DNA from: Lachnospiraceae bacterium
GTDB lineage: Bacteria > Bacillota > Clostridia > Lachnospirales > Lachnospiraceae
Direction: 5' to 3'
DNA length: 64,000 nucleotides
Assembly (NCBI GenBank): GCA_910574715.1
Contig: CAJTCH010000005.1
Coordinates: 62,001 to 126,000 of the forward strand
The notes below the pieces were generated by a model, which did not search any database, was not told the DNA's origin, and worked only from the letters and a program-made list of their open reading frames with translations. The translations under genes and the position numbers were made by a program. Below, piece after piece: positions 1-64,000 of the stretch (position 1 is its first letter; each line of letters starts with the position of its first letter).

Positions 1-691
1 TAGGGATATCATTGACCGCATCCCCGAAAGACACCACGTGACTGCATCCCCGGATCTCTTTAAGCTTCCGGATCGCTTCTGCCTTCGTCGCCTTCGCCGG
101 CATGATCTCACACCAATACTCCGGCCTGTACAACTCCTGCTGGAAGGTGCAGCGAAAGCTTGCATCCTCCGCAAAGATCTCATACACCGGCTGCAGCTCT
201 TCCTTCTCTCCGATACAGGTAAAATAAAACATATCCCCCTGATACAGTTCTTCTCTGCCCGAAACCGGGCGAAGCCGTCTGTCTCCCTTTCTAAGATCCA
301 GATATCTTCGCATCCCTTCATTCTCACGCGCTGTGATCCAAGATACCTTCTCTTCTCCCTCTACAAAGGAGTAGACCAGAGGGCTTAAGTCAAACCGGTT
401 CAAGGTCTCTATGACCCGTCCCATCTCTTCTTCCCGGAAGCTCTCCATAGACAGCCGTTCACCCGTAGCCGGGTTGATAATAAAAGCCCCGTTATACACG
501 ATCACCGGAATATCCGCCGATAATCCTCTCGTTACCACCGACGCCGAAGACAATGATCTCGCCGTCGCATAGGTAAATGTCATCCCATCTGCCACCAGAT
601 CATTGATGATCCTGATACTCTCCGGACTGATCCGATCCTGCCTGTTCAATAACGTACCGTCCAGATCGGATACATACAATGTCTTACCCAT
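1..691 (-). CDS. Cof-type HAD-superfamily phosphatase, partial
   Basis: A minus-strand reading frame runs from an ATG at 691 out of the left edge of the window, so only about the first 230 residues are visible. The N-terminus reads MGKTLYVSDLDGTLLN, the DxDGT motif I of HAD hydrolases, and a later stretch near the edge (SFGDAVNDIP) resembles the GDxxND motif IV. These are marks of the Cof/YidA-type sugar-phosphate phosphatases, which are cytoplasmic. A strong ribosome site (AAGGAGGAGAAG) precedes the ATG. The substrate cannot be told from sequence, and the C-terminus lies outside the window. Confidence 0.85.
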   Translation of the reverse strand, partial: MGKTLYVSDLDGTLLNRQDRISPESIRIINDLVADGMTFTYATARSLSSASVVTRGLSADIPVIVYNGAFIINPATGERLSMESFREEEMGRVIETLNRFDLSPLVYSFVEGEEKVSWITARENEGMRRYLDLRKGDRRLRPVSGREELYQGDMFYFTCIGEKEELQPVYEIFAEDASFRCTFQQELYRPEYWCEIMPAKATKAEAIRKLKEIRGCSHVVSFGDAVNDIP

Positions 692-728
692 CTTCTCCTC
701 CTTGCAGACGGTCTGCTGTTCTGATAAC

Positions 729-815
729 TCAGGCGCCGATCTGTCCCCGTCCGCATATCTTTTCTATAGCGGCGATCTCCTCCTGTGTAGCTCCTGCGCT
801 CTGGACCGCTGCCAT
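729..815 (-). CDS. Possible 28-residue ORF or C-terminal relic
   Basis: In the gap between the HAD gene and the alcohol dehydrogenase a short frame (ATG at 815, stop at 729) encodes 28 residues beginning MAAVQSAGATQEEIAA. The composition looks like an authentic helical C-terminus rather than random sequence, but a stop lies just upstream of its ATG. It could be a leftover tail of a deleted gene. No function is assigned. Confidence 0.2.
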   Translation of the reverse strand: MAAVQSAGATQEEIAAIEKICGRGQIGA

Positions 816-871
816 CTTTATTTTTTACAGTATATCATATATCTATCCATTCTGACAGCTATATTCTGTTC

Positions 872-2023
872 TTACCACAGATTCCTGTACATCTGCTCAA
901 TATCCTCCTTCGTGATCTCCCTGCGCGTATTCTGAGGACTTCCGCTCTCCAGCGCATCATTCGCCATCTTGCCGATCACGCGGAAGAACGCCTCCCGCTC
1001 GATGCCGAACTCCTCAAGCGTCGGTGTCTCGAGCTCCTTTGTAAGCGCCGTCACAGCCGCCAGGAACTTCTCGCCGGCTTCCTTATCCGTATCATCCCTC
1101 CCCGCGGCTCCGATGCTCCTGCCAAGCTGCGCAAACCGCTCATAAGCTCCGCTAAGGGCGAATCCCAGACATTCCTTCATCAGCATGGCATTTGACAGGC
1201 CATGAGCCACATGGAACAAGGCCCCGATCGGACGGCTCATCCCATGGATCAATGTAACCGACGCATTGTTGAATGCAATGCCCGCCTCCAGCGCCGCTAC
1301 CGCCATCTCCGTTCTCGCCTCTTCGTTCTTCCCGTCATGAAATGCCGCCGGAAGAAACTTGAAGATACGCCTTACCGCTGACAGGGCAAATGTATCTGAC
1401 AAAGTCTGCGCCTGCTTAGAAGTATAGGCTTCGATCGCATGGCAGAGCGCATCCAGACCGGTTGCCGCCGTGATCTTCGGCGGCGCCGTCATCGTAAACT
1501 GCGGATCGCTGACGGCAAGAGCCGGCATCAGAGATTTCCCTTTCAACAGCATCTTGACATCCTTCTTCGTATCCGTAATAATGGTGAACTGCGTCGCTTC
1601 CGAGCCTGTTCCCGCGGTCGTTGGAATCGCTGCCATCGGAGGCATCTCTACATCAATAACCTTCCCCATATAGTCTGAGATATTCCCGCCGTTCTTCACC
1701 AGCGAACCAATCGCCTTCATGGAATCAATCGGGCTTCCTCCGCCAAGGGCAATCAGGAAATCACAGCCTTCTTCCCTGTACTGCTTCAATCCATTCTCGA
1801 TCATGATATCTGTTGGTTCGCCCGCAATCTCAGAATACACGCTATAATCAATCCCCTGATTCTTAAGCGCAGTCTCTACCTTCGCACAATTCCCCAATTC
1901 TACCATAACCTTGTCCGTTACAATCATTGCTTTTCTTCCAAACCGGGCCAGCGTACTCTCTGCCATAGCAAGGGCCCCCGTCCCCGTAATGATCTGTCCT
2001 GGTACAATAAATTCCTTCGCCAT
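872..2023 (-). CDS. Iron-containing alcohol dehydrogenase
   Basis: A 383-residue protein of the usual length for type III (iron-dependent) alcohol dehydrogenases, NAD(P)H-dependent cytoplasmic enzymes that interconvert alcohols and aldehydes. The nucleotide-binding GGGS is at residues 94-97 and the PTTAGTGSE motif at 134-142. The predicted Fe(II) ligands are all present: Asp191 and His195 (in TGLDALCHAIEAY), His260 (TLIHGMSRP) and His274 (VAHGLSNAM). The substrate (ethanol, butanol, 1,3-propanediol, lactaldehyde) cannot be decided. Four copies of a 9-bp half-site lie immediately upstream (2057-2176), suggesting a dedicated repressor or activator. Confidence 0.93.
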   Translation of the reverse strand: MAKEFIVPGQIITGTGALAMAESTLARFGRKAMIVTDKVMVELGNCAKVETALKNQGIDYSVYSEIAGEPTDIMIENGLKQYREEGCDFLIALGGGSPIDSMKAIGSLVKNGGNISDYMGKVIDVEMPPMAAIPTTAGTGSEATQFTIITDTKKDVKMLLKGKSLMPALAVSDPQFTMTAPPKITAATGLDALCHAIEAYTSKQAQTLSDTFALSAVRRIFKFLPAAFHDGKNEEARTEMAVAALEAGIAFNNASVTLIHGMSRPIGALFHVAHGLSNAMLMKECLGFALSGAYERFAQLGRSIGAAGRDDTDKEAGEKFLAAVTALTKELETPTLEEFGIEREAFFRVIGKMANDALESGSPQNTRREITKEDIEQMYRNLW

Positions 2024-2056
2024 AATCTTCTCCTCCTCCTCCTTAAATATATGCTA

Positions 2057-2176
2057 TGCGTGCTATTGTGTGTGTTTTTGTTTTAATATATGATAGCACG
2101 CAAACAAGAATATTTCAAGAAGTATTTCAAATTTTTATAGCCGTGTGCATTCAAATAGCACGCATTTTGCGTGCTA
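2057..2176. promoter_or_regulatory. Four copies of TAGCACGCA half-site (operator cluster)
   Basis: The 9-mer TAGCACGCA or its complement TGCGTGCTA occurs at 2057-2065 (complement), 2094-2102, 2156-2164 and 2168-2176 (complement). The last two form a perfect 21-bp palindrome with a TTT centre; the first two form an inverted pair 28 bp apart. The cluster sits in the divergent gap between the alcohol dehydrogenase (start 2023) and the chemoreceptor (start 2277), so a regulator bound here could control either or both. The regulator is not recognisable in the window. Confidence 0.75.
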
Positions 2177-2276
2177 CCACAAAATCCCATCATTTAATGA
2201 ATACAGTTGACAAACTAGAGTACAAATTCATATAATAACAGTAGTTCACTTATGAAAAACTAGGAGGTAAAGAAAC

Positions 2277-4250
2277 ATGAAAAGCATTCGGACAAAAATC
2301 ACCCTGTGCCTTATGGTGACAGTCCTGGCTACACAGCTTGTTGTGGGAGCATCCAGCATTACGCTCAATTACAACAGTACCATTTCGACTGTGGATCAAA
2401 TGATGAGTGAGACTGCAGTTCTCGCGGCAGAACGTATTGAACAGGAACTAACCGCCTACAAGAACGTTGCCATGGATACCGGCTGTGTACCGCAGCTTCT
2501 CGATGAGACCGTTCCACTGGAGGAAAAACGCTCGATCATAGATGAACGGGTCAGCATGCACGATCTCCAACGCGGCAATATCGTCGGTCCGGACGGCATC
2601 AGCATCTTTGACGGCAACGATTATTCTGACCGTGAATATGTAAAACAGGCAATGCAGGGCAATGTATATGTATCAGAGCCATTAATCAGCAAGGTAACCG
2701 GCGAATTATCTATTATGGTAGCAGCCCCTATTTACAAGGACGGGAAGCAGGGCGCCGAGATCGAAGGCGTAGTATACTTCGTTCCCCACGAAACCTTCCT
2801 GAACGATATCGTTTCCTCTATCCTTATCAGCGAACACAGCCGGGCATATATGATCAACAGTTCCGGCGACACCATCGCGGACACCACTCTGGATACCATA
2901 ACCGTCCAGAATATTGAGAATGAAGCCGAGAGCGACTCTTCTCTGAAGGAACTGGCAGCCATCCATTCAGCCATGCGCGAGGGTAAGAACGGTTTCGGAG
3001 ATTACAAGAACGGCAAGAAGAGCATGTTCGCCGCTTACGCGCCGGTTACCGGCACAGACGGCTGGAGCGTGGCCGTCGTTGCACCGCAGTCAGATTATCT
3101 CTCTACTACATATTTTGATATTGCCATTAATCTGGTGATGATGGTACTTGCCATCCTGTTATCCATTATCGTCGCTTTGAAGCTGGCCAACAGCTTAAGC
3201 CGGCCAATGAAGGCCTGCGCGGACCGTATGCGCCTGTTGGTAGAAGGCGATCTGGAATCTCCGGTTCCGGAGGTTGTCAGCAAGGATGAGACCGGTATGC
3301 TGACACAATCTACCGCCGAACTGGTAGACGGCTTATCAACCATCATCCACGATATCGGTTATCTTCTGGGTGAGATGGCGAACCAGAACCTGGATATCCA
3401 ATCCACTCACCGGGATGCCTATGTGGGTGATTTCCAGAGCATCCTGCACTCTATGCGCAACCTGAAGGTAGAATTAAGCGAGATCCTCAGACAGATCAAC
3501 ACTTCCGCAGAACAAGTGTCAAGCGCAAGCAACCAGGTATCCTCAAGCGCGCAGAACTTAAGCCAGGGCGCTGTGGAACAGGCCAGTTCCGTAGAAGAAC
3601 TCGCCGCCCGTATCAGCGAGATCTCCAACCAGGTTAAGAATACTGCGGACAGTGCGCGGGATGTACGCGAGCAGACCCACCATGCAGGCGAGGGCGTCTC
3701 CGTATGCAACCAGCAGATGCAAGAACTGATGAACGCTATGGAGAAGATCCATTCCAGTTCAGACGAGATCGGCAAGATCATCAAGACGATAGAAGACATT
3801 GCATTCCAGACCAATATTCTGGCGCTGAACGCAGCCGTAGAAGCTGCGCGTGCAGGCGTTGCAGGCAAGGGATTTGCCGTTGTAGCGGATGAAGTCCGCA
3901 ACCTGGCCAGCAAGTCCGCGGAAGCCTCCAAGAATACTTCCCTGCTCATCACACATTCCACAGAGGCAGTGCAGACAGGCACCGAGATTGCAAGACATAC
4001 GGCTGATGCTCTGTCAGATGTCGTAGAGAACATCCAGTCCATGGTAGGTTCCATTGACCAGATCTCTACCGTGTCAAGTGAACAGTCAGAAGCCGTCCTG
4101 CAGGTCAATGAGGGAATCTCTCAGATCTCCACGGTCGTACAGAGCAACAGCGCTACCGCCGAGGAGAGCGCGGCAGCCAGCCAAGAGCTTTCCGCTGAAG
4201 CAACTAATCTGAAACATCTTGTAGATCAATTCACACTTGCCAGAAATTAA
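2277..4250 (+). CDS. Methyl-accepting chemotaxis protein, Cache-type sensor
   Basis: A 657-residue transmembrane chemoreceptor. Residues about 7-29 form the first membrane segment, 35-275 an extracellular dCache-like ligand domain (with the [18 protein letters not shown] stretch typical of Cache domains), and about 280-305 the second membrane segment. A HAMP linker follows, then a long coiled-coil signalling domain whose hairpin tip reads [18 protein letters not shown], the CheA/CheW contact region. No C-terminal CheR-binding pentapeptide is seen. The start has a good ribosome site (AGGAGGTAAAGAAAC). It is a single-gene unit closed by a terminator. The ligand is unknown. Confidence 0.95.
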
Positions 4251-4267
4251 CGAAAATATATCGACTG

Positions 4268-4290
4268 AGCCCGCCTTCTGCGGGCTTTTT
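4268..4290 (+). terminator. Rho-independent terminator after the chemoreceptor
   Basis: A 7-bp perfect stem (AGCCCGC/GCGGGCT, loop CTTCT) at 4268-4286 is followed by a T run, 17 bases after the chemoreceptor stop codon. Confidence 0.9.
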
Positions 4291-4402
4291 CTATATGCTT
4301 CCCTAATCACATACAGGTAAGCGTCATTTCAGCAGGCACGCTGCCAAATAATGACTGTGCCATGCCGTCCCGGTCCTGAAATGGATTCGTCCGTTTTGCA
4401 CC

Positions 4403-6418
4403 TCACAGTTTTTTCACAAACAGACAGCGGATTGCATTCAGTACCGCAAGAATCATAACTCCTACATCCGCAAAAATAGCCAGATACATATTTGCGATTC
4501 CCACAGCTCCTAATGCAAGGCAGGCAAATTTCACTACAAGCGCCATCGAAATATTCTGGTAAACAATCCGCAGACATTTCCTTGAAATCTTGATTGCCTT
4601 TGCTATCTTGATCGGATCGTCATCCATCAGAACAATGTCAGCCGCTTCGATTGCCGCATCTGAACCCATTGCGCCCATAGCGATACCAATATCCGCTCTG
4701 GAAAGCACTGGTGCATCATTGATACCATCGCCAACAAATGCCAGCTTTGCTTTGCCTGATTTCACCCGCAATAGTTCTTCTACCTTTTCTACCTTATCAG
4801 CCGGAAGAAGCTCACTGTAAACCTCATCAATTCCAAGTGATGCGGCAACCTGATTTGCCACTTTCTTTGCATCCCCAGTCAGCATGACGGTCTTATCTAC
4901 TCCTGCTTTCTTTAACTCCGCAATTGCCGCCTTAGAATGAGGCTTTATAATATCAGAAATTACGATATGTCCCGCATATTTCCCGTTAATTGCCATGTGA
5001 ATAATCGTACCTGTCTGATGACAGTCCTGATAAGGAATGTTTAAATGCTTCATCAATTTGTCATTACCGGCGGCAACCTCCATACCGTCTACTTTTGCAG
5101 TCACGCCATTTCCGCTGATTTCCTGTATATCTGCCACACGAGTTCTGTCAATCTCTTTTCCATATGCCCGCTGTAAACTCTTGCTGATCGGGTGGGAAGA
5201 AGCGCTCTCTGCAAGAGCCGCATATTCCAGCAGTTTCTCATTGTCTATGGTGGAGTGATGAATACCATTTACTTCAAAGACACCCTTTGTCATCGTTCCG
5301 GTTTTGTCAAAAACAACATACCTGGTCTGCGAAAGAATTTCCAGATAGTTGGAACCCTTTACCAGCACGCCCTCTTTGCTTGCGCCTCCTATTCCTGCAA
5401 AGAAACTCAAAGGAATACTGATAACAAGCGCACAGGGGCAGCTGATAACAAGGAATGTCAATGCCCGGTAAATCCAAACACCGGGGCCCGCAGACAGTCC
5501 CATAAAAAGCATTCTGACAACAGGAGGAAGGAATGCCAGCGCCAATGCTGCATAGCAGACAGCCGGAGTATAGATTTTTGCAAACTTCGAGATAAAATCC
5601 TCTGATTTTGATTTGCGGGAGCTTGCATTTTCTACCAAATCCAAAATCTTAGAAACCGTAGATTCTCCAAACTCTTTTGTTGTCTGTATCTTCAATACCC
5701 CTGTCATACTGATACATCCACTGATTACCTCATCACCGGCTTTTGCCTCTCTGGGCAGACTTTCCCCGGTCAATGCGCTGGTATTCAGACTGGAAGCTCC
5801 CTCAACAATTATTCCGTCAATCGGCACTTTCTCGCCCGGCTGTACAACAATCACGCTGCCAATCCCTACCTCATCCGGATCAACCTGCTCTAATTTCCCA
5901 TTTCTCTCAACATTTGCATAGTCAGGGCGAATATCCATCAAATTACTGATATTGCGGCGGCTCTTACCCACAGCATAGCCCTGGAACCATTCCCCGATCT
6001 GGTAAAACAGCATAACGGCAATCGCTTCCAGATAATCACCGTTCTCATAAATAGCAAGCGCCATCGCCCCAATCGTAGCCACTGCCATCAGAAAACTTTC
6101 ATCAAATACCTGACGGTTTCTGATGCCTTTTGCCGCTTTCCTCAAAATGTCATATCCGATGATAAAATAATTTATCAGATAACACGCAAAACGAATCCAC
6201 CTTCCTGCGGACGGAAATAAATAACTGTCAGCTGTATCAAACATCTCTGCAGAAACAAACTGGAGTGCCAGTAAGATTCCGGCGCTAATCAAAATACGGA
6301 TCATCATAACCCTTTGTTTTTTCGTCATACCATCCTTGCGGCTGCCGACAAAAATAAGAAGTACAGCAGCCATTATAATAACAACCGTCAGCAATATGCT
6401 GATTACTAATTCCTGCAT
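4403..6418 (-). CDS. Heavy-metal-translocating P1B-type ATPase (Zn/Cd-like)
   Basis: A 671-residue membrane pump that exports divalent metal at the cost of ATP. Motifs, numbered from the chosen start: actuator TGES 217-220, metal-site CPC 327-329 in the membrane, phosphorylated Asp371 in DKTGT, the HP dipeptide 409-410 (SSHP) of the nucleotide domain, and hinge GDGIND 563-568. The ATG at 6418 is chosen over a TTG at 6436 because GAAAGGAG lies 8 bases before the ATG and inside the longer frame. No N-terminal HMA domain is present; that role is probably served by the separate HMA protein just upstream. The cargo is inferred as Zn/Cd/Pb from the family, not proven. Confidence 0.92.
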   Translation of the reverse strand: MQELVISILLTVVIIMAAVLLIFVGSRKDGMTKKQRVMMIRILISAGILLALQFVSAEMFDTADSYLFPSAGRWIRFACYLINYFIIGYDILRKAAKGIRNRQVFDESFLMAVATIGAMALAIYENGDYLEAIAVMLFYQIGEWFQGYAVGKSRRNISNLMDIRPDYANVERNGKLEQVDPDEVGIGSVIVVQPGEKVPIDGIIVEGASSLNTSALTGESLPREAKAGDEVISGCISMTGVLKIQTTKEFGESTVSKILDLVENASSRKSKSEDFISKFAKIYTPAVCYAALALAFLPPVVRMLFMGLSAGPGVWIYRALTFLVISCPCALVISIPLSFFAGIGGASKEGVLVKGSNYLEILSQTRYVVFDKTGTMTKGVFEVNGIHHSTIDNEKLLEYAALAESASSHPISKSLQRAYGKEIDRTRVADIQEISGNGVTAKVDGMEVAAGNDKLMKHLNIPYQDCHQTGTIIHMAINGKYAGHIVISDIIKPHSKAAIAELKKAGVDKTVMLTGDAKKVANQVAASLGIDEVYSELLPADKVEKVEELLRVKSGKAKLAFVGDGINDAPVLSRADIGIAMGAMGSDAAIEAADIVLMDDDPIKIAKAIKISRKCLRIVYQNISMALVVKFACLALGAVGIANMYLAIFADVGVMILAVLNAIRCLFVKKL

Positions 6419-6532
6419 GGTAAAATCTCCTTTCAAAATATGCTTAATTGTTTAATTGTTTCTGATAAAAAGACACCCCGAAACTGCAGCCGGGCATTTT
6501 CAGGGTGTCACCTCTTCATGGGCAGCTGCCGC

Positions 6533-6751
6533 TTACAGGAAAATCTCGCAGTCCGGCTCCACTTTCTTGCAGGCATCCAGCACGTTCTTCATAACATCTT
6601 TCGGCTCCTGCCCTTCATCAAATTCCACGATCATTTTCTGTGTCATGAAATTGACCGTTGCGCTCTGTACTCCTGCTGTTTTACGGGCTGCATCCTCCAT
6701 TAGATTTGCGCAGTTTGCACAGTCTACCTCGATTTTGTAAGTCTTTTTCAT
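6533..6751 (-). CDS. Small HMA-domain metal-binding protein
   Basis: A 72-residue protein consisting of one heavy-metal-associated (HMA) fold. The metal loop is D-C-A-N-C at residues 10-14, a CxxC pair with an Asp before it, as in Zn/Cd-preferring HMA domains; a further Cys pair lies near the C-terminus (DACKKVEPDCEIFL). It precedes the P-type ATPase in the same direction with a 114-base gap, and the ATPase lacks its own HMA domain, so it probably delivers or buffers metal for the pump. The shared promoter is at 6815-6843. Confidence 0.9.
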   Translation of the reverse strand: MKKTYKIEVDCANCANLMEDAARKTAGVQSATVNFMTQKMIVEFDEGQEPKDVMKNVLDACKKVEPDCEIFL

Positions 6752-6782
6752 TGTAAAGTCCTCCTTGCTATTTTGAATTCAG

Positions 6783-6843
6783 TGATTAAGTACTTGTTTA
6801 ATCATCATAGCCGTAGTATAATACAGAGAAAAGCACACGTCAA
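6783..6843. promoter_or_regulatory. Overlapping divergent promoters with ArsR-type operator
   Basis: Minus strand: TTGACG (6838-6843), 17-bp spacer, TATACT (6815-6820), directed to the HMA/ATPase genes. Plus strand: TTGTTT (6794-6799), 17-bp spacer, TATAAT (6817-6822), directed to arsR. The inverted repeat TGATTAA-N8-TTAATCA at 6783-6804 overlaps the plus-strand -35 and lies just downstream of the minus-strand -10, a position where a metal-released repressor would block both directions. Confidence 0.75.
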
Positions 6844-6923
6844 TATCCCCAAAGCATTCCCTCCCAAACGGGCGAAAAGTATTTCCGTTTGGGCGAAATG
6901 CAAATAAAAGAAAGGATAACAAT

Positions 6924-7292
6924 ATGGACAATATGAAATTACCCCACCAACATGGAGAAGGACCGCAGATTGCACTAATCCAGAAACAACTAGACCATGT
7001 AGACCATTTCCAAACCGTAGCTGAAGTTTTCAAACAGCTTGGCGATACCACCAGAATCCGAATTTTCTGGCTCCTATGCCATCAGGAGGAATGTGTCCTT
7101 AATATTTCAGACATGCTCCATATGTCAAGCCCGGCAGTGTCACATCATCTCAGACCATTGAAAAACAGCAGTCTGATTGTTTGCCGGCGCGAAGGAAAAG
7201 AAGTATATTATCGAGCCGCAGATACAGAACAAGGTCGTCTGCTGCATCAAATGATTGAACAGGTTATGGAAATCACCTGCCCTGAATTGTGA
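6924..7292 (+). CDS. ArsR/SmtB-family metal-responsive repressor
   Basis: A 122-residue winged-helix protein of ArsR/SmtB type. The central part (FKQLGDTTRIRIFWLL, then MLHMSSPAVSHHLRPL) is the HTH core; KEVYYRAAD is the wing. Candidate metal ligands are the His-rich N-terminus (PHQHGEG) and the Cys pair in LLCHQEECVLN; the canonical ELCVCDL box of CadC/ArsR is replaced by EECVLNI. It is divergent from the HMA/ATPase genes, with a palindromic operator in the shared gap, and probably represses them until metal binds. The AraC gene follows 10 bases later. Confidence 0.9.
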   Translation: MDNMKLPHQHGEGPQIALIQKQLDHVDHFQTVAEVFKQLGDTTRIRIFWLLCHQEECVLNISDMLHMSSPAVSHHLRPLKNSSLIVCRREGKEVYYRAADTEQGRLLHQMIEQVMEITCPEL

Positions 7293-7302
7293 GGTCTGTC
7301 TT

Positions 7303-8208
7303 ATGAATGATGAATTAATAAGAATACAAAAAGATATTGAGAAATTTCATCATAAGGCGGCAAATGCTGTCATTCCGCTTTATCCCGGTATAGAGTTATG
7401 TTATCTTACTTTTTCAACCGGTTCTTTTTCTGTGCAGCATAAGGCTCTGTCACACATCATTCAGATTAACTACTGCAAAGCCGGACAGATGATGTGGGAG
7501 ATGACAAACGGAAACCGAATTTATTTGAATCCGGGAGATTTCTCCCTGCATACCATGAAAGCCTGTACGGATTCCGTACTTACCTTTCCAAACGGTACAT
7601 ATCAGGGACTTGGCATCTATATTGATCTGCAGGAAGCCTCTGACACTCCTCCCGAATTGTTAAAAAACTTAGGTGTTTTTGAAACCATATTACCCGAAAA
7701 ATTCTGCAAAGATGACAATCCTGTCTTTCTTGCCGGAAATGAACAGACAGAAAGTATTTTTTCTGCATTTTACGACCAGCCTGAAACACTTATGCTTCCA
7801 TTTCAAAAAATCAAGATTTTGGAATTGCTTCTTTACCTCGTCAAAATGGAGTTTACGCCCCAAAACAAATTAGCTGAATATCAATCCGAGCTGACTGAAA
7901 CAATTCGAAAAATTCATGACCAGATTTTGCAGCACATGGAGCAGAGAATTACCATAGAGGAACTTTCAAGACAATATCTCATCAATCCGACAACTTTGAA
8001 AAATGCTTTTAAGTCAGTCTATGGAACTTCCATTGCGGCACATATTAAGGAACACCGAATGCGGCAAGCTGCCCGTATGTTAATAGACTCTAATATGAAT
8101 ATAGCAGAGATCGCGCAAGCTGTCGGCTATGACAGCCAAAGTAAGTTTACAGCTGCATTTAAAGCATATTTTAAAATTCTTCCTAGAGAATATCGAAAAA
8201 AATTATAG
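7303..8208 (+). CDS. AraC-family transcriptional regulator
   Basis: A 301-residue regulator. The N-terminal half is a cupin-like sensing domain of the type seen in AraC regulators; the C-terminal ~100 residues carry the double helix-turn-helix, with IEELSRQYLINPTTLKNAFK and the signature NIAEIAQAVGYDSQSKF. The ATG at 7303 is preferred to a TTG at 7255 that lies inside arsR. It is probably cotranscribed with arsR, so it may respond to the same metal signal or have been recruited to the locus; its targets are not visible. Confidence 0.88.
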   Translation: MNDELIRIQKDIEKFHHKAANAVIPLYPGIELCYLTFSTGSFSVQHKALSHIIQINYCKAGQMMWEMTNGNRIYLNPGDFSLHTMKACTDSVLTFPNGTYQGLGIYIDLQEASDTPPELLKNLGVFETILPEKFCKDDNPVFLAGNEQTESIFSAFYDQPETLMLPFQKIKILELLLYLVKMEFTPQNKLAEYQSELTETIRKIHDQILQHMEQRITIEELSRQYLINPTTLKNAFKSVYGTSIAAHIKEHRMRQAARMLIDSNMNIAEIAQAVGYDSQSKFTAAFKAYFKILPREYRKKL

Positions 8209-8276
8209 CTAATTCCTCCTGCCGGGACCGCCCTGCTGTACGGAAGCTGTATGGTCCCCTTGCAGGTTTCGTACAT
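8209..8276 (-). pseudogene. Relic of a DUF1801-type C-terminus
   Basis: On the minus strand from 8276 the frame reads MYETCKGTIQLPYSRAVP. This closely matches KTSKGAIQLPYDKPF, the end of the DUF1801 protein encoded at 9760-10113. Nothing upstream resembles the rest of that family, so this is a short isolated relic. The match is brief, hence modest confidence. Confidence 0.4.
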
Positions 8277-8357
8277 GTCCACACCGTCCATCCCTCCTTT
8301 ATTTCCTTTCCCTGACTTTCACCACGCCGCCCCACGGACGTGATGATATTCCCGCAG

Positions 8358-8475
8358 ACCGGGCAGACGTAAAAACATCGTACCCTTTAATGATATCACT
8401 TGCCGTCACTTCTTTTTTGCAATGGCCGCAGTATTTTTTATACTTGATCCGGTCCTTGATGTACTAGGTCTTTCT
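8358..8475 (-). pseudogene. Relic of a Ku (DNA end-binding) gene
   Basis: On the minus strand a stretch reads YIKDRIKYKKYCGHCKKE followed by VTASDIIKGYD. It resembles the conserved N-terminal block of bacterial Ku proteins (IKYxKxCxxCxKxxxxxxIVKGYE). An in-frame TAG lies directly before it, and no further Ku sequence is recognised on either side. Bacterial Ku acts with LigD in non-homologous end joining; no ligD is seen here. The family assignment is from memory of the motif. Confidence 0.5.
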
Positions 8476-8501
8476 TCTCATATAGTTTACGGATTCAGCA
8501 T

Positions 8502-9128
8502 TTATTCTGCTCCCAGAATCTCGCTTACTAATTCCATATGCGGTCTGCCTGGATTCCCCTGATAGACATTTGCGTGGTTTAAATCCCCGCACCGGTCTGT
8601 AAATGCTGGAAACAGGAATCCACATTCCGGTTCTCCCGGTTCATATTCCCCAGAAAGCGGGCAGATTATGCAGATCAGGTATTCAAACACTTCCTCCGAT
8701 TCTCCCAACCGCTCTTTATCCGATGCCTTCGCCGGAATGTCATAACGGTCATGGAACACCAGGACGGCATACTCTGAATCCGCATGGTAACGCTCCATGA
8801 CCACATCATAGAACGTATCCATCAGTGCATCATTCTTCAGCCCGCATTCCTTCATGGCCATAAGTAACTGCCACATGCTTCCCGGTTTCTGCGCTTTCGG
8901 CGCGAACTCATATTTCTTCAGATTCTTATTGGTATCAGCAAACGGCACCGTCTTTGCCAGTTTCAGATTCTTCGCTCTGTCGGAACCGGACAGCTTCAGG
9001 AAATTAGTATTAAAGCTTCCGTCAAACTCCCCCTCCCTGTCTATGTAACACCCGGCAGCCCTTGTTATGGATGTCCGAGCCGGCGTCATCCGCCTGGTCA
9101 GTTCCAACATATCTTCCCTATTGATCAT
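8502..9128 (-). CDS. DUF4317-family protein, C-terminally truncated
   Basis: A 208-residue protein beginning MINREDMLELTRRMTPARTS, with features of the DUF4317 family of Firmicutes (N-terminal RRR/CGCYID-type start, VVMERYHADSEYAVLVFHDR, SEEVFEYLICIICPLS, FPAFTDR). Family members are, as I recall, about 400 residues; this one stops at ELVSEILGAE, so about half is missing. The sequence downstream contains unrelated relics, suggesting a deletion. Function of the family is unknown. Confidence 0.7.
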   Translation of the reverse strand: MINREDMLELTRRMTPARTSITRAAGCYIDREGEFDGSFNTNFLKLSGSDRAKNLKLAKTVPFADTNKNLKKYEFAPKAQKPGSMWQLLMAMKECGLKNDALMDTFYDVVMERYHADSEYAVLVFHDRYDIPAKASDKERLGESEEVFEYLICIICPLSGEYEPGEPECGFLFPAFTDRCGDLNHANVYQGNPGRPHMELVSEILGAE

Positions 9129-9147
9129 TTTTGTCTCCCCTTTTAAC

Positions 9148-9315
9148 TTGATTTCTTCTGCCAGATCCGGATAAGGCCAATCCAGATCCCGCCAAATTAC
9201 AGAACATTTTCGTATCCCATATCTGCAAGCTTCTGTGCCGCCTGTTTGCTCCGGTTCTCACTCCGGCAGTATACCAGAATCTTTTTCAGTGTATCCCGGA
9301 TAAATTTCGCCTATT
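9148..9315 (-). pseudogene. Relic of a rhodanese-like sulfurtransferase
   Basis: The minus strand encodes DTLKKILVYCRSENRSKQAA followed by QKLADMGYENV, the rhodanese active-site loop (catalytic Cys in VYCRS) and following helix. A stop follows ENVL, and after a frame change the expected tail DLDWPYPDLAEEIK appears. At least one stop and one frameshift make it non-functional. Rhodaneses transfer sulfur to acceptors such as cyanide or thiols. Confidence 0.7.
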
Positions 9316-9379
9316 CGCAATTTCTGACAATTCTGCCTTTGTATAATTAAACAAGAGGTTCTCCTCCTTCGTTTATAAG

Positions 9380-9622
9380 CTACATGATATCTTCTGGTAC
9401 ACATAAATTCCATTCTTTTGAAAATATACTCTTTTCTTCTTTCAGATCGTGATAAAGATAACGCGAACTGTTTCCTATGTTCTTTCTACAGTAATCAAAA
9501 AATCCATCTGACATTTTCAGCTGTGGGTAAAAAGATAAAAGACTTGTTTGCAAGCCCACAAAATTCAAAAGCAGAATGATGGGAAATATAACTATATTCT
9601 GTTTTTCAGGGGCATATGTCAA
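9380..9622 (-). CDS. Hypothetical 80-residue ORF, doubtful
   Basis: An 80-residue frame with a hydrophobic N-terminal stretch (IVIFPIILLLNFVGLQ) followed by a polar tail. I do not recognise it. No clear ribosome site precedes the ATG, and the frame lies among decayed genes, so it may itself be a relic. The surrounding 9316-9759 holds nothing else recognisable. Confidence 0.2.
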   Translation of the reverse strand: MTYAPEKQNIVIFPIILLLNFVGLQTSLLSFYPQLKMSDGFFDYCRKNIGNSSRYLYHDLKEEKSIFSKEWNLCVPEDIM

Positions 9623-9759
9623 GTGCTTTTTGAAAAATAGGTGGAGAAAAAAAGGGAATCTCAGAAGCCAGATGAATAAAGGCTTAGAGATTCCGAGAGT
9701 CTATAAAGTCTGTCCCGGCTGTGCCAGCCGCTTCTTTGATCCATCCCATCAATTCATCA

Positions 9760-10113
9760 TCAAAAGGGCTTATCATACGGAAGCTGTATGGCTCCTTTGC
9801 TTGTCTTATATTCCTTAAGCCTTTCGGCAAATATATTCACTGCTTCCGGGCCGGGATACAGACCTATGTGCTTTTTAAAAGCTGCAAACTGTATCAGGTT
9901 ATGTTTTTTCCAATAAGTCGGCATACTCCATGATATCTTTTCCACCGCATCTGGTATTGCGGATTGTATTGTGTTATTTACCTGACGCAGAAAGGGCTGT
10001 ACCTGTTCTGGCTGGCGTTCTATATATTCTTCAATTGTTTTCGGAGCTTCGCCGCAGTAATGATCCTGATTTGTATTCTTAAATGTACGGCCGCATTTCG
10101 GACACTTCCACAT
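9760..10113 (-). CDS. DUF1801 (YdhG-like) protein with zinc-ribbon N-terminus
   Basis: A 117-residue protein. The N-terminus (MWKCPKCGRTF...HYC) is a zinc-ribbon-like Cys/His cluster; residues about 25-115 are a DUF1801/YdhG fold (IEEYIERQPEQVQPFLRQVN, ISWSMPTYWKKHNLI, HIGLYPGP, IQLPYDKP). Such proteins resemble the frataxin-like iron-binding fold, but function is not established. The stop follows a run of four T; with one T fewer the frame would continue DDELMGWIKEAA, so the C-terminus may have been cut by a slippage indel. Confidence 0.75.
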   Translation of the reverse strand: MWKCPKCGRTFKNTNQDHYCGEAPKTIEEYIERQPEQVQPFLRQVNNTIQSAIPDAVEKISWSMPTYWKKHNLIQFAAFKKHIGLYPGPEAVNIFAERLKEYKTSKGAIQLPYDKPF

Positions 10114-10134
10114 TTTGTTCGCCTCTCTTCCTGT

Positions 10135-10485
10135 TCATCTACGGAGGATTTTATCCATAGATTTTCCTTTGGCCAGCTCATCAATCAGCTTGTCCAGATA
10201 TCTGATTTCCTGCATCAACGGCTCATCGATTGTCTCTACACGAATCCCGCAGACCACACCTTTGATTGCTTTCCGGTTTGGATTTGGAAACGGTGCATTT
10301 TGAAAAAAATCACCATAAGCAATAGAACTATTTCTGGCAATTTCTATTTCTTCTGTACTATATCCGGTCAGCCAACAGATAATTTCATTTACTTCATCTA
10401 CTGTCCGTCCCTTCTTTTCTGCTTTAGCAGTCAATAGCGGATATACTTTTGCAAAGCTCATCGCATACACTTTTTTATTGTCCAT
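10135..10485 (-). CDS. DUF2200-family protein
   Basis: A 116-residue cytoplasmic protein with the DUF2200 pattern MSFAKVYPLLTAKAEKKGRT, EVNEIICWLTGYS and GDFFQNAPFPNPNRKAIKG. The ATG at 10485 is chosen rather than 10503 because GGAGGAG lies at proper spacing before it, inside the longer frame. Function unknown. It lies 21 bases upstream of the DUF1801 gene in the same direction, so the two may be cotranscribed. Confidence 0.85.
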   Translation of the reverse strand: MDNKKVYAMSFAKVYPLLTAKAEKKGRTVDEVNEIICWLTGYSTEEIEIARNSSIAYGDFFQNAPFPNPNRKAIKGVVCGIRVETIDEPLMQEIRYLDKLIDELAKGKSMDKILRR

Positions 10486-10639
10486 ATTTTCATTCTCCTC
10501 CATTTTCTACGCAATCAGAGACATTATTTTTCCAAGCCAACATTTCTGCCAAGAGAATACGGTAGAAATATAAAATATCTCAAAGCTGTATTTTCCAAAC
10601 ACATTCCATCTGCTCCAAAATCAAAGGCATAATATTCAG

Positions 10640-10807
10640 CCGGCTCTTACAGCGGTCTAGTAAAGCGTTGCCTTCTTATAGTGGCTTCTGTCACTCCTAA
10701 TTTTTTTGCCATTTCTTTATCGGACACACCCATAGCAAAAAGCGATAGTAACACCTATAACCTTGTTTTAGCTCCTCTAAGGTGAGTTTTTCGTAATCCA
10801 TTGACAT
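10640..10807 (-). pseudogene. Relic of an HTH transcriptional regulator
   Basis: From ATG 10807 the minus strand reads MSMDYEKLTLEELKQGYR, then after a frame change SLFAMGVSDKEMAKKLGV and TEATIRRQRFT, a LuxR-type helix-turn-helix. This pattern (start, then HTH) matches a clostridial regulator family that carries a zinc-finger segment between the two parts and a DUF2087 C-terminus, both missing here. An internal deletion and a frameshift are inferred. Confidence 0.55.
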
Positions 10808-11149
10808 AATCCATCGTATATATTGATAAACATATCATACTTATATTTATCGAATTTATCAACAATATTTTAGAAAATTCTTTGTCATGCATTGCGCAGT
10901 AGTAAATTTGTTGATCTGTTTCGCAAGGAACAAATAAAAGCCGACAATGCTCTACAAGTTATAATAACCTATTAATTATCGGCTCTGCGTCGGTGTTTCC
11001 TTAGAAAATGCCGATAGATACTGTGTTTTATCGGATAATCAAATTTTTAGTTCGCTTTTTAATAGAAAAATAATAGAAACATAATTTTAAAACTGCCTCA
11101 TTGCATAAGGAACGGAATTGTACTATGATTTATAGAGGAGGAAGGGAAT
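10808..11149. other. AT-rich gap with two inverted repeats
   Basis: No gene is seen. Two inverted repeats stand out: AGCCGACAAT/ATTATCGGCT (10939-10948 and 10975-10984, one mismatch) and CCGATA/TATCGG (11011-11016 and 11029-11034). Both share a CCGA/TCGG core. They could be transcription stops or ends of a decayed small element; neither has a strong T run. Confidence 0.35.
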
Positions 11150-11341
11150 ATGGCGAATGAAGATAAAAAAGATTTTAATGCAATGTTACATGAAAGTAAG
11201 GATATGCCGAAGATTCAAGTGATTACGGATCAGAAAAGTATTAAAAAATATGGTGGGGACAGAATGTATTTTGCGCCGCCAATTGAGTATGATAAAGGGG
11301 CAATACAGGTATGTGGCAGATTTCATTCATTCTTTTTTTAA
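11150..11341 (+). pseudogene. N-terminal fragment of an MGMT-like family gene
   Basis: A frame with good ribosome site (GAGGAAGGGAAT) starts MANEDKKDFNAMLHESKDMP and continues ITDQKSIKKYGGDRMYFAPP, a start I recognise from clostridial proteins annotated as MGMT (alkyltransferase)-like. The family's catalytic part is absent: similarity ends near residue 50 (EYDK), after which the frame runs into the next gene. A deletion that fused this start to the YdcF gene is inferred. Confidence 0.5.
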
Positions 11342-12324
11342 TAACATTTTGTATATTTGCGAGAATTATGTTATGTGATCCCAGGACATTATGGAGCGGC
11401 GTCTCCTTTTTCTGGATGATGACATGTCTGGCCATTTTTTTGTTTTTTATATTATCCGAATATTCAGAATGGCTCGCAGCACATGATGCAATCATCAGAA
11501 TCCTGGTTTTTCTGTTTATTTTGGCGGTAGTCAGTGTGATTGCATTTCCTGCGGTTTTGATTGTCACTTTCTTTATAGAAGGTATTAAAATTATCAGGCA
11601 TGAGGGAATGAAACCGTCTAATTTATTATCTATGCTATTTTCAATCTTGCTTTCTGTATATCTTGTTGTCTGGCCGGTGATTGGGAGTCTGGAAAAAGGA
11701 AAATTTAGTACAATGCTCTACGTAATTGTTAGCTTTTCTGCAATATATGTATTGTCATTGATGGCAATGTATTCACTATCCGCAATTCTTAATCTTATTC
11801 ACCTGAAAAAGAAGAGGAATGCGGACTATATTATTGTACTGGGTTCCGGTATTATTGGAACTAAGGTCACGCCGCTGCTTGCGGCCCGAATTAATCGAGG
11901 GATAGAGCTTTTACGCTGCAATCAAAATGCAGTACTGATTATGTCCGGAGGGCAGGGGCCAGGCGAAGATATTCCGGAAAGTGAGGCTATGGCGGCTTAT
12001 GCGGTCGATCAAGGAGTGGACGACAAAAGAATCATAACAGAGCAAAAATCGGTATCAACTGAGGAAAATCTGATGTTTTCCAAGGAGTTGATAGATAAAG
12101 AGAATGCTAAAATTATTATTGTTACAACTGCTTATCATGTTTTTAGAGCTTTAATTCTGGCGAAACAGCAGGGAATAAAATGTGTAGGATTCGGCGCGAA
12201 AACAAAATGGTATTTTACATTGAATGCCTTGATTCGTGAATTTGTAGGATATCTTCAGCTGACGTGGAAACGGCATGCCATTGCAATTGGCATAATTACA
12301 AGCGTTGCAGTAGTTATTAGATGA
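11311..12324 (+). CDS. YdcF/SanA-like (DUF218) membrane protein
   Basis: A 337-residue protein. Residues 1-165 contain about five to six membrane segments; residues 170-315 form a DUF218 domain, with ADYIIVLGSGI, LIMSGGQGPGEDIPESEAMA and TTAYHVFRALILAKQQG. A last hydrophobic stretch closes the protein. DUF218 proteins (YdcF, SanA, ElyC) are linked to envelope polysaccharide/lipid-carrier metabolism, though activity is mostly unproven. The gene begins within the tail of the truncated MGMT-like fragment and may use its promoter. Confidence 0.85.
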   Translation: MWQISFILFLITFCIFARIMLCDPRTLWSGVSFFWMMTCLAIFLFFILSEYSEWLAAHDAIIRILVFLFILAVVSVIAFPAVLIVTFFIEGIKIIRHEGMKPSNLLSMLFSILLSVYLVVWPVIGSLEKGKFSTMLYVIVSFSAIYVLSLMAMYSLSAILNLIHLKKKRNADYIIVLGSGIIGTKVTPLLAARINRGIELLRCNQNAVLIMSGGQGPGEDIPESEAMAAYAVDQGVDDKRIITEQKSVSTEENLMFSKELIDKENAKIIIVTTAYHVFRALILAKQQGIKCVGFGAKTKWYFTLNALIREFVGYLQLTWKRHAIAIGIITSVAVVIR

Positions 12325-12398
12325 GTTGTCTGCTAAGTGGCAGGACAGTATCAGTTTTCTTGTTTTATTGAGGCGGTATGTATATAATGTTTTAAGAG

Positions 12399-12927
12399 AT
12401 GCAGAAGCACTTGCGTGGAGATGGAAGAGTGGACGATACAAGCCAGAAAATTATTGACGCAACCATGTCACTGATCCGTGATAAAGGGTATGTTGCTACT
12501 ACCACAAAAGATATTGCGCGTTTGGCCAGAGTAAATGAATGTACTCTGTTCCGGAAATTTCAAAATAAAAAGGATATTGTATTACATGGAGTATCTCAGG
12601 AAAAATGGAGGGCGAATGTTACGCCGGAGCTTTTTCAAAACGTACAATGGGAGTTAGAGCAGGATCTGCAGATGTTTATGACCGCATATATGGATAAAAT
12701 AACGCCTGATTTTGTAAATCTGTCTATTGGCATGAGAGCGCCGCAGCTTTATGAAGAAACAGCTCCTTTGATCATGAAGGTGCCGCAGGCATTTATTTCT
12801 TCTCTGACAGAATATTTTATACATTTTTAAATGCGTCATTTCGTCAAAACCTTACCAAGACGGGCAGGGAAGAATTTATCAGGAACAGTGTAAAGATCTT
12901 CGTAAATGGAATTTCAGAAAGGTAAAG
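12399..12927 (+). pseudogene. TetR-family regulator, internally deleted and frameshifted
   Basis: The N-terminal part is a normal TetR DNA-binding domain (IIDATMSLIRDKGYVATTTK, CTLFRKFQNKKDIV; a GTG at 12429 is an alternative start). The frame ends after SSLTEYFIHF at 12830. In another frame a typical TetR C-terminus follows at once: TFLNASFRQNLTKTGREEFI then RNSVKIFVNGISER, ending at 12927. About 30 residues that would lie between the two parts are absent, so an internal deletion with frame change has inactivated the gene. Confidence 0.7.
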
Positions 12928-12999
12928 AAGGTACTGTGCATGCAGTGCCATTTTACAATATCGAGAATCATGCAAGTACACGCATACAATGAGGAAATT

Positions 13000-13478
13000 A
13001 TGTTGATCACGGGTGCAGAATTATTTGTGAAAGCTCTCAAAGCGGAGCAGATTGATACTCTGTTTGCTTATCCGGGCGGACAGGTGATCGACCTGTTTCA
13101 TGCCCTCTACGGTGAAAACGACATAGACGTTATTTTGCCGCGGCATGAACAGGGATTGATCCATGCTGCAGACGGATATGCACGCTCTATCTGGCAGTGA
13201 TCATAAAGAAAGCCTTTACGATTGCCTGGACAGGGAAACCAGGTGTTGCCGCGGTAGATCTGCCGAAAGATATTCAAAAAGAATACGGCAGTGATGAATA
13301 TCCAGTGCAAAGAAGCCCTTATTCCCCGGAAAAAATCATAAGGGAAATCTTTGATCTGATTCGCACATTTGGAAACGGCAAATACGAAGGAAAAGGTGAA
13401 GGAGTATCCTTGTTTTGGGATCGCTTCCAGAAAATGTGTGATATTCAGTTCAAATGTAACGCAATATTACGGATTTAA
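13000..13478 (+). pseudogene. ilvB: Acetolactate synthase large subunit relic
   Basis: The ATG at 13000 (GAGGAAATT before it) starts MLITGAELFVKALKAEQIDT, then FAYPGGQVIDLFHALY and LPRHEQGLIHAADGYARS, the ThDP-enzyme N-terminus with the catalytic-type Glu of RHEQ. The frame stops at 13200. From 13197 another frame gives IIKKAFTIAWTGKPGVAAVD and LPKDIQKEY, which in intact enzymes lies about 90 residues further on. The FAD-binding and C-terminal ThDP domains are missing. IlvB normally makes acetolactate for branched-chain amino acids; this copy cannot. Confidence 0.85.
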
Positions 13479-13537
13479 GCTATTTCTGAAAATCTGATAA
13501 TGTAATGCCCTGTCCATATTAGATAAATCAATTTTTC

Positions 13538-14332
13538 TCATCTTGTTTCCTCCTGCTTTTGAGCGTATATTCTGATCCTGCGAAAAGCTTCAAAATAAGT
13601 ACCGTCTGGCTGCTGTGTTCTTTTAAGCATTTCTGTGATTACTTCCTGGCGGAAAGTTTCTTTTAATTCTTGCGGAATCTGTTTGAGAAACGGCACAAGG
13701 CAGGGCTGGTCGATCCACCGGATCATTTCAGAAGCATTGGAAAAATACCGGTCTTTGTTTCGTTCTTTGATTGTATAAGAAGAAAATCCAATTGCTGAAA
13801 TTAAATCCATATATTGTTTTTTCGATGGCATAAACCACGGCCATTCGTAAGCTTTAAAGTATTGGGCATAGCTGTGCTCTGATATCTTTTTTTGGATCAC
13901 ATCGATAAAATTCGCACAATTACCGAACCCGCCAAAGTCCCACAATATTTTCCCACAGGCTTTCAATGCTTTGTAAGAATTTTTCAAAAGCCGTTTATGG
14001 TCTTTCACCCAATGTAAGGCCGCATTGGAAAAAACAAGGTCGAATTCATTTTCAAAATTCATCTTATTTATATCTAGATGCGTAAATTTAAGATTATTTC
14101 TGTGGATCGTTTCTGCAGTCTCGATCATATGAACGGAAGAGTCTATTCCCAGCGCTGTTCCTCGGGGGACGGATAGCGCTAATTGTTCTGTCAGGACTCC
14201 GTCTCCGCATCCAAGATCTAATACGGCTTCATTTCCTTTGAATGAAAATTCTAAGATCAGATCGTTTCCCCATTCTTTTTGATGCTTGGAAGCCGTTTTG
14301 TATTTTTCTCCGTCAAACTCGAATGTAACCAT
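13538..14332 (-). CDS. SAM-dependent methyltransferase (trans-aconitate methyltransferase-like)
   Basis: A 264-residue class I methyltransferase. Motif I is VLDLGCGDGVLT at about residue 37-48; LGIDSS follows as the acidic SAM ribose contact, and FDLVFSNAALHWVKDH is the motif IV region with the ALHW signature of trans-aconitate 2-methyltransferase (Tam)-like enzymes. The substrate is not certain. It is divergent from a LysR regulator with a 111-base gap, the arrangement of a regulator and its target. Confidence 0.85.
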   Translation of the reverse strand: MVTFEFDGEKYKTASKHQKEWGNDLILEFSFKGNEAVLDLGCGDGVLTEQLALSVPRGTALGIDSSVHMIETAETIHRNNLKFTHLDINKMNFENEFDLVFSNAALHWVKDHKRLLKNSYKALKACGKILWDFGGFGNCANFIDVIQKKISEHSYAQYFKAYEWPWFMPSKKQYMDLISAIGFSSYTIKERNKDRYFSNASEMIRWIDQPCLVPFLKQIPQELKETFRQEVITEMLKRTQQPDGTYFEAFRRIRIYAQKQEETR

Positions 14333-14443
14333 GCAAAACCTCCTTTACATTGATATGTTTTATTGAATTATACTTCTGCTTGTGATATAGTTCAAATATA
14401 TGGTTTTTATAAGATATATAAATTATAGTTATATGGAGAAGAT

Positions 14444-15316
14444 ATGGATACGTTTGATAATCTCACGAAATACAAGATTTTTCTTTCCGCTGCTGAAAAT
14501 AAAAGCATATCCAAAGCGGCCGCTTCGCTGTACATTTCCCAGCCGGCAGTAAGTATTACCATAAAAAAGCTGGAAAAAAATCTTAACACGACACTTTTTG
14601 TCAGAAGATCAACGGGAGTAGAGCTGACGGAGAAAGGAAGGCTGCTGTACGACAGTGTGAAAAAAGCGTTTCAAATGCTTTCGGATACGGAAAAAAGTCT
14701 TAAGTTTCCGGTATATACAGGTTATTTGCGCATAGCCGCCAGCAATGTATTGTGTAAGCATTTTCTTATGCCTTATCTGAAAGAATATATAAGATTATAT
14801 CCTAATATCGAGCTGGCCATCACGTGTACATCCTCGGCGGAAGCGCGTGTGATGATTGAAGAGTGCAGTATTGACCTGGCTTTGGTGGTAAAGCCCCAAA
14901 GCCCTGGAAAGCTGGTCTATTATTCTATGGGTATTATCGAGTATATTTTTGTCTGTACACCGGCATATAGAGAGAAATGGAACTGTAAGAATGATGAAAT
15001 ATTTGAATATGCGAACATCATGCTCCTTGATAAAGATAATGTATCCCGGAAGCATATTAACGCTTATTACGCAAAGAATCATATCATCCCCCTGCATATT
15101 CTCGAGGTAAATGAAATGGATATGCTGATCGAATTTGCCAAAATGGGGATAGGGATATCCTGTGTTGTAAAACAGTTTGTAGAGCAGGAATTGGAAACAG
15201 GCTGCCTGATGGAAATACCTATGTCTAATCCCGTTCCGTCCCGCGAGATTGGTTTTTTATATCAGGATATTGAGCCGCTCAATGAGAATATTCTAAAATT
15301 TATCCATGCCTTTTGA
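14444..15316 (+). CDS. LysR-family transcriptional regulator
   Basis: A 290-residue regulator. Residues 1-62 are the winged HTH (KYKIFLSAAENKSISKAAAS, LYISQPAVSITIKKLEK); residues about 90-285 are the periplasmic-binding-like effector domain (GYLRIAASNVLCKHFLMPYL). The effector is unknown. LysR proteins usually act on the divergent gene, here the methyltransferase; the AT-rich gap 14333-14443 holds imperfect dyads such as ATAA-N7-TTAT that could be its site. Confidence 0.9.
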   Translation: MDTFDNLTKYKIFLSAAENKSISKAAASLYISQPAVSITIKKLEKNLNTTLFVRRSTGVELTEKGRLLYDSVKKAFQMLSDTEKSLKFPVYTGYLRIAASNVLCKHFLMPYLKEYIRLYPNIELAITCTSSAEARVMIEECSIDLALVVKPQSPGKLVYYSMGIIEYIFVCTPAYREKWNCKNDEIFEYANIMLLDKDNVSRKHINAYYAKNHIIPLHILEVNEMDMLIEFAKMGIGISCVVKQFVEQELETGCLMEIPMSNPVPSREIGFLYQDIEPLNENILKFIHAF

Positions 15317-15353
15317 AGAATTGATTTTTTTGTGTTTTTTTCATATAAATAAA

Positions 15354-15398
15354 AACAGCCTTTGCCGTTAGAATACCTTTCATCCAGCAAGGGCTGTT
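15354..15398. terminator. Hairpin between LysR gene and lipoprotein gene
   Basis: AACAGCCTTTGC at 15354-15365 pairs with GCAAGGGCTGTT at 15387-15398 (one G-T wobble). It lies 37 bases past the LysR stop and 39 before the stop of the convergent lipoprotein gene, so it may serve both directions. Confidence 0.65.
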
Positions 15399-15436
15399 CT
15401 TGTCAGAACGATTCGTTTGAGCAGAATTATTATCTG

Positions 15437-15919
15437 TTAGGGTTCTGCAAATAACATTTTCAGATCTATATTTTCGCAGTCATATCCAACGATTTTTAAT
15501 CTGTTATTCCCGCTTTTTAACGACAAGGTTTTTGTTACGAATCCATCTGTTGAAGTTTCGGGCAGACATTCGATCAGTGTCGTAACGTGATCTTCGCTGT
15601 CAATATATACTATTTTTGCCTGTCCTTTTGAAAGACTAAGATCAAAATCAATTTCTATATCTTTATTTTCTTTTATTGTTTCTTTCCACAATGTCTGACG
15701 TCCATTAAACTTGGAAACTGTAAGTGAATATTCTCCATTTACGGAATTCGCTACAGAATTTTCTTTTGCATAACGGTCTGTGTCCTGAGCAATTTTTTCA
15801 TCAGAATCATACTCTTGCTTCGCAAATTGATTGCTGCATGCTGTCACCAGTAAGCATAGCAGGCAAAGCAATATCATTTTCAGCTTCCTATATTTTCTGA
15901 CTTTCCTCAAATTATTCAT
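15437..15919 (-). CDS. Putative lipoprotein
   Basis: A 160-residue protein with a basic N-terminus, a hydrophobic stretch (MILLCLLCLLV) and lipobox TAC at about residues 26-28, so it is expected to be lipid-anchored outside the membrane. The rest is polar with a beta-rich pattern (GQAKIVYIDSEDHVTTLIE). I do not recognise the family. The upstream gene, in the same direction, is a nuclease-domain fragment. Confidence 0.65.
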   Translation of the reverse strand: MNNLRKVRKYRKLKMILLCLLCLLVTACSNQFAKQEYDSDEKIAQDTDRYAKENSVANSVNGEYSLTVSKFNGRQTLWKETIKENKDIEIDFDLSLSKGQAKIVYIDSEDHVTTLIECLPETSTDGFVTKTLSLKSGNNRLKIVGYDCENIDLKMLFAEP

Positions 15920-15965
15920 TCCCTTTTTCCTTCTTCAATGTGAAATTGTAGTCTGTTAAATATAT

Positions 15966-16424
15966 TTATCCAATAAATACCGTTTTCCCTTCAAATGCGA
16001 ATCCATACTGCCGGGTCCGTTCCTTTGGGGTTCCTTTTGCTTCCAGCGAAGCAGAATATTTCATGCGTTCAATCTGATCTAATGCTTCCTGTGCCGTATC
16101 TGCAAGCGAAGCTTCCTCGTCCGGGTCATGGACTTTAAATTCCAGAATAATAGCGCCGTCTGTGTCAGAAAGAGGCTCAAGAACCACATCATATCTTCCG
16201 AACCCGCTTTCACGGTTGGAAGTAATTGTGTACCGTTCAGCAAGATCTACCATCGGGCCAAGAACAAAACCATGATAAAATCTTTCGGGTTCTGCTGCTT
16301 CAGACGGATGCTTTCCGGTATCAAAGTGACTTAAGGTAGTGAGGGCAACCCGGTTCATATACAGATTCATCACCTTTTTATCATCTAATTCTTGTATCTT
16401 ATCATTCTCCAGGTATAAATTCAA
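15966..16424 (-). pseudogene. PD-(D/E)XK nuclease-domain protein, N-terminally truncated
   Basis: A 152-residue frame matching the C-terminal part of the AAA-ATPase-like/PD-(D/E)XK proteins common in gut anaerobes: FYHGFVLGPMVDLAERY, TSNRESGFGRYDVVLEPL (the D of the site) and AIILEFKVHDP (the ExK pair), ending YGFAFEGKTVFIG. Full proteins are, as I recall, over 500 residues with an ATPase domain in front; that part is absent here. Fragment, probably non-functional. Confidence 0.7.
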
Positions 16425-16519
16425 TGAATATGGAGAAGAACTTTTGTTATAATCTGATTTTGGCCTCTGAAAATGTTTGGGGATTTAAAGGTTTAAGCAT
16501 TGTCCATTATAATTTACTC

Positions 16520-16598
16520 TTGACTTATAAATCTTACTGTTGTAATATTTTAGTGTGACAGATATATTTTTTGGATTTGAGTCTTACATGTGTAATAT
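16520..16598 (+). promoter_or_regulatory. Promoter with two BlaI-type operators
   Basis: TTGACT (16520-16525), 17-bp spacer and TAATAT (16543-16548) form a promoter toward the cluster at 16668-18580. Two dyads fit the BlaI/MecI consensus TTACa-NN-tGTAA: TTACTGTTGTAA at 16534-16545, overlapping the -10, and TTACATGTGTAA at 16584-16595, 50 bp downstream. The same dyad recurs at 20936-20947 by the blaI gene of this locus. Confidence 0.75.
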
Positions 16599-16667
16599 TA
16601 TAAAAAATAAGTTATAAACTATGAGAACATAATATGAACGAGTTTAAAAAGAGGGAAAGAAGGTCAT

Positions 16668-16882
16668 ATGAGAGAAAGATACAGCAAATTCCTTATCTTT
16701 ATATTATTGTTCTGCATTACGGGATGTATGCACATGAGATTGTGATCCGCCCTTTGGATAATGGAGGAGTGCAATATGTATCGAACCGGATTATACCGTC
16801 GGAAGACAATTATGAGGCAACTTAGCACAACCCCCGTTTGACAGAGGAATAGTGGGAAGAAATGTATGGGGTGACGGAATAG
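16668..16882 (+). pseudogene. Lipoprotein gene relic, first of three related genes
   Basis: An ATG at 16668 with ribosome site AAGAAGG encodes a signal peptide with lipobox (MRERYSKFLIFILLF then CITGC). That frame ends soon, but the overlapping frame carries HEIVIRPLDNGGVQYVSNRI, the C-terminal motif of the next gene (IVVVQPFEDGTFRYLSN), and then HNPRLTEE and WEEMYG interrupted by two stops. It appears to be a lipoprotein gene whose middle was lost. Its final TAG overlaps the GTG start of the next gene. Confidence 0.6.
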
Positions 16883-18171
16883 TGGAAAATGTAAAATGGA
16901 TGATAAAAAGGTGGGGAATTCTCTTTATAATGCTGCTGGCAGTCATAATAGCCAGCGCCATTATTTTAAAGCAGTCCAGGCAAAAAGAGACAGACGTTCT
17001 TATGGAAGACAGGGAGCATTCGATAGGGGCTTCAGTGAACAGTCATGAAGTAAAAAGTATAGAAGATGCAGCAGGGAAATCAGCAGATGATTATTCTCTT
17101 GATTCCTCAGATGTATTTCAAAAGTCAGAGAAATGCCTTATTACGGAAGATGAGAAAAGGCAGCTTCAGGAGCAGGTCTTAGCGGCGGCAGAGCAGGTGA
17201 AAGAAGTGTATAGAGATATAGAGGTTATAGGCAGTTCATCCTTTGCATCAAATATTGTAGATTTCACGGGCGAACAGTGTAAAGAGGTCGTAGCCCTCTT
17301 TGGACAGGCCGGATTTGTAAGCATTACTGAAGATTGTAATATGGTAAATCCAGAAAAGATTCAGAGTTTTTACTCGGACTATCTGGAGAAGCGTGACTCA
17401 ATGTTTACGATATATGAGGTTAACCCTGACGGCCTGATTGGCGCATTTACTTTCATATACCGGGACGATAAGCTTCAGACCTATTATGTGGGAATCGGCT
17501 GGCAGCAGGGCGGTACCCCCGAGATTAGGAGTACTTTGGTAAACAATATAGCAGAAATGAAACTAACTGAGAAAGGATATTTCATCTATTCATATGAGAT
17601 ACTGATTCCGCATTCAAGTCTGCGCCAGTACTGGCGGATCATGCCGATTTCAGATCAGTGCAGAGAACTGACAGAAAAATATATTTCCAGATTAAGCTAT
17701 GTAAACTACAATATGCTTGTGACAAACTGGGACAGCAGTAACGTAGGGGATATTCTGATGCCGTGTATGTTCGAAGATATCTACCGGATTTACACAGGAG
17801 AAATCCTGAAAGCAGAAAATCAGGTCATTCCCGCAGAGCTATATGAACAAATCATGACGACATATTTTCCGGTGTCAGTAGAAAAGGTAAGGGAATTATG
17901 CGGATATGATGAGGGCAGCGGCACGTATCCATATAAAATGATATACTCAAGGCCGTATCCTCCCTTTGGAGAGGTGGTCGATTATGCAGAGAACAACGAT
18001 GGAACGATTACGCTGTATATTGATGGAGTATGGCCAGACTATAATTCCGATTATGCATTTACAAATATAGTTGTTGTACAGCCATTTGAGGATGGAACTT
18101 TTAGATATCTGTCTAATGCCATAGAGAAAAGAGAATTGGAAATTCCCATAATAACTGGAACGGAAGGATGA
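16882..18171 (+). CDS. Membrane-anchored extracytoplasmic protein, unknown family
   Basis: A 429-residue protein from GTG 16882, coupled to the TAG of the preceding relic. One N-terminal membrane anchor (WGILFIMLLAVIIASAIIL) precedes a long outward-facing part. The C-terminal ~90 residues (GEVVDYAENNDGTITLYIDG, FEDGTFRYLSN) form a domain repeated in the neighbouring relics. I believe this matches a Lachnospiraceae DUF family (DUF6070 by memory, unverified). Two BlaI-type operators in the promoter and the adjacent blaI-blaR1 suggest beta-lactam or wall-stress control. Confidence 0.65.
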   Translation: MENVKWMIKRWGILFIMLLAVIIASAIILKQSRQKETDVLMEDREHSIGASVNSHEVKSIEDAAGKSADDYSLDSSDVFQKSEKCLITEDEKRQLQEQVLAAAEQVKEVYRDIEVIGSSSFASNIVDFTGEQCKEVVALFGQAGFVSITEDCNMVNPEKIQSFYSDYLEKRDSMFTIYEVNPDGLIGAFTFIYRDDKLQTYYVGIGWQQGGTPEIRSTLVNNIAEMKLTEKGYFIYSYEILIPHSSLRQYWRIMPISDQCRELTEKYISRLSYVNYNMLVTNWDSSNVGDILMPCMFEDIYRIYTGEILKAENQVIPAELYEQIMTTYFPVSVEKVRELCGYDEGSGTYPYKMIYSRPYPPFGEVVDYAENNDGTITLYIDGVWPDYNSDYAFTNIVVVQPFEDGTFRYLSNAIEKRELEIPIITGTEG

Positions 18172-18580
18172 AAATACTCTTTCTGAGGAGACAATTCTTG
18201 AGATGCAGGATAAACTTAAGGAAGCAGGGGGAGGTTTTCATCTGAAAATTATTTGGACGGAGCAGATATGGGAATATGCAGTGATTGATGAGGAGTCTGG
18301 AAACTATGCGTGGGAACGGCTGGGATGTTTAAATTATATTCCGAACTTTTTCGGAACTTCTGTGCCAGAGGTTACAGACATAAAGGAGAATGGGGACGGA
18401 ACGATTACATTGACTGTAGATGCTTTGTGTGACATGGTCATATGCAATGAAGCATTCATAACCCATGAACTTACTGTGCAGTTTGCAGAGGACGGGAGTT
18501 TTCAATATATAGGTAATTTAGTTCTGGATAATGGAATCCAGGAGATACCGAAGTATCAATACCGGGTGGGGATGAGGTGA
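18168..18580 (+). pseudogene. Third related gene, frameshifted C-terminal fragment
   Basis: ATG 18168 overlaps the previous TGA (ATGA coupling) but its frame closes within about 25 codons. An overlapping frame holds 125 residues from 18203 (MQDKLKEAGGGFHLKIIWTE) and ends with the same domain as the previous gene: VPEVTDIKENGDGTITLTVD and FAEDGSFQYIGN. The pair is best read as one gene reduced by deletion or frameshift. A terminator follows at 18601. Confidence 0.6.
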
Positions 18581-18600
18581 CAGATACAGTGAAAATTAAT

Positions 18601-18652
18601 AAAGACCGGATAACAGTGATAATAATGGTACTGTATCTCCGGTCTTTTTTAT
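18601..18652 (+). terminator. Terminator after the BlaI-controlled cluster
   Basis: AAAGACCGG (18601-18609) and CCGGTCTTT (18639-18647) pair perfectly and run into a T tract. It lies between the cluster and the convergent blaR1 gene. Confidence 0.85.
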
Positions 18653-18660
18653 TTCCATAT

Positions 18661-20526
18661 TTATTTCCATATATTCATATCTGATAAGACGGACATGGTT
18701 ATTTCAGCCGCATTCGCTCCGGAGGCATCAGCGCCGGCGCCGATATTGGCCGCAAAAAAGTATGTATTGCCGGCGGTTTCAACATATCCAACAAACCATC
18801 CGTTTACATTCGTATCATCGATGCTTCCTGTTCCGGTTTTCCCATAGATAGTTCCTGTTTCTGATAAGGAGAGACAGATGGAATCCTTTACTGCCTCGAC
18901 ATTTTCAGGTTGGAATCCGAAGGCGTTGTTATATAGTCTGACCAGTTGTTCTACCTGTTCTATGGGAGAAATCTTTAGGGAAGATTCCAACCAATAGAAA
19001 GGGAGACCGGCTTCTGTGTTTTCATTGCCATATCCGATTTTCTGAATGTAGTTCTTAATAGAAGCAGATCCAAGCTGTTTATCAATTCCCTGAAAATACC
19101 AGTTGACTGAAGAGCGCATGGCGGATGTCAGGGTCTGGTCAGCATTCCATTCCTTAAACGGATAGTTTTCCCCATCCCATTTCATTTTGGAATCTTCCGG
19201 TGTAATAATACCTTCTTCCAGTCCAAACAATGCGTCATACATTTTGTATGTGGAGTCAGGAGAGCGCCGTAAGGAGGCATGCTCTATATCGTAGATGCCC
19301 CATGCGTCCTGCTCAAGATTATACAAAACAAAACTTCCTTCATATTCTCCAAAATAAGACGAAAGATCCAGAGAAGTGACGTCCTTTGAAGAGGTTTTCC
19401 ATCGGTAGTGGCTATTGTCGGCCGCATATGTAGATAATATCGGCGCCAGGCTGATCAGAAGAACGGATGTCAGCAAAAAAGCAGCCATGCCTTTCAGCTT
19501 CTTCTTTAATGTTGGTGTTTCATAGGCGGCAATGCTCATGATGCGCCGTTTCATCTGTGTCATCGTTCCGCTGAGATTGACGGCAAAGGGGATGGAAGCA
19601 TGAGAGATCTTTTCGGCAAAACTGATCAATGTATTTCCATAATCTCCATAAGAATCCCCATCAAGCATGTTCAGTACGGAGGTGTCGCAGGCAACCTCCC
19701 TGTCGCATTGCATTTCTCTCAATGCAAGCCACACAACGGGATTGAACCAGTAAATAATTCTGGCAAGGACTATCAGATAATTAGCCAGTGCGTCTTTATG
19801 TCTGTAGTGCTGTAATTCATGCAGCAGCATATATCTTATCGGACGAAGCCCGCTTGTCTCAAGGCGGCACGGATTACAGGATGGCTTTTGGGTATTTTTA
19901 ATCTCCATTTCATTTTCATTATAATCTGAGATTAAATGAATCGGAAAATAGATGCAGGGCCTTAGAAGCCCTACGATCACGGGCGATTTCAAAAACGCGG
20001 TGCTGTATATGGGAATATTTTTTGTTATCTTCATCTCATGCAGGCATTCATGATACAGTCTGCGGATTTTGGGGTGTTGTAGAGGAAGCGCAGACTGTTT
20101 CAAGTTTTGTAACCGGAGGAAAGCCTTCGCCAGGAACACCACCATTACAAGGATGCCTGCAATCCAGATTCCCAGCAGTATGTTTCCGGTAATGGAAGAG
20201 GTACTGCTGCTTACAGAAAGAGTAAAATCATTCAGCCAGTCCATATTTCCGGTCGGATCGTCAGTCATTCGTTCTCTTGCTGCATTCCCTGTATATGACA
20301 CGGAGAAATTTTGAAAGAATGCAAGCGGGGAGAATATCTGAGAGAATCTGACTGGACGCAGCGGTATGAAAGGAACGGCCAGAAGTCCGAGCAGCAAAAA
20401 CCACAGATGATACTGCATCCGGCCGGACAGACTGTTTCGGAATAAATGCTTAACGGCCATAAGAAGCCCGATGATACCGCTGATGAACAGATTGCTTATA
20501 AGAAAATGTATGATAAAATCAGTCAT
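18661..20526 (-). CDS. blaR1: BlaR1-type sensor protease with penicillin-binding domain
   Basis: A 621-residue membrane sensor. The N-terminal half has several membrane helices and the M56 metalloprotease site HELQH at 236-240 with a downstream Glu/Asp-rich REMQCDREVACD. After a last membrane helix (about 345-367) the extracellular C-terminus is a class D-like penicillin-binding domain with S425-T-Y-K428 and KTGT 563-566. In known BlaR1/MecR1, beta-lactam acylation of the Ser triggers proteolysis that inactivates BlaI. Its start overlaps the blaI stop by 8 bases. No beta-lactamase gene is adjacent. Confidence 0.92.
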   Translation of the reverse strand: MTDFIIHFLISNLFISGIIGLLMAVKHLFRNSLSGRMQYHLWFLLLGLLAVPFIPLRPVRFSQIFSPLAFFQNFSVSYTGNAARERMTDDPTGNMDWLNDFTLSVSSSTSSITGNILLGIWIAGILVMVVFLAKAFLRLQNLKQSALPLQHPKIRRLYHECLHEMKITKNIPIYSTAFLKSPVIVGLLRPCIYFPIHLISDYNENEMEIKNTQKPSCNPCRLETSGLRPIRYMLLHELQHYRHKDALANYLIVLARIIYWFNPVVWLALREMQCDREVACDTSVLNMLDGDSYGDYGNTLISFAEKISHASIPFAVNLSGTMTQMKRRIMSIAAYETPTLKKKLKGMAAFLLTSVLLISLAPILSTYAADNSHYRWKTSSKDVTSLDLSSYFGEYEGSFVLYNLEQDAWGIYDIEHASLRRSPDSTYKMYDALFGLEEGIITPEDSKMKWDGENYPFKEWNADQTLTSAMRSSVNWYFQGIDKQLGSASIKNYIQKIGYGNENTEAGLPFYWLESSLKISPIEQVEQLVRLYNNAFGFQPENVEAVKDSICLSLSETGTIYGKTGTGSIDDTNVNGWFVGYVETAGNTYFFAANIGAGADASGANAAEITMSVLSDMNIWK

Positions 20527-20917
20527 GCAGTCTGCCTCCTTTACCGGGTTTTGTTGTGGAAAGAAGAGAGCGCAGGTGTTCGATCTCTGAATCAGACAGT
20601 CTGTCGTTTTCTATGTACTCAGAGAGCATGGCAGTGATATCTCCATCATAGAAACGTTTCAGGAAAGAACTGCTTTCCTGGCCAATATATTCCTTTTCCT
20701 TTACCAATGGGGTATAGACGAATACCCGGCTCTGCTTTTCATAGGCAAGAGCGCCTTTGGTTACAAGACGTTTGATCAGGGTCTGTATCGTCTTAGGACT
20801 CCAGGCGGTGGTTTTCAGTAATTTCTCAGTGATTTCGTTGGTATTGATGGGCGCGTATTTCCATACGACCTTCATTACTTCATATTCAGCTTCGGAAATC
20901 TGCGGCAGAGCGGCCAT
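20519..20917 (-). CDS. blaI: BlaI/MecI-family repressor
   Basis: A 132-residue winged-helix repressor: ISEAEYEVMKVVWKYAPINT, LLKTTAWSPKTIQTLIKRLV and KGALAYEKQSRVFVYTPLV are the HTH and wing, and the C-terminal helices form the dimer and cleavage region. It probably represses its own operon through the TTAC-N4-GTAA dyad at 20936-20947, and the gene cluster at 16668 through the two matching sites. Cotranscribed with blaR1. Confidence 0.93.
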   Translation of the reverse strand: MAALPQISEAEYEVMKVVWKYAPINTNEITEKLLKTTAWSPKTIQTLIKRLVTKGALAYEKQSRVFVYTPLVKEKEYIGQESSSFLKRFYDGDITAMLSEYIENDRLSDSEIEHLRSLLSTTKPGKGGRLHD

Positions 20918-20935
20918 AGTAAATCCCTCCTAATC

Positions 20936-20983
20936 TTACATGCGTAATAAAGATATTATATAGGGTGTACGGAGGATTGTCAA
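20936..20983 (-). promoter_or_regulatory. blaI promoter and BlaI operator
   Basis: A near-ideal minus-strand promoter: TTGACA (20978-20983), 17-bp spacer, TATAAT (20955-20960). The dyad TTAC-ATGC-GTAA at 20936-20947 lies just after the -10, where a bound repressor blocks initiation. It is the same dyad type as at 16534 and 16584. Confidence 0.85.
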
Positions 20984-21108
20984 TTATAGATGAATATAGA
21001 TGCTTAGGTTTCTTTTTCGTTGCCAGGGAAGGTAATTAACGATATAATAAGGATAAGATATCTTACCTTTTTTCAATCAGGGAAGCAGCGATTGGGAAGA
21101 ATTACCCT

Positions 21109-21302
21109 ATGGATGTGAAGGTAGAAGCTTTACCATCGGAGGGGTATTTGACCGAAGGACAGGAAGTGAATTATAATTCTGAGAATATCATTCTGGAGGA
21201 ATTTACAAAGGAACGCATTGTTGAAAAGAGATTATGCAGGAGTTCGGCCTGGATGATGCGGATATTTTGAAAAGGCTGCAGGAGGTGCAGTCTATGACGT
21301 AG
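21109..21302 (+). pseudogene. Unrecognised gene fragment with frameshift
   Basis: In the 500-base gap between blaI and the VOC gene, a frame from ATG 21109 reads MDVKVEALPSEGYLTEGQEV and NSENIILEEFTKERIVEK; one base out of frame it continues EIMQEFGLDDADILKRLQEV, ending at TAG 21300-21302. The coding-like composition across the shift indicates a broken gene. I do not recognise the family. The rest of the gap holds nothing clear. Confidence 0.4.
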
Positions 21303-21449
21303 ATAATCTTCCAGTTTATTGTGCTGCAAAACAACTATCAAAAGTCATGAAAACACTTTTATTCTGCGTGTGGAATTAACAGACAGCTTGTTGCTCTCAC
21401 ATGGCACAAGATATGAGTTTTAACTTATAAAATCCCCTGATTTGTTGGG

Positions 21450-21797
21450 TTAAGTATTACATCGAAAGCCGAATTTATCTATAAAACTGACACTGCTGGA
21501 ACTGTATGTAGTGCTGTGTACCGAATAAATGATCTCGCTTCCGTCCTGCATAATCTCAAAGCCCCGTATAACATCCTCTTTTGTTTTTAGCGTGATAGTC
21601 ATTGAAAGGGCAGTGCTTGGTTTAAAAGGGATATCCAGATTATCCGCCATCATGATCCGTTGATTTCCGATAAGGAGTTCCGCATGATAGATATATTCTT
21701 TCTGTTTTTCTGACAGTTCTCTATGAAAATCTTCCCATTTTGCATCGCTGTACCGAAGCAGGCAGTTGATTTCTGCGTCGAATGCCTTTTGGTACAT
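21450..21797 (-). CDS. VOC-superfamily (PhnB/glyoxalase-like) protein, end possibly truncated
   Basis: A 115-residue frame from ATG 21797 (GGGGCGG before it). The pattern IYHAELLIGNQRIMMADN, TLKTKEDVIRGFEIMQDG and STTYSSSSVSFIDKFGFR fits PhnB-like VOC proteins. Those usually continue FGxxWxLM; here FGFR is followed by CNT and a stop, which a single-base indel would explain. It is also shorter at the N-terminus than typical members (about 140). It is the last gene of the TetR-controlled unit. Activity doubtful. Confidence 0.6.
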   Translation of the reverse strand: MYQKAFDAEINCLLRYSDAKWEDFHRELSEKQKEYIYHAELLIGNQRIMMADNLDIPFKPSTALSMTITLKTKEDVIRGFEIMQDGSEIIYSVHSTTYSSSSVSFIDKFGFRCNT

Positions 21798-21849
21798 GTA
21801 AAAACCGCCCCTCATTCTGCAAAAACGGGACGGCTTGTCATGCTTTGTT

Positions 21850-22836
21850 CTATGATAAAATCTTTTGCCAATAGGCTTCTAATATTTTATTATCGGAATT
21901 GAAGATTTCGTGTTTACTCCCTTTTACCCGGATAAGCTTTGCGTCTATATTTTTCCTCCTGCATAATTTCTTTACAAATCGTTCCTGTTCCTTTTTGGAA
22001 ACATATGTCTCGCATTCTGCCTGGAAGATCCGGGTAGGACAGGAAATCTGACGCCACGCTTTCTTTTGGAGAGCATGGTTTAATCGATGCGTCTGCCAAA
22101 GCCATCCATAGGAGGCAGCGTTCATCTGGAATAAGGGCTCTTTGCGGCGTTTATCCTGATAATATAGGAACCGGCATTCGGAAGCGGACGCACTGTCGGC
22201 ATAATGCTCCTTTCCTTCATAGGGATGGTTTCCCGGCAGATAGTGTTCTTCCCTGCCTGCTATGCAGAAAGTCTTTGCAACAAGACATGCCAGCGGCCAG
22301 GGAATAGGGGCGCTGTTTGGGCGTATCATTGGGGAAGAGAGGATCAGCCGCGAATAGATCCGGGGCTCTTGTGCCGCTGCACAGGCCGCAATCCCGCCGC
22401 CCATAGAATGGCCATACAGGCATATGGGAAGCTCCGGGAATTCCTGTGCCGCAAGGCGGCTTACAAACAGCAGGTCATCTACATATCTTTGATAATCATC
22501 AATATGTACCAGCGAGAGATCCCCGGTATCACTGCACAGCCTGTAACTGCGGCCGTGTCCGCAGTGTTCCGGCATGAAGACATGGTATCCCCCGCGAAGA
22601 AAATAATAGATATTTTCCAGATGCTTGTCGGCTGTTTCCGTATAACCGTGGGACAGGATGACAATGCCCTGAGGCTGGTCTGCAAGGCAGCGCAGATAGA
22701 AGATCTTTTTTCCTTGTTCCCGCTCACAGTATCTTTCCGTTTTCCTCTCTGCAAGATAAGGCAGAACGGACGACTCCATTATTTCCGCATATCCTTCTGC
22801 CGGTATGATCAGATTGTGAATGGTTCTTCTATCCAT
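21850..22836 (-). CDS. Alpha/beta hydrolase (monoacylglycerol lipase/lysophospholipase-like)
   Basis: A 328-residue cytoplasmic hydrolase. The oxyanion turn HGYTE, the MPEHCGHGRS loop typical of lysophospholipases, and the nucleophile elbow GHSMGGG (Ser in the middle) are present; VKGSKHEIFN near the C-terminus supplies the catalytic His, and an Asp is expected before it. It is transcribed after the MFS transporter with an 82-base gap, and may process a compound that the transporter carries. The substrate is not known. Confidence 0.88.
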   Translation of the reverse strand: MDRRTIHNLIIPAEGYAEIMESSVLPYLAERKTERYCEREQGKKIFYLRCLADQPQGIVILSHGYTETADKHLENIYYFLRGGYHVFMPEHCGHGRSYRLCSDTGDLSLVHIDDYQRYVDDLLFVSRLAAQEFPELPICLYGHSMGGGIAACAAAQEPRIYSRLILSSPMIRPNSAPIPWPLACLVAKTFCIAGREEHYLPGNHPYEGKEHYADSASASECRFLYYQDKRRKEPLFQMNAASYGWLWQTHRLNHALQKKAWRQISCPTRIFQAECETYVSKKEQERFVKKLCRRKNIDAKLIRVKGSKHEIFNSDNKILEAYWQKILS

Positions 22837-22918
22837 GTAAGAGTTCTCCTTTCATTTCCATGACGGGCATGGCGATTCATAATAGGTTACAGCAGTCATG
22901 ACCATGTATGGCAAGTTC

Positions 22919-24268
22919 CTACCGTATATCCCGGCTGATTTTGTGTTCGTCATAAAACAGGAAGATAATCCCGCCTAAAAAGCAGAAGCATGCCGCCGTA
23001 AACGCTGCAATGCGGTAACCCGTTCCCGAGGAATCCCCAACCGTGGAAACCGCTGTAAACAGGAGCATGGAGAGGCTCTGGCCCAGCTTAAAGGCAAAAG
23101 TCCTTGCAGCATAGAACATCCCCTCACGGTTGCTTCCGGTGCGCTTCGCATCACTCTGGGCAATATCGGCAACCACTGCCTGAGGAAGGATCCCAAAGAC
23201 CGCCATAGGTAAGGAAGCCGTAACCATAAGGATCAGACCCTGTACATTTGCAGAGATTACAGAGATCCTTCCAAGAAAACCGGTATAGAGATAAGAGAAC
23301 GAAAAAATCACGAAGGCCGTCAATATCAGCTTTTTCTTGCCGAGTTTCGGCGCCAGCTTATTGATCGGAATATAAAATACCAGTGACAAAGCGGTCATAC
23401 CGACAAAATAAAGTGTGGTCATCGTTTCCGGAAGTTTCAGCAGGCTGGTGACGAAGAACGGAAGACCTGTCTGGAACATCGTAATGGCAATCCAGTACAG
23501 AATGTCCGACCCGACGAATTTCAGGAATTCCCGATTCCGGAATGTGGAAGCGAGGGAGGAAAACGCGGTATCCTGAGAGGGGACAGTATCCACATATTCT
23601 TTTTCACGGATCGACCAGACCGGCACCTGCATACAGAAAAATGCGACGACAGCCATAACCGTGAACGTAACGCGGATTGCGCCTACACGTCCCAATACCG
23701 GGATGAAAGCTCCCCAGATTACCGGCGCCAGATAGGCAACTGCGGTTCCGGCAATAAAAGTAAAAGAAATGATTGAGGAAATATTCAGGCGTTCCTGCTG
23801 GTTGTGCCCTAATTCCGGAATCAGGGCAGTATAGGGCGTACAGTAAGCCGTGATTGACAAATAGTATACCATTACCATCACGAACAGGAAAACGGCATTG
23901 ATCCAGCTGTTCTGATTGACCGGAGACCAGAATATAAGCACGGTAGACAGAGAAAGGGGCAGGGCGGCCCATTTTAAAAACGGGATACGCCGGCCATGTT
24001 CAGAGGTACAGCGGTCCGACAGGGATGCAATTAAGGGATCTGTGAACGCGTCAAAAAGCCGTCCGAAGGCGGTAATGCCGCCGATGACCGTAAAGATTCC
24101 GAGAATAACCAGTCCCTGGGGAATAAACAGTGTCTGCCCCTGTGCGACAGAGGCTTCATCCGGCTGATAAAAGTATACGAGCCAGTTAGAAATCAGACCT
24201 GACAATAAGGACCATCCGAACTGCCCGGCCGCGAATAGCCATATTTTACCTGTAGATAGTGATTTCAT
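22919..24268 (-). CDS. MFS transporter, glycoside-pentoside-hexuronide (MelB-like) type
   Basis: A 449-residue, roughly 12-helix transporter. The early motif GRLFDAFTDPLIASLSDRC followed by GRRIPFLKWAALPL is the GPH/MelB signature (DxxTDPxxxxxxDR). Such proteins are usually cation:sugar symporters. The second of two ATGs (24268) is chosen because AAGGAGG precedes it at normal spacing. The gene starts 11 bases after the TetR gene, so both are one transcript. Substrate uncertain. Confidence 0.88.
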   Translation of the reverse strand: MKSLSTGKIWLFAAGQFGWSLLSGLISNWLVYFYQPDEASVAQGQTLFIPQGLVILGIFTVIGGITAFGRLFDAFTDPLIASLSDRCTSEHGRRIPFLKWAALPLSLSTVLIFWSPVNQNSWINAVFLFVMVMVYYLSITAYCTPYTALIPELGHNQQERLNISSIISFTFIAGTAVAYLAPVIWGAFIPVLGRVGAIRVTFTVMAVVAFFCMQVPVWSIREKEYVDTVPSQDTAFSSLASTFRNREFLKFVGSDILYWIAITMFQTGLPFFVTSLLKLPETMTTLYFVGMTALSLVFYIPINKLAPKLGKKKLILTAFVIFSFSYLYTGFLGRISVISANVQGLILMVTASLPMAVFGILPQAVVADIAQSDAKRTGSNREGMFYAARTFAFKLGQSLSMLLFTAVSTVGDSSGTGYRIAAFTAACFCFLGGIIFLFYDEHKISRDIR

Positions 24269-24279
24269 ATGCATCCTCC

Positions 24280-24939
24280 TTACTGTGATTCTTTACTGCC
24301 AAGCCCGTTAAGGAGAAGATTGCCTGCAATCTCTACCTGTAAAGCCAGACCGACTCGTTCGTCTGATGAAAGGATGTGTCCATTGCAGGCCAGTTTCTGC
24401 ATCAGGCTCAGAAGCGTGTGTGTTACGGAAAAGTATACTTCATCTATGGTGTATGAAAAGGCCAGGCTTTTGTCCTTAAGGCCTTTTTCCAGAGCATTAG
24501 TCATATAAGGTTTCAGATTCAGGATATATTCTTCATATTCTTCCAGCCGTTCCTTTGAAATATGATATCTTTGGACAAAGATATCGAATTCCTGGAGAAA
24601 TTTTAGAAATAGGAATTCTTCCTGGAAAATCTTTGTAAAAATCTGGAAAATACATTTTATCTGCCGGATGCCGTTCAGTTTCTGATATGCTTCCTGGGAC
24701 AGGGAATCCAGATATTTTCCGGCGATCATCTGCCAGTAGGCAATTCCTGCCGAGATCGCAAGCTCTGCTTTGGTTTCAAAATAGCGGTAGATTGTGGCGG
24801 GGCCGACACCGGCTGCTTTGGCAATCTCCTCCACGGATGTATCTTCAATCCCTTTTTCGCAGAATAGCTTCAGGGCAGTATGGATTATCTGCTGTGTACG
24901 CTGCTCCATCTGCTGTTTTCGAATCTTAGATTCGCCCAT
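24280..24939 (-). CDS. TetR-family repressor, first gene of transporter operon
   Basis: A 219-residue regulator. The N-terminal HTH reads IIHTALKLFCEKGIEDTSVE and AGVGPATIYRYFETKAELA; the helical C-terminal ligand domain is of normal size. ATG 24939 is preferred to 25005 because of AGGAG ten bases before it. A 17-bp palindrome at 24969-24985 lies in its promoter region, so it most likely represses its own operon (transporter, hydrolase, VOC) until a ligand binds. Confidence 0.9.
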   Translation of the reverse strand: MGESKIRKQQMEQRTQQIIHTALKLFCEKGIEDTSVEEIAKAAGVGPATIYRYFETKAELAISAGIAYWQMIAGKYLDSLSQEAYQKLNGIRQIKCIFQIFTKIFQEEFLFLKFLQEFDIFVQRYHISKERLEEYEEYILNLKPYMTNALEKGLKDKSLAFSYTIDEVYFSVTHTLLSLMQKLACNGHILSSDERVGLALQVEIAGNLLLNGLGSKESQ

Positions 24940-24968
24940 AAAGTACATCTCCTGTCTTTTATATTTTA

Positions 24969-24985
24969 TGATAGTAATACTATCA
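24969..24985. promoter_or_regulatory. 17-bp palindromic TetR operator
   Basis: TGATAGTA-A-TACTATCA is a perfect inverted repeat with a one-base centre, 30 bases upstream of the TetR start and 160 upstream of the divergent XRE gene. Length and symmetry fit a TetR dimer site. Confidence 0.8.
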
Positions 24986-25146
24986 CTTTTTGGAAATGAT
25001 GTCAATATTTACGTCCTTTATGGCGCACATTTCTCTATGGTTGACTTTTTGGCAAAAAAGTGGAATGCTGCTCAATTGATAGGAAATCCTTTATTTATTA
25101 TAATGAAGAAAAGATGTAATACAAGAGATGATAAGGAGACAATAAC

Positions 25147-26262
25147 ATGGACAGACTAAAATTATCGGACAATATTATCCGGCTCAGGCATGAGCGGAAG
25201 ATTACGCAGGAGGAACTGGCGAATTTCCTGGGAGTGACCAAGGCGTCCGTATCTAAGTGGGAGAATGCCCAGAGTACGCCGGATCTGATGCTTCTGCTCC
25301 AGATTTCCGCATTTTTTGACATGACGATAGATGAGCTGATCGGGTATAAAGCCCAGCTCTCCAGAGAACAGATCCGCCGTTTCTATGGGGAGCTCGTGGG
25401 AGATTTTGCGAAGCGGCCTTTTCATGAGGCAATAGAAAAAACCCGTAACCTGGCCCGGCGGTACTATTCCTGCCATCCTTTCCTTCTCCAGCTTATCGTA
25501 TTGTGCTGGAACCATTACATGCTGGCAGAGTCAAAAGAGGAACAGGAGAGGCTTTTGGAGGAGGCAGTTTCGTGGTGCGACCATATCTTAGAGAACTGCA
25601 GCGACGTAGGCGTGTGCAGTGATGCCCTGGTTTTGAAAGCAGGCTTAAGCCTCCAACTGGGGAAAGCAAAAGAAACGATTGCTATGCTGGAGCCGATGTC
25701 AGACCCTACCCGCCTTGCAGGGCAGGATGGAGCGCTGCTGGTTCAGGCTTACCAGATGGAAGGAGAACCTGAGAAAGCCAGAGGCTATATCCAGGCAAGA
25801 GAATATCTGGATCTGCTGAATCTGGTGAGTGATGCCATGATATCCCTGGCTTTATACCAGGATGATTTCAAGAGATGCCAGGAGACCATATGCAGGATTG
25901 GAAATGTAATAGAACAATACCGGTTGGAACGGCTTCATCCGAATGTGGCGGCGCAGTTCCATTACCAGACAGCGGTAGTGTATGCTTTGAACAGGGAGGA
26001 AGAAGGGGCGCTTAAGGCCCTCCGCTCTTTTCAAAAATGTGTTGACAGACTTTTATGTGCAGAGAAGCTGACGCTCCACGGGGATGATTATTTTGATCGG
26101 TTGGACGCATGGATTGAAACCCTTCCGCTAGGCGATATGGCTCCCCGAAGCAGGGAATTCATTTTCCGGAATCTGCAGGCGGCATTCGGTCATCCGGCCT
26201 TTGAGGGAATCAAAGAGAACCTCGATTTTCAAAGGATGCTGCAGCATTTTACGAGTAAGTAG
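25147..26262 (+). CDS. XRE-family HTH regulator with helical (TPR-like) C-terminus
   Basis: A 371-residue protein. Residues 4-60 are a Cro/CI HTH (NIIRLRHERKITQEELANFL, GVTKASVSKWENAQSTP). The remaining ~300 residues are alpha-helical repeats of TPR character (EAVSWCDHILENCSDVGVCS; ALVLKAGLSLQLGKAKETIA), as in peptide- or signal-sensing regulators. It heads a tight operon with a small membrane protein and two ABC exporters and probably controls them. TTAATTATA-rich DNA precedes it; no operator was identified. Confidence 0.88.
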   Translation: MDRLKLSDNIIRLRHERKITQEELANFLGVTKASVSKWENAQSTPDLMLLLQISAFFDMTIDELIGYKAQLSREQIRRFYGELVGDFAKRPFHEAIEKTRNLARRYYSCHPFLLQLIVLCWNHYMLAESKEEQERLLEEAVSWCDHILENCSDVGVCSDALVLKAGLSLQLGKAKETIAMLEPMSDPTRLAGQDGALLVQAYQMEGEPEKARGYIQAREYLDLLNLVSDAMISLALYQDDFKRCQETICRIGNVIEQYRLERLHPNVAAQFHYQTAVVYALNREEEGALKALRSFQKCVDRLLCAEKLTLHGDDYFDRLDAWIETLPLGDMAPRSREFIFRNLQAAFGHPAFEGIKENLDFQRMLQHFTSK

Positions 26263-26271
26263 GAGGAGAAA

Positions 26272-26478
26272 ATGATGCCTGATATAAATGAAATGTTACC
26301 TTTTTTAATTCCGCTGGCGATTGTGGAGGTTGTGCTGCTGATCTATACGCTCCACCATATTTTGACACATCAAACTTACAGGCACGGCAGCCGGGCCTTA
26401 TGGATTGTGATTACGTTAATTGGGATGCAGTTTATCGGACCAATCCTTTATTTTCTGCTGGGAAGGGAGGAAAACTGA
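26272..26478 (+). CDS. PLDc_N-domain small membrane protein
   Basis: A 68-residue protein with two membrane segments (FLIPLAIVEVVLLIYTLHHI and ALWIVITLIGMQFIGPILYF) ending in LLGREEN, the typical form of the stand-alone PLDc_N domain (W-x-x-I...Y-F-L-x-G-R). These small proteins often precede bacteriocin-type ABC exporters in Firmicutes and may be immunity or accessory factors. It lies 9 bases after the regulator and 1 base before the first ATPase gene. Confidence 0.88.
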   Translation: MMPDINEMLPFLIPLAIVEVVLLIYTLHHILTHQTYRHGSRALWIVITLIGMQFIGPILYFLLGREEN

Positions 26479-26479
26479 G

Positions 26480-27376
26480 ATGGAGATGTTATCCCTTTCC
26501 CATGTGGCAAAGAACTTCGGAGGAAAACAGGTGCTCCGTGATGTCAGTTTCTCCATCCCGGAGCATACGGTATACGGTTTCGTGGGACAAAACGGCGCCG
26601 GAAAGACCACGGCTATGAAGATGATTCTGGGGCTTCTGGCCGTAAGCGGCGGAGAGATTACCGTGAATGGAATGCCGGTCCGCTACGGAAACACACCGAC
26701 AAACCGGCTTATCGGTTATCTGCCTGATGTGCCGGAATTCTACCCGTATATGACTCCGTCAGAATATCTGCGTTTTTGCGGTGAGATCTCTGGCATGCCG
26801 GTAAAAGAGATCAAAAGCCGCTGTGAAGAGCTGCTGCGTCTGGTGGGGCTGGAAAAAGAGAAACACCGGATCAAAGGATTCTCCAGGGGCATGAAACAGC
26901 GCCTTGGGGTTGCGCAAGCCCTGTTTGGCAGACCTAAGCTGTTGATCTGCGACGAGCCTACTTCGGCCCTTGACCCGGCAGGCAGGAAGGAATTATTGGA
27001 CATTCTGACAGCGGCAAAGGAGGAGACAACGGTACTGTTCTCCACCCATATTCTGTCGGACGTGGAGCATATCTGTGATGAGATGGCGTTTCTGCACGAG
27101 GGGAAGATTGCCCTTAAGGGCTCTCTTGATGAGGTACGTAAGCTTAAGAAAGCTTCGGCGGTGACGGTGGAAATGGAGTATCCGGAAGACACAAAAGTTT
27201 TGCGGCAGGCGTTTCCGTTTCTTAAGGCTGCAGGAAAGAACAGCCTTCTCTTGGAGGAAGCAGAGAGGCTTCCAGAGCTTCTGCATTGGATTGCGGACAG
27301 GAGGTATCCGGTTATGCGTATCGAACGGCAGGAGGCGGATCTGGAAGACTTGTTTATGGAGGTGGTAGGCAAATGA
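26480..27376 (+). CDS. ABC transporter ATP-binding protein (exporter 1)
   Basis: A 298-residue ATPase of the ABC-2/bacitracin-resistance type. Walker A is GQNGAGKTTAMK, signature FSRGMKQRLG, Walker B LLICDEPTSALDPAGR, H-loop FSTHILSD; the last ~80 residues are the usual C-terminal extension. ATG 26480 is used because GGAGG lies before it; a start at 26420 inside the previous gene is unlikely. Its TGA overlaps the ATG of the permease gene. Confidence 0.93.
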   Translation: MEMLSLSHVAKNFGGKQVLRDVSFSIPEHTVYGFVGQNGAGKTTAMKMILGLLAVSGGEITVNGMPVRYGNTPTNRLIGYLPDVPEFYPYMTPSEYLRFCGEISGMPVKEIKSRCEELLRLVGLEKEKHRIKGFSRGMKQRLGVAQALFGRPKLLICDEPTSALDPAGRKELLDILTAAKEETTVLFSTHILSDVEHICDEMAFLHEGKIALKGSLDEVRKLKKASAVTVEMEYPEDTKVLRQAFPFLKAAGKNSLLLEEAERLPELLHWIADRRYPVMRIERQEADLEDLFMEVVGK

Positions 27377-28134
27377 ATGCATTTCTGAAAAAAGAATGGA
27401 TGGAATGGAATCGGACCGGGCGGTCGTGGATTCTGATGCTGGTTTTCGTATTATTTGGGATTATGAATCCTGCCCTGGCGAAGCTTACACCCTGGCTTAT
27501 GGAAGCCTTATCGGATTCTCTGGCGGATACGGGGCTTGTGACGACAGCCGTCCAGGTGGATGCCATGACCTCCTGGACGCAGTTTTATAAAAATATCCCA
27601 ATAGGGTTGATCATTTTCATCCTGATCGTCGGTGGGAATTTTACCGCAGAGTACGAGAAAGGCACGCTGATTCCTGTCGTAACCAAAGGACTGTCACGCC
27701 AAAGCGTCCTGGCGGCGAAGGCGGTATTCTTATATGGCTCCTGGACGGTGCTGTATGCGGTCTGTTTTGGGATTACTTATGGTTACAACGCATATTTCTG
27801 GGATAACGGGATTGCCGGGAACCTGTTCTTTGCTGTCGCCTGTACGTGGCTGTTTGGCGTGTGGGCAGCCGCGCTTCTGATTTTCTTTTCCGCGGTGTCA
27901 AAAAGCAGTTCCCAGGTACTTCTAGGAACCGGCGGGACGGCGCTGGGCGTTTATCTTCTTTCTATGTTCCCGAAGCTTGACGCTTTTCTTCCGGCAAGGC
28001 TGCTGAGGGGAATGGAGCTTTTACAAAGGGTCAAAAGCCCGGAAGATTATTATGCCAACATAACGGTAGTGGGGCTAATGGTTTTGCTGTGTATGGTACT
28101 GTCTGTCGGTTGTTTTAACCGGAAACAGTTGTAG
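27373..28134 (+). CDS. ABC-2 type permease (exporter 1)
   Basis: A 253-residue membrane protein with about six helices (WILMLVFVLFGIMNPALA; IPIGLIIFILIVGGNFTAEY; GTALGVYLLSMFPKLD). The segment NFTAEYEKGTLIPVVTKGLS is a common ABC-2 permease pattern. It overlaps the preceding ATPase gene by 4 bases (ATGA) and forms the membrane half of that exporter. Confidence 0.88.
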   Translation: MNAFLKKEWMEWNRTGRSWILMLVFVLFGIMNPALAKLTPWLMEALSDSLADTGLVTTAVQVDAMTSWTQFYKNIPIGLIIFILIVGGNFTAEYEKGTLIPVVTKGLSRQSVLAAKAVFLYGSWTVLYAVCFGITYGYNAYFWDNGIAGNLFFAVACTWLFGVWAAALLIFFSAVSKSSSQVLLGTGGTALGVYLLSMFPKLDAFLPARLLRGMELLQRVKSPEDYYANITVVGLMVLLCMVLSVGCFNRKQL

Positions 28135-28149
28135 AATGGGAGGAGAGTT

Positions 28150-28875
28150 ATGCTTATTATCAATCATTTGACGAAACATTATAAGGGAAGCAGTAAGGGG
28201 ATCTCGGATCTAAGCCTTCAGGTGAGACCGGGGGATATCTATGCGTTTATTGGACACAACGGAGCCGGAAAGACTACTACGTTAAAGTGCATTGCCGGTA
28301 TTCATGATTATGAAACCGGTGAGATTAGGATCGGAGGGAGGAACCTTCGGGAGGCTCCCCTTGCCTGCAAACAGGTAACGGCTTATATTCCGGATAATCC
28401 GGATCTGTATGAGTATCTGACAGGTATCCAGTATCTGAACTTTATTGCCGATATTTTCAAAGTTTCAGCAGAAGACAGGAAGGAACGGATTCAAAGATAC
28501 GGGGATGAATTCGAGATAACGGCGTCTCTTGGAGATCTGATTTCCTCTTATTCCCATGGCATGAAACAGAAGCTTGCAATCATATCTGCGATGCTGCATG
28601 AACCAAAGCTGCTGATTCTGGACGAGCCTTTTGTCGGGCTTGACCCGAAAGCGGCCGTTGTCCTGAAGGGTATAATGAGGAAGCTTTGTGACAGCGGGGG
28701 CGCCATATTCTTCTCTACCCACGTGCTGGAGGTGGCTGAAAAGCTCTGCAACAAGGTAGCGATGGTCAAAGACGGGCGTCTGGTTGCCTCCGGCAGTATG
28801 GCGGAGGTTGTGGAGCAGGGCAGAACTCTGGAGTCTATTTTTATGGAGGTGGTAAATGATGCCGGCACAGATTAG
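28150..28875 (+). CDS. ABC transporter ATP-binding protein (exporter 2)
   Basis: A 241-residue ATPase. Walker A GHNGAGKTTTLK, signature YSHGMKQKLA, Walker B LLILDEPFVGLDPKAA and H-loop FSTHVLEVAE are intact. It has no long C-terminal extension, unlike exporter 1. It begins 15 bases after permease 1 and overlaps the start of permease 2 by 20 bases, so translation is coupled. Confidence 0.93.
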   Translation: MLIINHLTKHYKGSSKGISDLSLQVRPGDIYAFIGHNGAGKTTTLKCIAGIHDYETGEIRIGGRNLREAPLACKQVTAYIPDNPDLYEYLTGIQYLNFIADIFKVSAEDRKERIQRYGDEFEITASLGDLISSYSHGMKQKLAIISAMLHEPKLLILDEPFVGLDPKAAVVLKGIMRKLCDSGGAIFFSTHVLEVAEKLCNKVAMVKDGRLVASGSMAEVVEQGRTLESIFMEVVNDAGTD

Positions 28876-30460
28876 TTTGGAACAGATTAAGATCATGGCA
28901 GGGTTGGAGCTCTGTAATCTCTTTGGCATCAATGTTTTACGGTTTTCTAAGGATAGGCGTGCGAAAAAGAGGGCGGTACTGCTGTCCGTTCTCTGGGCGT
29001 TCCTGATTATGCTGATGCTTTTTTACGTGGGCGGTCTTTCCTACGGCCTGGTTCGGCTTGGGGCGGAAGCGGAGATCATTTCATGCCTGATCGCGGTTTC
29101 CAGTATCCTGATTTTTATTTTTGGAGTCTTAAAGGCGGGAAGCATCATATTCCGGGTACAGGGATTTGATATGGTATCCGCCCTGCCTGTAACGAAAGGC
29201 GCGATAGTAATCAGCCGGTTTCTGCGCATGTATACAGAAAATATGCTGCTGGCAGGTCTGATACTGATTCCGGGGATCGCAGTATATGCCTGGTCGGTGA
29301 GGCCGGGGGCAACATTTTATTTGAATGCATTTCTTGGAATCTGGTCCGTGCCGTTATTGCCAATGACAGGGGCGATCCTTGCGGGGGCGCTGGTTTCAGG
29401 TATTTCCGCCAGGACGAGGCATAAAAGCCTGGCGGCGTCAGCGCTGACGCTTCTGTTAGCTTTTGCGGTTATGTTTGGTTCTTCACGGCTTACGGCTATG
29501 GAAGGGATGGAAAGCATGGAGTTCATAGAGGAACTGTCAGGGATGGTTTCGGCCATGCTGGAGGACTACTATCCGCCTGCTGTCTGGCTTGGAACGGCGA
29601 TTGTAAAGGGGGAATTCGGCCGGTGCCTGATGTATACGGGAGTGTTTTTGGCTGTATTTGCTGCAGCGGCGGCGATCGTATCCGCCTGTTTTCAATCCAT
29701 CTGCCGGAATCTGCATACAACGGCGGCTAAGCATGATTATCAGGTGGGAGAGCTGAAAGCGGATTCGGCGCTGGCGTCTCTGTGCAGAAAAGAATTCCGA
29801 CGGTATGTTTCATCCAGTATCTATGTGTCCAATACGCTGATTGGGCCAATCCTGGGATGCGTCATATCGGGGGCGCTTCTTTTTACAGGGCCGGAGAAGA
29901 TTAAGGAAATACTGCCGATTCCGGTTGACCTAGCAGGGATCGCGCCATTCCTGCTGGCAGGTACTTTTTGTATGATGACCACTGCAGCGACTTCTGTTTC
30001 TATGGAGGGGAAGAACTGGTGGCTCATCAAAAGCCTGCCGCTGCCGACGAAAACGATCCTTGACGCGAAGATTCTGATGAATTTGATACTGGTTCTGCCT
30101 TTTTATCTCCTGTCAGAGGTTTTCTTAATCTTAGCATTAAGGCCCGGGATACAGGAAGGTTTCTGGCTGGCAGTGATTCCGGTGGTGATCCTTTTGTTTG
30201 CCTGTATATACGGGATTACCATAAACCTGCATTTCCCGGTTATGGATTGGGAGAATGAAGTAAGCGTGGTCAAGCAGAGCGCTTCATCCATACTTGGCGG
30301 CATGGGCGGGGCTGTCCTTGCGGTTCTTGGCGGCGCGGGCGCCTGTGTGGTTCCGGGAGGATATCTTGGTGGATATGAGACGGTTCTGTGTGTGTTGGTT
30401 TTGGGGATTGCATGGTTGTTGTACCGAAAAAATAACCGCATGGATCTGCGGGGAATTTGA
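28856..30460 (+). CDS. Large ABC permease (exporter 2)
   Basis: A 534-residue membrane protein with about twelve hydrophobic segments, partner of the ATPase encoded just before it. After an N-terminal cytoplasmic piece, paired helices include FLIMLMLFYVGGLSYGLVRL and LPVTKGAIVISRFLRMYTEN, a pattern seen in large clostridial ABC-2-like permeases. The cargo is unknown; the operon context (XRE regulator, PLDc_N protein) suggests peptide export or self-protection. Confidence 0.82.
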   Translation: MMPAQISLEQIKIMAGLELCNLFGINVLRFSKDRRAKKRAVLLSVLWAFLIMLMLFYVGGLSYGLVRLGAEAEIISCLIAVSSILIFIFGVLKAGSIIFRVQGFDMVSALPVTKGAIVISRFLRMYTENMLLAGLILIPGIAVYAWSVRPGATFYLNAFLGIWSVPLLPMTGAILAGALVSGISARTRHKSLAASALTLLLAFAVMFGSSRLTAMEGMESMEFIEELSGMVSAMLEDYYPPAVWLGTAIVKGEFGRCLMYTGVFLAVFAAAAAIVSACFQSICRNLHTTAAKHDYQVGELKADSALASLCRKEFRRYVSSSIYVSNTLIGPILGCVISGALLFTGPEKIKEILPIPVDLAGIAPFLLAGTFCMMTTAATSVSMEGKNWWLIKSLPLPTKTILDAKILMNLILVLPFYLLSEVFLILALRPGIQEGFWLAVIPVVILLFACIYGITINLHFPVMDWENEVSVVKQSASSILGGMGGAVLAVLGGAGACVVPGGYLGGYETVLCVLVLGIAWLLYRKNNRMDLRGI

Positions 30461-30841
30461 GGAAAACAGGATTGATATATTTCGTCTTTGGAGAGTCGTC
30501 GGCACATGGCTGCCTCAGCACAACTTAACAACGGAACCATTTTCGATAGAAAAGTATTTCCAGAATGCGGAAGATATGGTATGGAAATAAATTCATAAAT
30601 CTGGAGAAAAACTTACATCGGCCAATGGGAGTGATTCGGTAAGCTTTGTATATGAAGATTCTTCGCTTACATATGCCGGCCAGACAACCACTCTTGCATT
30701 GGCCGAACCCGATTTTATCCAGGAAATACAGGCGCCGGGAAAGTATTATAAGTCAAACGAAATATATGAGTTTACATATACACACAAAAATGACGAGACA
30801 TATGAATATATATTTTTTCTCATGATTATACTAATAAAAGA
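30461..30841 (+). pseudogene. Coding-like relics in the gap after the ABC operon
   Basis: About 437 bases separate the ABC operon from the FtsX permease gene. Part of it reads SANGSDSVSFVYEDSSLTYA followed by GQTTTLALAEPDFIQEIQAP and KYYKSNEIYEFTYT, which looks like a fragment of an extracytoplasmic protein. An earlier stretch (WRVVGTWLPQHNLTTEPFSI) is in another frame. No start or full domain is recognised. Confidence 0.35.
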
Positions 30842-30877
30842 TTTATGCCCGCTTGGTTCATTGCTCGCGGGCATAAA
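30842..30877. terminator. Strong hairpin between convergent operons
   Basis: TTTATGCCCGC (30842-30852) and GCGGGCATAAA (30867-30877) pair perfectly over 11 bp around a 14-base loop, 20 bases after the FtsX permease stop codon on the minus strand. A/T-rich flanks on both sides allow use in either direction. Confidence 0.85.
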
Positions 30878-30897
30878 ATATCATTCATATTCGGCTG

Positions 30898-33465
30898 TCA
30901 ATTAAGGCGCAGCCGCTCAATAATGCTCGCCCTGACCATCCTCCTGTATACAACGACCGGTATCGTCACAGTCAGAATGAAAAGGAACGGATATAAAACC
31001 AACATCGGCCACGCCACAAAGTGATATGTGAAAAACCAGATGCTGGAGGATATCCCCCTTACAATCACCAGAGAAAGGAATCCTCCGAAGACTACAGACG
31101 CAGCGATTGTCCCTGCCGCATAATAAAGCCCTTCATAAGAAAGCATACTTTTTAACTGTTTCCCCGTCATACCGATACTCTGTAACATGGCAAATTCCTT
31201 CCTGCGCGTAAGAATACTTGTCAGTACGGAATTTATAAAATTTGCTATTCCGATAAAGCCGATCAAGACACTCAACGTACCGCCGATTGTAACGATTAAG
31301 GAAGTCAGACTGTCAAAGGACGCTTTATAGGTTCCTCTGGAATCAAAATCCATATTCGGTTCTGTATTTTCCACGTAACTGCCTAGAAACTCTTCCATCT
31401 CCGTTTCCCTGCCGTCTTTCACATTGAATGGGAAACCGACCAGATGAGGGGTATCGCAGAGCTTCCGAAAACGTTCTGTCGGCAGGTAGAATCTCGACGC
31501 GCCCGTGTGACGGGTAGTAGCCGTATTCTCATTTGTGCGGACCTTCGCCATAACCGTAAGGTCAAAACTTCGGTCTCTGGAAATATGTGTGCCATCCACA
31601 TTCAGATGGTTGAAACGTATCTTGTCCCCGACATTCACCTCCGGATTGTCGATCACGTTTCCATTATCGTCACACTCAACATTAAACAGAACATAGTCTC
31701 CCGATGCAAACGCCTGCCAGTCTATTGTTCCCTCTAAGACCTCCATAGAATCCAACAGAAACTCATCCGCCCCGTACAAATCAACATACGGGTTCCCGTC
31801 AGTATCCTTATTATAGTTGGCAAACGCCTGACTGGAGGCGGAGAATGCTTCCTCCAGAATCCGCGACGTGTAAAGCCGGCCGCCGTCTTCAAAACTGTCT
31901 TGCCGCCGCACCGCTTCTATAAATGACTCCGACAGCTCATACTCGCTTCTTTCAAACCGATACTGGAAATAATCTGCAGAAGAGATCAAAAAATCCACAT
32001 CCATAAATTTTGAAATATATTTGTCAATATCAAATCCTGCCGCTAATGTAAATACGGTATTGAACAGCACCAGGCTCAACGTCATGGATACCAGAACAAG
32101 CACTGTACGTCTGCGGTTCCTGCCCAGGTTCGCCAAAGCCATTCGATGAATTTTCGCCCCTTTTGTTGACTTCTTATCCGTACTCTTCTTCCCAAAGGCT
32201 CCAGGGTCATTTTCCGTATACCGGATCGCCTCAATCGGAGACACCATTCCCGCGATTCTGGCAGGCCTGCGTACACTGATGAAAACTGTTATCAGGGCAA
32301 ATACTGCCGAGCCGATAAAAATATAAGGATTGGCCGTCACCTTGATTCCCGCCTCTGATGTATAGCTGGTTCCATTCATCAGGAAAGGCACCAGCGCACG
32401 TCCGATCAAAAATCCAAACAAAAGCCCGATCGGTATACCAATCAGCGAAAGCCGCAGTACCTGGCCGGAAATCAGCCGCTTAATCTGACGTTTTGTAATC
32501 CCCAGCGTTTTAAGCTGCCCGTAAGATTGGATATCCTGTATCACAGATATTTGAAAAATATTATATATAATCAGGTACCCCGCCACAATGATGAGAAGAA
32601 TCCCTGCAATTCCGGAAATAAGCATGGCAGGATTTTCAAGCAGGTTTCCTCCTGTATATGCCGGACTGATCCTCGCAATAATATAATTCGGATCTTCTGC
32701 GCTTCCTCCCATTGTGTCGCATGTATATCCTGTTTCAGAAAGGAGCTGCTGCAATTTTGCCTCTGGGTCCCCGTTTCCTTTAAACATGATATAAGATGCG
32801 ACAGAGCCGGTATAATCACCGCCTACCGTATGGGTATAGCCGTCAAGTTCTGCATGACTGTCCATAAAAGCCTTTGATACAAGCAGCCTACCTACATTGC
32901 TCAGGCTGTCTGTTTCCCAAAAACCGCACAATGTGAAATCGGTCTGGTATTCTTTCCCTTTCATCTCATAGGACAGAGAAACTGTCTCACCAATTCTGGC
33001 CGGTATCCCCAGCGCCTCCAGCGTTTTCGTATCTGCCATGATCTCCCGGTCCGCTGCTGGCTTCTGACCTTCTGTCGGTTCATATCGCGCAAAATCAAGC
33101 ATCGTATCGTCCATATACCAGACTTCTGCCCGCCATTTTTCAAGTCCCGGGTTCTTGAGCTTATAGGAAATACATTTCGTATAGGCAATCCTGTCAATGA
33201 GAGGGCTCCCTTTCACATCCTCATAGATATTGTCATTAATATAGCTTAACACAGCCTGACCGTCGCCACCCGCTTTCCGGATATTCTGATCGTGGATAGT
33301 GTCCATCATGCCAAAGCCCAGAGTAAAAATCGCAGCAAAGAGGGTCGTCGTCAGAACAATCGCAATCACGGCAATCATATTTCTGCTCTTGTTCGCCTTA
33401 AAATACCGCCCCGATAGCCGTTTTAACACAGCCTGATTATTATTTCCGAATAGAATATCATTCAT
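30898..33465 (-). CDS. FtsX-type ABC permease, 855 residues (module 1)
   Basis: A membrane protein with an N-terminal helix (MIAVIAIVLTTTLFAAIFTL), a ~220-residue outer domain, three helices of a first FtsX unit ending in SVRRPARIAGMVSPIEAIRY, a further helix, a second outer domain and a C-terminal FtsX unit (FIGIANFINSVLTSILTRRK, FAMLQSIGMTGKQLKSML). This double-FtsX plan is typical of antimicrobial-peptide resistance or lipoprotein/peptide transporters of Firmicutes. It is encoded after its ATPase, with the two-component genes of the same direction further upstream. Confidence 0.9.
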   Translation of the reverse strand: MNDILFGNNNQAVLKRLSGRYFKANKSRNMIAVIAIVLTTTLFAAIFTLGFGMMDTIHDQNIRKAGGDGQAVLSYINDNIYEDVKGSPLIDRIAYTKCISYKLKNPGLEKWRAEVWYMDDTMLDFARYEPTEGQKPAADREIMADTKTLEALGIPARIGETVSLSYEMKGKEYQTDFTLCGFWETDSLSNVGRLLVSKAFMDSHAELDGYTHTVGGDYTGSVASYIMFKGNGDPEAKLQQLLSETGYTCDTMGGSAEDPNYIIARISPAYTGGNLLENPAMLISGIAGILLIIVAGYLIIYNIFQISVIQDIQSYGQLKTLGITKRQIKRLISGQVLRLSLIGIPIGLLFGFLIGRALVPFLMNGTSYTSEAGIKVTANPYIFIGSAVFALITVFISVRRPARIAGMVSPIEAIRYTENDPGAFGKKSTDKKSTKGAKIHRMALANLGRNRRRTVLVLVSMTLSLVLFNTVFTLAAGFDIDKYISKFMDVDFLISSADYFQYRFERSEYELSESFIEAVRRQDSFEDGGRLYTSRILEEAFSASSQAFANYNKDTDGNPYVDLYGADEFLLDSMEVLEGTIDWQAFASGDYVLFNVECDDNGNVIDNPEVNVGDKIRFNHLNVDGTHISRDRSFDLTVMAKVRTNENTATTRHTGASRFYLPTERFRKLCDTPHLVGFPFNVKDGRETEMEEFLGSYVENTEPNMDFDSRGTYKASFDSLTSLIVTIGGTLSVLIGFIGIANFINSVLTSILTRRKEFAMLQSIGMTGKQLKSMLSYEGLYYAAGTIAASVVFGGFLSLVIVRGISSSIWFFTYHFVAWPMLVLYPFLFILTVTIPVVVYRRMVRASIIERLRLN

Positions 33466-33479
33466 CTTCAGTCCCCTCC

Positions 33480-34145
33480 TTACTCCAAGATCCTGCCGTC
33501 CTCGATACGGACAATACGATCAGCCAGCTGGGCGATCTCATTATTATGCGTAATCATCACAAGGGTCTGGTCAAACTTATAGCTTGTGGTTTTCAGAAGC
33601 CCTAAGACATCGCTGCTGGTCCGGCTGTCCAGATTTCCGGTCGGTTCATCCGCCAGGATGATTGCAGGTTTTGACACAAGCGCCCTGGCAATCGCCACCC
33701 GCTGCTGCTGTCCTCCTGAAAGATTATTCGGCATACTGTTCAGCTTGTCATCAAGTGCAAGCAGGCCCACCACATCCTCCATGAATTTCCGGTCTACAGT
33801 GTCGCCGTCCAGTTCTACCGGCAGCACAATATTCTCATATACATTAAGAATCGGAACCAGGTTATAATTCTGAAAGACAAAACCGATATTGCGCCTGCGG
33901 AAAATCGTAAGCTGCTCGTCGTTCATTTGGGATAATTCCTTGCCTTTTACTTTGATACTGCCGGAGGTCGGATTATCCAGACCTCCCATCATATTTAACA
34001 GGGTAGACTTCCCGCTTCCGGAGGTTCCAACGATGGCCACAAATTCTCCCTGTCCGATATTAAGGGTAATCCCGTCCAATGCTTTGGTTATATTGGGCTC
34101 TTCGCCATAATATTTTTTTAAATCTGTCGTCTGCAAAATGCTCAT
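33480..34145 (-). CDS. ABC ATPase, MacB/LolD type (module 1)
   Basis: A 221-residue ATPase with Walker [15 protein letters not shown]-loop VFQNYNLVP, signature [16 protein letters not shown] and Walker [15 protein letters not shown]. It drives the FtsX permease encoded 14 bases downstream. Its promoter (34198-34231) carries 11-bp repeats also found before the response-regulator gene, so it is probably activated by that regulator. Confidence 0.95.
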
Positions 34146-34197
34146 AGGTCCACGTCCTTTCTGATAATTAAGAAACTTCTTTCCACGTTTCTGACCA

Positions 34198-34273
34198 TAT
34201 CATAACAGTCAAACCTCTCAGAAATCTCACAGGGAACAAAGACTTTTCAACAATTTGGCTTTGAAATCTCACA
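34198..34273 (-). promoter_or_regulatory. Promoter of ABC module 1 with response-regulator sites
   Basis: The 11-mer GAAATCTCACA occurs at 34221-34231 and 34263-34273. The first is preceded directly by CAAACCTCTCA (34210-34220), giving an 11-bp tandem repeat, the spacing of OmpR-family sites. On the minus strand a TATGAT -10 (34198-34203) lies 6 bases past the tandem site, so the regulator would cover the -35, as an activator does. Confidence 0.7.
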
Positions 34274-34313
34274 ATTCAGTGACATTTCGGCAGTAATGAA
34301 GAGAACAGAACGG

Positions 34314-35354
34314 CTAAGCATTCCTCTCTTTCAAAAGAAAAACAGAAAAGACAGAACCTTTCCCCACTTCCGATGCAACTTTTATGTAACCGCCCTGCAT
34401 CGTAATAATCTCCCGCGCCAGATACAAACCGATACCAACCCCCGGGGTATCATGCACGTCATTTTCCCTGTAAAAACGTTTGAAAATCGCTCCATGCAGA
34501 TTTTCCGGTATTCCCTTTCCGGTATCTGCAATATCAATTTTCAGATATAATTCCTGACTTTCAACATGGATATCTATCCTGCCTCCCTCCGGCGAATATT
34601 TCACAGCATTATCCAGAATATTAAACAATGCCTCTCCCGTCCACTTCCGGTCATGATAGGCCTTTAAATTGGCGGGACAATCCACAGAGACTTCCATCTG
34701 CTTTTTTTCCGCATGAAACAGGATGCTCCCAAGAGCCGACGCCAGCGTATCATAAACAGGCTGCACTTTCTTCTCCAGAGAGATGATGCCTGTCTCTAAT
34801 CGGGAAGTCTTTATCATTGCCTGCATCAGGAAATCCAGTTTGTCAAGCTCAGTCCCGCAGTCCATCAGGAATCTGGTTCGTCTTTCCTCTGACATAGGCT
34901 CTTCAAGCATTGTTATATTTACCATCTTAAGATTTGTGATGGGCGTCTTAACCTGATGAGAGATATCAGAAATCAACTCCTTAAGCTTAGACCTTTCCTT
35001 TGCAATGCTGTCGCGGTTTTTCAGCATTATTTCATAAAGCCTTACCACCCTGTGATTAATCTTATAGAACAGGTTTTCCTCCAGCACGCTCTCAAGCAGA
35101 GTTGTCTCTCCCTCTGCCATCCGGTCTAACTGCTGGCAAAGGGTATCTGAGAATAAAAGAAGCTTCTGGCGGATCAGTGCGATAAACAAAGCCCCGCAGA
35201 CAAGCACAAGAAAAATGTAAAGAAGGCCCAATAGAAGCACTTCGGCCTGCCCTGTCAGCAGATAAAAGCCTGCAAGCACACCGGCAGAAAGTGTACAGAA
35301 AATACCCAGGAGCGCCGCACAGGCTTTATTTACAGAAACGTTTATTGCGTTCAT
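34314..35354 (-). CDS. Sensor histidine kinase (module 1)
   Basis: A 346-residue membrane kinase. Two N-terminal helices (about residues 10-60) with almost no outer loop between them indicate an intramembrane-sensing type, as in kinases that sense through their ABC transporter. The H-box is ISDISHQVKTPITNL; later N, G1 (DTGKGIP) and F boxes and G2 (GVGIGLYLAREI) are intact. ATG 35354 overlaps the TGA of the regulator gene (ATGA). It presumably phosphorylates that regulator. Confidence 0.93.
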   Translation of the reverse strand: MNAINVSVNKACAALLGIFCTLSAGVLAGFYLLTGQAEVLLLGLLYIFLVLVCGALFIALIRQKLLLFSDTLCQQLDRMAEGETTLLESVLEENLFYKINHRVVRLYEIMLKNRDSIAKERSKLKELISDISHQVKTPITNLKMVNITMLEEPMSEERRTRFLMDCGTELDKLDFLMQAMIKTSRLETGIISLEKKVQPVYDTLASALGSILFHAEKKQMEVSVDCPANLKAYHDRKWTGEALFNILDNAVKYSPEGGRIDIHVESQELYLKIDIADTGKGIPENLHGAIFKRFYRENDVHDTPGVGIGLYLAREIITMQGGYIKVASEVGKGSVFSVFLLKERNA

Positions 35355-36034
35355 TTCATTCGGCCCCCAATCCACATATATCCCATGCCATAAACGGTTT
35401 TAATATATTGAGATCCATCGCGCTCTATCTTGTTGCGGATACGGCTTATGGCAACCGTAAGGGCATGCTCATCTACAAAATTACGTTCGCAGTCCCACAG
35501 TTTTTCCAGAAGTATCTGACGGGTCAGGACAGTCTGCGGGTTCTGTATCAGTACCTTCAAAAGGCGGTATTCCATGGAAGTAAAATTAATCGGTTCTCCT
35601 GAGAAGGCTGCCGTCATCTCAGAGAAATGAACAGACAGATTCCCGTCGTCATAAGTATCCCCGCCGGTCTGCTTCTGTATCCGCGCAAGCAGAGCAGAAA
35701 CCTTTTTGCGGAATACACTGATATGAAATGGTTTTGTCACATAATCATCTGCCCCTAACTCATATCCTTTTAACATGTCGCTTTCCATATCATTTGCAGT
35801 CAGGAAGATTACAGCAGTATCCGGATACTTTTCTTTCAGCTTCTGGCATAATGCAAACCCGTTTCCATCCGGGAGATTGATATCCAAAACGGCCAGTTCA
35901 TATGTCTGTTCTTCACAGCATTGCTCTGCTTCTGCTTTTGTCTTCGCCGAATCTACCTTATAACCGCCCGCAGATAAATTATAGCAAAGCGTACTATTTA
36001 AAAGATGGTCATCTTCCACCACTAAAATCCTCAT
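35351..36034 (-). CDS. OmpR-family response regulator (module 1)
   Basis: A 227-residue regulator: receiver domain 1-115 with acceptor Asp51 (LAVLDINLPDGNG) and Lys in DDYVTKPF, then a winged-helix DNA-binding domain ending IKTVYGMGYMW. It is cotranscribed with its kinase. Candidate target repeats lie before its own gene (36097-36118) and before the ABC genes (34210-34273). Confidence 0.95.
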   Translation of the reverse strand: MRILVVEDDHLLNSTLCYNLSAGGYKVDSAKTKAEAEQCCEEQTYELAVLDINLPDGNGFALCQKLKEKYPDTAVIFLTANDMESDMLKGYELGADDYVTKPFHISVFRKKVSALLARIQKQTGGDTYDDGNLSVHFSEMTAAFSGEPINFTSMEYRLLKVLIQNPQTVLTRQILLEKLWDCERNFVDEHALTVAISRIRNKIERDGSQYIKTVYGMGYMWIGGRMK

Positions 36035-36079
36035 ATGTTCACCTTCCCTTACTATATTTTTCTCCTGATTATATCGGAT

Positions 36080-36118
36080 TATATAATATTATCACCCAAA
36101 TGTCACAGAAATCTCACA
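36080..36118 (-). promoter_or_regulatory. Response-regulator promoter with 11-bp tandem site
   Basis: CAAATGTCACA (36097-36107) is followed directly by GAAATCTCACA (36108-36118), the same 11-mer as at 34221 and 34263. A minus-strand TATAAT-like -10 (36080-36085) lies about 11 bases downstream, so this is probably an autoregulatory site of the OmpR-type regulator. Confidence 0.7.
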
Positions 36119-36257
36119 TGAGCCATGTTTATTTCGAAGCCGTCACAAATTCCTTATTTATTGTTCGACCATAAAAAGATTGTCTGTACTCTTGCGGAAT
36201 AGGTTATGAGATTTTAGGTAATTTTTTGGATAATACCCTTGAAGTGATAAAAAATGA

Positions 36258-36393
36258 GGAAGGTGTCTGCAGCAAATCTGCCGCGCGACGGCAAAAGAAA
36301 AAAGCCGCCGCGGCAATTACGCGAAGTTACTTTCCGAAGCCCTGCACAGTCTGTCGGACGAAAAACGGGAAACCGTACTGCTGTATTATTTGA
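36258..36393 (+). pseudogene. C-terminal relic of an RNA polymerase sigma factor
   Basis: A frame reads NYAKLLSEALHSLSDEKRET followed by VLLYYL, then runs into the end of the FtsX permease gene on the other strand. This is the region 4 start of small sigma-70-like factors (SLxxxxRxxxxLxYFL) but the HTH that should follow is missing. Upstream a Lys/Arg-rich stretch fits the region before. It points to a deletion that joined this relic to the permease gene. The rest of the gap 36119-36257 holds nothing recognised. Confidence 0.5.
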
Positions 36394-36405
36394 ATTACCG
36401 TCTTT

Positions 36406-38772
36406 TTACTCCCTGTTTATCGTATCCACCACCGTCATTTTCTTGATCTGCTTCACCGGCCCCATAATCGCCAGACATACGGAACCAAGCATAATGAACA
36501 CAATCACCAAAAGCTCCCATCCCGGAACGCTCCATTCATCTCCCCATCTGGAAGTCACAAGGTTTTGGAACAGAACCTTATTAAGCGGCAGCCCGATCAC
36601 ACATCCTAAAAGAACACCAAAGACCGTATAGGTCATTGTCTCACCCAATACCATCCTGTTTAACTGCCGCACAGTCATTCCAATCGCCCGCATCGCGCCA
36701 TACTCCCTCATCCGCGCCGACACGCTCATAGCAATATTATTGATGATATTAAAGAAACCAATCATAGCAATCACTGCCAAAAAACCATAGAGAAATACAG
36801 ACATCGAATAGCTTGCCCCTTTCGTTTCCTTGTTTCCGATCCGTTTGTCAGAAAATGCAACACTGCTGCCACATTCCTGTTCCATTACCTTGCGGATTTC
36901 CTGCACCTGTGAATCCGTTGCATCCCGATTAAGCTGTACATCAAGAACCGCATACCCGTCTTCCCCTGTCAGTTTCCGGAACAATTCTTCCGAGCAGACT
37001 GCCATTCTTGTCATACTGTCTGTAGTACTGTCCGCTCCATAACTATACGGAACATCTCCAAGGGTACCGACTATGGAAGTTTCTTTCTCCCCACCGCCTG
37101 CCGATACCGTGACATTGCTGCCTGCAGCAAATGTATTCCCTTCCCGATGTACGGAAAGCATACCTTTTCCATCTATCGCATCCTGCAGATTTCCCTCAAT
37201 CAGAGAATCCTTTGCCCACTCAAATTGCTGGTCATCATAAGAAATCACAATAAGAGTGCTCCCATCCCCTGGAATCGTAAACTCTGCATAACCCCTGCCA
37301 AATGCACGCTTCACGCCCGGATACTTTATGATTACTTCATCAAGCCCTGACGGAATCTGATTAGTATAATCTTCCTTATAAATATAAAGATCGGGAGCAG
37401 ACGCACGAAGCGGCGTAAGCGCATGATGCATAAAATCAATAGCTGTGCCAAATGCAAGGAACAGGATAATACTGAATGCAAAAGAACTTGTTACCAAAAG
37501 GAAATTCTTCTTACTTCCAGAAGCATGATGAACCCCCAACGCCATATCCACTTTAAAAATCCGTGTATTTGCCGTCCTTTTTACTGCCTGCACGGTTCCT
37601 GCATTTCCGGAAACTGCTGTTAACGGAGACACTTTCGCAGCACGCTTAGCCGGAGACCTTGCAGCCAGAAATACAGTAACGAATCCCACGATCATTCCGG
37701 CTGCGACCGCTATATAACTGACTCCGAACACCGGCAATCCTTCAAAAAGCCCCGGACTTAGACAACGCAGCATTCCACAAAGAACCCATACCATACAGAT
37801 CCCCGCAATAATGCCCGCTGGAATGGCCGTCCTGCACCAGCCAAGCGCTTCTCTTCGCACAAAACGGATCACTTGCTTTCCGGTTGCCCCAAGGCATCTC
37901 ATCATACCAAAGAATTCTGTCCGCCGTGCGATATTACTGTTCATACTTGCTGTAATCATAAAGATTCCTGCAATCACGACTAACGCCGCCAAAACTGCCG
38001 CCACAAAATATAGCTGCAGGATATAGGTATCCTGGCTCTGAAACATTAGCATAAGAACCTTTACATTCTGACGCACCTGTCCCTCTTCCATGCCAAACTG
38101 CGCGCTGATCTCACGGATTGCCTTCTGGATATTACAAAACTTCCGAAACTCTACATAATAAACCACTTCCTGTGCCGATTTTGTTTCTTCCGGCCGCAAT
38201 GCAGAAAATCCGTCCGTATTCAGATACATGCCAAACGCGTCATGTTCTGCCTCTAACGCCGTATCTTTCGTAATCCCGGTAATATGATACTGCTTCATCT
38301 CCCCCTGTGGAGTTGCCATGCTGACAGTATCTCCCACCTGCACGCCCAGCCGAGTCCTTGCACTCTCATTCAGAACTGCCTCTTCGGTATTTTCCGGAAA
38401 TGTTCCCTCCGTAAGCTTTGCTGCCGGAAACATTTCCAAAAGCTCTTTGTCAAACCCACAGACTGCCGTCTCGATTCCTTCAATCCGATAACCGTCTCGC
38501 AGATGATAATTCAGCACCCCATACCGCGCGATATGTTCCACCTCCGGCCGTGCTTTCAAAAGCGCTCCCTGTTCTTCATCCACCAAAAAACCTGCATGCC
38601 AGCTTCCATCACTCTTAACTGCCTGTATCATCTGGGAACGAATCTCCATATCCGCCATCCCAAAAATCACCGTGACCAGAAACACTGCCAGCACAATGCA
38701 GAGCCTGGTCATCCGGTTCTGTTTCTTATGCTGTTTCGCCGATATTTGTATCAAATCCAAATAATGCTTCAA
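36406..38772 (-). CDS. FtsX-type ABC permease, 788 residues (module 2)
   Basis: Same architecture as the module 1 permease: N-terminal helix, outer domain, three-helix FtsX unit (FFGMMRCLGATGKQVIRFVR), outer domain, C-terminal FtsX unit (REYGAMRAIGMTVRQLNRMV). The gene overlaps the ATPase gene by 4 bases. Its 3' end abuts the sigma-factor relic on the other strand, but the protein reaches the usual VVDTINRE end, so it looks complete. Confidence 0.9.
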   Translation of the reverse strand: MKHYLDLIQISAKQHKKQNRMTRLCIVLAVFLVTVIFGMADMEIRSQMIQAVKSDGSWHAGFLVDEEQGALLKARPEVEHIARYGVLNYHLRDGYRIEGIETAVCGFDKELLEMFPAAKLTEGTFPENTEEAVLNESARTRLGVQVGDTVSMATPQGEMKQYHITGITKDTALEAEHDAFGMYLNTDGFSALRPEETKSAQEVVYYVEFRKFCNIQKAIREISAQFGMEEGQVRQNVKVLMLMFQSQDTYILQLYFVAAVLAALVVIAGIFMITASMNSNIARRTEFFGMMRCLGATGKQVIRFVRREALGWCRTAIPAGIIAGICMVWVLCGMLRCLSPGLFEGLPVFGVSYIAVAAGMIVGFVTVFLAARSPAKRAAKVSPLTAVSGNAGTVQAVKRTANTRIFKVDMALGVHHASGSKKNFLLVTSSFAFSIILFLAFGTAIDFMHHALTPLRASAPDLYIYKEDYTNQIPSGLDEVIIKYPGVKRAFGRGYAEFTIPGDGSTLIVISYDDQQFEWAKDSLIEGNLQDAIDGKGMLSVHREGNTFAAGSNVTVSAGGGEKETSIVGTLGDVPYSYGADSTTDSMTRMAVCSEELFRKLTGEDGYAVLDVQLNRDATDSQVQEIRKVMEQECGSSVAFSDKRIGNKETKGASYSMSVFLYGFLAVIAMIGFFNIINNIAMSVSARMREYGAMRAIGMTVRQLNRMVLGETMTYTVFGVLLGCVIGLPLNKVLFQNLVTSRWGDEWSVPGWELLVIVFIMLGSVCLAIMGPVKQIKKMTVVDTINRE

Positions 38773-39452
38773 TCCGACACACCTCCCAGCTCAATAAGCT
38801 CACCGTCCGTAACCTGGAACACCCGGTCTGCCTGGGACGTCAGGTTCATATTATGGGTAATCATTAAAACAGTCTGCTGATAATGCCTTGACGCTTTGCA
38901 CAAAAGATCCATTACATCCTGGCTGCTCTGGGAATCCAGATTCCCGGTCGGCTCATCGGCAAGAACCAGCGCCGGTCTCATAATCAAAGCACGTCCTATG
39001 GCCACCCGCTGCTGCTGTCCGCCAGAAAGCTGTCCCGGCAAATGCTTCCGTCTGTTCGTAAGCCCCAGTACCTCTAAAATCTCATCCACCTGTTCCTGAT
39101 TCGGTTTCTTGTAATCTAACAGAAGCGGGAAGATAATGTTCTGCTCTACATCAAGCTCTGGAATCAGATGAAAGGACTGAAAAATAAACCCGATATTCTG
39201 TCTGCGGAAGACTGTTCGTTCATTTTCCCCCATCGCAAATATGTTTCTGCCATTTAAAAATACACTCCCGGAGTTTGCCTCATCCAACCCGCCAATACAA
39301 TTCAGAAGCGTGCTCTTCCCAGAACCGGATGCTCCGACGACCGCTCCGAATTCTCCTCTCTGCATGGATAAAGAAACATTCTTTAACGCATCTACACGGG
39401 CCTCTCCGCTTCCATAAACCTTACACAGATTCTCTACTTTTAATATTTCCAT
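38769..39452 (-). CDS. ABC ATPase, MacB/LolD type (module 2)
   Basis: A 227-residue ATPase with Walker [15 protein letters not shown]-loop IFQSFHLIP, signature [16 protein letters not shown] and Walker [18 protein letters not shown] 39452 is used rather than a TTG at 39473, because AGGGGA precedes it. It pairs with the FtsX permease overlapping downstream. It follows the kinase gene after an 86-base gap containing a hairpin. Confidence 0.94.
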
Positions 39453-39474
39453 ACAATCCCCTGCCTTTCTCAAC

Positions 39475-39506
39475 TATTCTTTTTTGGATGTACAAAAAAA
39501 GAATAG
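39475..39506. repeat. Hairpin between kinase and ATPase genes of module 2
   Basis: CTATTCTTTTTT and AAAAAAGAATAG pair around a short loop containing GGATGTAC. A second small dyad, CATTC-CGGT-GAATG, lies about 15 bases further toward the kinase. The first may be an attenuator; the second could be an operator of the ATPase-permease pair. Confidence 0.5.
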
Positions 39507-39538
39507 CATCTTGACCTTACATTCCGGTGAATGGAAAC

Positions 39539-40777
39539 TTACAGATTAGTAAGAAAGGTCAGCCAGAATACACTCCCCTCTCCGGGCCTGCTCTCCACAG
39601 ACAGATTCCCACCCTGACCTTCTACAATTGATTTCGCCAGGGAAAGCCCAAGCCCTGTCCCCTGCCGGTCACTGGAAGACCGGCTTCGATAAAACTGTTT
39701 AAAAATATGATGGATGTCTTCCTGCGCAATGCCTGACCCGTTATCTTCTACTGTCATGCGAAAAACTGCAGGGGTTCTTTTCCACGATACACGGATAACA
39801 TCTCCTGTTTCCGTGTGATCGAGCGCATTTTTTATAAGATTCCCAACCGCCTCTTTCGTCCACTCCTGATCGCAGATCAGTCTCTCCTCTGGCCTGCCGT
39901 CTATCAAAATCTCTTTTCCCTCCTGCTTCGCGCGTTCCAGCAGATCATTCACTGCCTGCCCTGCGACTTCTGCAGCAAAACACTCCCGTTTTTCAAAAAC
40001 TATATTCCCAGTATCCAGACGCGCCATTTTTAAAAGAGATTGTATTAACCGCTCCATCCGTTCCAGAGATTTCATGGATTTCTGAGAAAAAATCTTCACC
40101 GTTTCTTCATTCTCCGGCTCATCTTTAATGATCTCCATATACATATTTAGAGCTGCAAGAGGCGTTTTCAGCTGATGTGAAATATTCGATATCATATCTC
40201 TTAAAAACATCTTTGCTTTGTGTTCCATCTCACTCTTTGCCTGCAGCGACATAGCAAGCTGTTCAATACTGCCAAACAACTGGAAAATTGCCCCTGTTTC
40301 TCCTGCGGGCAGATGGTTTTCAAACCGGTTCTGGTCATACTCTGCAATCACCGTTTCAATACTCTCATACATCTGCTCTCTTCTTCGCAAAAACAATCCC
40401 GTACCGCCCAAAACCATAATCGCAAAAACCAGACCTACTGAAAGCAGCGCTACGATCCGCCAAATATACGTTTGCTCTACAAGCAGCAGTAAATAACTCT
40501 GCGTATGTTCTGTATGTCCGATGGTTTCCAATAGTTGTTTCCCTTCTTCCGCTACCTCCACATGATTCCATGCAGAGGCTACCAGCGCAGGTGAAACTTC
40601 CTGTTCCAACAGATAGGAAACTGCCGCAAGCTCGCGTTTTATAAGAATTCTTCTGATATCCTGTGCCTGAAAAATGCCGCAGATTCCCAAAACGCAGATC
40701 TGCAGCAAACAAATCACTATAAGAAACAGGTAAAACCTTCGTGTCTGCTTTTCATATAGAAATTTCAAACTTCTCAC
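39539..40777 (-). CDS. Sensor histidine kinase (module 2)
   Basis: A 412-residue kinase from GTG 40777. Two membrane segments (FYLFLIVICLLQICVLGICG; IVALLSVGLVFAIMVLGGTG) flank an outer domain of about 75 residues; a HAMP-like linker, H-box ISNISHQLKTPLAAL, and intact N, G1 (DNGSGIA) and G2 (GTGLGLSLAKSIV) boxes follow. The cognate regulator gene immediately upstream survives only as a C-terminal tail, so this kinase appears orphaned unless it uses another regulator such as module 1's. Confidence 0.92.
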   Translation of the reverse strand: MRSLKFLYEKQTRRFYLFLIVICLLQICVLGICGIFQAQDIRRILIKRELAAVSYLLEQEVSPALVASAWNHVEVAEEGKQLLETIGHTEHTQSYLLLLVEQTYIWRIVALLSVGLVFAIMVLGGTGLFLRRREQMYESIETVIAEYDQNRFENHLPAGETGAIFQLFGSIEQLAMSLQAKSEMEHKAKMFLRDMISNISHQLKTPLAALNMYMEIIKDEPENEETVKIFSQKSMKSLERMERLIQSLLKMARLDTGNIVFEKRECFAAEVAGQAVNDLLERAKQEGKEILIDGRPEERLICDQEWTKEAVGNLIKNALDHTETGDVIRVSWKRTPAVFRMTVEDNGSGIAQEDIHHIFKQFYRSRSSSDRQGTGLGLSLAKSIVEGQGGNLSVESRPGEGSVFWLTFLTNL

Positions 40778-40888
40778 TCCTCCCGCTGGTATCCGAATCC
40801 CCGGACCGTTTTCAGATGTTCCGGCCGAGACAGGTTCTTCTCCAGTTTTTCACGCACACGGCGTATATTATTCGCATAATAACTCTGT
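40774..40888 (-). pseudogene. C-terminal tail of a truncated response regulator
   Basis: The minus strand reads ANNIRRVREKLEKNLSRPEH followed by LKTVRGFGYQREE and TGA, the end of an OmpR-family DNA-binding domain (recognition helix and TVRGxGY wing). Upstream the frame meets a stop and then sequence of the BlaR1 relic. Receiver domain and most of the HTH are lost. Its TGA overlaps the GTG of the kinase gene, the normal regulator-kinase coupling. Confidence 0.8.
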
Positions 40889-40897
40889 TAAAATATA

Positions 40898-41613
40898 TTA
40901 TACATTATTTTTATGGTGCTGTACGTTGCTTTCCGACTCTGCAAATCTTCCTATGTCCCCGGTCTCCTTAACCCCAATCCTCTTCGCCGCCTGCTCCCTG
41001 TCACAGCCAAATCTGCGCTCTTCCTGCCCTTCAGGATAAGTCCACTCAACTCTGTCCGCATTCTCTGTCAGGCACAAAAGCAGAATTGCCTTCTTCTCCA
41101 TCTGCCAGTGAAAGCTTTTCTTGTCCTGCGGCCGTTCCTCATAATGGATCGTAAGCACATAAGGCTCTTCTTCTGCCTGAAACTCTATCGACCGTTTCAT
41201 ATCAGGAAATATGCCTATACATTCCATCAGTTTTCCAACAGGCATCTCCTATATGTGGATTTTTAGCCTCATATAACGATCTGGCATAAGAAGATACCGC
41301 ATATACTGCTCTTAGTTCTTCTACGCTTTTTTCGGAAAATACGAGATAATACAGAATCTCCCCCATATTTTCCTCCAACGCGCGTTGTTTCGTCTCTGCA
41401 TCCATAAATTCCTGACAGAATGGTCTTCCAAATTCACTCTGTCCTTGAGTATGGGCAGATCAGCCGAAATGCAACAATAACCCACAGATAATATGAAAAT
41501 CTTCTAGGCATCTTCTTCATAATCATCCTTGCCAGCAATACCAACGCAATTACAAATACGGCAGTCAGCGACATATTGCAAACTGCTAAAAATACTCTGC
41601 ATATTCCGTTCAT
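40898..41613 (-). pseudogene. Second BlaR1-type (M56) gene, decayed
   Basis: From ATG 41613 the minus strand encodes MNGICRVFLAVCNMSLTAVF and further helices ending in FRLICPYS, the start of an M56/BlaR1 protein. The protease core is missing. Next comes MDAETKQRALEENMGEILYY (41405) and, after a frameshift near 41230, GKLMECIGIFPDMKRSIEFQ and AEEEPYVLTIHYEERP, which resemble the extracellular C-terminal domain often found on M56 proteins (DUF4825-like). So an internal deletion and frameshift have destroyed the gene. It follows a BlaI gene. Confidence 0.65.
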
Positions 41614-41625
41614 ATCTCATCCTCC

Positions 41626-41991
41626 TCAGGAATGTTCCCTGTGCGAATCGATCATCGCCTTAATCTCCTTCGCCTCTCTCTCCGAAATCTTCCGGTTCCC
41701 CAAAAAAGCTGCCACAAACTTCGGGAGGGATCCCTCAAATGTCCTATTCATAAAGTAATCGGTTTCCGCCGCCTGGCATTCCTCTTTCAGAACCAGCGCC
41801 GTCACAAGAGCCGTATCATTCCTTAAGAACCCCCTCTTTTCCAGCTTCTTAATCACCGTATACGTTGTAGATTTCTTCCATCCCAGCTGTTCTTGGGCGA
41901 CCCTTACCAAATCGCCGCTGCGCACAGGGGATAATTCCCATACAAGACACATAAAGCGATATTCACTGTCACATAATCTTAAGTCTTCCAT
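41626..41991 (-). CDS. BlaI/MecI-family repressor (second copy)
   Basis: A 121-residue winged-helix repressor: CDSEYRFMCLVWELSPVRSG, LGWKKSTTYTVIKKLEKRGF and a C-terminal dimer region (FEGSLPKFVAAFLG, ISEREAKEIKAMID). The partner M56 sensor gene downstream is broken, so the repressor may now act without its inactivator. A perfect 23-bp inverted repeat covers its promoter. Confidence 0.9.
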   Translation of the reverse strand: MEDLRLCDSEYRFMCLVWELSPVRSGDLVRVAQEQLGWKKSTTYTVIKKLEKRGFLRNDTALVTALVLKEECQAAETDYFMNRTFEGSLPKFVAAFLGNRKISEREAKEIKAMIDSHREHS

Positions 41992-42023
41992 ATCTCATCT
42001 CTCCCTACTTAATTCTCATATAT

Positions 42024-42085
42024 CAAATCAGGTCTACTAATATAGATCACATAATTAGTCTATATTAGTAGACCTGATTTGTCAA
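42024..42085 (-). promoter_or_regulatory. Promoter with perfect 23-bp inverted-repeat operator
   Basis: Arms at 42024-42046 and 42059-42081 are exact complements (each contains GGTCTACTAATATAGA or its complement) around a 12-base centre. On the minus strand TTGACA (42080-42085), 17-bp spacer and TAGACT (42057-42062) form the promoter, so the right arm fills the spacer. It is the likely operator of the second BlaI protein and differs from the TTAC-N4-GTAA sites. Confidence 0.85.
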
Positions 42086-42099
42086 GTTATTTTCTTTTA

Positions 42100-42390
42100 A
42101 CAGAATTTTTGTCGCTGAATCATGGCTGATACTTCCGCTTCCGGTTAGAATCTTTCTGCTGCCCGAAGTCAAAATCGTAGCATTGATTTCAGCTAAATCG
42201 AAATAACCAGAAACAAGATTATTGAGTATCTTCAACTCATCTTCTTTCAGAGAATTCCCCTTTCATAAATCACTTCTGCAGAGAATTGCCCCAGATACGG
42301 AACTGGGTACCACGGATTGATTTGACACAGTAGCCTACTGAAATAATGACATCCAGATTCTGCAGCCACCATGTTCTGAACATGATATTA
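42100..42390 (-). pseudogene. RhuM-family (virulence RhuM-like) gene relic
   Basis: On the minus strand the sequence reads WWLQNLDVIISVGYCVKSIR followed by GTQFRIWGNSLQ and a stop, the conserved start of the RhuM core (LDxIISVGYRVxSxRGTQFRIWA). Further on, in another frame, ILNNLVSGYFDLAEINA and SGSISHDSATKIL match the kind of C-terminus seen in that family. Stops and frame changes show it is dead. The remaining 42391-42569 carries only the leader of the sigma gene. Confidence 0.6.
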
Positions 42391-42569
42391 TCGGAGAAGA
42401 AGGTTATAAGTGAGAAAGGTTAATTAGCCCTGTATAGACAATGCTTGAACCAACTTGTTCGAATAACTATACTTAATATAAGGATTTGCAGCTGAATCAG
42501 AATAAAAAATAATTATTTTTTGTCACACAGATAAGGAAGCGCTGTCTAATTAAGTAGGAGGTAAAATCT

Positions 42570-43421
42570 ATGAAGAAAAAAACGAATGAAGAATTACAGG
42601 CTTTGGTCAATAAAGCTACAGCAGGGGATAAAAAAGCCCTTGAAACGCTTGTCGCAAGTGTGCAGGACATTGTGTTCAATTTATCCCTGCGGATGCTCGG
42701 TACATTCGCAGATGCAGAGGATGCCACGCAGGATATCCTGCTGAAAATGATTACTCATCTATCGTCTTTTAGAGGCGACAGCTCATTTACAACATGGGTA
42801 TTTTCCATCGCTGCTAATCATCTGAAAAACTACAAAAAGCATATGTTTGCCCGCTATCCGCTGAGCTTCGAGTATTACGGGGATGACATAGAAAACGGAA
42901 AAATACAGGATGTGCCGGATTTAACGCAGAATGTAGAAAAGGATGTTCTGGCAGAGGAACTGAAAATGTCCTGTACCAACGTGATGCTGCAATGTCTTGA
43001 TATGGAAAGCAGATGTATTTTCATATTGGGTACGATGTTTAAGATTGACAGTCGTATTGCAGGGGATATTTTGGAAATGACCCCAGAGGCTTTCCGTCAG
43101 CGACTTTCCCGAATACGCAGAAAAATGGCAGATTTTCTTGGACAGTATTGTGGAGAATATGGCGGCGGCAGATGCAAATGTAAAGACAGAGTGAACTATG
43201 CGATACAGAGTCATCGGATAAACCCGCTGCAGTTAGATTATACAGCAGCTACGGAAATTTCCATTCAAACTATGCTTGATGTTAAAAATGCTATGGAAGA
43301 TATTGACGATTTATCACAGGATTTCTCTTTCTGTAAGCCCTACCAATCTCCCGAACGCACGAAACATCTGATACAGGAATTTTTAGATTCCACACAGTTT
43401 TCCATTATCCAAAATTCGTAA
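42570..43421 (+). CDS. RNA polymerase sigma-70-like (ECF-type) factor
   Basis: A 283-residue sigma factor. Region 2 is LVASVQDIVFNLSLRMLGTF followed by ADAEDATQDILLKMITHL and TWVFSIAANHLKNY; region 4 is LEMTPEAFRQRLSRIRRKMA. A Cys-rich stretch follows (CGEYGGGRCKCKDR), then ~90 extra residues, an extension seen in sigma factors that lack a separate anti-sigma. Ribosome site AGGAGG. It is followed after 15 bases by a DUF2461 gene, probably in the same transcript. Targets unknown. Confidence 0.88.
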   Translation: MKKKTNEELQALVNKATAGDKKALETLVASVQDIVFNLSLRMLGTFADAEDATQDILLKMITHLSSFRGDSSFTTWVFSIAANHLKNYKKHMFARYPLSFEYYGDDIENGKIQDVPDLTQNVEKDVLAEELKMSCTNVMLQCLDMESRCIFILGTMFKIDSRIAGDILEMTPEAFRQRLSRIRRKMADFLGQYCGEYGGGRCKCKDRVNYAIQSHRINPLQLDYTAATEISIQTMLDVKNAMEDIDDLSQDFSFCKPYQSPERTKHLIQEFLDSTQFSIIQNS

Positions 43422-43436
43422 AGGAGACGACAGATT

Positions 43437-44120
43437 ATGAATACACAGATAATTATAGATTATTTATCGGCATTGAGTTTGAATAACAACCGTGAATGGT
43501 ATCATGCGAATAAGGAAGATTACAAAAAAGCGAATGCTGAGTTTGAAGGACTATTACAGGCTTTGATGCTGGAAATCGGAAAGTTTGACAGCAGCATTTT
43601 ACATAACAATCCGAAAGACCTTACCTTTAAGCTGGTAAGGGATACCCGTTTCAGCCGTGACAAATCGCCTTATAATCCTGCGTTCCGTGCTCATATTTCC
43701 TCTAAAGGCAAGCTGCCTGTCCCTGTTGGATATTACATTATGATAAAGCCGGACAATCAATCTTTTTTAGGCGGCGGTTTGTTTGCAGATATGTTCAAAG
43801 ATGCGACAACGATGATACGGGATTATATTGCCCAGAATGGCGAGGAATGGGAAAAAATCATCCATAAGCCAGAGTTTGAAAAATATTTTACTGTTGAGGG
43901 AACGGCATTAAAGAATGTTCCCGCGGGATATGAGAAAGAACATCCGCAGGCAGAATATCTAAAATTTAAGAGCTGGTATCTGGAATATCCGCTAAAGGAT
44001 AAAGAATTGAACGAGGCAGAAGCATTTCTTGCAAAGGCAACAGAGATTTTCCGGATCATGAAACCTTTTAACGACTATTTGAACAAGGCGCTTGCGGGCT
44101 TTCAAATGCCAACAAGGTAA
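43437..44120 (+). CDS. DUF2461-family protein
   Basis: A 227-residue protein of the DUF2461/TIGR02453 family: NNREWYHANKEDYKKANAEF, VRDTRFSRDKSPYNPAFRAH, GYYIMIKPDNQSFLGGGLF and YEKEHPQAEYLKFKSWYLEY are the conserved blocks. Full length. Cytoplasmic, function unknown. It follows the sigma factor closely (AAGGAGACGA ribosome site). Confidence 0.93.
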   Translation: MNTQIIIDYLSALSLNNNREWYHANKEDYKKANAEFEGLLQALMLEIGKFDSSILHNNPKDLTFKLVRDTRFSRDKSPYNPAFRAHISSKGKLPVPVGYYIMIKPDNQSFLGGGLFADMFKDATTMIRDYIAQNGEEWEKIIHKPEFEKYFTVEGTALKNVPAGYEKEHPQAEYLKFKSWYLEYPLKDKELNEAEAFLAKATEIFRIMKPFNDYLNKALAGFQMPTR

Positions 44121-44154
44121 TAAAACGTTCAAATTGAGGTTAAACAGAACTCTA

Positions 44155-44290
44155 ATTAATATAAAACGGATTTTTGCAAGGGTAATGGCGATGGACTTTA
44201 TAAAAGCGGTCAAAGATGAATTCTTTTTCCTCGTCAGGGATTCCAGGGCCGTGGTCCACGACATAAATCAGTGTATGGGGATGGCAGTGT
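44155..44290 (-). pseudogene. Histidine-kinase ATPase-domain relic
   Basis: The minus strand encodes TLIYVVDHGPGIPDEEKEFI followed by FDRFYKVHRHYPCK, the G1 box (DxGPGIP) and F box (FDRFY) of a sensor kinase. No H-box, N-box or G2 box is found. It is a small remnant wedged between the DUF2461 gene and the IS66 element. Confidence 0.75.
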
Positions 44291-44380
44291 ACTTGCTTTT
44301 TAATTAGGGTACTTCCCCTGCGGCGGACGGGTATTCTATCCTTTTCATAAGGACAGTTAGTCTTTCCGTACTACAGATAC

Positions 44381-44416
44381 AGCCCACCAAACACCGTTTT
44401 TTTTATTTGGTGGGCT
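44381..44416. terminator. Terminator hairpin next to the IS66 insertion
   Basis: AGCCCACCAAA (44381-44391) pairs perfectly with TTTGGTGGGCT (44406-44416); the loop carries eight T. The IS66 element inserted 11 bases further on, in the intergenic DNA after it. Confidence 0.75.
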
Positions 44417-44419
44417 ATA

Positions 44420-44443
44420 AATTTAACGTAAGCGATGAATAAC
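44420..44443. repeat. Left target duplication and IS66 terminal repeat
   Basis: TSD AATTTAAC (44420-44427) followed by the 16-bp left terminal repeat (44428-44443). Confidence 0.95.
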
Positions 44444-44607
44444 ATGACGGTTTTACAGCTCTATGAATCTGTGTAATACTCTATATAAATGGAGATACTT
44501 CTACTTCGATTCTCGATGTCTTGCACCCAGGGCATGGCATTCCAAAGCCGTTCATCTGCCCTATGCATACACGCTCCATTCATACAGTAGGAAGGAGTAA
44601 ACTGTCA

Positions 44608-44997
44608 GTGGCTCAAAAACGTATCAAACGTACTGATCAGGAATGGTTCGATCTGATCACAGAATGCAGGACCAGTGAACTAAAAGTCAAAGTCTGGTGT
44701 GAACAACATGGCATAACAGCTAAGGCGCTTTATTACCATACACGGCAGCTTCGGCAGAAGGGGTATACAATCCCACAAAAATCTGCCACAGATCTACACC
44801 AGGAAAAGCAGGAGGTTGTCTGCCTGGACGTTCCGGAAGTCCTTTTCCCAGACAGATCCAGAATGCCCGCTCCCCTCACAGACGAGAGCAGGGCTGCCAT
44901 CTGTCTGAGCTTCCATGGGATCCATATGGAAGTTACCAATTATGCAGGGAAGGAAGTCATCTCAAATCTATTAAAGGCCCTGCTTGGATCATGTTAG
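44608..44997 (+). CDS. tnpA: IS66 TnpA-like accessory protein
   Basis: A 129-residue protein from GTG 44608 (GAAGGAGTAAAC before it). The first 60 residues (TDQEWFDLITECRTSELKVK, CEQHGITAKALYYHTRQLRQ) form the HTH of IS66 orfA proteins, which are needed for transposition in this family although they do not cut DNA. The C-terminus (ICLSFHGIHMEVTNYAGKEV) is the usual IS66 OrfA tail. It overlaps tnpB by 7 bases. Confidence 0.88.
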   Translation: MAQKRIKRTDQEWFDLITECRTSELKVKVWCEQHGITAKALYYHTRQLRQKGYTIPQKSATDLHQEKQEVVCLDVPEVLFPDRSRMPAPLTDESRAAICLSFHGIHMEVTNYAGKEVISNLLKALLGSC

Positions 44998-45344
44998 GCG
45001 ATCTTTCCGGAGTATCAAAGCTCTATCTGATCACAGGCCGTACGGATATGCGCCTCTCGATCGATGGACTTATGGCGATCATCCGGGATACCTACCAGAT
45101 GGACCCCTATGCAAATGCGCTTTATCTTTTCTGCGGCAGGAAATCCGACCGCCTGAAAGCACTGCATCATGATAAGACCGGTTTTGTACTGCTATATATG
45201 CGGCTGGATTCCGGTAAGTTCCAGTGGCCGCGCAATGCATCCGAAGTCCGCACCCTTTCCCGCCAGGAATACCGCTGGCTCATGGAAGGACTTTCCATTG
45301 ACCAGCCCAAGGCGCTGCGCCCTTCGCAAAAGAGGGATTTCTGA
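44991..45344 (+). CDS. tnpB: IS66 TnpB accessory protein
   Basis: A 117-residue protein with the family pattern VSKLYLITGRTDMRLSIDGL, NALYLFCGRKSDRLKALHHD and GFVLLYMRLDSGKFQWP. IS66 TnpB is small and of unknown mechanism but required along with TnpA and TnpC. Complete. The stop is followed by a 294-base non-coding stretch before tnpC. Confidence 0.93.
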   Translation: MLGDLSGVSKLYLITGRTDMRLSIDGLMAIIRDTYQMDPYANALYLFCGRKSDRLKALHHDKTGFVLLYMRLDSGKFQWPRNASEVRTLSRQEYRWLMEGLSIDQPKALRPSQKRDF

Positions 45345-45410
45345 TTATTTTTGTGAAAAACAGAGAATTGAAAAATTTTATTCTGCGCTGGAAATACCTG
45401 TAAAAAACGG

Positions 45411-45533
45411 TTATCCACAAACAGACACAGATCATGGGGGATTATCCACGCCAGCTTTCCTGTTTCTGGAAATCCATGTGGATAACATCCCCTGAAAGGC
45501 TCGGAAATCTGCTGTTTCCAGGAGTTATCCACA
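45411..45533. promoter_or_regulatory. Cluster of DnaA-box sequences inside IS66
   Basis: In the tnpB-tnpC gap, exact TTATCCACA boxes occur at 45411-45419 and 45525-45533, an inverted exact copy (TGTGGATAA) at 45477-45485, and TTATCCACG at 45442-45450. Four sites in 123 bases is far above chance. They match the bacterial DnaA box, so the host initiator DnaA may bind here. The rest of the gap (45345-45638) has no gene. Confidence 0.7.
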
Positions 45534-45638
45534 TATCAGCCCTTCGTCAAAATGTCCAATCCTTCTTTCAGACCCGTTTGCAGGCCGCTCCGTTTTTCTT
45601 TATAATAAGAGAAACACAAAAGAGGAGGCACGGATGCT

Positions 45639-46457
45639 GTGGAAGACCATACAGAGAAATTGATCGGGCTCATGCAAAAGACGATTGAACAAAAAGATGA
45701 ACAGATCAAAGAACTGCGCACAACCATTGCTGACCTACAGGCCACCGTTGCTAACCTCAATGAGACCATCGAAGAATTCCGGAGGAAATTTTTCGGCTCA
45801 TCCAGCGAAAAGACCAGACGAAAAAGCAACGAAGAAGAGGAAGGGGAGAAAGTTACAGTCAAAAGCCATACCCGGGAGCGGAAGCGGAAACCCAAATCCA
45901 AACGGGAGGAGCTGTATAAAAATCTGCCTGTCAGGGAAGTGAAGTGCCCCGTACCGGAAGACTGCCGGCTCTGTCCGGATTGTGACACGCCAATGGAAAC
46001 TGTCGCATGGACATATGTCCGGGAAGAGCTGTGCATCACTCCTGCGAAATTGGAGAGGGTGCGTTATTTGCAGGAAGTCCTAGCCTGCCCCGTCTGCCGT
46101 GAGGAAGACGAAGGGACATTTACCAAAGCTCCTACCCCTGCGCCTCTGCTGGCCCACAGTCCAGCCTCCCCATCCATGGTCGCATATGTTATGTACCAGA
46201 AATTCATGAATTCAGTCCCGTTTTACCGCCAGGAGATGGACTGGCTGCAGAAGGGGGCTCCCCTTGCAAGGGAAACAGCAGCAAACTGGTGCATCAAATG
46301 CGCATTTGAATATTTCCAGCCAGTCTATGACCTTCTTCATGAGTATCTTCTGAAACGGGAAATCCTCCATGCGGACGAAACCGTCTGTCAGGTCCTGCAC
46401 GAAGAAGGGAAGGCGGCAGCCTCGAACTCCTATATGTGTTATGTGCTGAGTTTTTGA
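45639..46457 (+). pseudogene. tnpC: IS66 transposase TnpC, N-terminal part (interrupted)
   Basis: The first 260 residues or so of an IS66 transposase from GTG 45639: a leucine-zipper-like start (IEQKDEQIKELRTTIADLQA), basic linker FFGSSSEKTRRK, the Zn-binding CRLCPDCDTPME and CPVCREED, and the catalytic-domain start with the first DDE Asp in REILHADETVCQVL. The frame runs into the left RIT end at SNSYM and closes after CYVLSF. The rest of the protein is at 49933-50802. Confidence 0.93.
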
Positions 46458-46521
46458 GAAAGGCCGGAATCCACAAGAATGCTGTATTTCAGACATTTAT
46501 TCCAAAAACTCATAACATAAT
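46438..46521. repeat. Left RIT inverted repeat, 84 bp
   Basis: Matches the complement of 49823-49906 except at two positions. Within the repeat, GTGCTGAGTTTTTG near one end faces AAAAACTCATAAC at the other, an inner inverted pair sharing GAGTTTTT, as expected of paired recombinase-binding arms. Confidence 0.92.
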
Positions 46522-46578
46522 AATAGTTTCTCCTTTATGATGTAATTGTATTACCAACATCATTTAAGGAGGATTTTT

Positions 46579-47811
46579 ATGTTGAAAGAAAAAGCGAAAC
46601 CATGCACCGGATTATCTGAAAAAGTACTCAATGAAATGTATTCGGATGGCTATTCCCCCAAAAGTGTGGACCATCATGTCAGGCCCATCTACAACAGGCT
46701 GGCAAGGTATTGTGAAGAGCATTTTGAGGGAATGTATTCTGTTGATGCGGGTGAAGCCTTCATACGGATGATCCAAAGGAAAAACCAGTCAAAGGAGCAA
46801 ACAGATTTGAACCGAAATTCAATCGAACGGTTAAATCATGCGCTGGACGGAGATTTTCATTGGAGGCCTGCAAAGTCAAAGTTAAAGCCATATGCTGCTT
46901 CCTGCTATGATGCGGTTGTTGCCAGATACGAGGCTTATCTTATCCAGACTGGAAAAACCATTACCAACACCAGGCGCCATATCCATTTAATTGCTGACTT
47001 CCTGTCGCATATGGAATCAGCAGGAATCACCAGTCTCCCTATGGTTAAAGCAGAGCATATCCATGAAAGGTTTGCGGCTGCAAACGATAAAGCAGGTTTC
47101 CGCAAGGCAGTGAAGATGTTTTTTCGATATGCCTGTAAATACGGATTGGTTAAAAACGATAACAGCCGTTGGATCCCGACAGTCCCACGCCATAGGCCGA
47201 TTCCCTCTGTCTATACAAAAGATGAGATAGAAAGAATACTCGATTCCATAGACCGGACTACAAGTCTTGGTAAAAGAAACTACTGCATAATTCTGATAGC
47301 TGCAAGACTGGGAATCCGTTCCTGTGATATAGCCGGACTAAAGCTTGAAGACATCCGGCACAGGGAAGGCTTTATCCGAATCATGCAGCAAAAGACGGAT
47401 ATTCCCGTTGAATATCCGATACTGGACGAAATAGCGGAAGTCCTGAAGGATTATCTTGATAATGCAAGGCCTGGTTCCGATCTTCCTCATGTATTCCTGA
47501 CGCAGCCCAGACCAGTCGCCTCTGCTTTAAGCACACAGGGGATCTATGCCGTTGTGTCCGGAGCCATTGCACGGGCCGGCATAGATATGTCTTCCAGAAG
47601 ACATGGTGCCCATGCCCTAAGATCGAGTCTGGCATCGCATCTTCTTGCGGATGGAAAAACCTATCCGGAGATCCAGCAGGTATTAGGCCATGCTTCTCCT
47701 GACGCCGCCAGGCATTATATTCGTGTTGAAGCGGAACGGCTGAGGGAATGTGCCATAGAAGTACCCGTTTTTCCCAATGAGCTGATTGCTTATTTCCAGG
47801 AAAGGCGGTGA
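46579..47811 (+). CDS. ritA: RIT tyrosine recombinase A
   Basis: A 410-residue phage-integrase-family recombinase. An N-terminal SAM-like core-binding region (about 100-190) precedes the catalytic domain with Arg in LGIRSCDIAGLKLEDI, HALRSSLASHLL (HxxR), LGHAS and Tyr nucleophile in ARHYIRVE. ATG 46579 is chosen because AAGGAGG lies before it. The extra N-terminal ~100 residues are typical of the first RIT protein. The second recombinase gene follows after 8 bases. Confidence 0.9.
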   Translation: MLKEKAKPCTGLSEKVLNEMYSDGYSPKSVDHHVRPIYNRLARYCEEHFEGMYSVDAGEAFIRMIQRKNQSKEQTDLNRNSIERLNHALDGDFHWRPAKSKLKPYAASCYDAVVARYEAYLIQTGKTITNTRRHIHLIADFLSHMESAGITSLPMVKAEHIHERFAAANDKAGFRKAVKMFFRYACKYGLVKNDNSRWIPTVPRHRPIPSVYTKDEIERILDSIDRTTSLGKRNYCIILIAARLGIRSCDIAGLKLEDIRHREGFIRIMQQKTDIPVEYPILDEIAEVLKDYLDNARPGSDLPHVFLTQPRPVASALSTQGIYAVVSGAIARAGIDMSSRRHGAHALRSSLASHLLADGKTYPEIQQVLGHASPDAARHYIRVEAERLRECAIEVPVFPNELIAYFQERR

Positions 47812-47819
47812 AGTGACAG

Positions 47820-48797
47820 ATGAAAAATACCATCCAGTTTGAAAGCTGCCTGAAGGAAAAGTTAAATTCTTATATGGAACTAAGGGAAAGCCAGGGCTGC
47901 CAGGTTTTGAAAATACGCCATATCTTTATCTCACTTGACCAGTATCTGCTGAAAGCCGGACTTAGCGGTCGTAGCCTGCCTCCAGCTGTCATTGATGGCT
48001 GGATTGCATCCCTTCCGGAAAAACTCAGCGTAAATACAGTGAATATTTATATTTCGACTTATATGCAGTTTGCAAGATATCTGCAGTCACTTGGGTATGA
48101 TGCTTTTATACCGGAGAAAGCAATCGGCAGCAAGAATTATTCTCCGTATATATTTCATGAAGGTGATCTGGCGGCATTGATACAGGCTGTAGATGCCATG
48201 GTGTTTTCTGCTTCTGAAAAACACTGTCACAATGCCGCCTGCTTTAGCGTCATGCTAAGAATGTATATCGGTTGTGGATTCCGGTTAAACGAAATACGGC
48301 TGCTGAAGACGAAAGATGTTGACCTGGAATACGGTATCATCCATGTGCGGAATGCAAAGGGACGCCGTGACAGGATTGTACCCATGCACGAAACTCTGGC
48401 GGAGTGCGTAAAGATATATTCAGAAAGTGGAATCCCTCAAAAAGAAAATCTGTTTTTTCCTTCCGGAACAGGAACCCCTATTTCATGTTCATGGATAAGG
48501 GATGCGTTTGTGAAATGTATCCGGTATATCGGTATAGAGAAACCAGACCTCCCGAAACATTCCAGAAATATCTGTCTGCACTGCCTCCGCCATAGTTTTG
48601 CGGTGGCAGCTTTCCGCCGGTTAGATAATAACGGCCTGGATATGTACGATGAGATACCGGTACTCTCTACATATATGGGGCATGAAAATCTTTACGGAAC
48701 CGAACATTATCTCCATATGACAACAGAAAACAGCCGGGATATCCTGGATAAAGTGGAGGAATTCAATAAAGGGCTTTTCCCGGAGGTGCTGGAATGA
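47820..48797 (+). CDS. ritB: RIT tyrosine recombinase B
   Basis: A 325-residue recombinase. Catalytic pattern: Arg in GCGFRLNEIRLLKTKDVD, HCLRHSFAVAAF, MGHEN and Tyr in GTEHYLHMT. The intervening insert before the MGHE box (RRLDNNGLDMYDEIPVLSTY) is typical of RitB-like proteins. Its end overlaps the start of ritC by 4 bases (ATGA), so the three are translated together. Confidence 0.92.
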   Translation: MKNTIQFESCLKEKLNSYMELRESQGCQVLKIRHIFISLDQYLLKAGLSGRSLPPAVIDGWIASLPEKLSVNTVNIYISTYMQFARYLQSLGYDAFIPEKAIGSKNYSPYIFHEGDLAALIQAVDAMVFSASEKHCHNAACFSVMLRMYIGCGFRLNEIRLLKTKDVDLEYGIIHVRNAKGRRDRIVPMHETLAECVKIYSESGIPQKENLFFPSGTGTPISCSWIRDAFVKCIRYIGIEKPDLPKHSRNICLHCLRHSFAVAAFRRLDNNGLDMYDEIPVLSTYMGHENLYGTEHYLHMTTENSRDILDKVEEFNKGLFPEVLE

Positions 48798-49819
48798 AAC
48801 AAACTTTATTTACAAAGCAGCTTGCGGAATATTTCAACATATATTTACCGATAAACAAAAAGTGTTCTAAAAATACCATCTCATCATATGCGGATGGATT
48901 TGTAGCATTATTCCAGTTTTTTAAGGAGATAAAAGGTATTCCGCATTACAGGATCAACTATTCGGATCTCACCACAAAGACCATGGATGAATATCTGCTG
49001 TGGCTCCAAAACGAAAAGCATTATAGCGCGGCTTCCCAAAAACAACGCATATCGGCATTATCTTCATTTTTGAAATATGCTTCCGGCAGGGAGATGGCCT
49101 CCCTCGGTGCCTACAATGCAGTTTCCCAGACACAGACCCCGAAAGTTCCCAGGACGGTTTTCCCGTATTTCTCTGCGGAAGAGATCCGTATTTTATTGAG
49201 CATTCCTGAAACGGAAGGTAAATCTGGTAGCCGGGATGTTACATTACTGGCATTGCTCTATGATTCCGGTGCAAGGGCACAGGAGGTATGCGACATACTG
49301 ATTGGCGATATAACGTTCGCTAAGACTTCCACTATCAGGATCCATGGGAAAGGAAACAAAACACGCGAACTTCCTATGTCTTCAGATGTTGTGAAACTGA
49401 TAAAAAGATATCTGGCTGAAAGAGGGAAAACTTTGAAAGATAACAGGGATGAACACCTCTTCCCAAGCCAGAGGTCTGACCAGATAACAACTGCGTGTAT
49501 CCGAAACCTTGTCTGCAAATATGCAACTTTGGCAAAAAGTAATCATCCGGATTACTTTAAGGAAGAAGATTATTCCCCGCACAGTTTCCGCCACAGCAAA
49601 GCGGTTCACATGCTTGAAGCGGGGGTGCCGCTCATATACATAAGAAACTTTTTGGGACATGAATCTGTTCAGACCACAGAGATCTATCTGCGTATCCATC
49701 AAGGCTCTGTTTCAAAGATATTGAAAGAAAGAAAAGCGGAAACAAATATACCGAATACACTTGAGCAATCGCATCCAAAAAATCAGGATATACCTGATTT
49801 CATTCAGAATGCAAGATAA
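48794..49819 (+). CDS. ritC: RIT tyrosine recombinase C
   Basis: A 341-residue XerD-like recombinase. N-terminal core-binding domain (about 10-100), then Arg in YDSGARAQEVCDILIGDI, HSFRHSKAVHMLEAG, LGHESVQTTEIYLRI with the Tyr nucleophile. Ends with a short polar tail. All three RIT recombinases keep their catalytic Arg-His-Arg-His-Tyr residues, so the element looks active. Confidence 0.92.
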   Translation: MKQTLFTKQLAEYFNIYLPINKKCSKNTISSYADGFVALFQFFKEIKGIPHYRINYSDLTTKTMDEYLLWLQNEKHYSAASQKQRISALSSFLKYASGREMASLGAYNAVSQTQTPKVPRTVFPYFSAEEIRILLSIPETEGKSGSRDVTLLALLYDSGARAQEVCDILIGDITFAKTSTIRIHGKGNKTRELPMSSDVVKLIKRYLAERGKTLKDNRDEHLFPSQRSDQITTACIRNLVCKYATLAKSNHPDYFKEEDYSPHSFRHSKAVHMLEAGVPLIYIRNFLGHESVQTTEIYLRIHQGSVSKILKERKAETNIPNTLEQSHPKNQDIPDFIQNAR

Positions 49820-49822
49820 ATA

Positions 49823-49906
49823 ATTATGTTATGAGTTTTTGGAATAAATGGCTGAAATACAGCATTCTTTTGGATTCCGGCCTTTCTCAAAAACTCAGCA
49901 CATAAC
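49823..49906. repeat. Right RIT inverted repeat, 84 bp
   Basis: Inverted partner of 46438-46521 with two mismatches. It begins 4 bases after the ritC stop. Beyond it, 49907-49932 is a short unique stretch before the resumed tnpC sequence. Confidence 0.92.
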
Positions 49907-49932
49907 AACATTTATGTGGGTAGTCACATAAT

Positions 49933-50802
49933 ATGTGGATCTATCTGACCGGAAACGACGGACTTGCCCCGATCATTCTGTATGAATACCAGCCGGGGAG
50001 GCAGGGTGAATACGCAAAGAACTTCCTGGAAGGCTTCAGCGGACTGCTGGAATGCGACGGTTATACGGGATACAATCGTGTGGAAAATGTAATCCTGGTA
50101 TGCTGCCTGGCACACTGCCGGAGATACTTCTTTGAAGCAATCCCTGCCAACCGCCGCCGAAGAATAAAACTGCTGGATATCAACTCACCGGAGGAGATTC
50201 CCGCAGAAACAGCCGATCCCCAAAAGGCAAAGAAACAGCAGCAGCCTTCCGCAGAGATCGGGCTTTGCTACTGCAACCAGCTTTTCCGCATAGAACGGAC
50301 CCTGAAAGACATGGATGCACAAGATCGGAAAGCCAGACGTCTTAAGCTGGAAGTTCCTGTCTGGGATGATTTCTGGGACTGGCTCGGAACATTAAAGCCG
50401 CTTGGTGGGAGCAAGCTTGAGAAAGCAATAAATTATGCGAAGAACCACCAGGAACTGCTCGGGAACTATCTGTTAGACGGGAGATGTGAGATTTCGAACA
50501 ACCGTGCGGAGCGTCGTGCGAAATCTTATGGAACCGGAAGAAAGAATTTCCTGTTCCATAACAGTGTAAACGGCGCAAGATCAAGCGCCATCATATACAG
50601 CCTTGTAGAAACAGCGAAGGCAAACCACCTGAACGTATTTCAATACCTCTATACATTATTGCTATATATGCCGGACTACAAAAATAAGCCCGCAGGAGTG
50701 GAAGCAATGATGCCATGGAGCGAATTCATAAAGGAGCGCTGTTCGGGGGTAATGAATACAGAAACCGAGACGCCTGAAAATCGGGGACAGATACCAGTCT
50801 GA
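49933..50802 (+). pseudogene. tnpC: IS66 transposase TnpC, C-terminal part (interrupted)
   Basis: The remaining 289 residues of the transposase: MWIYLTGNDGLAPIILYEYQ, then the second catalytic Asp in LLECDGYTGYNRV, CLAHCRRYF, and the Glu in GRCEISNNRAERRAK followed by SYGTGRKNFLFH, the IS66 signature. It can be opened from its own ATG but lacks the DNA-binding half, so it is not a functional transposase unless the RIT element excises. Confidence 0.93.
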
Positions 50803-50853
50803 TCATGCCCTCTATTTTGGCGATGAATTTTTTTTAGCGATGGATGACGGTGG

Positions 50854-50877
50854 GTTATTCATCGCTTACAATTTAAC
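50854..50877. repeat. Right IS66 terminal repeat and target duplication
   Basis: 16-bp right terminal repeat (50854-50869), exact complement of the left one, then the TSD AATTTAAC (50870-50877). Confidence 0.95.
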
Positions 50878-50905
50878 TATAAGTCTTATCCCAATGACTT
50901 CAAAT

Positions 50906-50998
50906 TTTTCTATACTCCCGCATTTCTAGTTCATCAACATTATCCAGAACATATTGCAATTCACGAATACGCTCCTTTTCCTCGGCAGGTACAAATCT
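50906..50998 (-). pseudogene. C-terminal gene fragment next to vanT
   Basis: Directly after the vanT racemase stop the minus strand encodes RFVPAEEKERIRELQYVLDN followed by VDELEMREYRKI and a stop. It looks like an authentic C-terminus of a gene whose front was lost when the van operon was joined here. Family not recognised. Confidence 0.4.
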
Positions 50999-50999
50999 G

Positions 51000-52127
51000 C
51001 TATACTTTTTTTATTGATACTCTGCCTAAACGACTTCCTAATTGGCTTAAAATCTCATTTGATATGGTGTCTATACTATCTGCTAGGTCAGCAGCCAAGA
51101 TTTCACTATCTCCGCTTTTCCCAATCAATATAACCTCATCTCCACAAGACACCCCTTGAATACCTGTCACATCTATCATTAGCTGATCCATACAGATACG
51201 TCCGATAATAGCCGCTTTTTTTCCATATATCAGAACAGCCCCTTTATTTGACAACTCACGGGGAATACCATCCGCATATCCTATCGTAACAGTAGCAATC
51301 TGCATTTCTTTCGTGGCTTTATAAGTAAATCCATAACCGATTGCTTCTCCTTTGTGTAACTGTTTCACACACGCAATTCTGGCTTTTAATGATAGGACAG
51401 GTTTCAATTTTATATCAGAAATTATTGTATCTCTCGGAGAGCTTAAAACACCATAGAGTGCGATTCCTAAACGTACATAATCAAATTTTAAAGATGGATA
51501 ATTTAGTACGCCATAACTTCCTTGTATATGTGCTTTAAAATGACGGATGCCCTTTCTATGCAGCGAATTTATTACAGAATTAAATTCTGCAACCTGTTTC
51601 AGAGTAAGATTCCTTTCTGCAGCACCAGCTCCGTCCGATACGCACAAATGGGAATAAACCCCCGTTATTTTCAAATTTTCAAACTCCCAGATTTTATAAA
51701 TATCTTTTATATTTTCGCTTCTTTCCCCCAAGCGGTGCATACCAGTATCTATCCCTATGTGGACAAATACAGCTTGTCCATAATCATTTAGTAATTTTGC
51801 ATATGGATAATCAATTACCGTCTGTGTCAGATTGTAATGTACTAAATCAGAAAATTGTTTCGGTGAAGTATATCCTAAAATCAATAATTGTCCTGAAATT
51901 CCTGCTTCTCTAAGCTCAATCGCCTCATTTACAGTCGCCACACAAAAGTCTTTGATTCCTAAATCCTGCAAAACTTCAGCAATGATAACAGCACCATGTC
52001 CATAAGCATTTGCTTTAATTGCGGGCATGATTGCACATTGCGGGGAAAGAATATTTTTAAATTGGCTTATATTGTGAACCAGATTATCAATATTTAGTTC
52101 AATCCATGCTCTTCCTTTTTGGTACAT
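51000..52127 (-). CDS. vanT: VanT C-terminal part: serine/alanine racemase
   Basis: A 375-residue PLP-dependent fold III racemase. The PLP lysine is Lys38 in MPAIKANAYGHG; the second catalytic Tyr lies in GEAIGYGFTYKAT, and VRLGIALYGVL, GRICMDQLMIDVTG are conserved. In vanC/E/G-type operons VanT is one membrane protein that makes D-Ser for the D-Ala-D-Ser ligase; here the racemase is a separate frame overlapping the membrane part by 29 bases. It has its own ribosome site (AAAGGGG), so it may be made as a soluble enzyme. One G fewer in a run near 52137 would fuse both parts. Confidence 0.9.
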   Translation of the reverse strand: MYQKGRAWIELNIDNLVHNISQFKNILSPQCAIMPAIKANAYGHGAVIIAEVLQDLGIKDFCVATVNEAIELREAGISGQLLILGYTSPKQFSDLVHYNLTQTVIDYPYAKLLNDYGQAVFVHIGIDTGMHRLGERSENIKDIYKIWEFENLKITGVYSHLCVSDGAGAAERNLTLKQVAEFNSVINSLHRKGIRHFKAHIQGSYGVLNYPSLKFDYVRLGIALYGVLSSPRDTIISDIKLKPVLSLKARIACVKQLHKGEAIGYGFTYKATKEMQIATVTIGYADGIPRELSNKGAVLIYGKKAAIIGRICMDQLMIDVTGIQGVSCGDEVILIGKSGDSEILAADLADSIDTISNEILSQLGSRLGRVSIKKV

Positions 52128-53127
52128 TTCTATTTCCCCTTTCCAAAAATACTTGAATACAAAATGCTGCTATCAGCGATAATATGCAGACAAAGATATA
52201 CTGGATAAAAGTATTATCCACAAGTATTTTGGTAAGCCTTGTTACTTTAGCAATTCCACGAACAACAATAATGACCGCAGGGTGGATAATATATAGCATC
52301 ATAGAGCCGCCCCGTATCCATGCAGGAACTCTCCCAGAAATGTTAAGCAATAATTGAAACAAAAAGTACATGACTGGAAGCAAAAACAAATACATACTAT
52401 TATGTTTTTGGAGATTCAAACTATAAGTAACCCAACCCTCTAGCAGCATGAGGAGCGATGACAGCACAAGTCCCCATTTACATATGTTTTCCCGACAATG
52501 AAATTCGGGAACAGCAAGAAACATCCCAAGCAAAATATAAATTGGAGCAAAAAATATACCATTTCTTGTATAACTGCTGACAAAGAAGATTCCATTGTAT
52601 AACGTATGGAGAAAAGGCACATTTTCTATAATCCCATAATAAGAATCACCGAATATTCCTATCACATATGCAATAATAGAAAAGTAAACCGCTGCCAGAA
52701 TTGATTTTTTTGTCAAACAGGCAAGGAGAATACACCCAATAATCGCAGCGGGGAAATACCATAAATGATAAAATGTGCCATCAAAAAGTAACTGCTTCAT
52801 CAACTCCATTATGCTATGCGGCATATTCCCAGAGTACACGGAAATAGGTATATAAATAGCGGTCACAATTAAATACAGCCTTATGTTTTTAACCAGATAT
52901 TTATGGATGGGGGATTTCTTTTTAAAATTGCTAAGCACATATGGTGCTAAAACAAAATATCCTGTTATCATAAAGAAAAACGGAACTGCAATTCTTCCAA
53001 CGCAATATGTGATTAGAAAATCAATGCCCTCATTCCGGACTGACAATGGCGATGTGTGAATTGCAATCACCATAAAAGCAGCTATTAAGCGGAAATAATC
53101 TATTCCTGCAAATGTTTTATTACGCAT
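52099..53127 (-). CDS. vanT: VanT N-terminal part: membrane acyltransferase-like domain
   Basis: A 342-residue membrane protein with about ten helices and the acyltransferase-3-like start typical of VanT (GIDYFRLIAAFMVIAIHTSP, FFFMITGYFVLAPYV). In VanT this domain is fused to the racemase and is thought to import or bind L-Ser. Here it ends in FLERGNRNVPKRKSMD, out of frame with the racemase. It overlaps the end of vanXY by 8 bases. The separate frames may be a recent frameshift or a functional split. Confidence 0.9.
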   Translation of the reverse strand: MRNKTFAGIDYFRLIAAFMVIAIHTSPLSVRNEGIDFLITYCVGRIAVPFFFMITGYFVLAPYVLSNFKKKSPIHKYLVKNIRLYLIVTAIYIPISVYSGNMPHSIMELMKQLLFDGTFYHLWYFPAAIIGCILLACLTKKSILAAVYFSIIAYVIGIFGDSYYGIIENVPFLHTLYNGIFFVSSYTRNGIFFAPIYILLGMFLAVPEFHCRENICKWGLVLSSLLMLLEGWVTYSLNLQKHNSMYLFLLPVMYFLFQLLLNISGRVPAWIRGGSMMLYIIHPAVIIVVRGIAKVTRLTKILVDNTFIQYIFVCILSLIAAFCIQVFLERGNRNVPKRKSMD

Positions 53128-53887
53128 AATCCCTCCATCTACTTAAAATAGCTCCCCCCTCGTTTGTACCCGAAACCATATACGGCGACATCTCTGATAC
53201 ATCAAGTTTTATAGAATGACCGCCATCTAAAAAAACATACGAAATTTCTATTTTATCCGCTTTAGAACTGTTATAAATATAAGGATGCCTTAAATCGGTA
53301 TTTTCCTTTAAAAAGCAAATATATTCTTCTAAAGCCATATCCTTTTCTATCATAATGACAGAATGGGGATAACCCACATAACGGAAATGCCACGGTTCTG
53401 CTCCAATGCCTGTTATCTGCTCTTTCCCAGATACATACCTTTCAACAAAGCCGAATCTTGGAGCGGTCATTCTGAACTTCCCCCAAATTCCCGTATATGG
53501 AAAATGCGGGCAAATAAAGTCAATCTGTCCCTTGTTCTCTGCAAGGTCTATTGCAAGTCCTGTCTGATGCTCACTATGTCTGGGTACTGCCACATATTTT
53601 TTTGTGAAGTCAAGACCACTTTCAGCCAATGTGTCATTCCATATTTTTTCCTGTTCTTCCTGTGTGCGGAAACCGCTTACAGCTACAATTTCATTTCTGC
53701 AATGAATTTTTGCCAATGTTAGCTGCAATAAATTAGCCGCCTGCTCATTCATCCGTATTTCTGGCTGTTCCTTAATTGCCGGCAGCATATCTTCCATACA
53801 TAGAATTTTCATAAGCGGATAATCTGGCGTTACAAGTATTAAGTTCCCGTGATATGTGTCGTCTTTTGTTAATTCAATCTGTGTCAC
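53120..53887 (-). CDS. vanXY: VanXY-type D,D-dipeptidase/D,D-carboxypeptidase
   Basis: A 255-residue Zn peptidase. The Zn site is SEHQTGLAID (His107, Asp114) with GAEPWHFRYVG supplying catalytic Glu164 and Zn ligand His167; Arg74 lies in SGFRTQEEQ. VanXY removes D-Ala-D-Ala dipeptide and the terminal D-Ala of precursors, so that D-Ser-ended precursors prevail. It lacks a membrane anchor, as is normal for VanXY. It overlaps vanG by 4 bases (ATGA). Confidence 0.94.
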   Translation of the reverse strand: MTQIELTKDDTYHGNLILVTPDYPLMKILCMEDMLPAIKEQPEIRMNEQAANLLQLTLAKIHCRNEIVAVSGFRTQEEQEKIWNDTLAESGLDFTKKYVAVPRHSEHQTGLAIDLAENKGQIDFICPHFPYTGIWGKFRMTAPRFGFVERYVSGKEQITGIGAEPWHFRYVGYPHSVIMIEKDMALEEYICFLKENTDLRHPYIYNSSKADKIEISYVFLDGGHSIKLDVSEMSPYMVSGTNEGGAILSRWRDYA

Positions 53888-54945
53888 TTCGATACCCCCA
53901 TTTCAATCAAGCGGTTGATTACTTCATCAAAAGGCAGACCTGCTTCTTTTAACATATTGGGATAACGGCTATGCTCCGTAAATCCAGGGATTGTGTTTAC
54001 TTCATTAAAATAAATTTCCCCTGCGGGAGTCAAAAACATATCCACCCTTGCAAAACAGCAACAATTTAATGCTTTGTAAATTTCAAGAGCTGTTCCTTTA
54101 ATTTCTTTTGCCTTTTTGGGGGAAATACGGGCAGGCACATGAATACTGGAAGTTTTCAATGTATATTTCTCTGTGTAATCAAAAAATCCATCCGACAATT
54201 CAATTTCATCAACCTCACCCACTATCAAATCGGAATCCTTATTCCCCAAAATTGCACAGCCAACCTCAAATCCATCAACCATTTCTTCCAGAATAACGGT
54301 AGAATCATGCAGGAAGGCATTTTCGATTGCTAAAATCAAATCTTGTTCGTATAACACTTTTGAAATCCCAAACGATGAGCCAGACCGTACAGGCTTTACG
54401 AATAATGGATAGCCAAGCTCTAAGGCTCTTTGCTGAACCATTTTCTCTGAATAATTTTTCTTAATAGCAAAAGAACGTGCGGCTTTTATTCCGTTCATTT
54501 GTACGATACGGTGAGCCAGTTCTTTATCCATGCACAAAGCGGAAGATAATAAACCACATCCGATAACAGGAATCCCCATCAATTCCAGAACCCCTTGAAC
54601 TGTTCCATCTTCTCCGTTTTTTCCATGCAAAACGGGCAATGCGGAATCTAAAGAAATTGTCTGTAAATGATTATTGTCCCAGTAACACAACCCGTGAACC
54701 GTTCTGTCAAAAGACGGAAATACTGGCGTACAGTTTTCTTCTGACTGCCAATTATCTTCCTTTATCCTTTCCAGTTCCCCATGATACCAGTACCATTTGC
54801 CAGAGTGAGGGGCAATGCCTATTAAAATTGGTACATATTTCTTTGTATCAATACACTTAATTACCGCATATGCAGACTGTAACGAAACCGCATATTCTGT
54901 GGAGCAGCCGCCAAAAAAAACTGCAACTTTCTTTTGTTGATTCAT
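53884..54945 (-). CDS. vanG: D-alanine--D-serine ligase, VanG type
   Basis: A 353-residue ATP-grasp ligase. VFFGGCSTEYAVSLQSAYAV is the N-terminal Ddl-family motif; LPVLHGKNGEDGTVQG, FVKPVRSGSSFGIS and YFNEVNTIPGFTEHSRYPNM are ATP and substrate sites. The omega-loop reads EKYTLKTSSIHVPAR (from Glu259), a VanG-like form unlike the EKYxxxGA of D-Ala-D-Ala ligases. ATG 54945 is used because GGAGG lies 8 bases before it. The product, D-Ala-D-Ser, lowers vancomycin affinity. Confidence 0.92.
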   Translation of the reverse strand: MNQQKKVAVFFGGCSTEYAVSLQSAYAVIKCIDTKKYVPILIGIAPHSGKWYWYHGELERIKEDNWQSEENCTPVFPSFDRTVHGLCYWDNNHLQTISLDSALPVLHGKNGEDGTVQGVLELMGIPVIGCGLLSSALCMDKELAHRIVQMNGIKAARSFAIKKNYSEKMVQQRALELGYPLFVKPVRSGSSFGISKVLYEQDLILAIENAFLHDSTVILEEMVDGFEVGCAILGNKDSDLIVGEVDEIELSDGFFDYTEKYTLKTSSIHVPARISPKKAKEIKGTALEIYKALNCCCFARVDMFLTPAGEIYFNEVNTIPGFTEHSRYPNMLKEAGLPFDEVINRLIEMGVSK

Positions 54946-54988
54946 TATGAAGTCCTCCATTTTCTATACTTCTTTTAATACAAAGCAA

Positions 54989-55029
54989 ATAGCTTCTATT
55001 CAGTATTCATTCTACTGAACAGAAGCTAT
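54989..55029. promoter_or_regulatory. 17-bp hairpin in the vanG leader
   Basis: Arms 54989-55005 and 55013-55029 pair over 17 bp with a single mismatch (7-base loop). Given the promoter at 55037-55075, it would lie at the very 5' end of the vanG transcript. It may be a terminator for vanRS read-through, an attenuator, or an mRNA-stabilising stem. Confidence 0.75.
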
Positions 55030-55036
55030 CCGTACT

Positions 55037-55075
55037 TTAATATTCAATTTTTTAATTCCTAAGAAAATACTAAGA
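55037..55075 (-). promoter_or_regulatory. vanG promoter with two VanR-type repeats
   Basis: TAAGA occurs at 55060-55064 and 55071-55075, exactly 11 bp apart, as in the vanR promoter. Toward vanG a TATTAA -10 (55037-55042) lies 17 bases past the nearer repeat, so the repeats cover the -35 position, as expected for activation by phosphorylated VanR. Confidence 0.65.
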
Positions 55076-55091
55076 GAGCCTATATATTTTA

Positions 55092-56246
55092 CTAATGTGT
55101 TACAGGTAAAGAAATACGAAAAGTTGTTGATTCGTTTTCACTTTCGGCAGTAATTTTACCTCCATGCAATGTTATGATTTCTTTTGCAATCGCAAGTCCC
55201 AATCCTGCACCTCCCGTATTCGTCGAACGTGCTTCATCCATACGGAAAAACTTCTCAAAAATATAATTTAGCTTTCCTGCAGGAATTGTCTTTCCTTTAT
55301 TGCAAAAATAAATCCAAACATCCGTAGCTGTGCTTTCAGCCCATATTTTTATTATAGTATCTGGGTAGCTGTATGCAATTGCATTTTTTAAAATATTATT
55401 GAAAACTCTGGCTAATTTTATAGAATCCCCATAAACCGTTATATCTTCATCTACACATACCTCTGTTTGATTACCATGGGCATTTAACAGCGGATAAAAT
55501 TCATCTGTCATTTGTATCAACATATGACAGAGGTTTATAGATTCTTTTTCCAAATCAATTTGTTGCAGATTATATCGTGTTATATCAAAAAATTCGTTGA
55601 TAAGTTTTTCTAAACGAAGAGCTTTGCTTAATGCAATATTTACATACTTCGTTTTTTGTTCTATCGGCATATCCTGTGCTTCATCTAATAATGCTAAATA
55701 TCCAATGACAGAGGTAAGCGGTGTCTTTAAATCATGTGCAAGATAAGCAATCAAATCATTTTTTCTGCTTGCTTCTTCCTTTAACATTTGTTCATGCCGC
55801 TGCATCGCCTGTTTTATATCGGACATCTGGGCTGAAATTTCGGCATACTCTTTAGGGAAAATTTCTATATTCCCTCTTTCCTCAATCATAAAATCATGGA
55901 GCATCGCCGAAGTCGCAGTAATGGATTTTCTCACTTTTTCCTTTGCATATAAATTTGCAGTTACAAAAGTAACCACAATGCTGATAAGTACGATTAAAAT
56001 CAAAACTGTCAAAATAAATACTTTTAGCTCTGACCATAAAGGCTCTGTAACAAGAATATTCTTTTTAACATCAGCAGAATACACTTCATGCGTGTTCATA
56101 TATTTAGATGTAAACCAGTCTACAAAAAAACCATTCCAGACATTATCCACCAGATAATACAATCCAAAGCAAACAACGATGCCGAAGATACAAGTGCCAA
56201 TTAGTGTAGTTGCCTTTGAAATCTTAATTTTCAATTTTGTATCCAC
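55092..56246 (-). CDS. vanS: Vancomycin-responsive sensor kinase VanS (vanG type)
   Basis: A 384-residue kinase from GTG 56246, overlapping vanR by 23 bases. Two membrane segments (about 15-37 and 74-100) flank a short outer loop, a HAMP region follows, then H-box AYLAHDLKTPLTSVIGYLAL, N-box NNILKNAIAYS and G2 box GGAGLGLAIAKEI. The G1 box reads FCNKGKTIPAG, a known variant in VanS rather than DxGxG. It phosphorylates VanR in the presence of glycopeptide. Confidence 0.93.
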   Translation of the reverse strand: MDTKLKIKISKATTLIGTCIFGIVVCFGLYYLVDNVWNGFFVDWFTSKYMNTHEVYSADVKKNILVTEPLWSELKVFILTVLILIVLISIVVTFVTANLYAKEKVRKSITATSAMLHDFMIEERGNIEIFPKEYAEISAQMSDIKQAMQRHEQMLKEEASRKNDLIAYLAHDLKTPLTSVIGYLALLDEAQDMPIEQKTKYVNIALSKALRLEKLINEFFDITRYNLQQIDLEKESINLCHMLIQMTDEFYPLLNAHGNQTEVCVDEDITVYGDSIKLARVFNNILKNAIAYSYPDTIIKIWAESTATDVWIYFCNKGKTIPAGKLNYIFEKFFRMDEARSTNTGGAGLGLAIAKEIITLHGGKITAESENESTTFRISLPVTH

Positions 56247-56919
56247 ACCCCCAGACCGTTTTTATATATTGCGGTTCTTCAAATGAATCTCCCATTTTCT
56301 CACGAAGATGCCTAATATGAACAGTAATTGTGTTATTGCTCTTGCTGAAATAGTCATCCCCCCATATTTGGTGAAAAAGTTCCTCCGAGCTGACTACATT
56401 TCCTCTCTGCTGGCACAAAATGCGTAATATAGAAAACTCCGTAGGTGTTAATGAAAGAGGCTTTTCATTTAAAGTACACTCATGCGTTTTCACATTTAGG
56501 ACTAAACCAGAATGAATCAAAATATCTTCCTCTGGCTCATTTCCCACATTGTATTTTTTATATCTCCTTAATTGTGCTTTCACGCGGGCAACCAATTCTA
56601 AAGGCAAAAACGGTTTTGTAATATAATCATCTGCTCCTAATGTTAATCCCGTTATTTTATCAACTTCCTCTCCCTTTGCCGTGAGCATTATCACGGGATA
56701 GCGATACTTCTCCCTTATCTTTTTGCATATTTGAAAACCGTTCATATCAGGCAGCATAACGTCTAAAATAGCTAAATCAAGCGTTTCATTCTCAATACAA
56801 TTCAGTGCATCTTTGGCATTATAAAATTTATATACTGTAAAGTTCTCATTTTCAAGATAAAGGGAAACAAGGTCTGCAATTTCCTGTTCATCATCTACAA
56901 TCAATATTTTATTCTCCAT
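56224..56919 (-). CDS. vanR: Response regulator VanR (vanG type)
   Basis: A 231-residue OmpR-family regulator: acceptor Asp53 in LAILDVMLPDMNGF, Lys in DDYITKPF, winged helix ending IKTVWGCGYKIEN. ATG 56919 is preferred to 56940 because AAAGGAG lies 9 bases before it. It presumably activates its own promoter and that of vanG through TAAGA repeats at 11-bp steps. Confidence 0.94.
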   Translation of the reverse strand: MENKILIVDDEQEIADLVSLYLENENFTVYKFYNAKDALNCIENETLDLAILDVMLPDMNGFQICKKIREKYRYPVIMLTAKGEEVDKITGLTLGADDYITKPFLPLELVARVKAQLRRYKKYNVGNEPEEDILIHSGLVLNVKTHECTLNEKPLSLTPTEFSILRILCQQRGNVVSSEELFHQIWGDDYFSKSNNTITVHIRHLREKMGDSFEEPQYIKTVWGCGYKIEN

Positions 56920-56960
56920 ATCCGTCCACTCCTTTCGCATCCTTTTATTTTACTAAATAA

Positions 56961-57013
56961 AGTATAAGCAATTTTGCACTTTCCAATAAGAAATTGTTAA
57001 GATTTCACTAAGA
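56961..57013 (-). promoter_or_regulatory. vanR promoter with three 11-bp-spaced repeats
   Basis: TAAGA begins at 56987, 56998 and 57009, three copies exactly 11 bp apart (TCTTA on the coding strand). A TATACT -10 (56961-56966) lies 20 bases downstream of the last copy. The same repeats stand before vanG. Confidence 0.7.
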
Positions 57014-57046
57014 TTGTTATACAGGTTTCTTTGCTGCTTTTCCAGA

Positions 57047-57079
57047 TAGCACCTTGGAACAATTTGCCCCAAGGTGCTA
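57047..57079. terminator. Hairpin upstream of vanR
   Basis: TAGCACCTTGG (57047-57057) and CCAAGGTGCTA (57069-57079) pair perfectly. It probably separates the van operon from transcription coming from the gene fragment upstream. Confidence 0.7.
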
Positions 57080-57092
57080 TACTTATAATGAT

Positions 57093-57305
57093 TTAATTAA
57101 CTTTATTAAGTTTATTATCAATAAGCCATTGAATGTCATCTTCATATATGGTTTTGTATTTTAATGCCATTTTCACGTCGGACGGTTCTGTTCCATTCGT
57201 AGTATATGCAAAAGAATTTTTATACCTCCATTCTCCTGGATATACAGCTAATTCTGTATCTATGTCAACTGCATTTTGTATCTCTTTCCCCTCTTTATAA
57301 CCCTA
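57093..57305 (-). pseudogene. C-terminal fragment of an unrecognised gene
   Basis: The minus strand encodes GYKEGKEIQNAVDIDTELAV followed by YPGEWRYKNSFAYTTNGTEP and ALKYKTIYEDDIQWLIDN, ending at 57093. It looks like real coding sequence but its front is cut off exactly where the truncated coupling-protein gene begins on the other strand (about 57306). So 57306 is a recombination junction. Confidence 0.5.
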
Positions 57306-57306
57306 A

Positions 57307-57724
57307 AGTAGGATAATATGTACTAAAAACCTCTTTCAATTGGTCGCGTTCGGACTCTTAGTCTTTCTGCTGATGCGGATGGGCGTTGACCGGAACGGAG
57401 AGGTCTTTGATAAGGAGCGTAACCTGAATTACTCCTTGAAAGAAACCTATGGAACATCCGGATTTATGATGCCGGATGAGATGTATAAAGTACTGGAGCT
57501 GACAGATCATGTAAAGAAAACCAAAGGGACGATCCTTGGAAAGCTGAACGGGAAGGCGGTCTGCCTTCCCTATGAAACACGCATGAACCACAACATTGCC
57601 GTTTATGGGGCAAGCGGTTCTATGAAGTCCAGGGCATTTGCACGTATCATGATCTTCCAGTGTGTCGCACGCGGGAACAACGGTGGAATCGGGGAAAGCT
57701 TAATTATCACTGATCCAAAAAGCG
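57307..57724 (+). pseudogene. VirD4/TraG-type coupling protein, exon 1 (N-terminus missing)
   Basis: About 139 codons of a type IV secretion coupling ATPase: LFQLVAFGLLVFLLMRMGVD, YGTSGFMMPDEMYKVLEL, Walker A-like VYGASGSMKSRAFAR and ESLIITDPKS. The start of the gene (first membrane helix) is missing at the junction near 57306. The reading frame is cut after AAAAGCG by the group II intron; it resumes at 60400 with GAA CTG TAT (ELYERMAGY). Coupling proteins bring relaxase-bound DNA to the conjugation channel. Confidence 0.88.
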
Positions 57725-58097
57725 GTGCGAGACGTTCTCGCTTGAAAAGAGCGGGCACGACTCAAATGATAGTAAGAAATCAGTTTGAGTTGGAGAACTG
57801 AATACACGAATAGTCGAATGAGAGGGTAACGCCTCGAAAGGCATCCTTAATACTCCGGCTTGCATGATGTGAGTAAACACAGAAGTGTAAGAAGCCTGGT
57901 GAAGTCGGCAGAGAGATACCGTAACAGTCAGGCTGACGAAAGCTGTCCAGAGGTGGATGGTGTATTCCATATGCCGGAGGTCTATAAAATACCTATGGTT
58001 AGAATGAAGAGAGTCCAAAAGCTCTTCTGGCGAATCTTTGAATGTACGGGTCTATATCGGGACTATGTAGAAATGCATAGTGACACAAGTAGTGTCG

Positions 58098-58261
58098 CTA
58101 GTACATCATTGCATTAATTCTCGAGTAATAAGCACTTGCTATCCATGCCATCTGCACACCTTCGAACCTAGATGTAGCCCGCTACACCGTCGGTTCGTAG
58201 ACGCACAGCTGACACGAATATCAAGCACTATTACTTCAAGATTAATGCAATGATGTACTAG
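58098..58261. repeat. 164-bp imperfect palindrome inside intron 1
   Basis: Outer arms 58098-58118 and 58241-58261 (CTAGTACATC...GATGTACTAG) are exact complements over 21 bp; pairing continues with mismatches (GTAATA/TATTAC, CTTG/CAAG) to a centre containing TGTAGC-CC-GCTACA. The related intron 2 has no such sequence at the matching place (near 60980), so it is an insertion, probably a small non-coding mobile or structural element. Confidence 0.8.
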
Positions 58262-58573
58262 TGTGGGTGAGTAAGACTCGCGTTTTATGAAAATCCATAC
58301 ATTGTTACAGGCAATGTCAAGCTAGCAGGCTTATAGAAGAAACCTAAGGGTATATGTAAAGATAGTGTATTCGGAACGTCGTAAGCTGACAGCGTGGAGA
58401 ATTACTTTCTATGAAGCGTATCGAACGGGAAAGCCACCGTGAGGTGGTATTAAGGGAGATTATGTCAGTGAAAGCGGAGGCATGGTACCAATGAAGCCGT
58501 GATAATAAGCGGTGGAGGGACGGCCTCTAGTCGTGTAATTAGTAAATCAAAATCGAATTGGAGGATACAGACC

Positions 58574-60286
58574 ATGCTAAAGAAAACCAAGCTTCGCTAT
58601 AACGAATACTATGATATGCAAGAAGCATTTGATTCGTTATATGCGGCAAGCAAAAACGGCAACAACTTTTATAAGTTGCTGGAGATTATCGGTTCAGAGG
58701 GAAATATACGTTTGGCATATCGTAATCTTAAGAAAAACAACGGCAGTGCTACTGCCGGAACAGATGGTAAGACCATTGACGATATCAAGAATCTTTCGGA
58801 TTATGAAGTGATAAATACGGTCAGATTTATGTTAGCTGACTATAAATCATCCTCTGTAAGAAGAGTGTTTATTCCTAAGCCGGGCAGTGATAAAAAGCGT
58901 CCGCTCGGAATCCCCTGTATCTGGGACAGGCTCCTTCAACAATGCATTCTGCAAGTGTTGGAGCCGATATGCGAACCTAAGTTCCATAATCATTCCTATG
59001 GATTCCGGCTAAACCGAGGCGCAGACCATGCAGTCAGCAGAGCTGTAAGCATGGTGAATGTAGCCCGGCACTATTATTGTGTTGACATAGATATCCAAGG
59101 CTTTTTTGATAACGTAGACCATGGAAAATTACTGAAACAAATATGGACACTTGGAATCAGAGATAAGAGGCTGATTTGTATTATCAGCAAAATCCTTAAA
59201 TCAGAGATTGAGGGAGAAGGAATCCCAACAAAAGGTACTCCACAGAGCGGAATTATCAGTCCGCTTCTGTCACTGATTGTATTAAATGAACTGGATTGGT
59301 GGGTAAGCAACCAGTGGGAAACCTTCAAACCCCAACGGATGAAATCAAAAGAATGGCTAAGTTATGCACGTAAATACACCAACCTGAAAGATGGATATAT
59401 CGTCCGGTACGCTGATGATTTTAAAATTATGTGCAGAACCTACGATGATGCCCAGAGATGGTATCACGCTGCCGTAGACTTCTTAAAGACAAGATATGGA
59501 TTTATTGCCAAAACAGATATGAGTGAGAAAGCGATTAAGAAAGCCAAAACAAATTTAAAGGCTAAGATTATTAATATCAGGAAACATCCCTCACATATGG
59601 CGGTTGAGAATTATAACTCGGCAGTCAGGGGGATACAGAATTATTATTGTATTGCAACAAACATCTACAATAATCTGACGGATGTGAATTACGCTCTCTT
59701 ACCAACCATAAGAATTCGTCTTAGAGATGTCGGCAAAACTGTTCCCTTTCGGGAAACGGATATTGAATTTCAGCAAAAAGCAACTGGAATCAGGGATGAG
59801 ACAAAGATTGTAAAGATAGGCTCGGAGACGCTACTGCCGATTACAGGAGTACACCATAAAAGCCCTATGAATTTCTCTCAGGATGTAACAAGCTATACAG
59901 CCGAAGGAAGAAAAAAGATACACCACAATCTCGAAACAGTAACAAAAACACACTTTGAAGCACTTGCCAAAGGCAGAGACCCAAATGAGACAATTGAATT
60001 CAATGACAATCGTATATCAGCGTTTGTTGTCCAACAGGGAAATTGTTACATCACAGGTCGAAAGTTAAATGTACAGGATATGCGGTGTTTTAGGAAAAAG
60101 CCTTTATCCAAAGGTGGGACAGATAAGCACGACAATATCGCATTTGTCGAGGGAAGAGTTTTCAAACTGATATTTTGTAACACAGTCAATGAGGCCAAAA
60201 GTATGTTAAATGAGATGAAATTAGATGACGTTAGGAAAAACAGACTGAACAGAATCAGACAGAATTATGGTTACCAAACAATTTAG
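58574..60286 (+). CDS. Group II intron reverse transcriptase/maturase with RT gap (intron 1)
   Basis: A 570-residue intron protein from ATG 58574 (GGAGG before it). RT blocks: RRVFIPKPGSDKKRPLGIPC, DIDIQGFFDNVDH, GTPQSGIISPLLS (note PQSG for the usual PQGG) and catalytic VRYADDF. After LKTRYG the protein jumps to FIAKTDMSEKAIKKAK, lacking about 35 residues that contain RT block 7 (SPEKTR...FLGFK in intron 2). Domain X and an HNH-like end (CYITGRKL...KGGTDKHDNIAFV) follow. RT activity is doubtful; maturase function may also be impaired. Confidence 0.88.
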   Translation: MLKKTKLRYNEYYDMQEAFDSLYAASKNGNNFYKLLEIIGSEGNIRLAYRNLKKNNGSATAGTDGKTIDDIKNLSDYEVINTVRFMLADYKSSSVRRVFIPKPGSDKKRPLGIPCIWDRLLQQCILQVLEPICEPKFHNHSYGFRLNRGADHAVSRAVSMVNVARHYYCVDIDIQGFFDNVDHGKLLKQIWTLGIRDKRLICIISKILKSEIEGEGIPTKGTPQSGIISPLLSLIVLNELDWWVSNQWETFKPQRMKSKEWLSYARKYTNLKDGYIVRYADDFKIMCRTYDDAQRWYHAAVDFLKTRYGFIAKTDMSEKAIKKAKTNLKAKIINIRKHPSHMAVENYNSAVRGIQNYYCIATNIYNNLTDVNYALLPTIRIRLRDVGKTVPFRETDIEFQQKATGIRDETKIVKIGSETLLPITGVHHKSPMNFSQDVTSYTAEGRKKIHHNLETVTKTHFEALAKGRDPNETIEFNDNRISAFVVQQGNCYITGRKLNVQDMRCFRKKPLSKGGTDKHDNIAFVEGRVFKLIFCNTVNEAKSMLNEMKLDDVRKNRLNRIRQNYGYQTI

Positions 60287-60315
60287 ATAGTCTATGATTT
60301 ACAAAAACACGATAG

Positions 60316-60350
60316 CACGCCGTATGACCTGAAAGGGTCATGTACGGTGT
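60316..60350 (+). ncRNA. Group II intron domain V (intron 1), intact
   Basis: A 35-base stem-loop: CACGCCGTATGACCT, GAAA-type loop, then GGTCATGTACGGTGT. The CGC near its foot, GAAA loop and bulge match the catalytic domain V of bacterial group II introns. Domain VI follows to the 3' splice site. Confidence 0.88.
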
Positions 60351-60399
60351 AGAGCGGGGGAAAAGGTGGAGATAACTTCAAAGCCTTACCTATCGCTAT

Positions 60400-60594
60400 A
60401 ACTGTATGAACGCATGGCTGGTTATCTGGAGAACGAGGGCTACACTGTAAGATTCTTTAATCTTGTAAACCCGGAGAACTCCGATGCATGGAACTGTCTG
60501 ATGGAGATTGATGGTCAGGAGACTATGGCACAGGTTTTCTCCGATGTTATCATCCAAAATACGGGTTCTGCCAAAGGGGATCATTTCTGGGATA
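60400..60594 (+). pseudogene. Coupling protein, exon 2
   Basis: 65 codons between the two introns: LYERMAGYLENEGYTVRFFN, LVNPENSDAWNCLMEIDGQE, VFSDVIIQNTG and KGDHFWD, the conserved core region of VirD4/TcpA-like ATPases. It ends after GAT-A, and the codon is completed by AT of exon 3 (Asn), giving FWDNAELNLLKAL. Confidence 0.9.
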
Positions 60595-61317
60595 GTGCGA
60601 CTTGTTCGCAGGCGGTAAAAAGTCTGCGCACAGCATGATTTATCAAAATCAGTCTGTGAACTGATAATTCGATAGGTGGAATGACGGGGTAACGCCCTGA
60701 AACGCCTACTCTTGGTGGACTTGCGTCAGCCGTAAAGGCTGGGGTTGGAAGCTCCACGACAAAGGCTGAGAGTTTGAACGTTATGTTCTTAATGCCGTAA
60801 TGGTTTGTTTTACACCAACGAAAACGCCCCAGAGGTGGGGTGCGCAGCCTATAGGCCCAGAGTCTATAAGATACTCATGGTTAGAATACACACTGTAGCG
60901 GGTTGTGCTGACGAAAACCGCGGATGTACGGATCTAAAAGAAGTCCATGTAGAAATGCATGGATGCGTTAATGCGCAGTCGGTGTGGTTTAGTAGAAATT
61001 GACCCTACGAACGACCATACAATATTACAGGTATTGTCGAGCCGACAGGTTCATAGCGGAGACCTAAAAGTATGTATGAACAGATAGAATTATCGGAACA
61101 AGGAAAGGTATCGAGTCTCATGAGAGATAATCTGACGAAGAATAATAAGCAGATGAATCGGTGCTGAAAGGTTGTGGTCGAACTGAAGATGTTTCCTGCG
61201 AAAAAGAGGGAGACGGAGGAATGAATGGCCACTAGTCGGTTGTTAAAAACAGGCATTATTCAGTCTAACATAAGGATTCGAATAAGACCAAAAGGGTCAC
61301 TTTCGCAGGAGGAGGTG

Positions 61318-63228
61318 ATGCCTTATGCCCAAAAAAAAAATCTATGTGTAGACGACCTTAGACATGCAGAATATTATGGCATGCAGGCAATATACGATGA
61401 ACTATATCAAAAAAGTTTAAATGGAGATTCGTTTCCAAATCTCATGAGCATTATATTGAGCCGTGAGAATATATTACTCGCATACCGAAACATAAAAGCA
61501 AACAAAGGAAGTTACACAGCAGGAACAGACAAGAAAAACATTACCGATATCGGGGGAATGTCTCCCGAAGAAGTAGTTGAGAAAGTGAGATTTATTGTCG
61601 CAGGAAGCCAACACGGGTACAGACCAAAGCCCGTGCGACGCAAAGACATTCCTAAGCCCAATGGAAAAACACGTCCGTTAGGAATCCCTTGTATCTGGGA
61701 CAGGCTGATTCAGCAATGCATTAAGCAAGTCCTGGAACCTATCTGTGAAGCAAGATTCAGCAATAACAGCTATGGCTTTCGCCCCAACCGGTCGGTTGAG
61801 CATGCCATTAATCGCACTTATAACATGTTGCAATGGATTAATCTACACTATGTGATTGAATTTGATATCAAAGGCTTCTTTGATAACGTAAATCACAGCA
61901 AGTTGATAAAACAGATGTGGGCATTGGGTATACAGGATAAACAGTTACTTTTTGTAATCAGGCGTATTTTAACAGCATCCATCAAAATGACGGACGGCTC
62001 TATGATTAAACCGGACAGGGGAACCCCTCAAGGCGGTATTATTTCACCACTGTTGGCAAATATTGTATTAAATGAACTGGACTGGTGGATTGATAGCCAG
62101 TGGCAGAATCATCCCATCGTTCAGAAGCAGGGAAAATATCGACGGATAGGTAAATCGGAATCCTTCGATAGAGGGAAGGCTTTTAAGACGATGCGTAAAA
62201 CAGCACTGAAAGAAATGTATATCATTAGATATGCCGACGATTTTAGAATTTTCTGCCGTAACAAAGAAAGTGCAGAGAAGACAAAAGAAGCCGTAACAAA
62301 ATGGATTAGTGAAAGGTTGAAACTTGAGGTATCACCGGAAAAAACACGGATAGTGAATGTCCGCAAACGATATTCAGAATTCCTTGGCTTCAAGATTCGG
62401 GTAAGACCGAAAAAACATAAATATGTGGTTCAGTCGGGAATATGTGACAAGAAGTTATTGTTGGAAAAAACTAAGTTGGTAGAGCAAGCGAAGCATATAG
62501 CCAGACCGACGGAAAGAAAAAGCTGTTTATATGAAATACAGCTCTATAACTCCATGGTTTTGGGTATACAGAATTATTTTTGCGTAGCAACCTGTATCAG
62601 CATTGATTGCAGGGACATTCACCGACAAGTTATGACGGTTTTAAAAAACAGATTGAATTCAGAAAAAGGGTGCAGGCTTGTTCGGGAGGGTGGAACTCTC
62701 ACTCAAAGCGAAAAGGAGAGATTTGGTAATTCCAAAATGATTCGGTACGTAGCCGGAATTGAACAGCCAATTTATCCAATAGCCTTCATAAAGCATAAAA
62801 TACCGATGGCAAAACGAAATGCCGTAAATAGTTATACCGTTAAAGGCAGAGCATTAGTCCATACAAATCTGAACTTAAATCATAAAATCCTGGTTGATAT
62901 CAGTAAACAGAAATCCGGTGGACACAGCATGGAATATATGGATTGCAGATTATCATTATTTTCCGCACAGCAAGGCAAGTGTTCCATATGTGGAGAAGAA
63001 TTTACTACGTCTGAAGAAATAGAAACATGGCTTAAAAAGCCGGCAGAAAAAGGTGGAATGGAACGGTATCAGAACATGATACTTATTCATAAAAGATATG
63101 TTCCCCTTTTAGTTGCCACTTCACCGGAAGAATTAAAAACAATAAGTAAATCTCTAAAAATCAACAAAAAGATATTGGAAAAAGTTAATAACCTGCGTAA
63201 GCAGGCATGGTTACCTGCAATAGAATAA
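61318..63228 (+). CDS. Group II intron reverse transcriptase/maturase, full length (intron 2)
   Basis: A 636-residue protein with all RT blocks (RRKDIPKPNGKTRPLGIPCI, EFDIKGFFDNVNHSKL, GTPQGGIISPLLANIVL, IIRYADDFRIF), block 7 (LEVSPEKTRIVNVR, FLGFKIR), maturase domain X and a C-terminal HNH endonuclease (CSICGEEF...MILIHKR). Start choice: ATG 61318 is in frame but close to AGGAGG; ATG 61325 is better spaced but lies in another frame that would need one more A in the following A10 run, so a slippage mutation at the start is possible. Confidence 0.92.
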   Translation: MPYAQKKNLCVDDLRHAEYYGMQAIYDELYQKSLNGDSFPNLMSIILSRENILLAYRNIKANKGSYTAGTDKKNITDIGGMSPEEVVEKVRFIVAGSQHGYRPKPVRRKDIPKPNGKTRPLGIPCIWDRLIQQCIKQVLEPICEARFSNNSYGFRPNRSVEHAINRTYNMLQWINLHYVIEFDIKGFFDNVNHSKLIKQMWALGIQDKQLLFVIRRILTASIKMTDGSMIKPDRGTPQGGIISPLLANIVLNELDWWIDSQWQNHPIVQKQGKYRRIGKSESFDRGKAFKTMRKTALKEMYIIRYADDFRIFCRNKESAEKTKEAVTKWISERLKLEVSPEKTRIVNVRKRYSEFLGFKIRVRPKKHKYVVQSGICDKKLLLEKTKLVEQAKHIARPTERKSCLYEIQLYNSMVLGIQNYFCVATCISIDCRDIHRQVMTVLKNRLNSEKGCRLVREGGTLTQSEKERFGNSKMIRYVAGIEQPIYPIAFIKHKIPMAKRNAVNSYTVKGRALVHTNLNLNHKILVDISKQKSGGHSMEYMDCRLSLFSAQQGKCSICGEEFTTSEEIETWLKKPAEKGGMERYQNMILIHKRYVPLLVATSPEELKTISKSLKINKKILEKVNNLRKQAWLPAIE

Positions 63229-63278
63229 GAAATAATTTTTGGTCACTGAATAAATGCCTAAATGAACACAATCGATGG

Positions 63279-63300
63279 GGCGCCGGATGCGATGAACTGG
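63279..63300 (+). ncRNA. Truncated domain V of intron 2
   Basis: GGCGCCGGATGCGATGAA is the 5' strand and loop start of a domain V. In intron 1 the loop is followed by about 20 bases of pairing strand before AGCGGGGG; here CTGGGGGAAAAG follows at once. The 3' strand of the catalytic stem is deleted. Confidence 0.75.
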
Positions 63301-63342
63301 GGGAAAAGCTGGAGATTATTTCAAAGGCTTACCTATCAGAAC

Positions 63343-64000
63343 ATGCGGAATTAAACCTGCTAAAGGCGTTGGTTCTCTATGTCGAGCAGGGCTTTCCGTC
63401 AGAGTCCAAGAATATCGGGCAGGTCTACAAATTACTGACTCTCAGCTCGGAAAAGGAGTTGAACAGCCTCTTTGACCTTCTTCCGGTGAGCCACCCGGCA
63501 AAGATTCCCTACTGCATCTACAAGCAGGCAAGCGATACGGTGCGGTCCGGGGTAATCATCGGGCTTGGAGCCAGGCTTCAGGTGTTCCAGAATAAACTAA
63601 TCCGTCAGATCACTTCCTATGATGAGATTGACCTGACACTGCCGGGGAAACAGAAATGCGCGTACTTCTGCATCACTTCCGATCAGGACAGCACCTTTGA
63701 CTTCCTGTCATCCCTGTTTATGACCTTTGTATTTATCAAACTGGTACGTTTCGCGGATAAGCATGGGGTAGACGGGCATCTGCCGGTTCCGGTGCATATC
63801 CTTGCGGATGAGCTAGCAAATACCGGAGCCATCCTGGAGTTAAATAAGAAAATCTCGGTCTGCCGCTCCAGAGGCTTAAGCATTTCGTGCATTTTCCAGA
63901 ACCTGCCTCAGATGCAGAACCGCTATCCCTTTAATCAGTGGCAGGAAATCATAGGGAATTGCGACACTCAGTTATTCTTAGGATGCACGGACGAAGTAAC
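63343..64000 (+). pseudogene. Coupling protein, exon 3 (runs out of the window)
   Basis: Continuation of the VirD4/TraG-type ATPase: NAELNLLKALVLYVEQGFPS, VYKLLTLSSEKELNSLFDLL, the RecA-like ATPase core with LADELANTGAILELNKKIS (Walker B-like) and RGLSISCIFQNLPQMQNRYP, up to the window edge at FLGCTDEV. The coding sequence itself is well preserved in all three exons, suggesting the disruption is recent. Further conjugation genes would be expected to the right. Confidence 0.9.

Follow-up and report, generated by a model that had tools for sequence, protein, structure and literature searches.

What does a blaI-blaR1 pair control when a gene family other than a beta-lactamase stands in the effector position? 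This question is raised by a locus in a 64,000-nucleotide stretch of a Lachnospiraceae bacterium genome (assembly GCA_910574715.1, contig CAJTCH010000005.1, positions 62,001 to 126,000; hereafter the window), where an original prediction had placed an uncharacterised membrane-anchored gene family under BlaI/BlaR1 control. The beta-lactamase of C. difficile is controlled by BlaRI. Gut Lachnospiraceae meet beta-lactam therapy, and their blaI and blaR1 genes may be mistaken for beta-lactamase control. In a Blautia producta safety study, blaI and blaR1 are listed without ampicillin resistance, and the explanation offered is speculative (PMC8146736). A literature search on BlaI, BlaR1 and penicillin-binding proteins (PBPs) in Lachnospiraceae, Clostridi- and gut taxa gave no such regulon among the matches listed. 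The locus is best explained as a reduced copy of a putative mec-like, beta-lactam-induced regulon, whose effectors would be a PBP5/PBP2a-like PBP and a trio of DUF6070 proteins (a, b and c). That the window carries a BlaI/BlaR1-controlled envelope operon, with DUF6070 and a MecA_N-type PBP as beta-lactam-induced effectors, is probable from the comparisons described here. Control of the bla/mec type is known; the effector family and the operon type are new.

The identities proposed for the two regulatory genes were borne out by family models (Table 1). The BlaI protein matches the BlaI/MecI family (PF03965) over its whole length and above the Pfam cut-off; it is related to the penicillinase repressor 1p6r and to MecI (1sd6/1okr), and shares with 1p6r the segment WSPKTIQT, which we take to be the recognition helix. 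The BlaR1 protein exceeds the curated cut-off of NF000326 with its M56 HEXXH and SxxK/KTG motifs, and HELQH, STYK, YGN and KTG are present in the alignment to the solved BlaR1 8exp. Both genes adjoin the genes of the effector family in convergent orientation. That family is Pfam PF19546, DUF6070, a name found in no paper by our literature search, in agreement with its description as uncharacterised. The prediction of three related genes holds in that all three belong to DUF6070, but only the middle one is intact and its neighbours are remnants.

Table 1. Features of the blaI-blaR1 and DUF6070 locus, in window positions; scores are given in bits with the model cut-off.
Feature	Position	Strand	Basis
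DUF6070 operon promoter, TTGACT-N17-TAATAT	16520-16548	+	Sequence; geometry kept in relatives
BlaI-type dyad 1, TTAC-N4-GTAA	16534-16545	+	Between -35 and -10, overlaps -10
BlaI-type dyad 2, TACA-N2-TGTA core, TTAC-N4-GTAA	16584-16595	+	50 bp downstream of dyad 1
DUF6070a remnant	16634-16879 (ORF 16634-16825)	+	PF19546, 33.9 (cut-off 27)
DUF6070b, intact, 439 aa, one N-terminal hydrophobic segment, extracytoplasmic domain	16852-18171	+	PF19546, 225.3 (cut-off 27); tree
DUF6070c remnant	18203-18580	+	PF19546, 128.9 (cut-off 27)
blaR1, M56 metalloprotease and penicillin-binding sensor domain, 621 aa	18661-20526	-	NF000326, 663.7 (cut-off 400)
blaI repressor, 132 aa	20519-20917	-	PF03965 (Penicillinase_R), 116.1 (cut-off 22.6)
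BlaI-type dyad 3, TTAC-N4-GTAA	20936-20947	-	Between blaI -10 box and ribosome-binding site
blaI promoter, TTGACA-N17-TATAAT	20983-20955	-	Sequence

All three predicted TTAC-N4-GTAA dyads are present at the expected places, including the 50-bp spacing of the operon pair and the dyad right after the blaI promoter, where the order on the minus strand is promoter, dyad 3, AGGAGGG ribosome-binding site and blaI. The TA said to follow each dyad is found for all three on the plus strand, but in the direction of blaI dyad 3 is followed by GA. Four TTAC-N4-GTAA sites occur in the window compared with 0.73 expected, and at least four were reached in 0 of 100 shuffles; the fourth, at 55961, lies within an ORF (55092-56246, minus strand) given by a simple ORF caller. 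Elsewhere in the same genome, dyads were found in the C29 region before one DUF6070 array (39875) and between two genes of another (50669), as well as in the C17 DUF6070 region (49317). The C29 region contains BlaR1 and no BlaI nearby. The genome has four BlaI-family matches (116 bits for the window protein and 84, 71 and 26 for the others), and the window BlaI is the likeliest repressor of these dyad sites because it is the best-scoring of the four. Binding of BlaI to the dyads and its release on beta-lactam are candidate functions, the sites being recognised by their letters.

Two sets of loci were used to follow the dyads in relatives. Set 1 comprised 58 loci with DUF6070 matches, taken from 299 genomes drawn from the window's family; set 2 comprised 73 loci fetched from genome contigs by similarity to the window gene, including a few relatives under other family names. 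The sets come from two collections and are not independent, because near-identical loci (e.g. L020/L163 and L029/L172) are common to both. Genes and operon starts of the loci were obtained with a simple ORF caller. Strict TTAC-N4-GTAA dyads fell mainly in the promoter stretches of DUF6070/PBP operons (460 bp) and of blaI (360 bp): 80 of 110 in set 1 (2.47 per kb vs 0.036 elsewhere) and 85 of 119 in set 2 (1.95 per kb vs 0.029 elsewhere), an enrichment of about 70-fold. The 81 promoter stretches of set 1 held 85 dyads, with overlapping stretches counted twice, against a mean of 0.6 and a maximum of 5 in 200 first-order Markov resamplings.

Counted per operon, where nTACA-N2-TGTAn was accepted besides the strict form used for the densities, at least one dyad preceded the bla-linked DUF6070 operons in 20/21 cases in set 1 and 29/35 in set 2. 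Conservation of the dyads before orthologous clusters, on which the original prediction had been staked beforehand, was found for the bla-linked clusters. The blaI genes themselves had at least one dyad in 22/23 and 25/27 cases, respectively. Among DUF6070 operons not linked to any bla gene, a dyad was present in 10/30 (set 1) and 15/39 (set 2); the other 20 and 24 operons had none, and therefore DUF6070 is not solely a BlaI target. These counts leave aside blaI genes less than 100 bp from a contig end and DUF6070 operons starting less than 150 bp from one (five bla-linked and two others in set 1; two and three in set 2). The geometry is also fixed: of 136 operon dyads, 66 have a -35-like box (TTGACA, at most one mismatch) exactly 14 nt ahead of them and 6 have one at 13 nt, in a count over all sets that includes the second dyads of pairs, mostly without a -35 box of their own, and drops sites too close to contig ends. 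If the proposed regulon is right, the promoter signature TTGACt-N8-TTAC-N4-GTAATATT offers a means of finding the rest of it.

Co-occurrence with blaI-blaR1 in related genomes was suggested as a check of the original prediction, and DUF6070 and BlaR1 do co-occur in the 299-genome draw. DUF6070 was present in 54 genomes, BlaR1 over its cut-off in 50 and both in 37 (odds ratio 39, Fisher p 2.5e-23), in a draw of about one genome per genus and with statistics that ignore kinship above the genus. BlaR1 or BlaI of the window type was found in 26 of the 58 set-1 loci, and one further locus (L170) had only weaker relatives. When 45 genomes were compared, a dyad stood before DUF6070 in 25/29 with BlaR1 over the cut-off vs 5/16 without (p 5e-4); three loci without an operon record (L137, L156 and L157) were outside this comparison. 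Two of the five BlaR1-negative genomes with a dyad (G164 and G001) carry a sub-cut-off BlaR1 fragment beside DUF6070. For unlinked operons, the difference between genomes with BlaR1 (7/15) and without it (3/15) was not significant (p 0.25).

The prediction that this family stands in place of a beta-lactamase was correct in that DUF6070, and no beta-lactamase, occupies the effector position, but a plain replacement does not describe the relatives. A class B PBP of about 705 aa was found alongside DUF6070 in 21 of 58 set-1 loci (two as contig-edge fragments), and the same type in 8 of 73 set-2 loci (L018, L020, L022, L031, L048, L068 and L084, with a fragment in L019); the remaining 65 set-2 loci had no PBP in the fetched stretch. 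The usual order is dyad pair, PBP, DUF6070 genes and then convergent blaR1-blaI, with two exceptions: DUF6070 precedes the PBP in L134, and blaI is divergent from the PBP in L141. All three DUF6070-linked PBPs tested (L089, L031 and L134) contain MecA_N, PBP_dimer and Transpeptidase domains. Since a PBP accompanies DUF6070 in some of the relatives, the arrangement resembles a mec system to which DUF6070 has been added as a further effector. A search of the window's own genome with PF13354 (Beta-lactamase2) gave four weak matches of 24-28 bits (cut-off 22), three of them partial.

The genome of the window has one MecA_N match, a PBP on contig C26, whose closest solved relatives in the PDB are PBP3 (7bn9), PBP5 and PBP2a entries. 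This protein scored 562.6 bits against the PBP4_5_Efaec model (cut-off 700) and 399.4 bits against the PBP2a model MECA_PBP2A (cut-off 750), for which the PBP of L031 reached 449.9; the C26 PBP is at most PBP4(5)/PBP2a-like because its scores lie below both cut-offs. Its promoter consists of TTGACA, the dyad CTACAGGTGTAA and TAAGAT, and a further TTAC-N4-GTAA lies about 140 bp upstream. In G262, a genome of the same genus, PBP and BlaR1 are convergent, and DUF6070 lies elsewhere on the same contig with its own dyad. When 20 DUF6070 genomes were searched, such a PBP was found in 10 (11 copies) and none at E 1e-60 in the other 10, four of which are less than 90% complete. Of the 11 copies, all from genomes other than the window's own, about 8 carry a dyad close to their start. 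This figure is approximate, since position served as the guide wherever a locus had not been oriented to the PBP strand; the site in L184 is 236 bp upstream, and one of the copies with a dyad (L181) is DUF6070-linked, being the PBP of L140.

The full DUF6070 set in many relatives consists of three genes in the fixed order a-b-c. In three-member arrays, the 21 first-, 21 second- and 21 third-position domains formed three separate main clades, and DUF6070b of the window grouped among second-position domains, in a tree of 91 hand-chosen domains out of 153 collected that carries a long-branch warning. Fusions are frequent: some genomes join a+b or a+b+c in a single open frame about 750-1280 aa long. 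By a simple rule, a lipobox was found in 70 of 108 a/c-class proteins and a membrane segment in 29 of 39 b-class proteins, where the classing by profile score alone is rough. The AF2 models of DUF6070b (residues 75-439, pLDDT 91.5) and of its N-terminal half (90.3) are confident, and a PDB structure search with both gave no confident match; any role for the family is accordingly stated here conditionally. A profile search of DUF6070 against solved structures found no homologue (best E 0.67). The C-terminal half gave weak NTF2/cystatin-like matches and the N-terminal half weak sugar-phosphatase matches, neither of which was taken to assign a fold. Homology of DUF6070 to the MecA_N domain of the PBP found no support in a profile comparison (probability 0.3%).

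In the window locus, the blaI and the DUF6070 transcription unit each have conserved TTAC-N4-GTAA dyads in their promoter. By analogy with the known bla and mec mechanism, BlaI dimers on these dyads would hold both units off; a beta-lactam would acylate the sensor domain of BlaR1 and BlaI would be inactivated, allowing synthesis of DUF6070 and also, in trans, of the MecA_N-type PBP of contig C26. Less certainly, the three DUF6070 proteins may be extracytoplasmic, membrane-anchored partners of the PBP, and the partnership may sustain peptidoglycan synthesis under beta-lactam stress; gene order and shared boxes are what suggest such a partnership. The window copy lacks intact a and c genes and therefore would at best supply the b subunit. 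The beta-lactam response may include the DUF6070 proteins as a component overlooked so far. In a tentative extension, to which we give somewhat less than even weight, the a-b-c trio would form a new beta-lactam-inducible extracytoplasmic complex, found in this analysis almost solely in the window's family and working with a MecA_N-type PBP, as a mec-like tolerance of gut commensals that relies on its own accessory proteins, of a kind not known in staphylococci, and to which some genomes add a divergent orphan winged-helix regulator. If the mec-like reading is right, the effectors of the regulon are named (PBP and DUF6070), and DUF6070 gains a testable role.

BlaI could instead control a DUF6070 that acts by itself, perhaps shielding the envelope or sensing wall damage, with no part for the MecA_N-type PBP. 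We hold this to be the less probable course by a clear measure, and it keeps real weight: a PBP lies near only 13/21 (set 1) and 6/35 (set 2) of the bla-linked DUF6070 operons, half of the 20 searched genomes gave no such PBP, and some DUF6070 genes lack both bla and dyad. However, the PBP, where present, usually lies directly before DUF6070 in one promoter unit (reversed in L134), unlinked PBPs carry the same box in the window's own genome and in the majority of the further copies inspected, and the incomplete assemblies among the PBP-negative genomes weaken the count of absences.

A further reading takes the window locus for a decaying relic, in which blaI-blaR1 regulate the C26 PBP or other DUF6070 clusters and the local DUF6070 is irrelevant. 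The window operon is clearly eroding, with one intact gene left. The C-terminal piece of the a remnant (about 16724-16879) represents the last ~52 residues of an a-type protein, is 71% identical to that of L017 and contains two in-frame stops; a lipobox-like piece of 12 residues in another frame (about 16692-16727) matches the a-type weakly (E 0.29). The c remnant (about 18251-18577) corresponds to no more than the C-terminal ~109 residues of a c-type protein. In the near relative L072, with blaI identical in 398/399 nt, blaR1-blaI is adjoined only by a c-gene fragment, and the fetched stretch contains no b-type gene. Gene fragments resembling acetolactate synthase and a nuclease were also noticed by eye close to the window cluster, and would suit a relic. 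Nevertheless, DUF6070b is intact, and its comparison with the gene copy in region C29 of this genome (dN ~0.21 against dS ~1.7, the latter saturated and the estimate therefore rough and long-term) points to past purifying selection. The operon promoter, both its dyads, the ribosome-binding site and the blaR1 motifs are likewise all intact, and we regard the relic as rather unlikely. That the dyads before DUF6070 arose by chance or serve another regulator, with incidental bla neighbours, is highly improbable: the motif is short and no genome-wide excess was seen in the window's own genome (116 strand-wise matches vs 270 for a reversed-pattern control), but the promoter enrichment, the fixed geometry and the recurrence of the same motif at blaI argue against it.

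The mec-like reading can be placed beside the known systems. In bla systems, one operator stands at blaI and two stand before the effector gene, as in the window. The bla divergon has the three operators OP1-OP3 (PMC3305447). The locus shares the BlaI and BlaR1 families and the three dyads with the blaP/blaZ-blaI-blaR1 divergon of Bacillus licheniformis and Staphylococcus aureus; it differs in that DUF6070, with the PBP in some relatives, takes the effector position without a beta-lactamase there, and in that the window operons are convergent whereas the bla operons are divergent. What it would share with mecA-mecR1-mecI is a MecA_N class B PBP governed by the BlaI/MecI and BlaR1/MecR1 families, both in some relatives and, judged by the box, in its own genome; but this PBP is below the PBP2a cut-off, DUF6070 genes are added and the PBP of its own genome is unlinked. 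The closest structural relatives of the C26 PBP are low-affinity PBP5/PBP4(5) of enterococci and PBP3 (7bn9); the PBP5/PBP4(5) entries near it presumably come from enterococcal hosts, and we know of no BlaI control of enterococcal PBP5/PBP4(5). In Clostridium thermocellum, the regulons of BlaI_0696 and BlaI_1845 are small, have paired sites and count hypothetical proteins among their targets; their motif, GTCTAT/GACTAT, is not that of the window, and DUF6070 is not named in the excerpts consulted (PMC8457756). These regulons are a precedent, under another motif, for BlaI targets without a known function.

Beyond the family, DUF6070 matched only the window's own genome in a class-wide draw of 391 genomes and none of 14 control genomes, which suggests that it is rare outside the family; the evidence from the 391 genomes is weak because 15 other family members listed there also gave no match. 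Spread by plasmids was considered and set aside, since tblastn found no DUF6070 in PLSDB. The record of one locus (L015) is titled a plasmid, however, and in the tree its b domain all but coincides with the b domain of the C29 cluster in the window's own genome (branch 0.003).

A putative gene for an OmpR/PhoB-type DNA-binding protein lies divergent from blaI in seven of the 18 loci examined, namely L020, L068, L122, L166, L177, L025 and L163, the last being nearly a copy of L020. All four of the divergent proteins tested carry a Trans_reg_C domain, and no receiver domain was found in the tested proteins of about 140 aa. In addition to the blaI dyad (TTAC-N4-GTAA, the putative BlaI site), an extra pair of dyads is present at the divergent gene loci L025, L122, L166 and L177, and a single extra dyad at L020 and L068. 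The divergent protein is possibly a second-tier regulator within the BlaI/DUF6070 regulon.

The operon in the window is flanked by gene fragments, including pieces that by eye resemble one gene of L009 (presumably acetolactate-synthase-like), a piece similarly matched to a gene intact in the near relative L072 (which we take to be nuclease-like), and a PD-(D/E)XK ORF identified by Pfam match. These fragments suggest that the region was shaped by insertion and decay.

Coordinates of the putative regulator genes and the gene fragments
Feature	Locus	Position	Strand
Divergent OmpR/PhoB-type gene	L020	16329-16745	
Divergent OmpR/PhoB-type gene	L068	16243-16659	
Divergent OmpR/PhoB-type gene	L122	12661-13083	
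Divergent OmpR/PhoB-type gene	L166	2907-3356	
Divergent OmpR/PhoB-type gene	L177	3253-3675	
Divergent OmpR/PhoB-type gene	L025	17350-18054	
Gene fragments around the operon	Window	12940-13478, 21036-21300, 15966-16424	
Intact gene resembling one fragment	L072	5944-6987	
Second BlaI-family gene	Window	41626-41991	minus

L009 (contig C29) is an additional DUF6070/BlaR1 region in the same genome as the window. Its a gene and its blaR1 are each split over two frames, blaI was not found in the region, and its b domain is nearly identical to that of L015, a 287-kb Sporofaciens musculi record titled plasmid. Putative ilvB/ilvN genes, recognised by eye, lie between the DUF6070 array and blaR1.

In a closely related locus group (L062, L065, L066, L069, L070, L071, L073 and L076), the DUF6070 gene lies downstream of putative TetR- and HAD-type genes (by eye); neither bla genes in these loci nor a dyad at the DUF6070 gene was found.

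A large inverted repeat around GTCTACTAATATAGA was spotted by eye upstream of the second BlaI-family gene in the window (gene and repeat region, 41626-42200). This repeat differs from the TTAC-N4-GTAA dyad and recalls GTCTAT/GACTAT, the motif that PMC8457756 reports for C. thermocellum BlaI.
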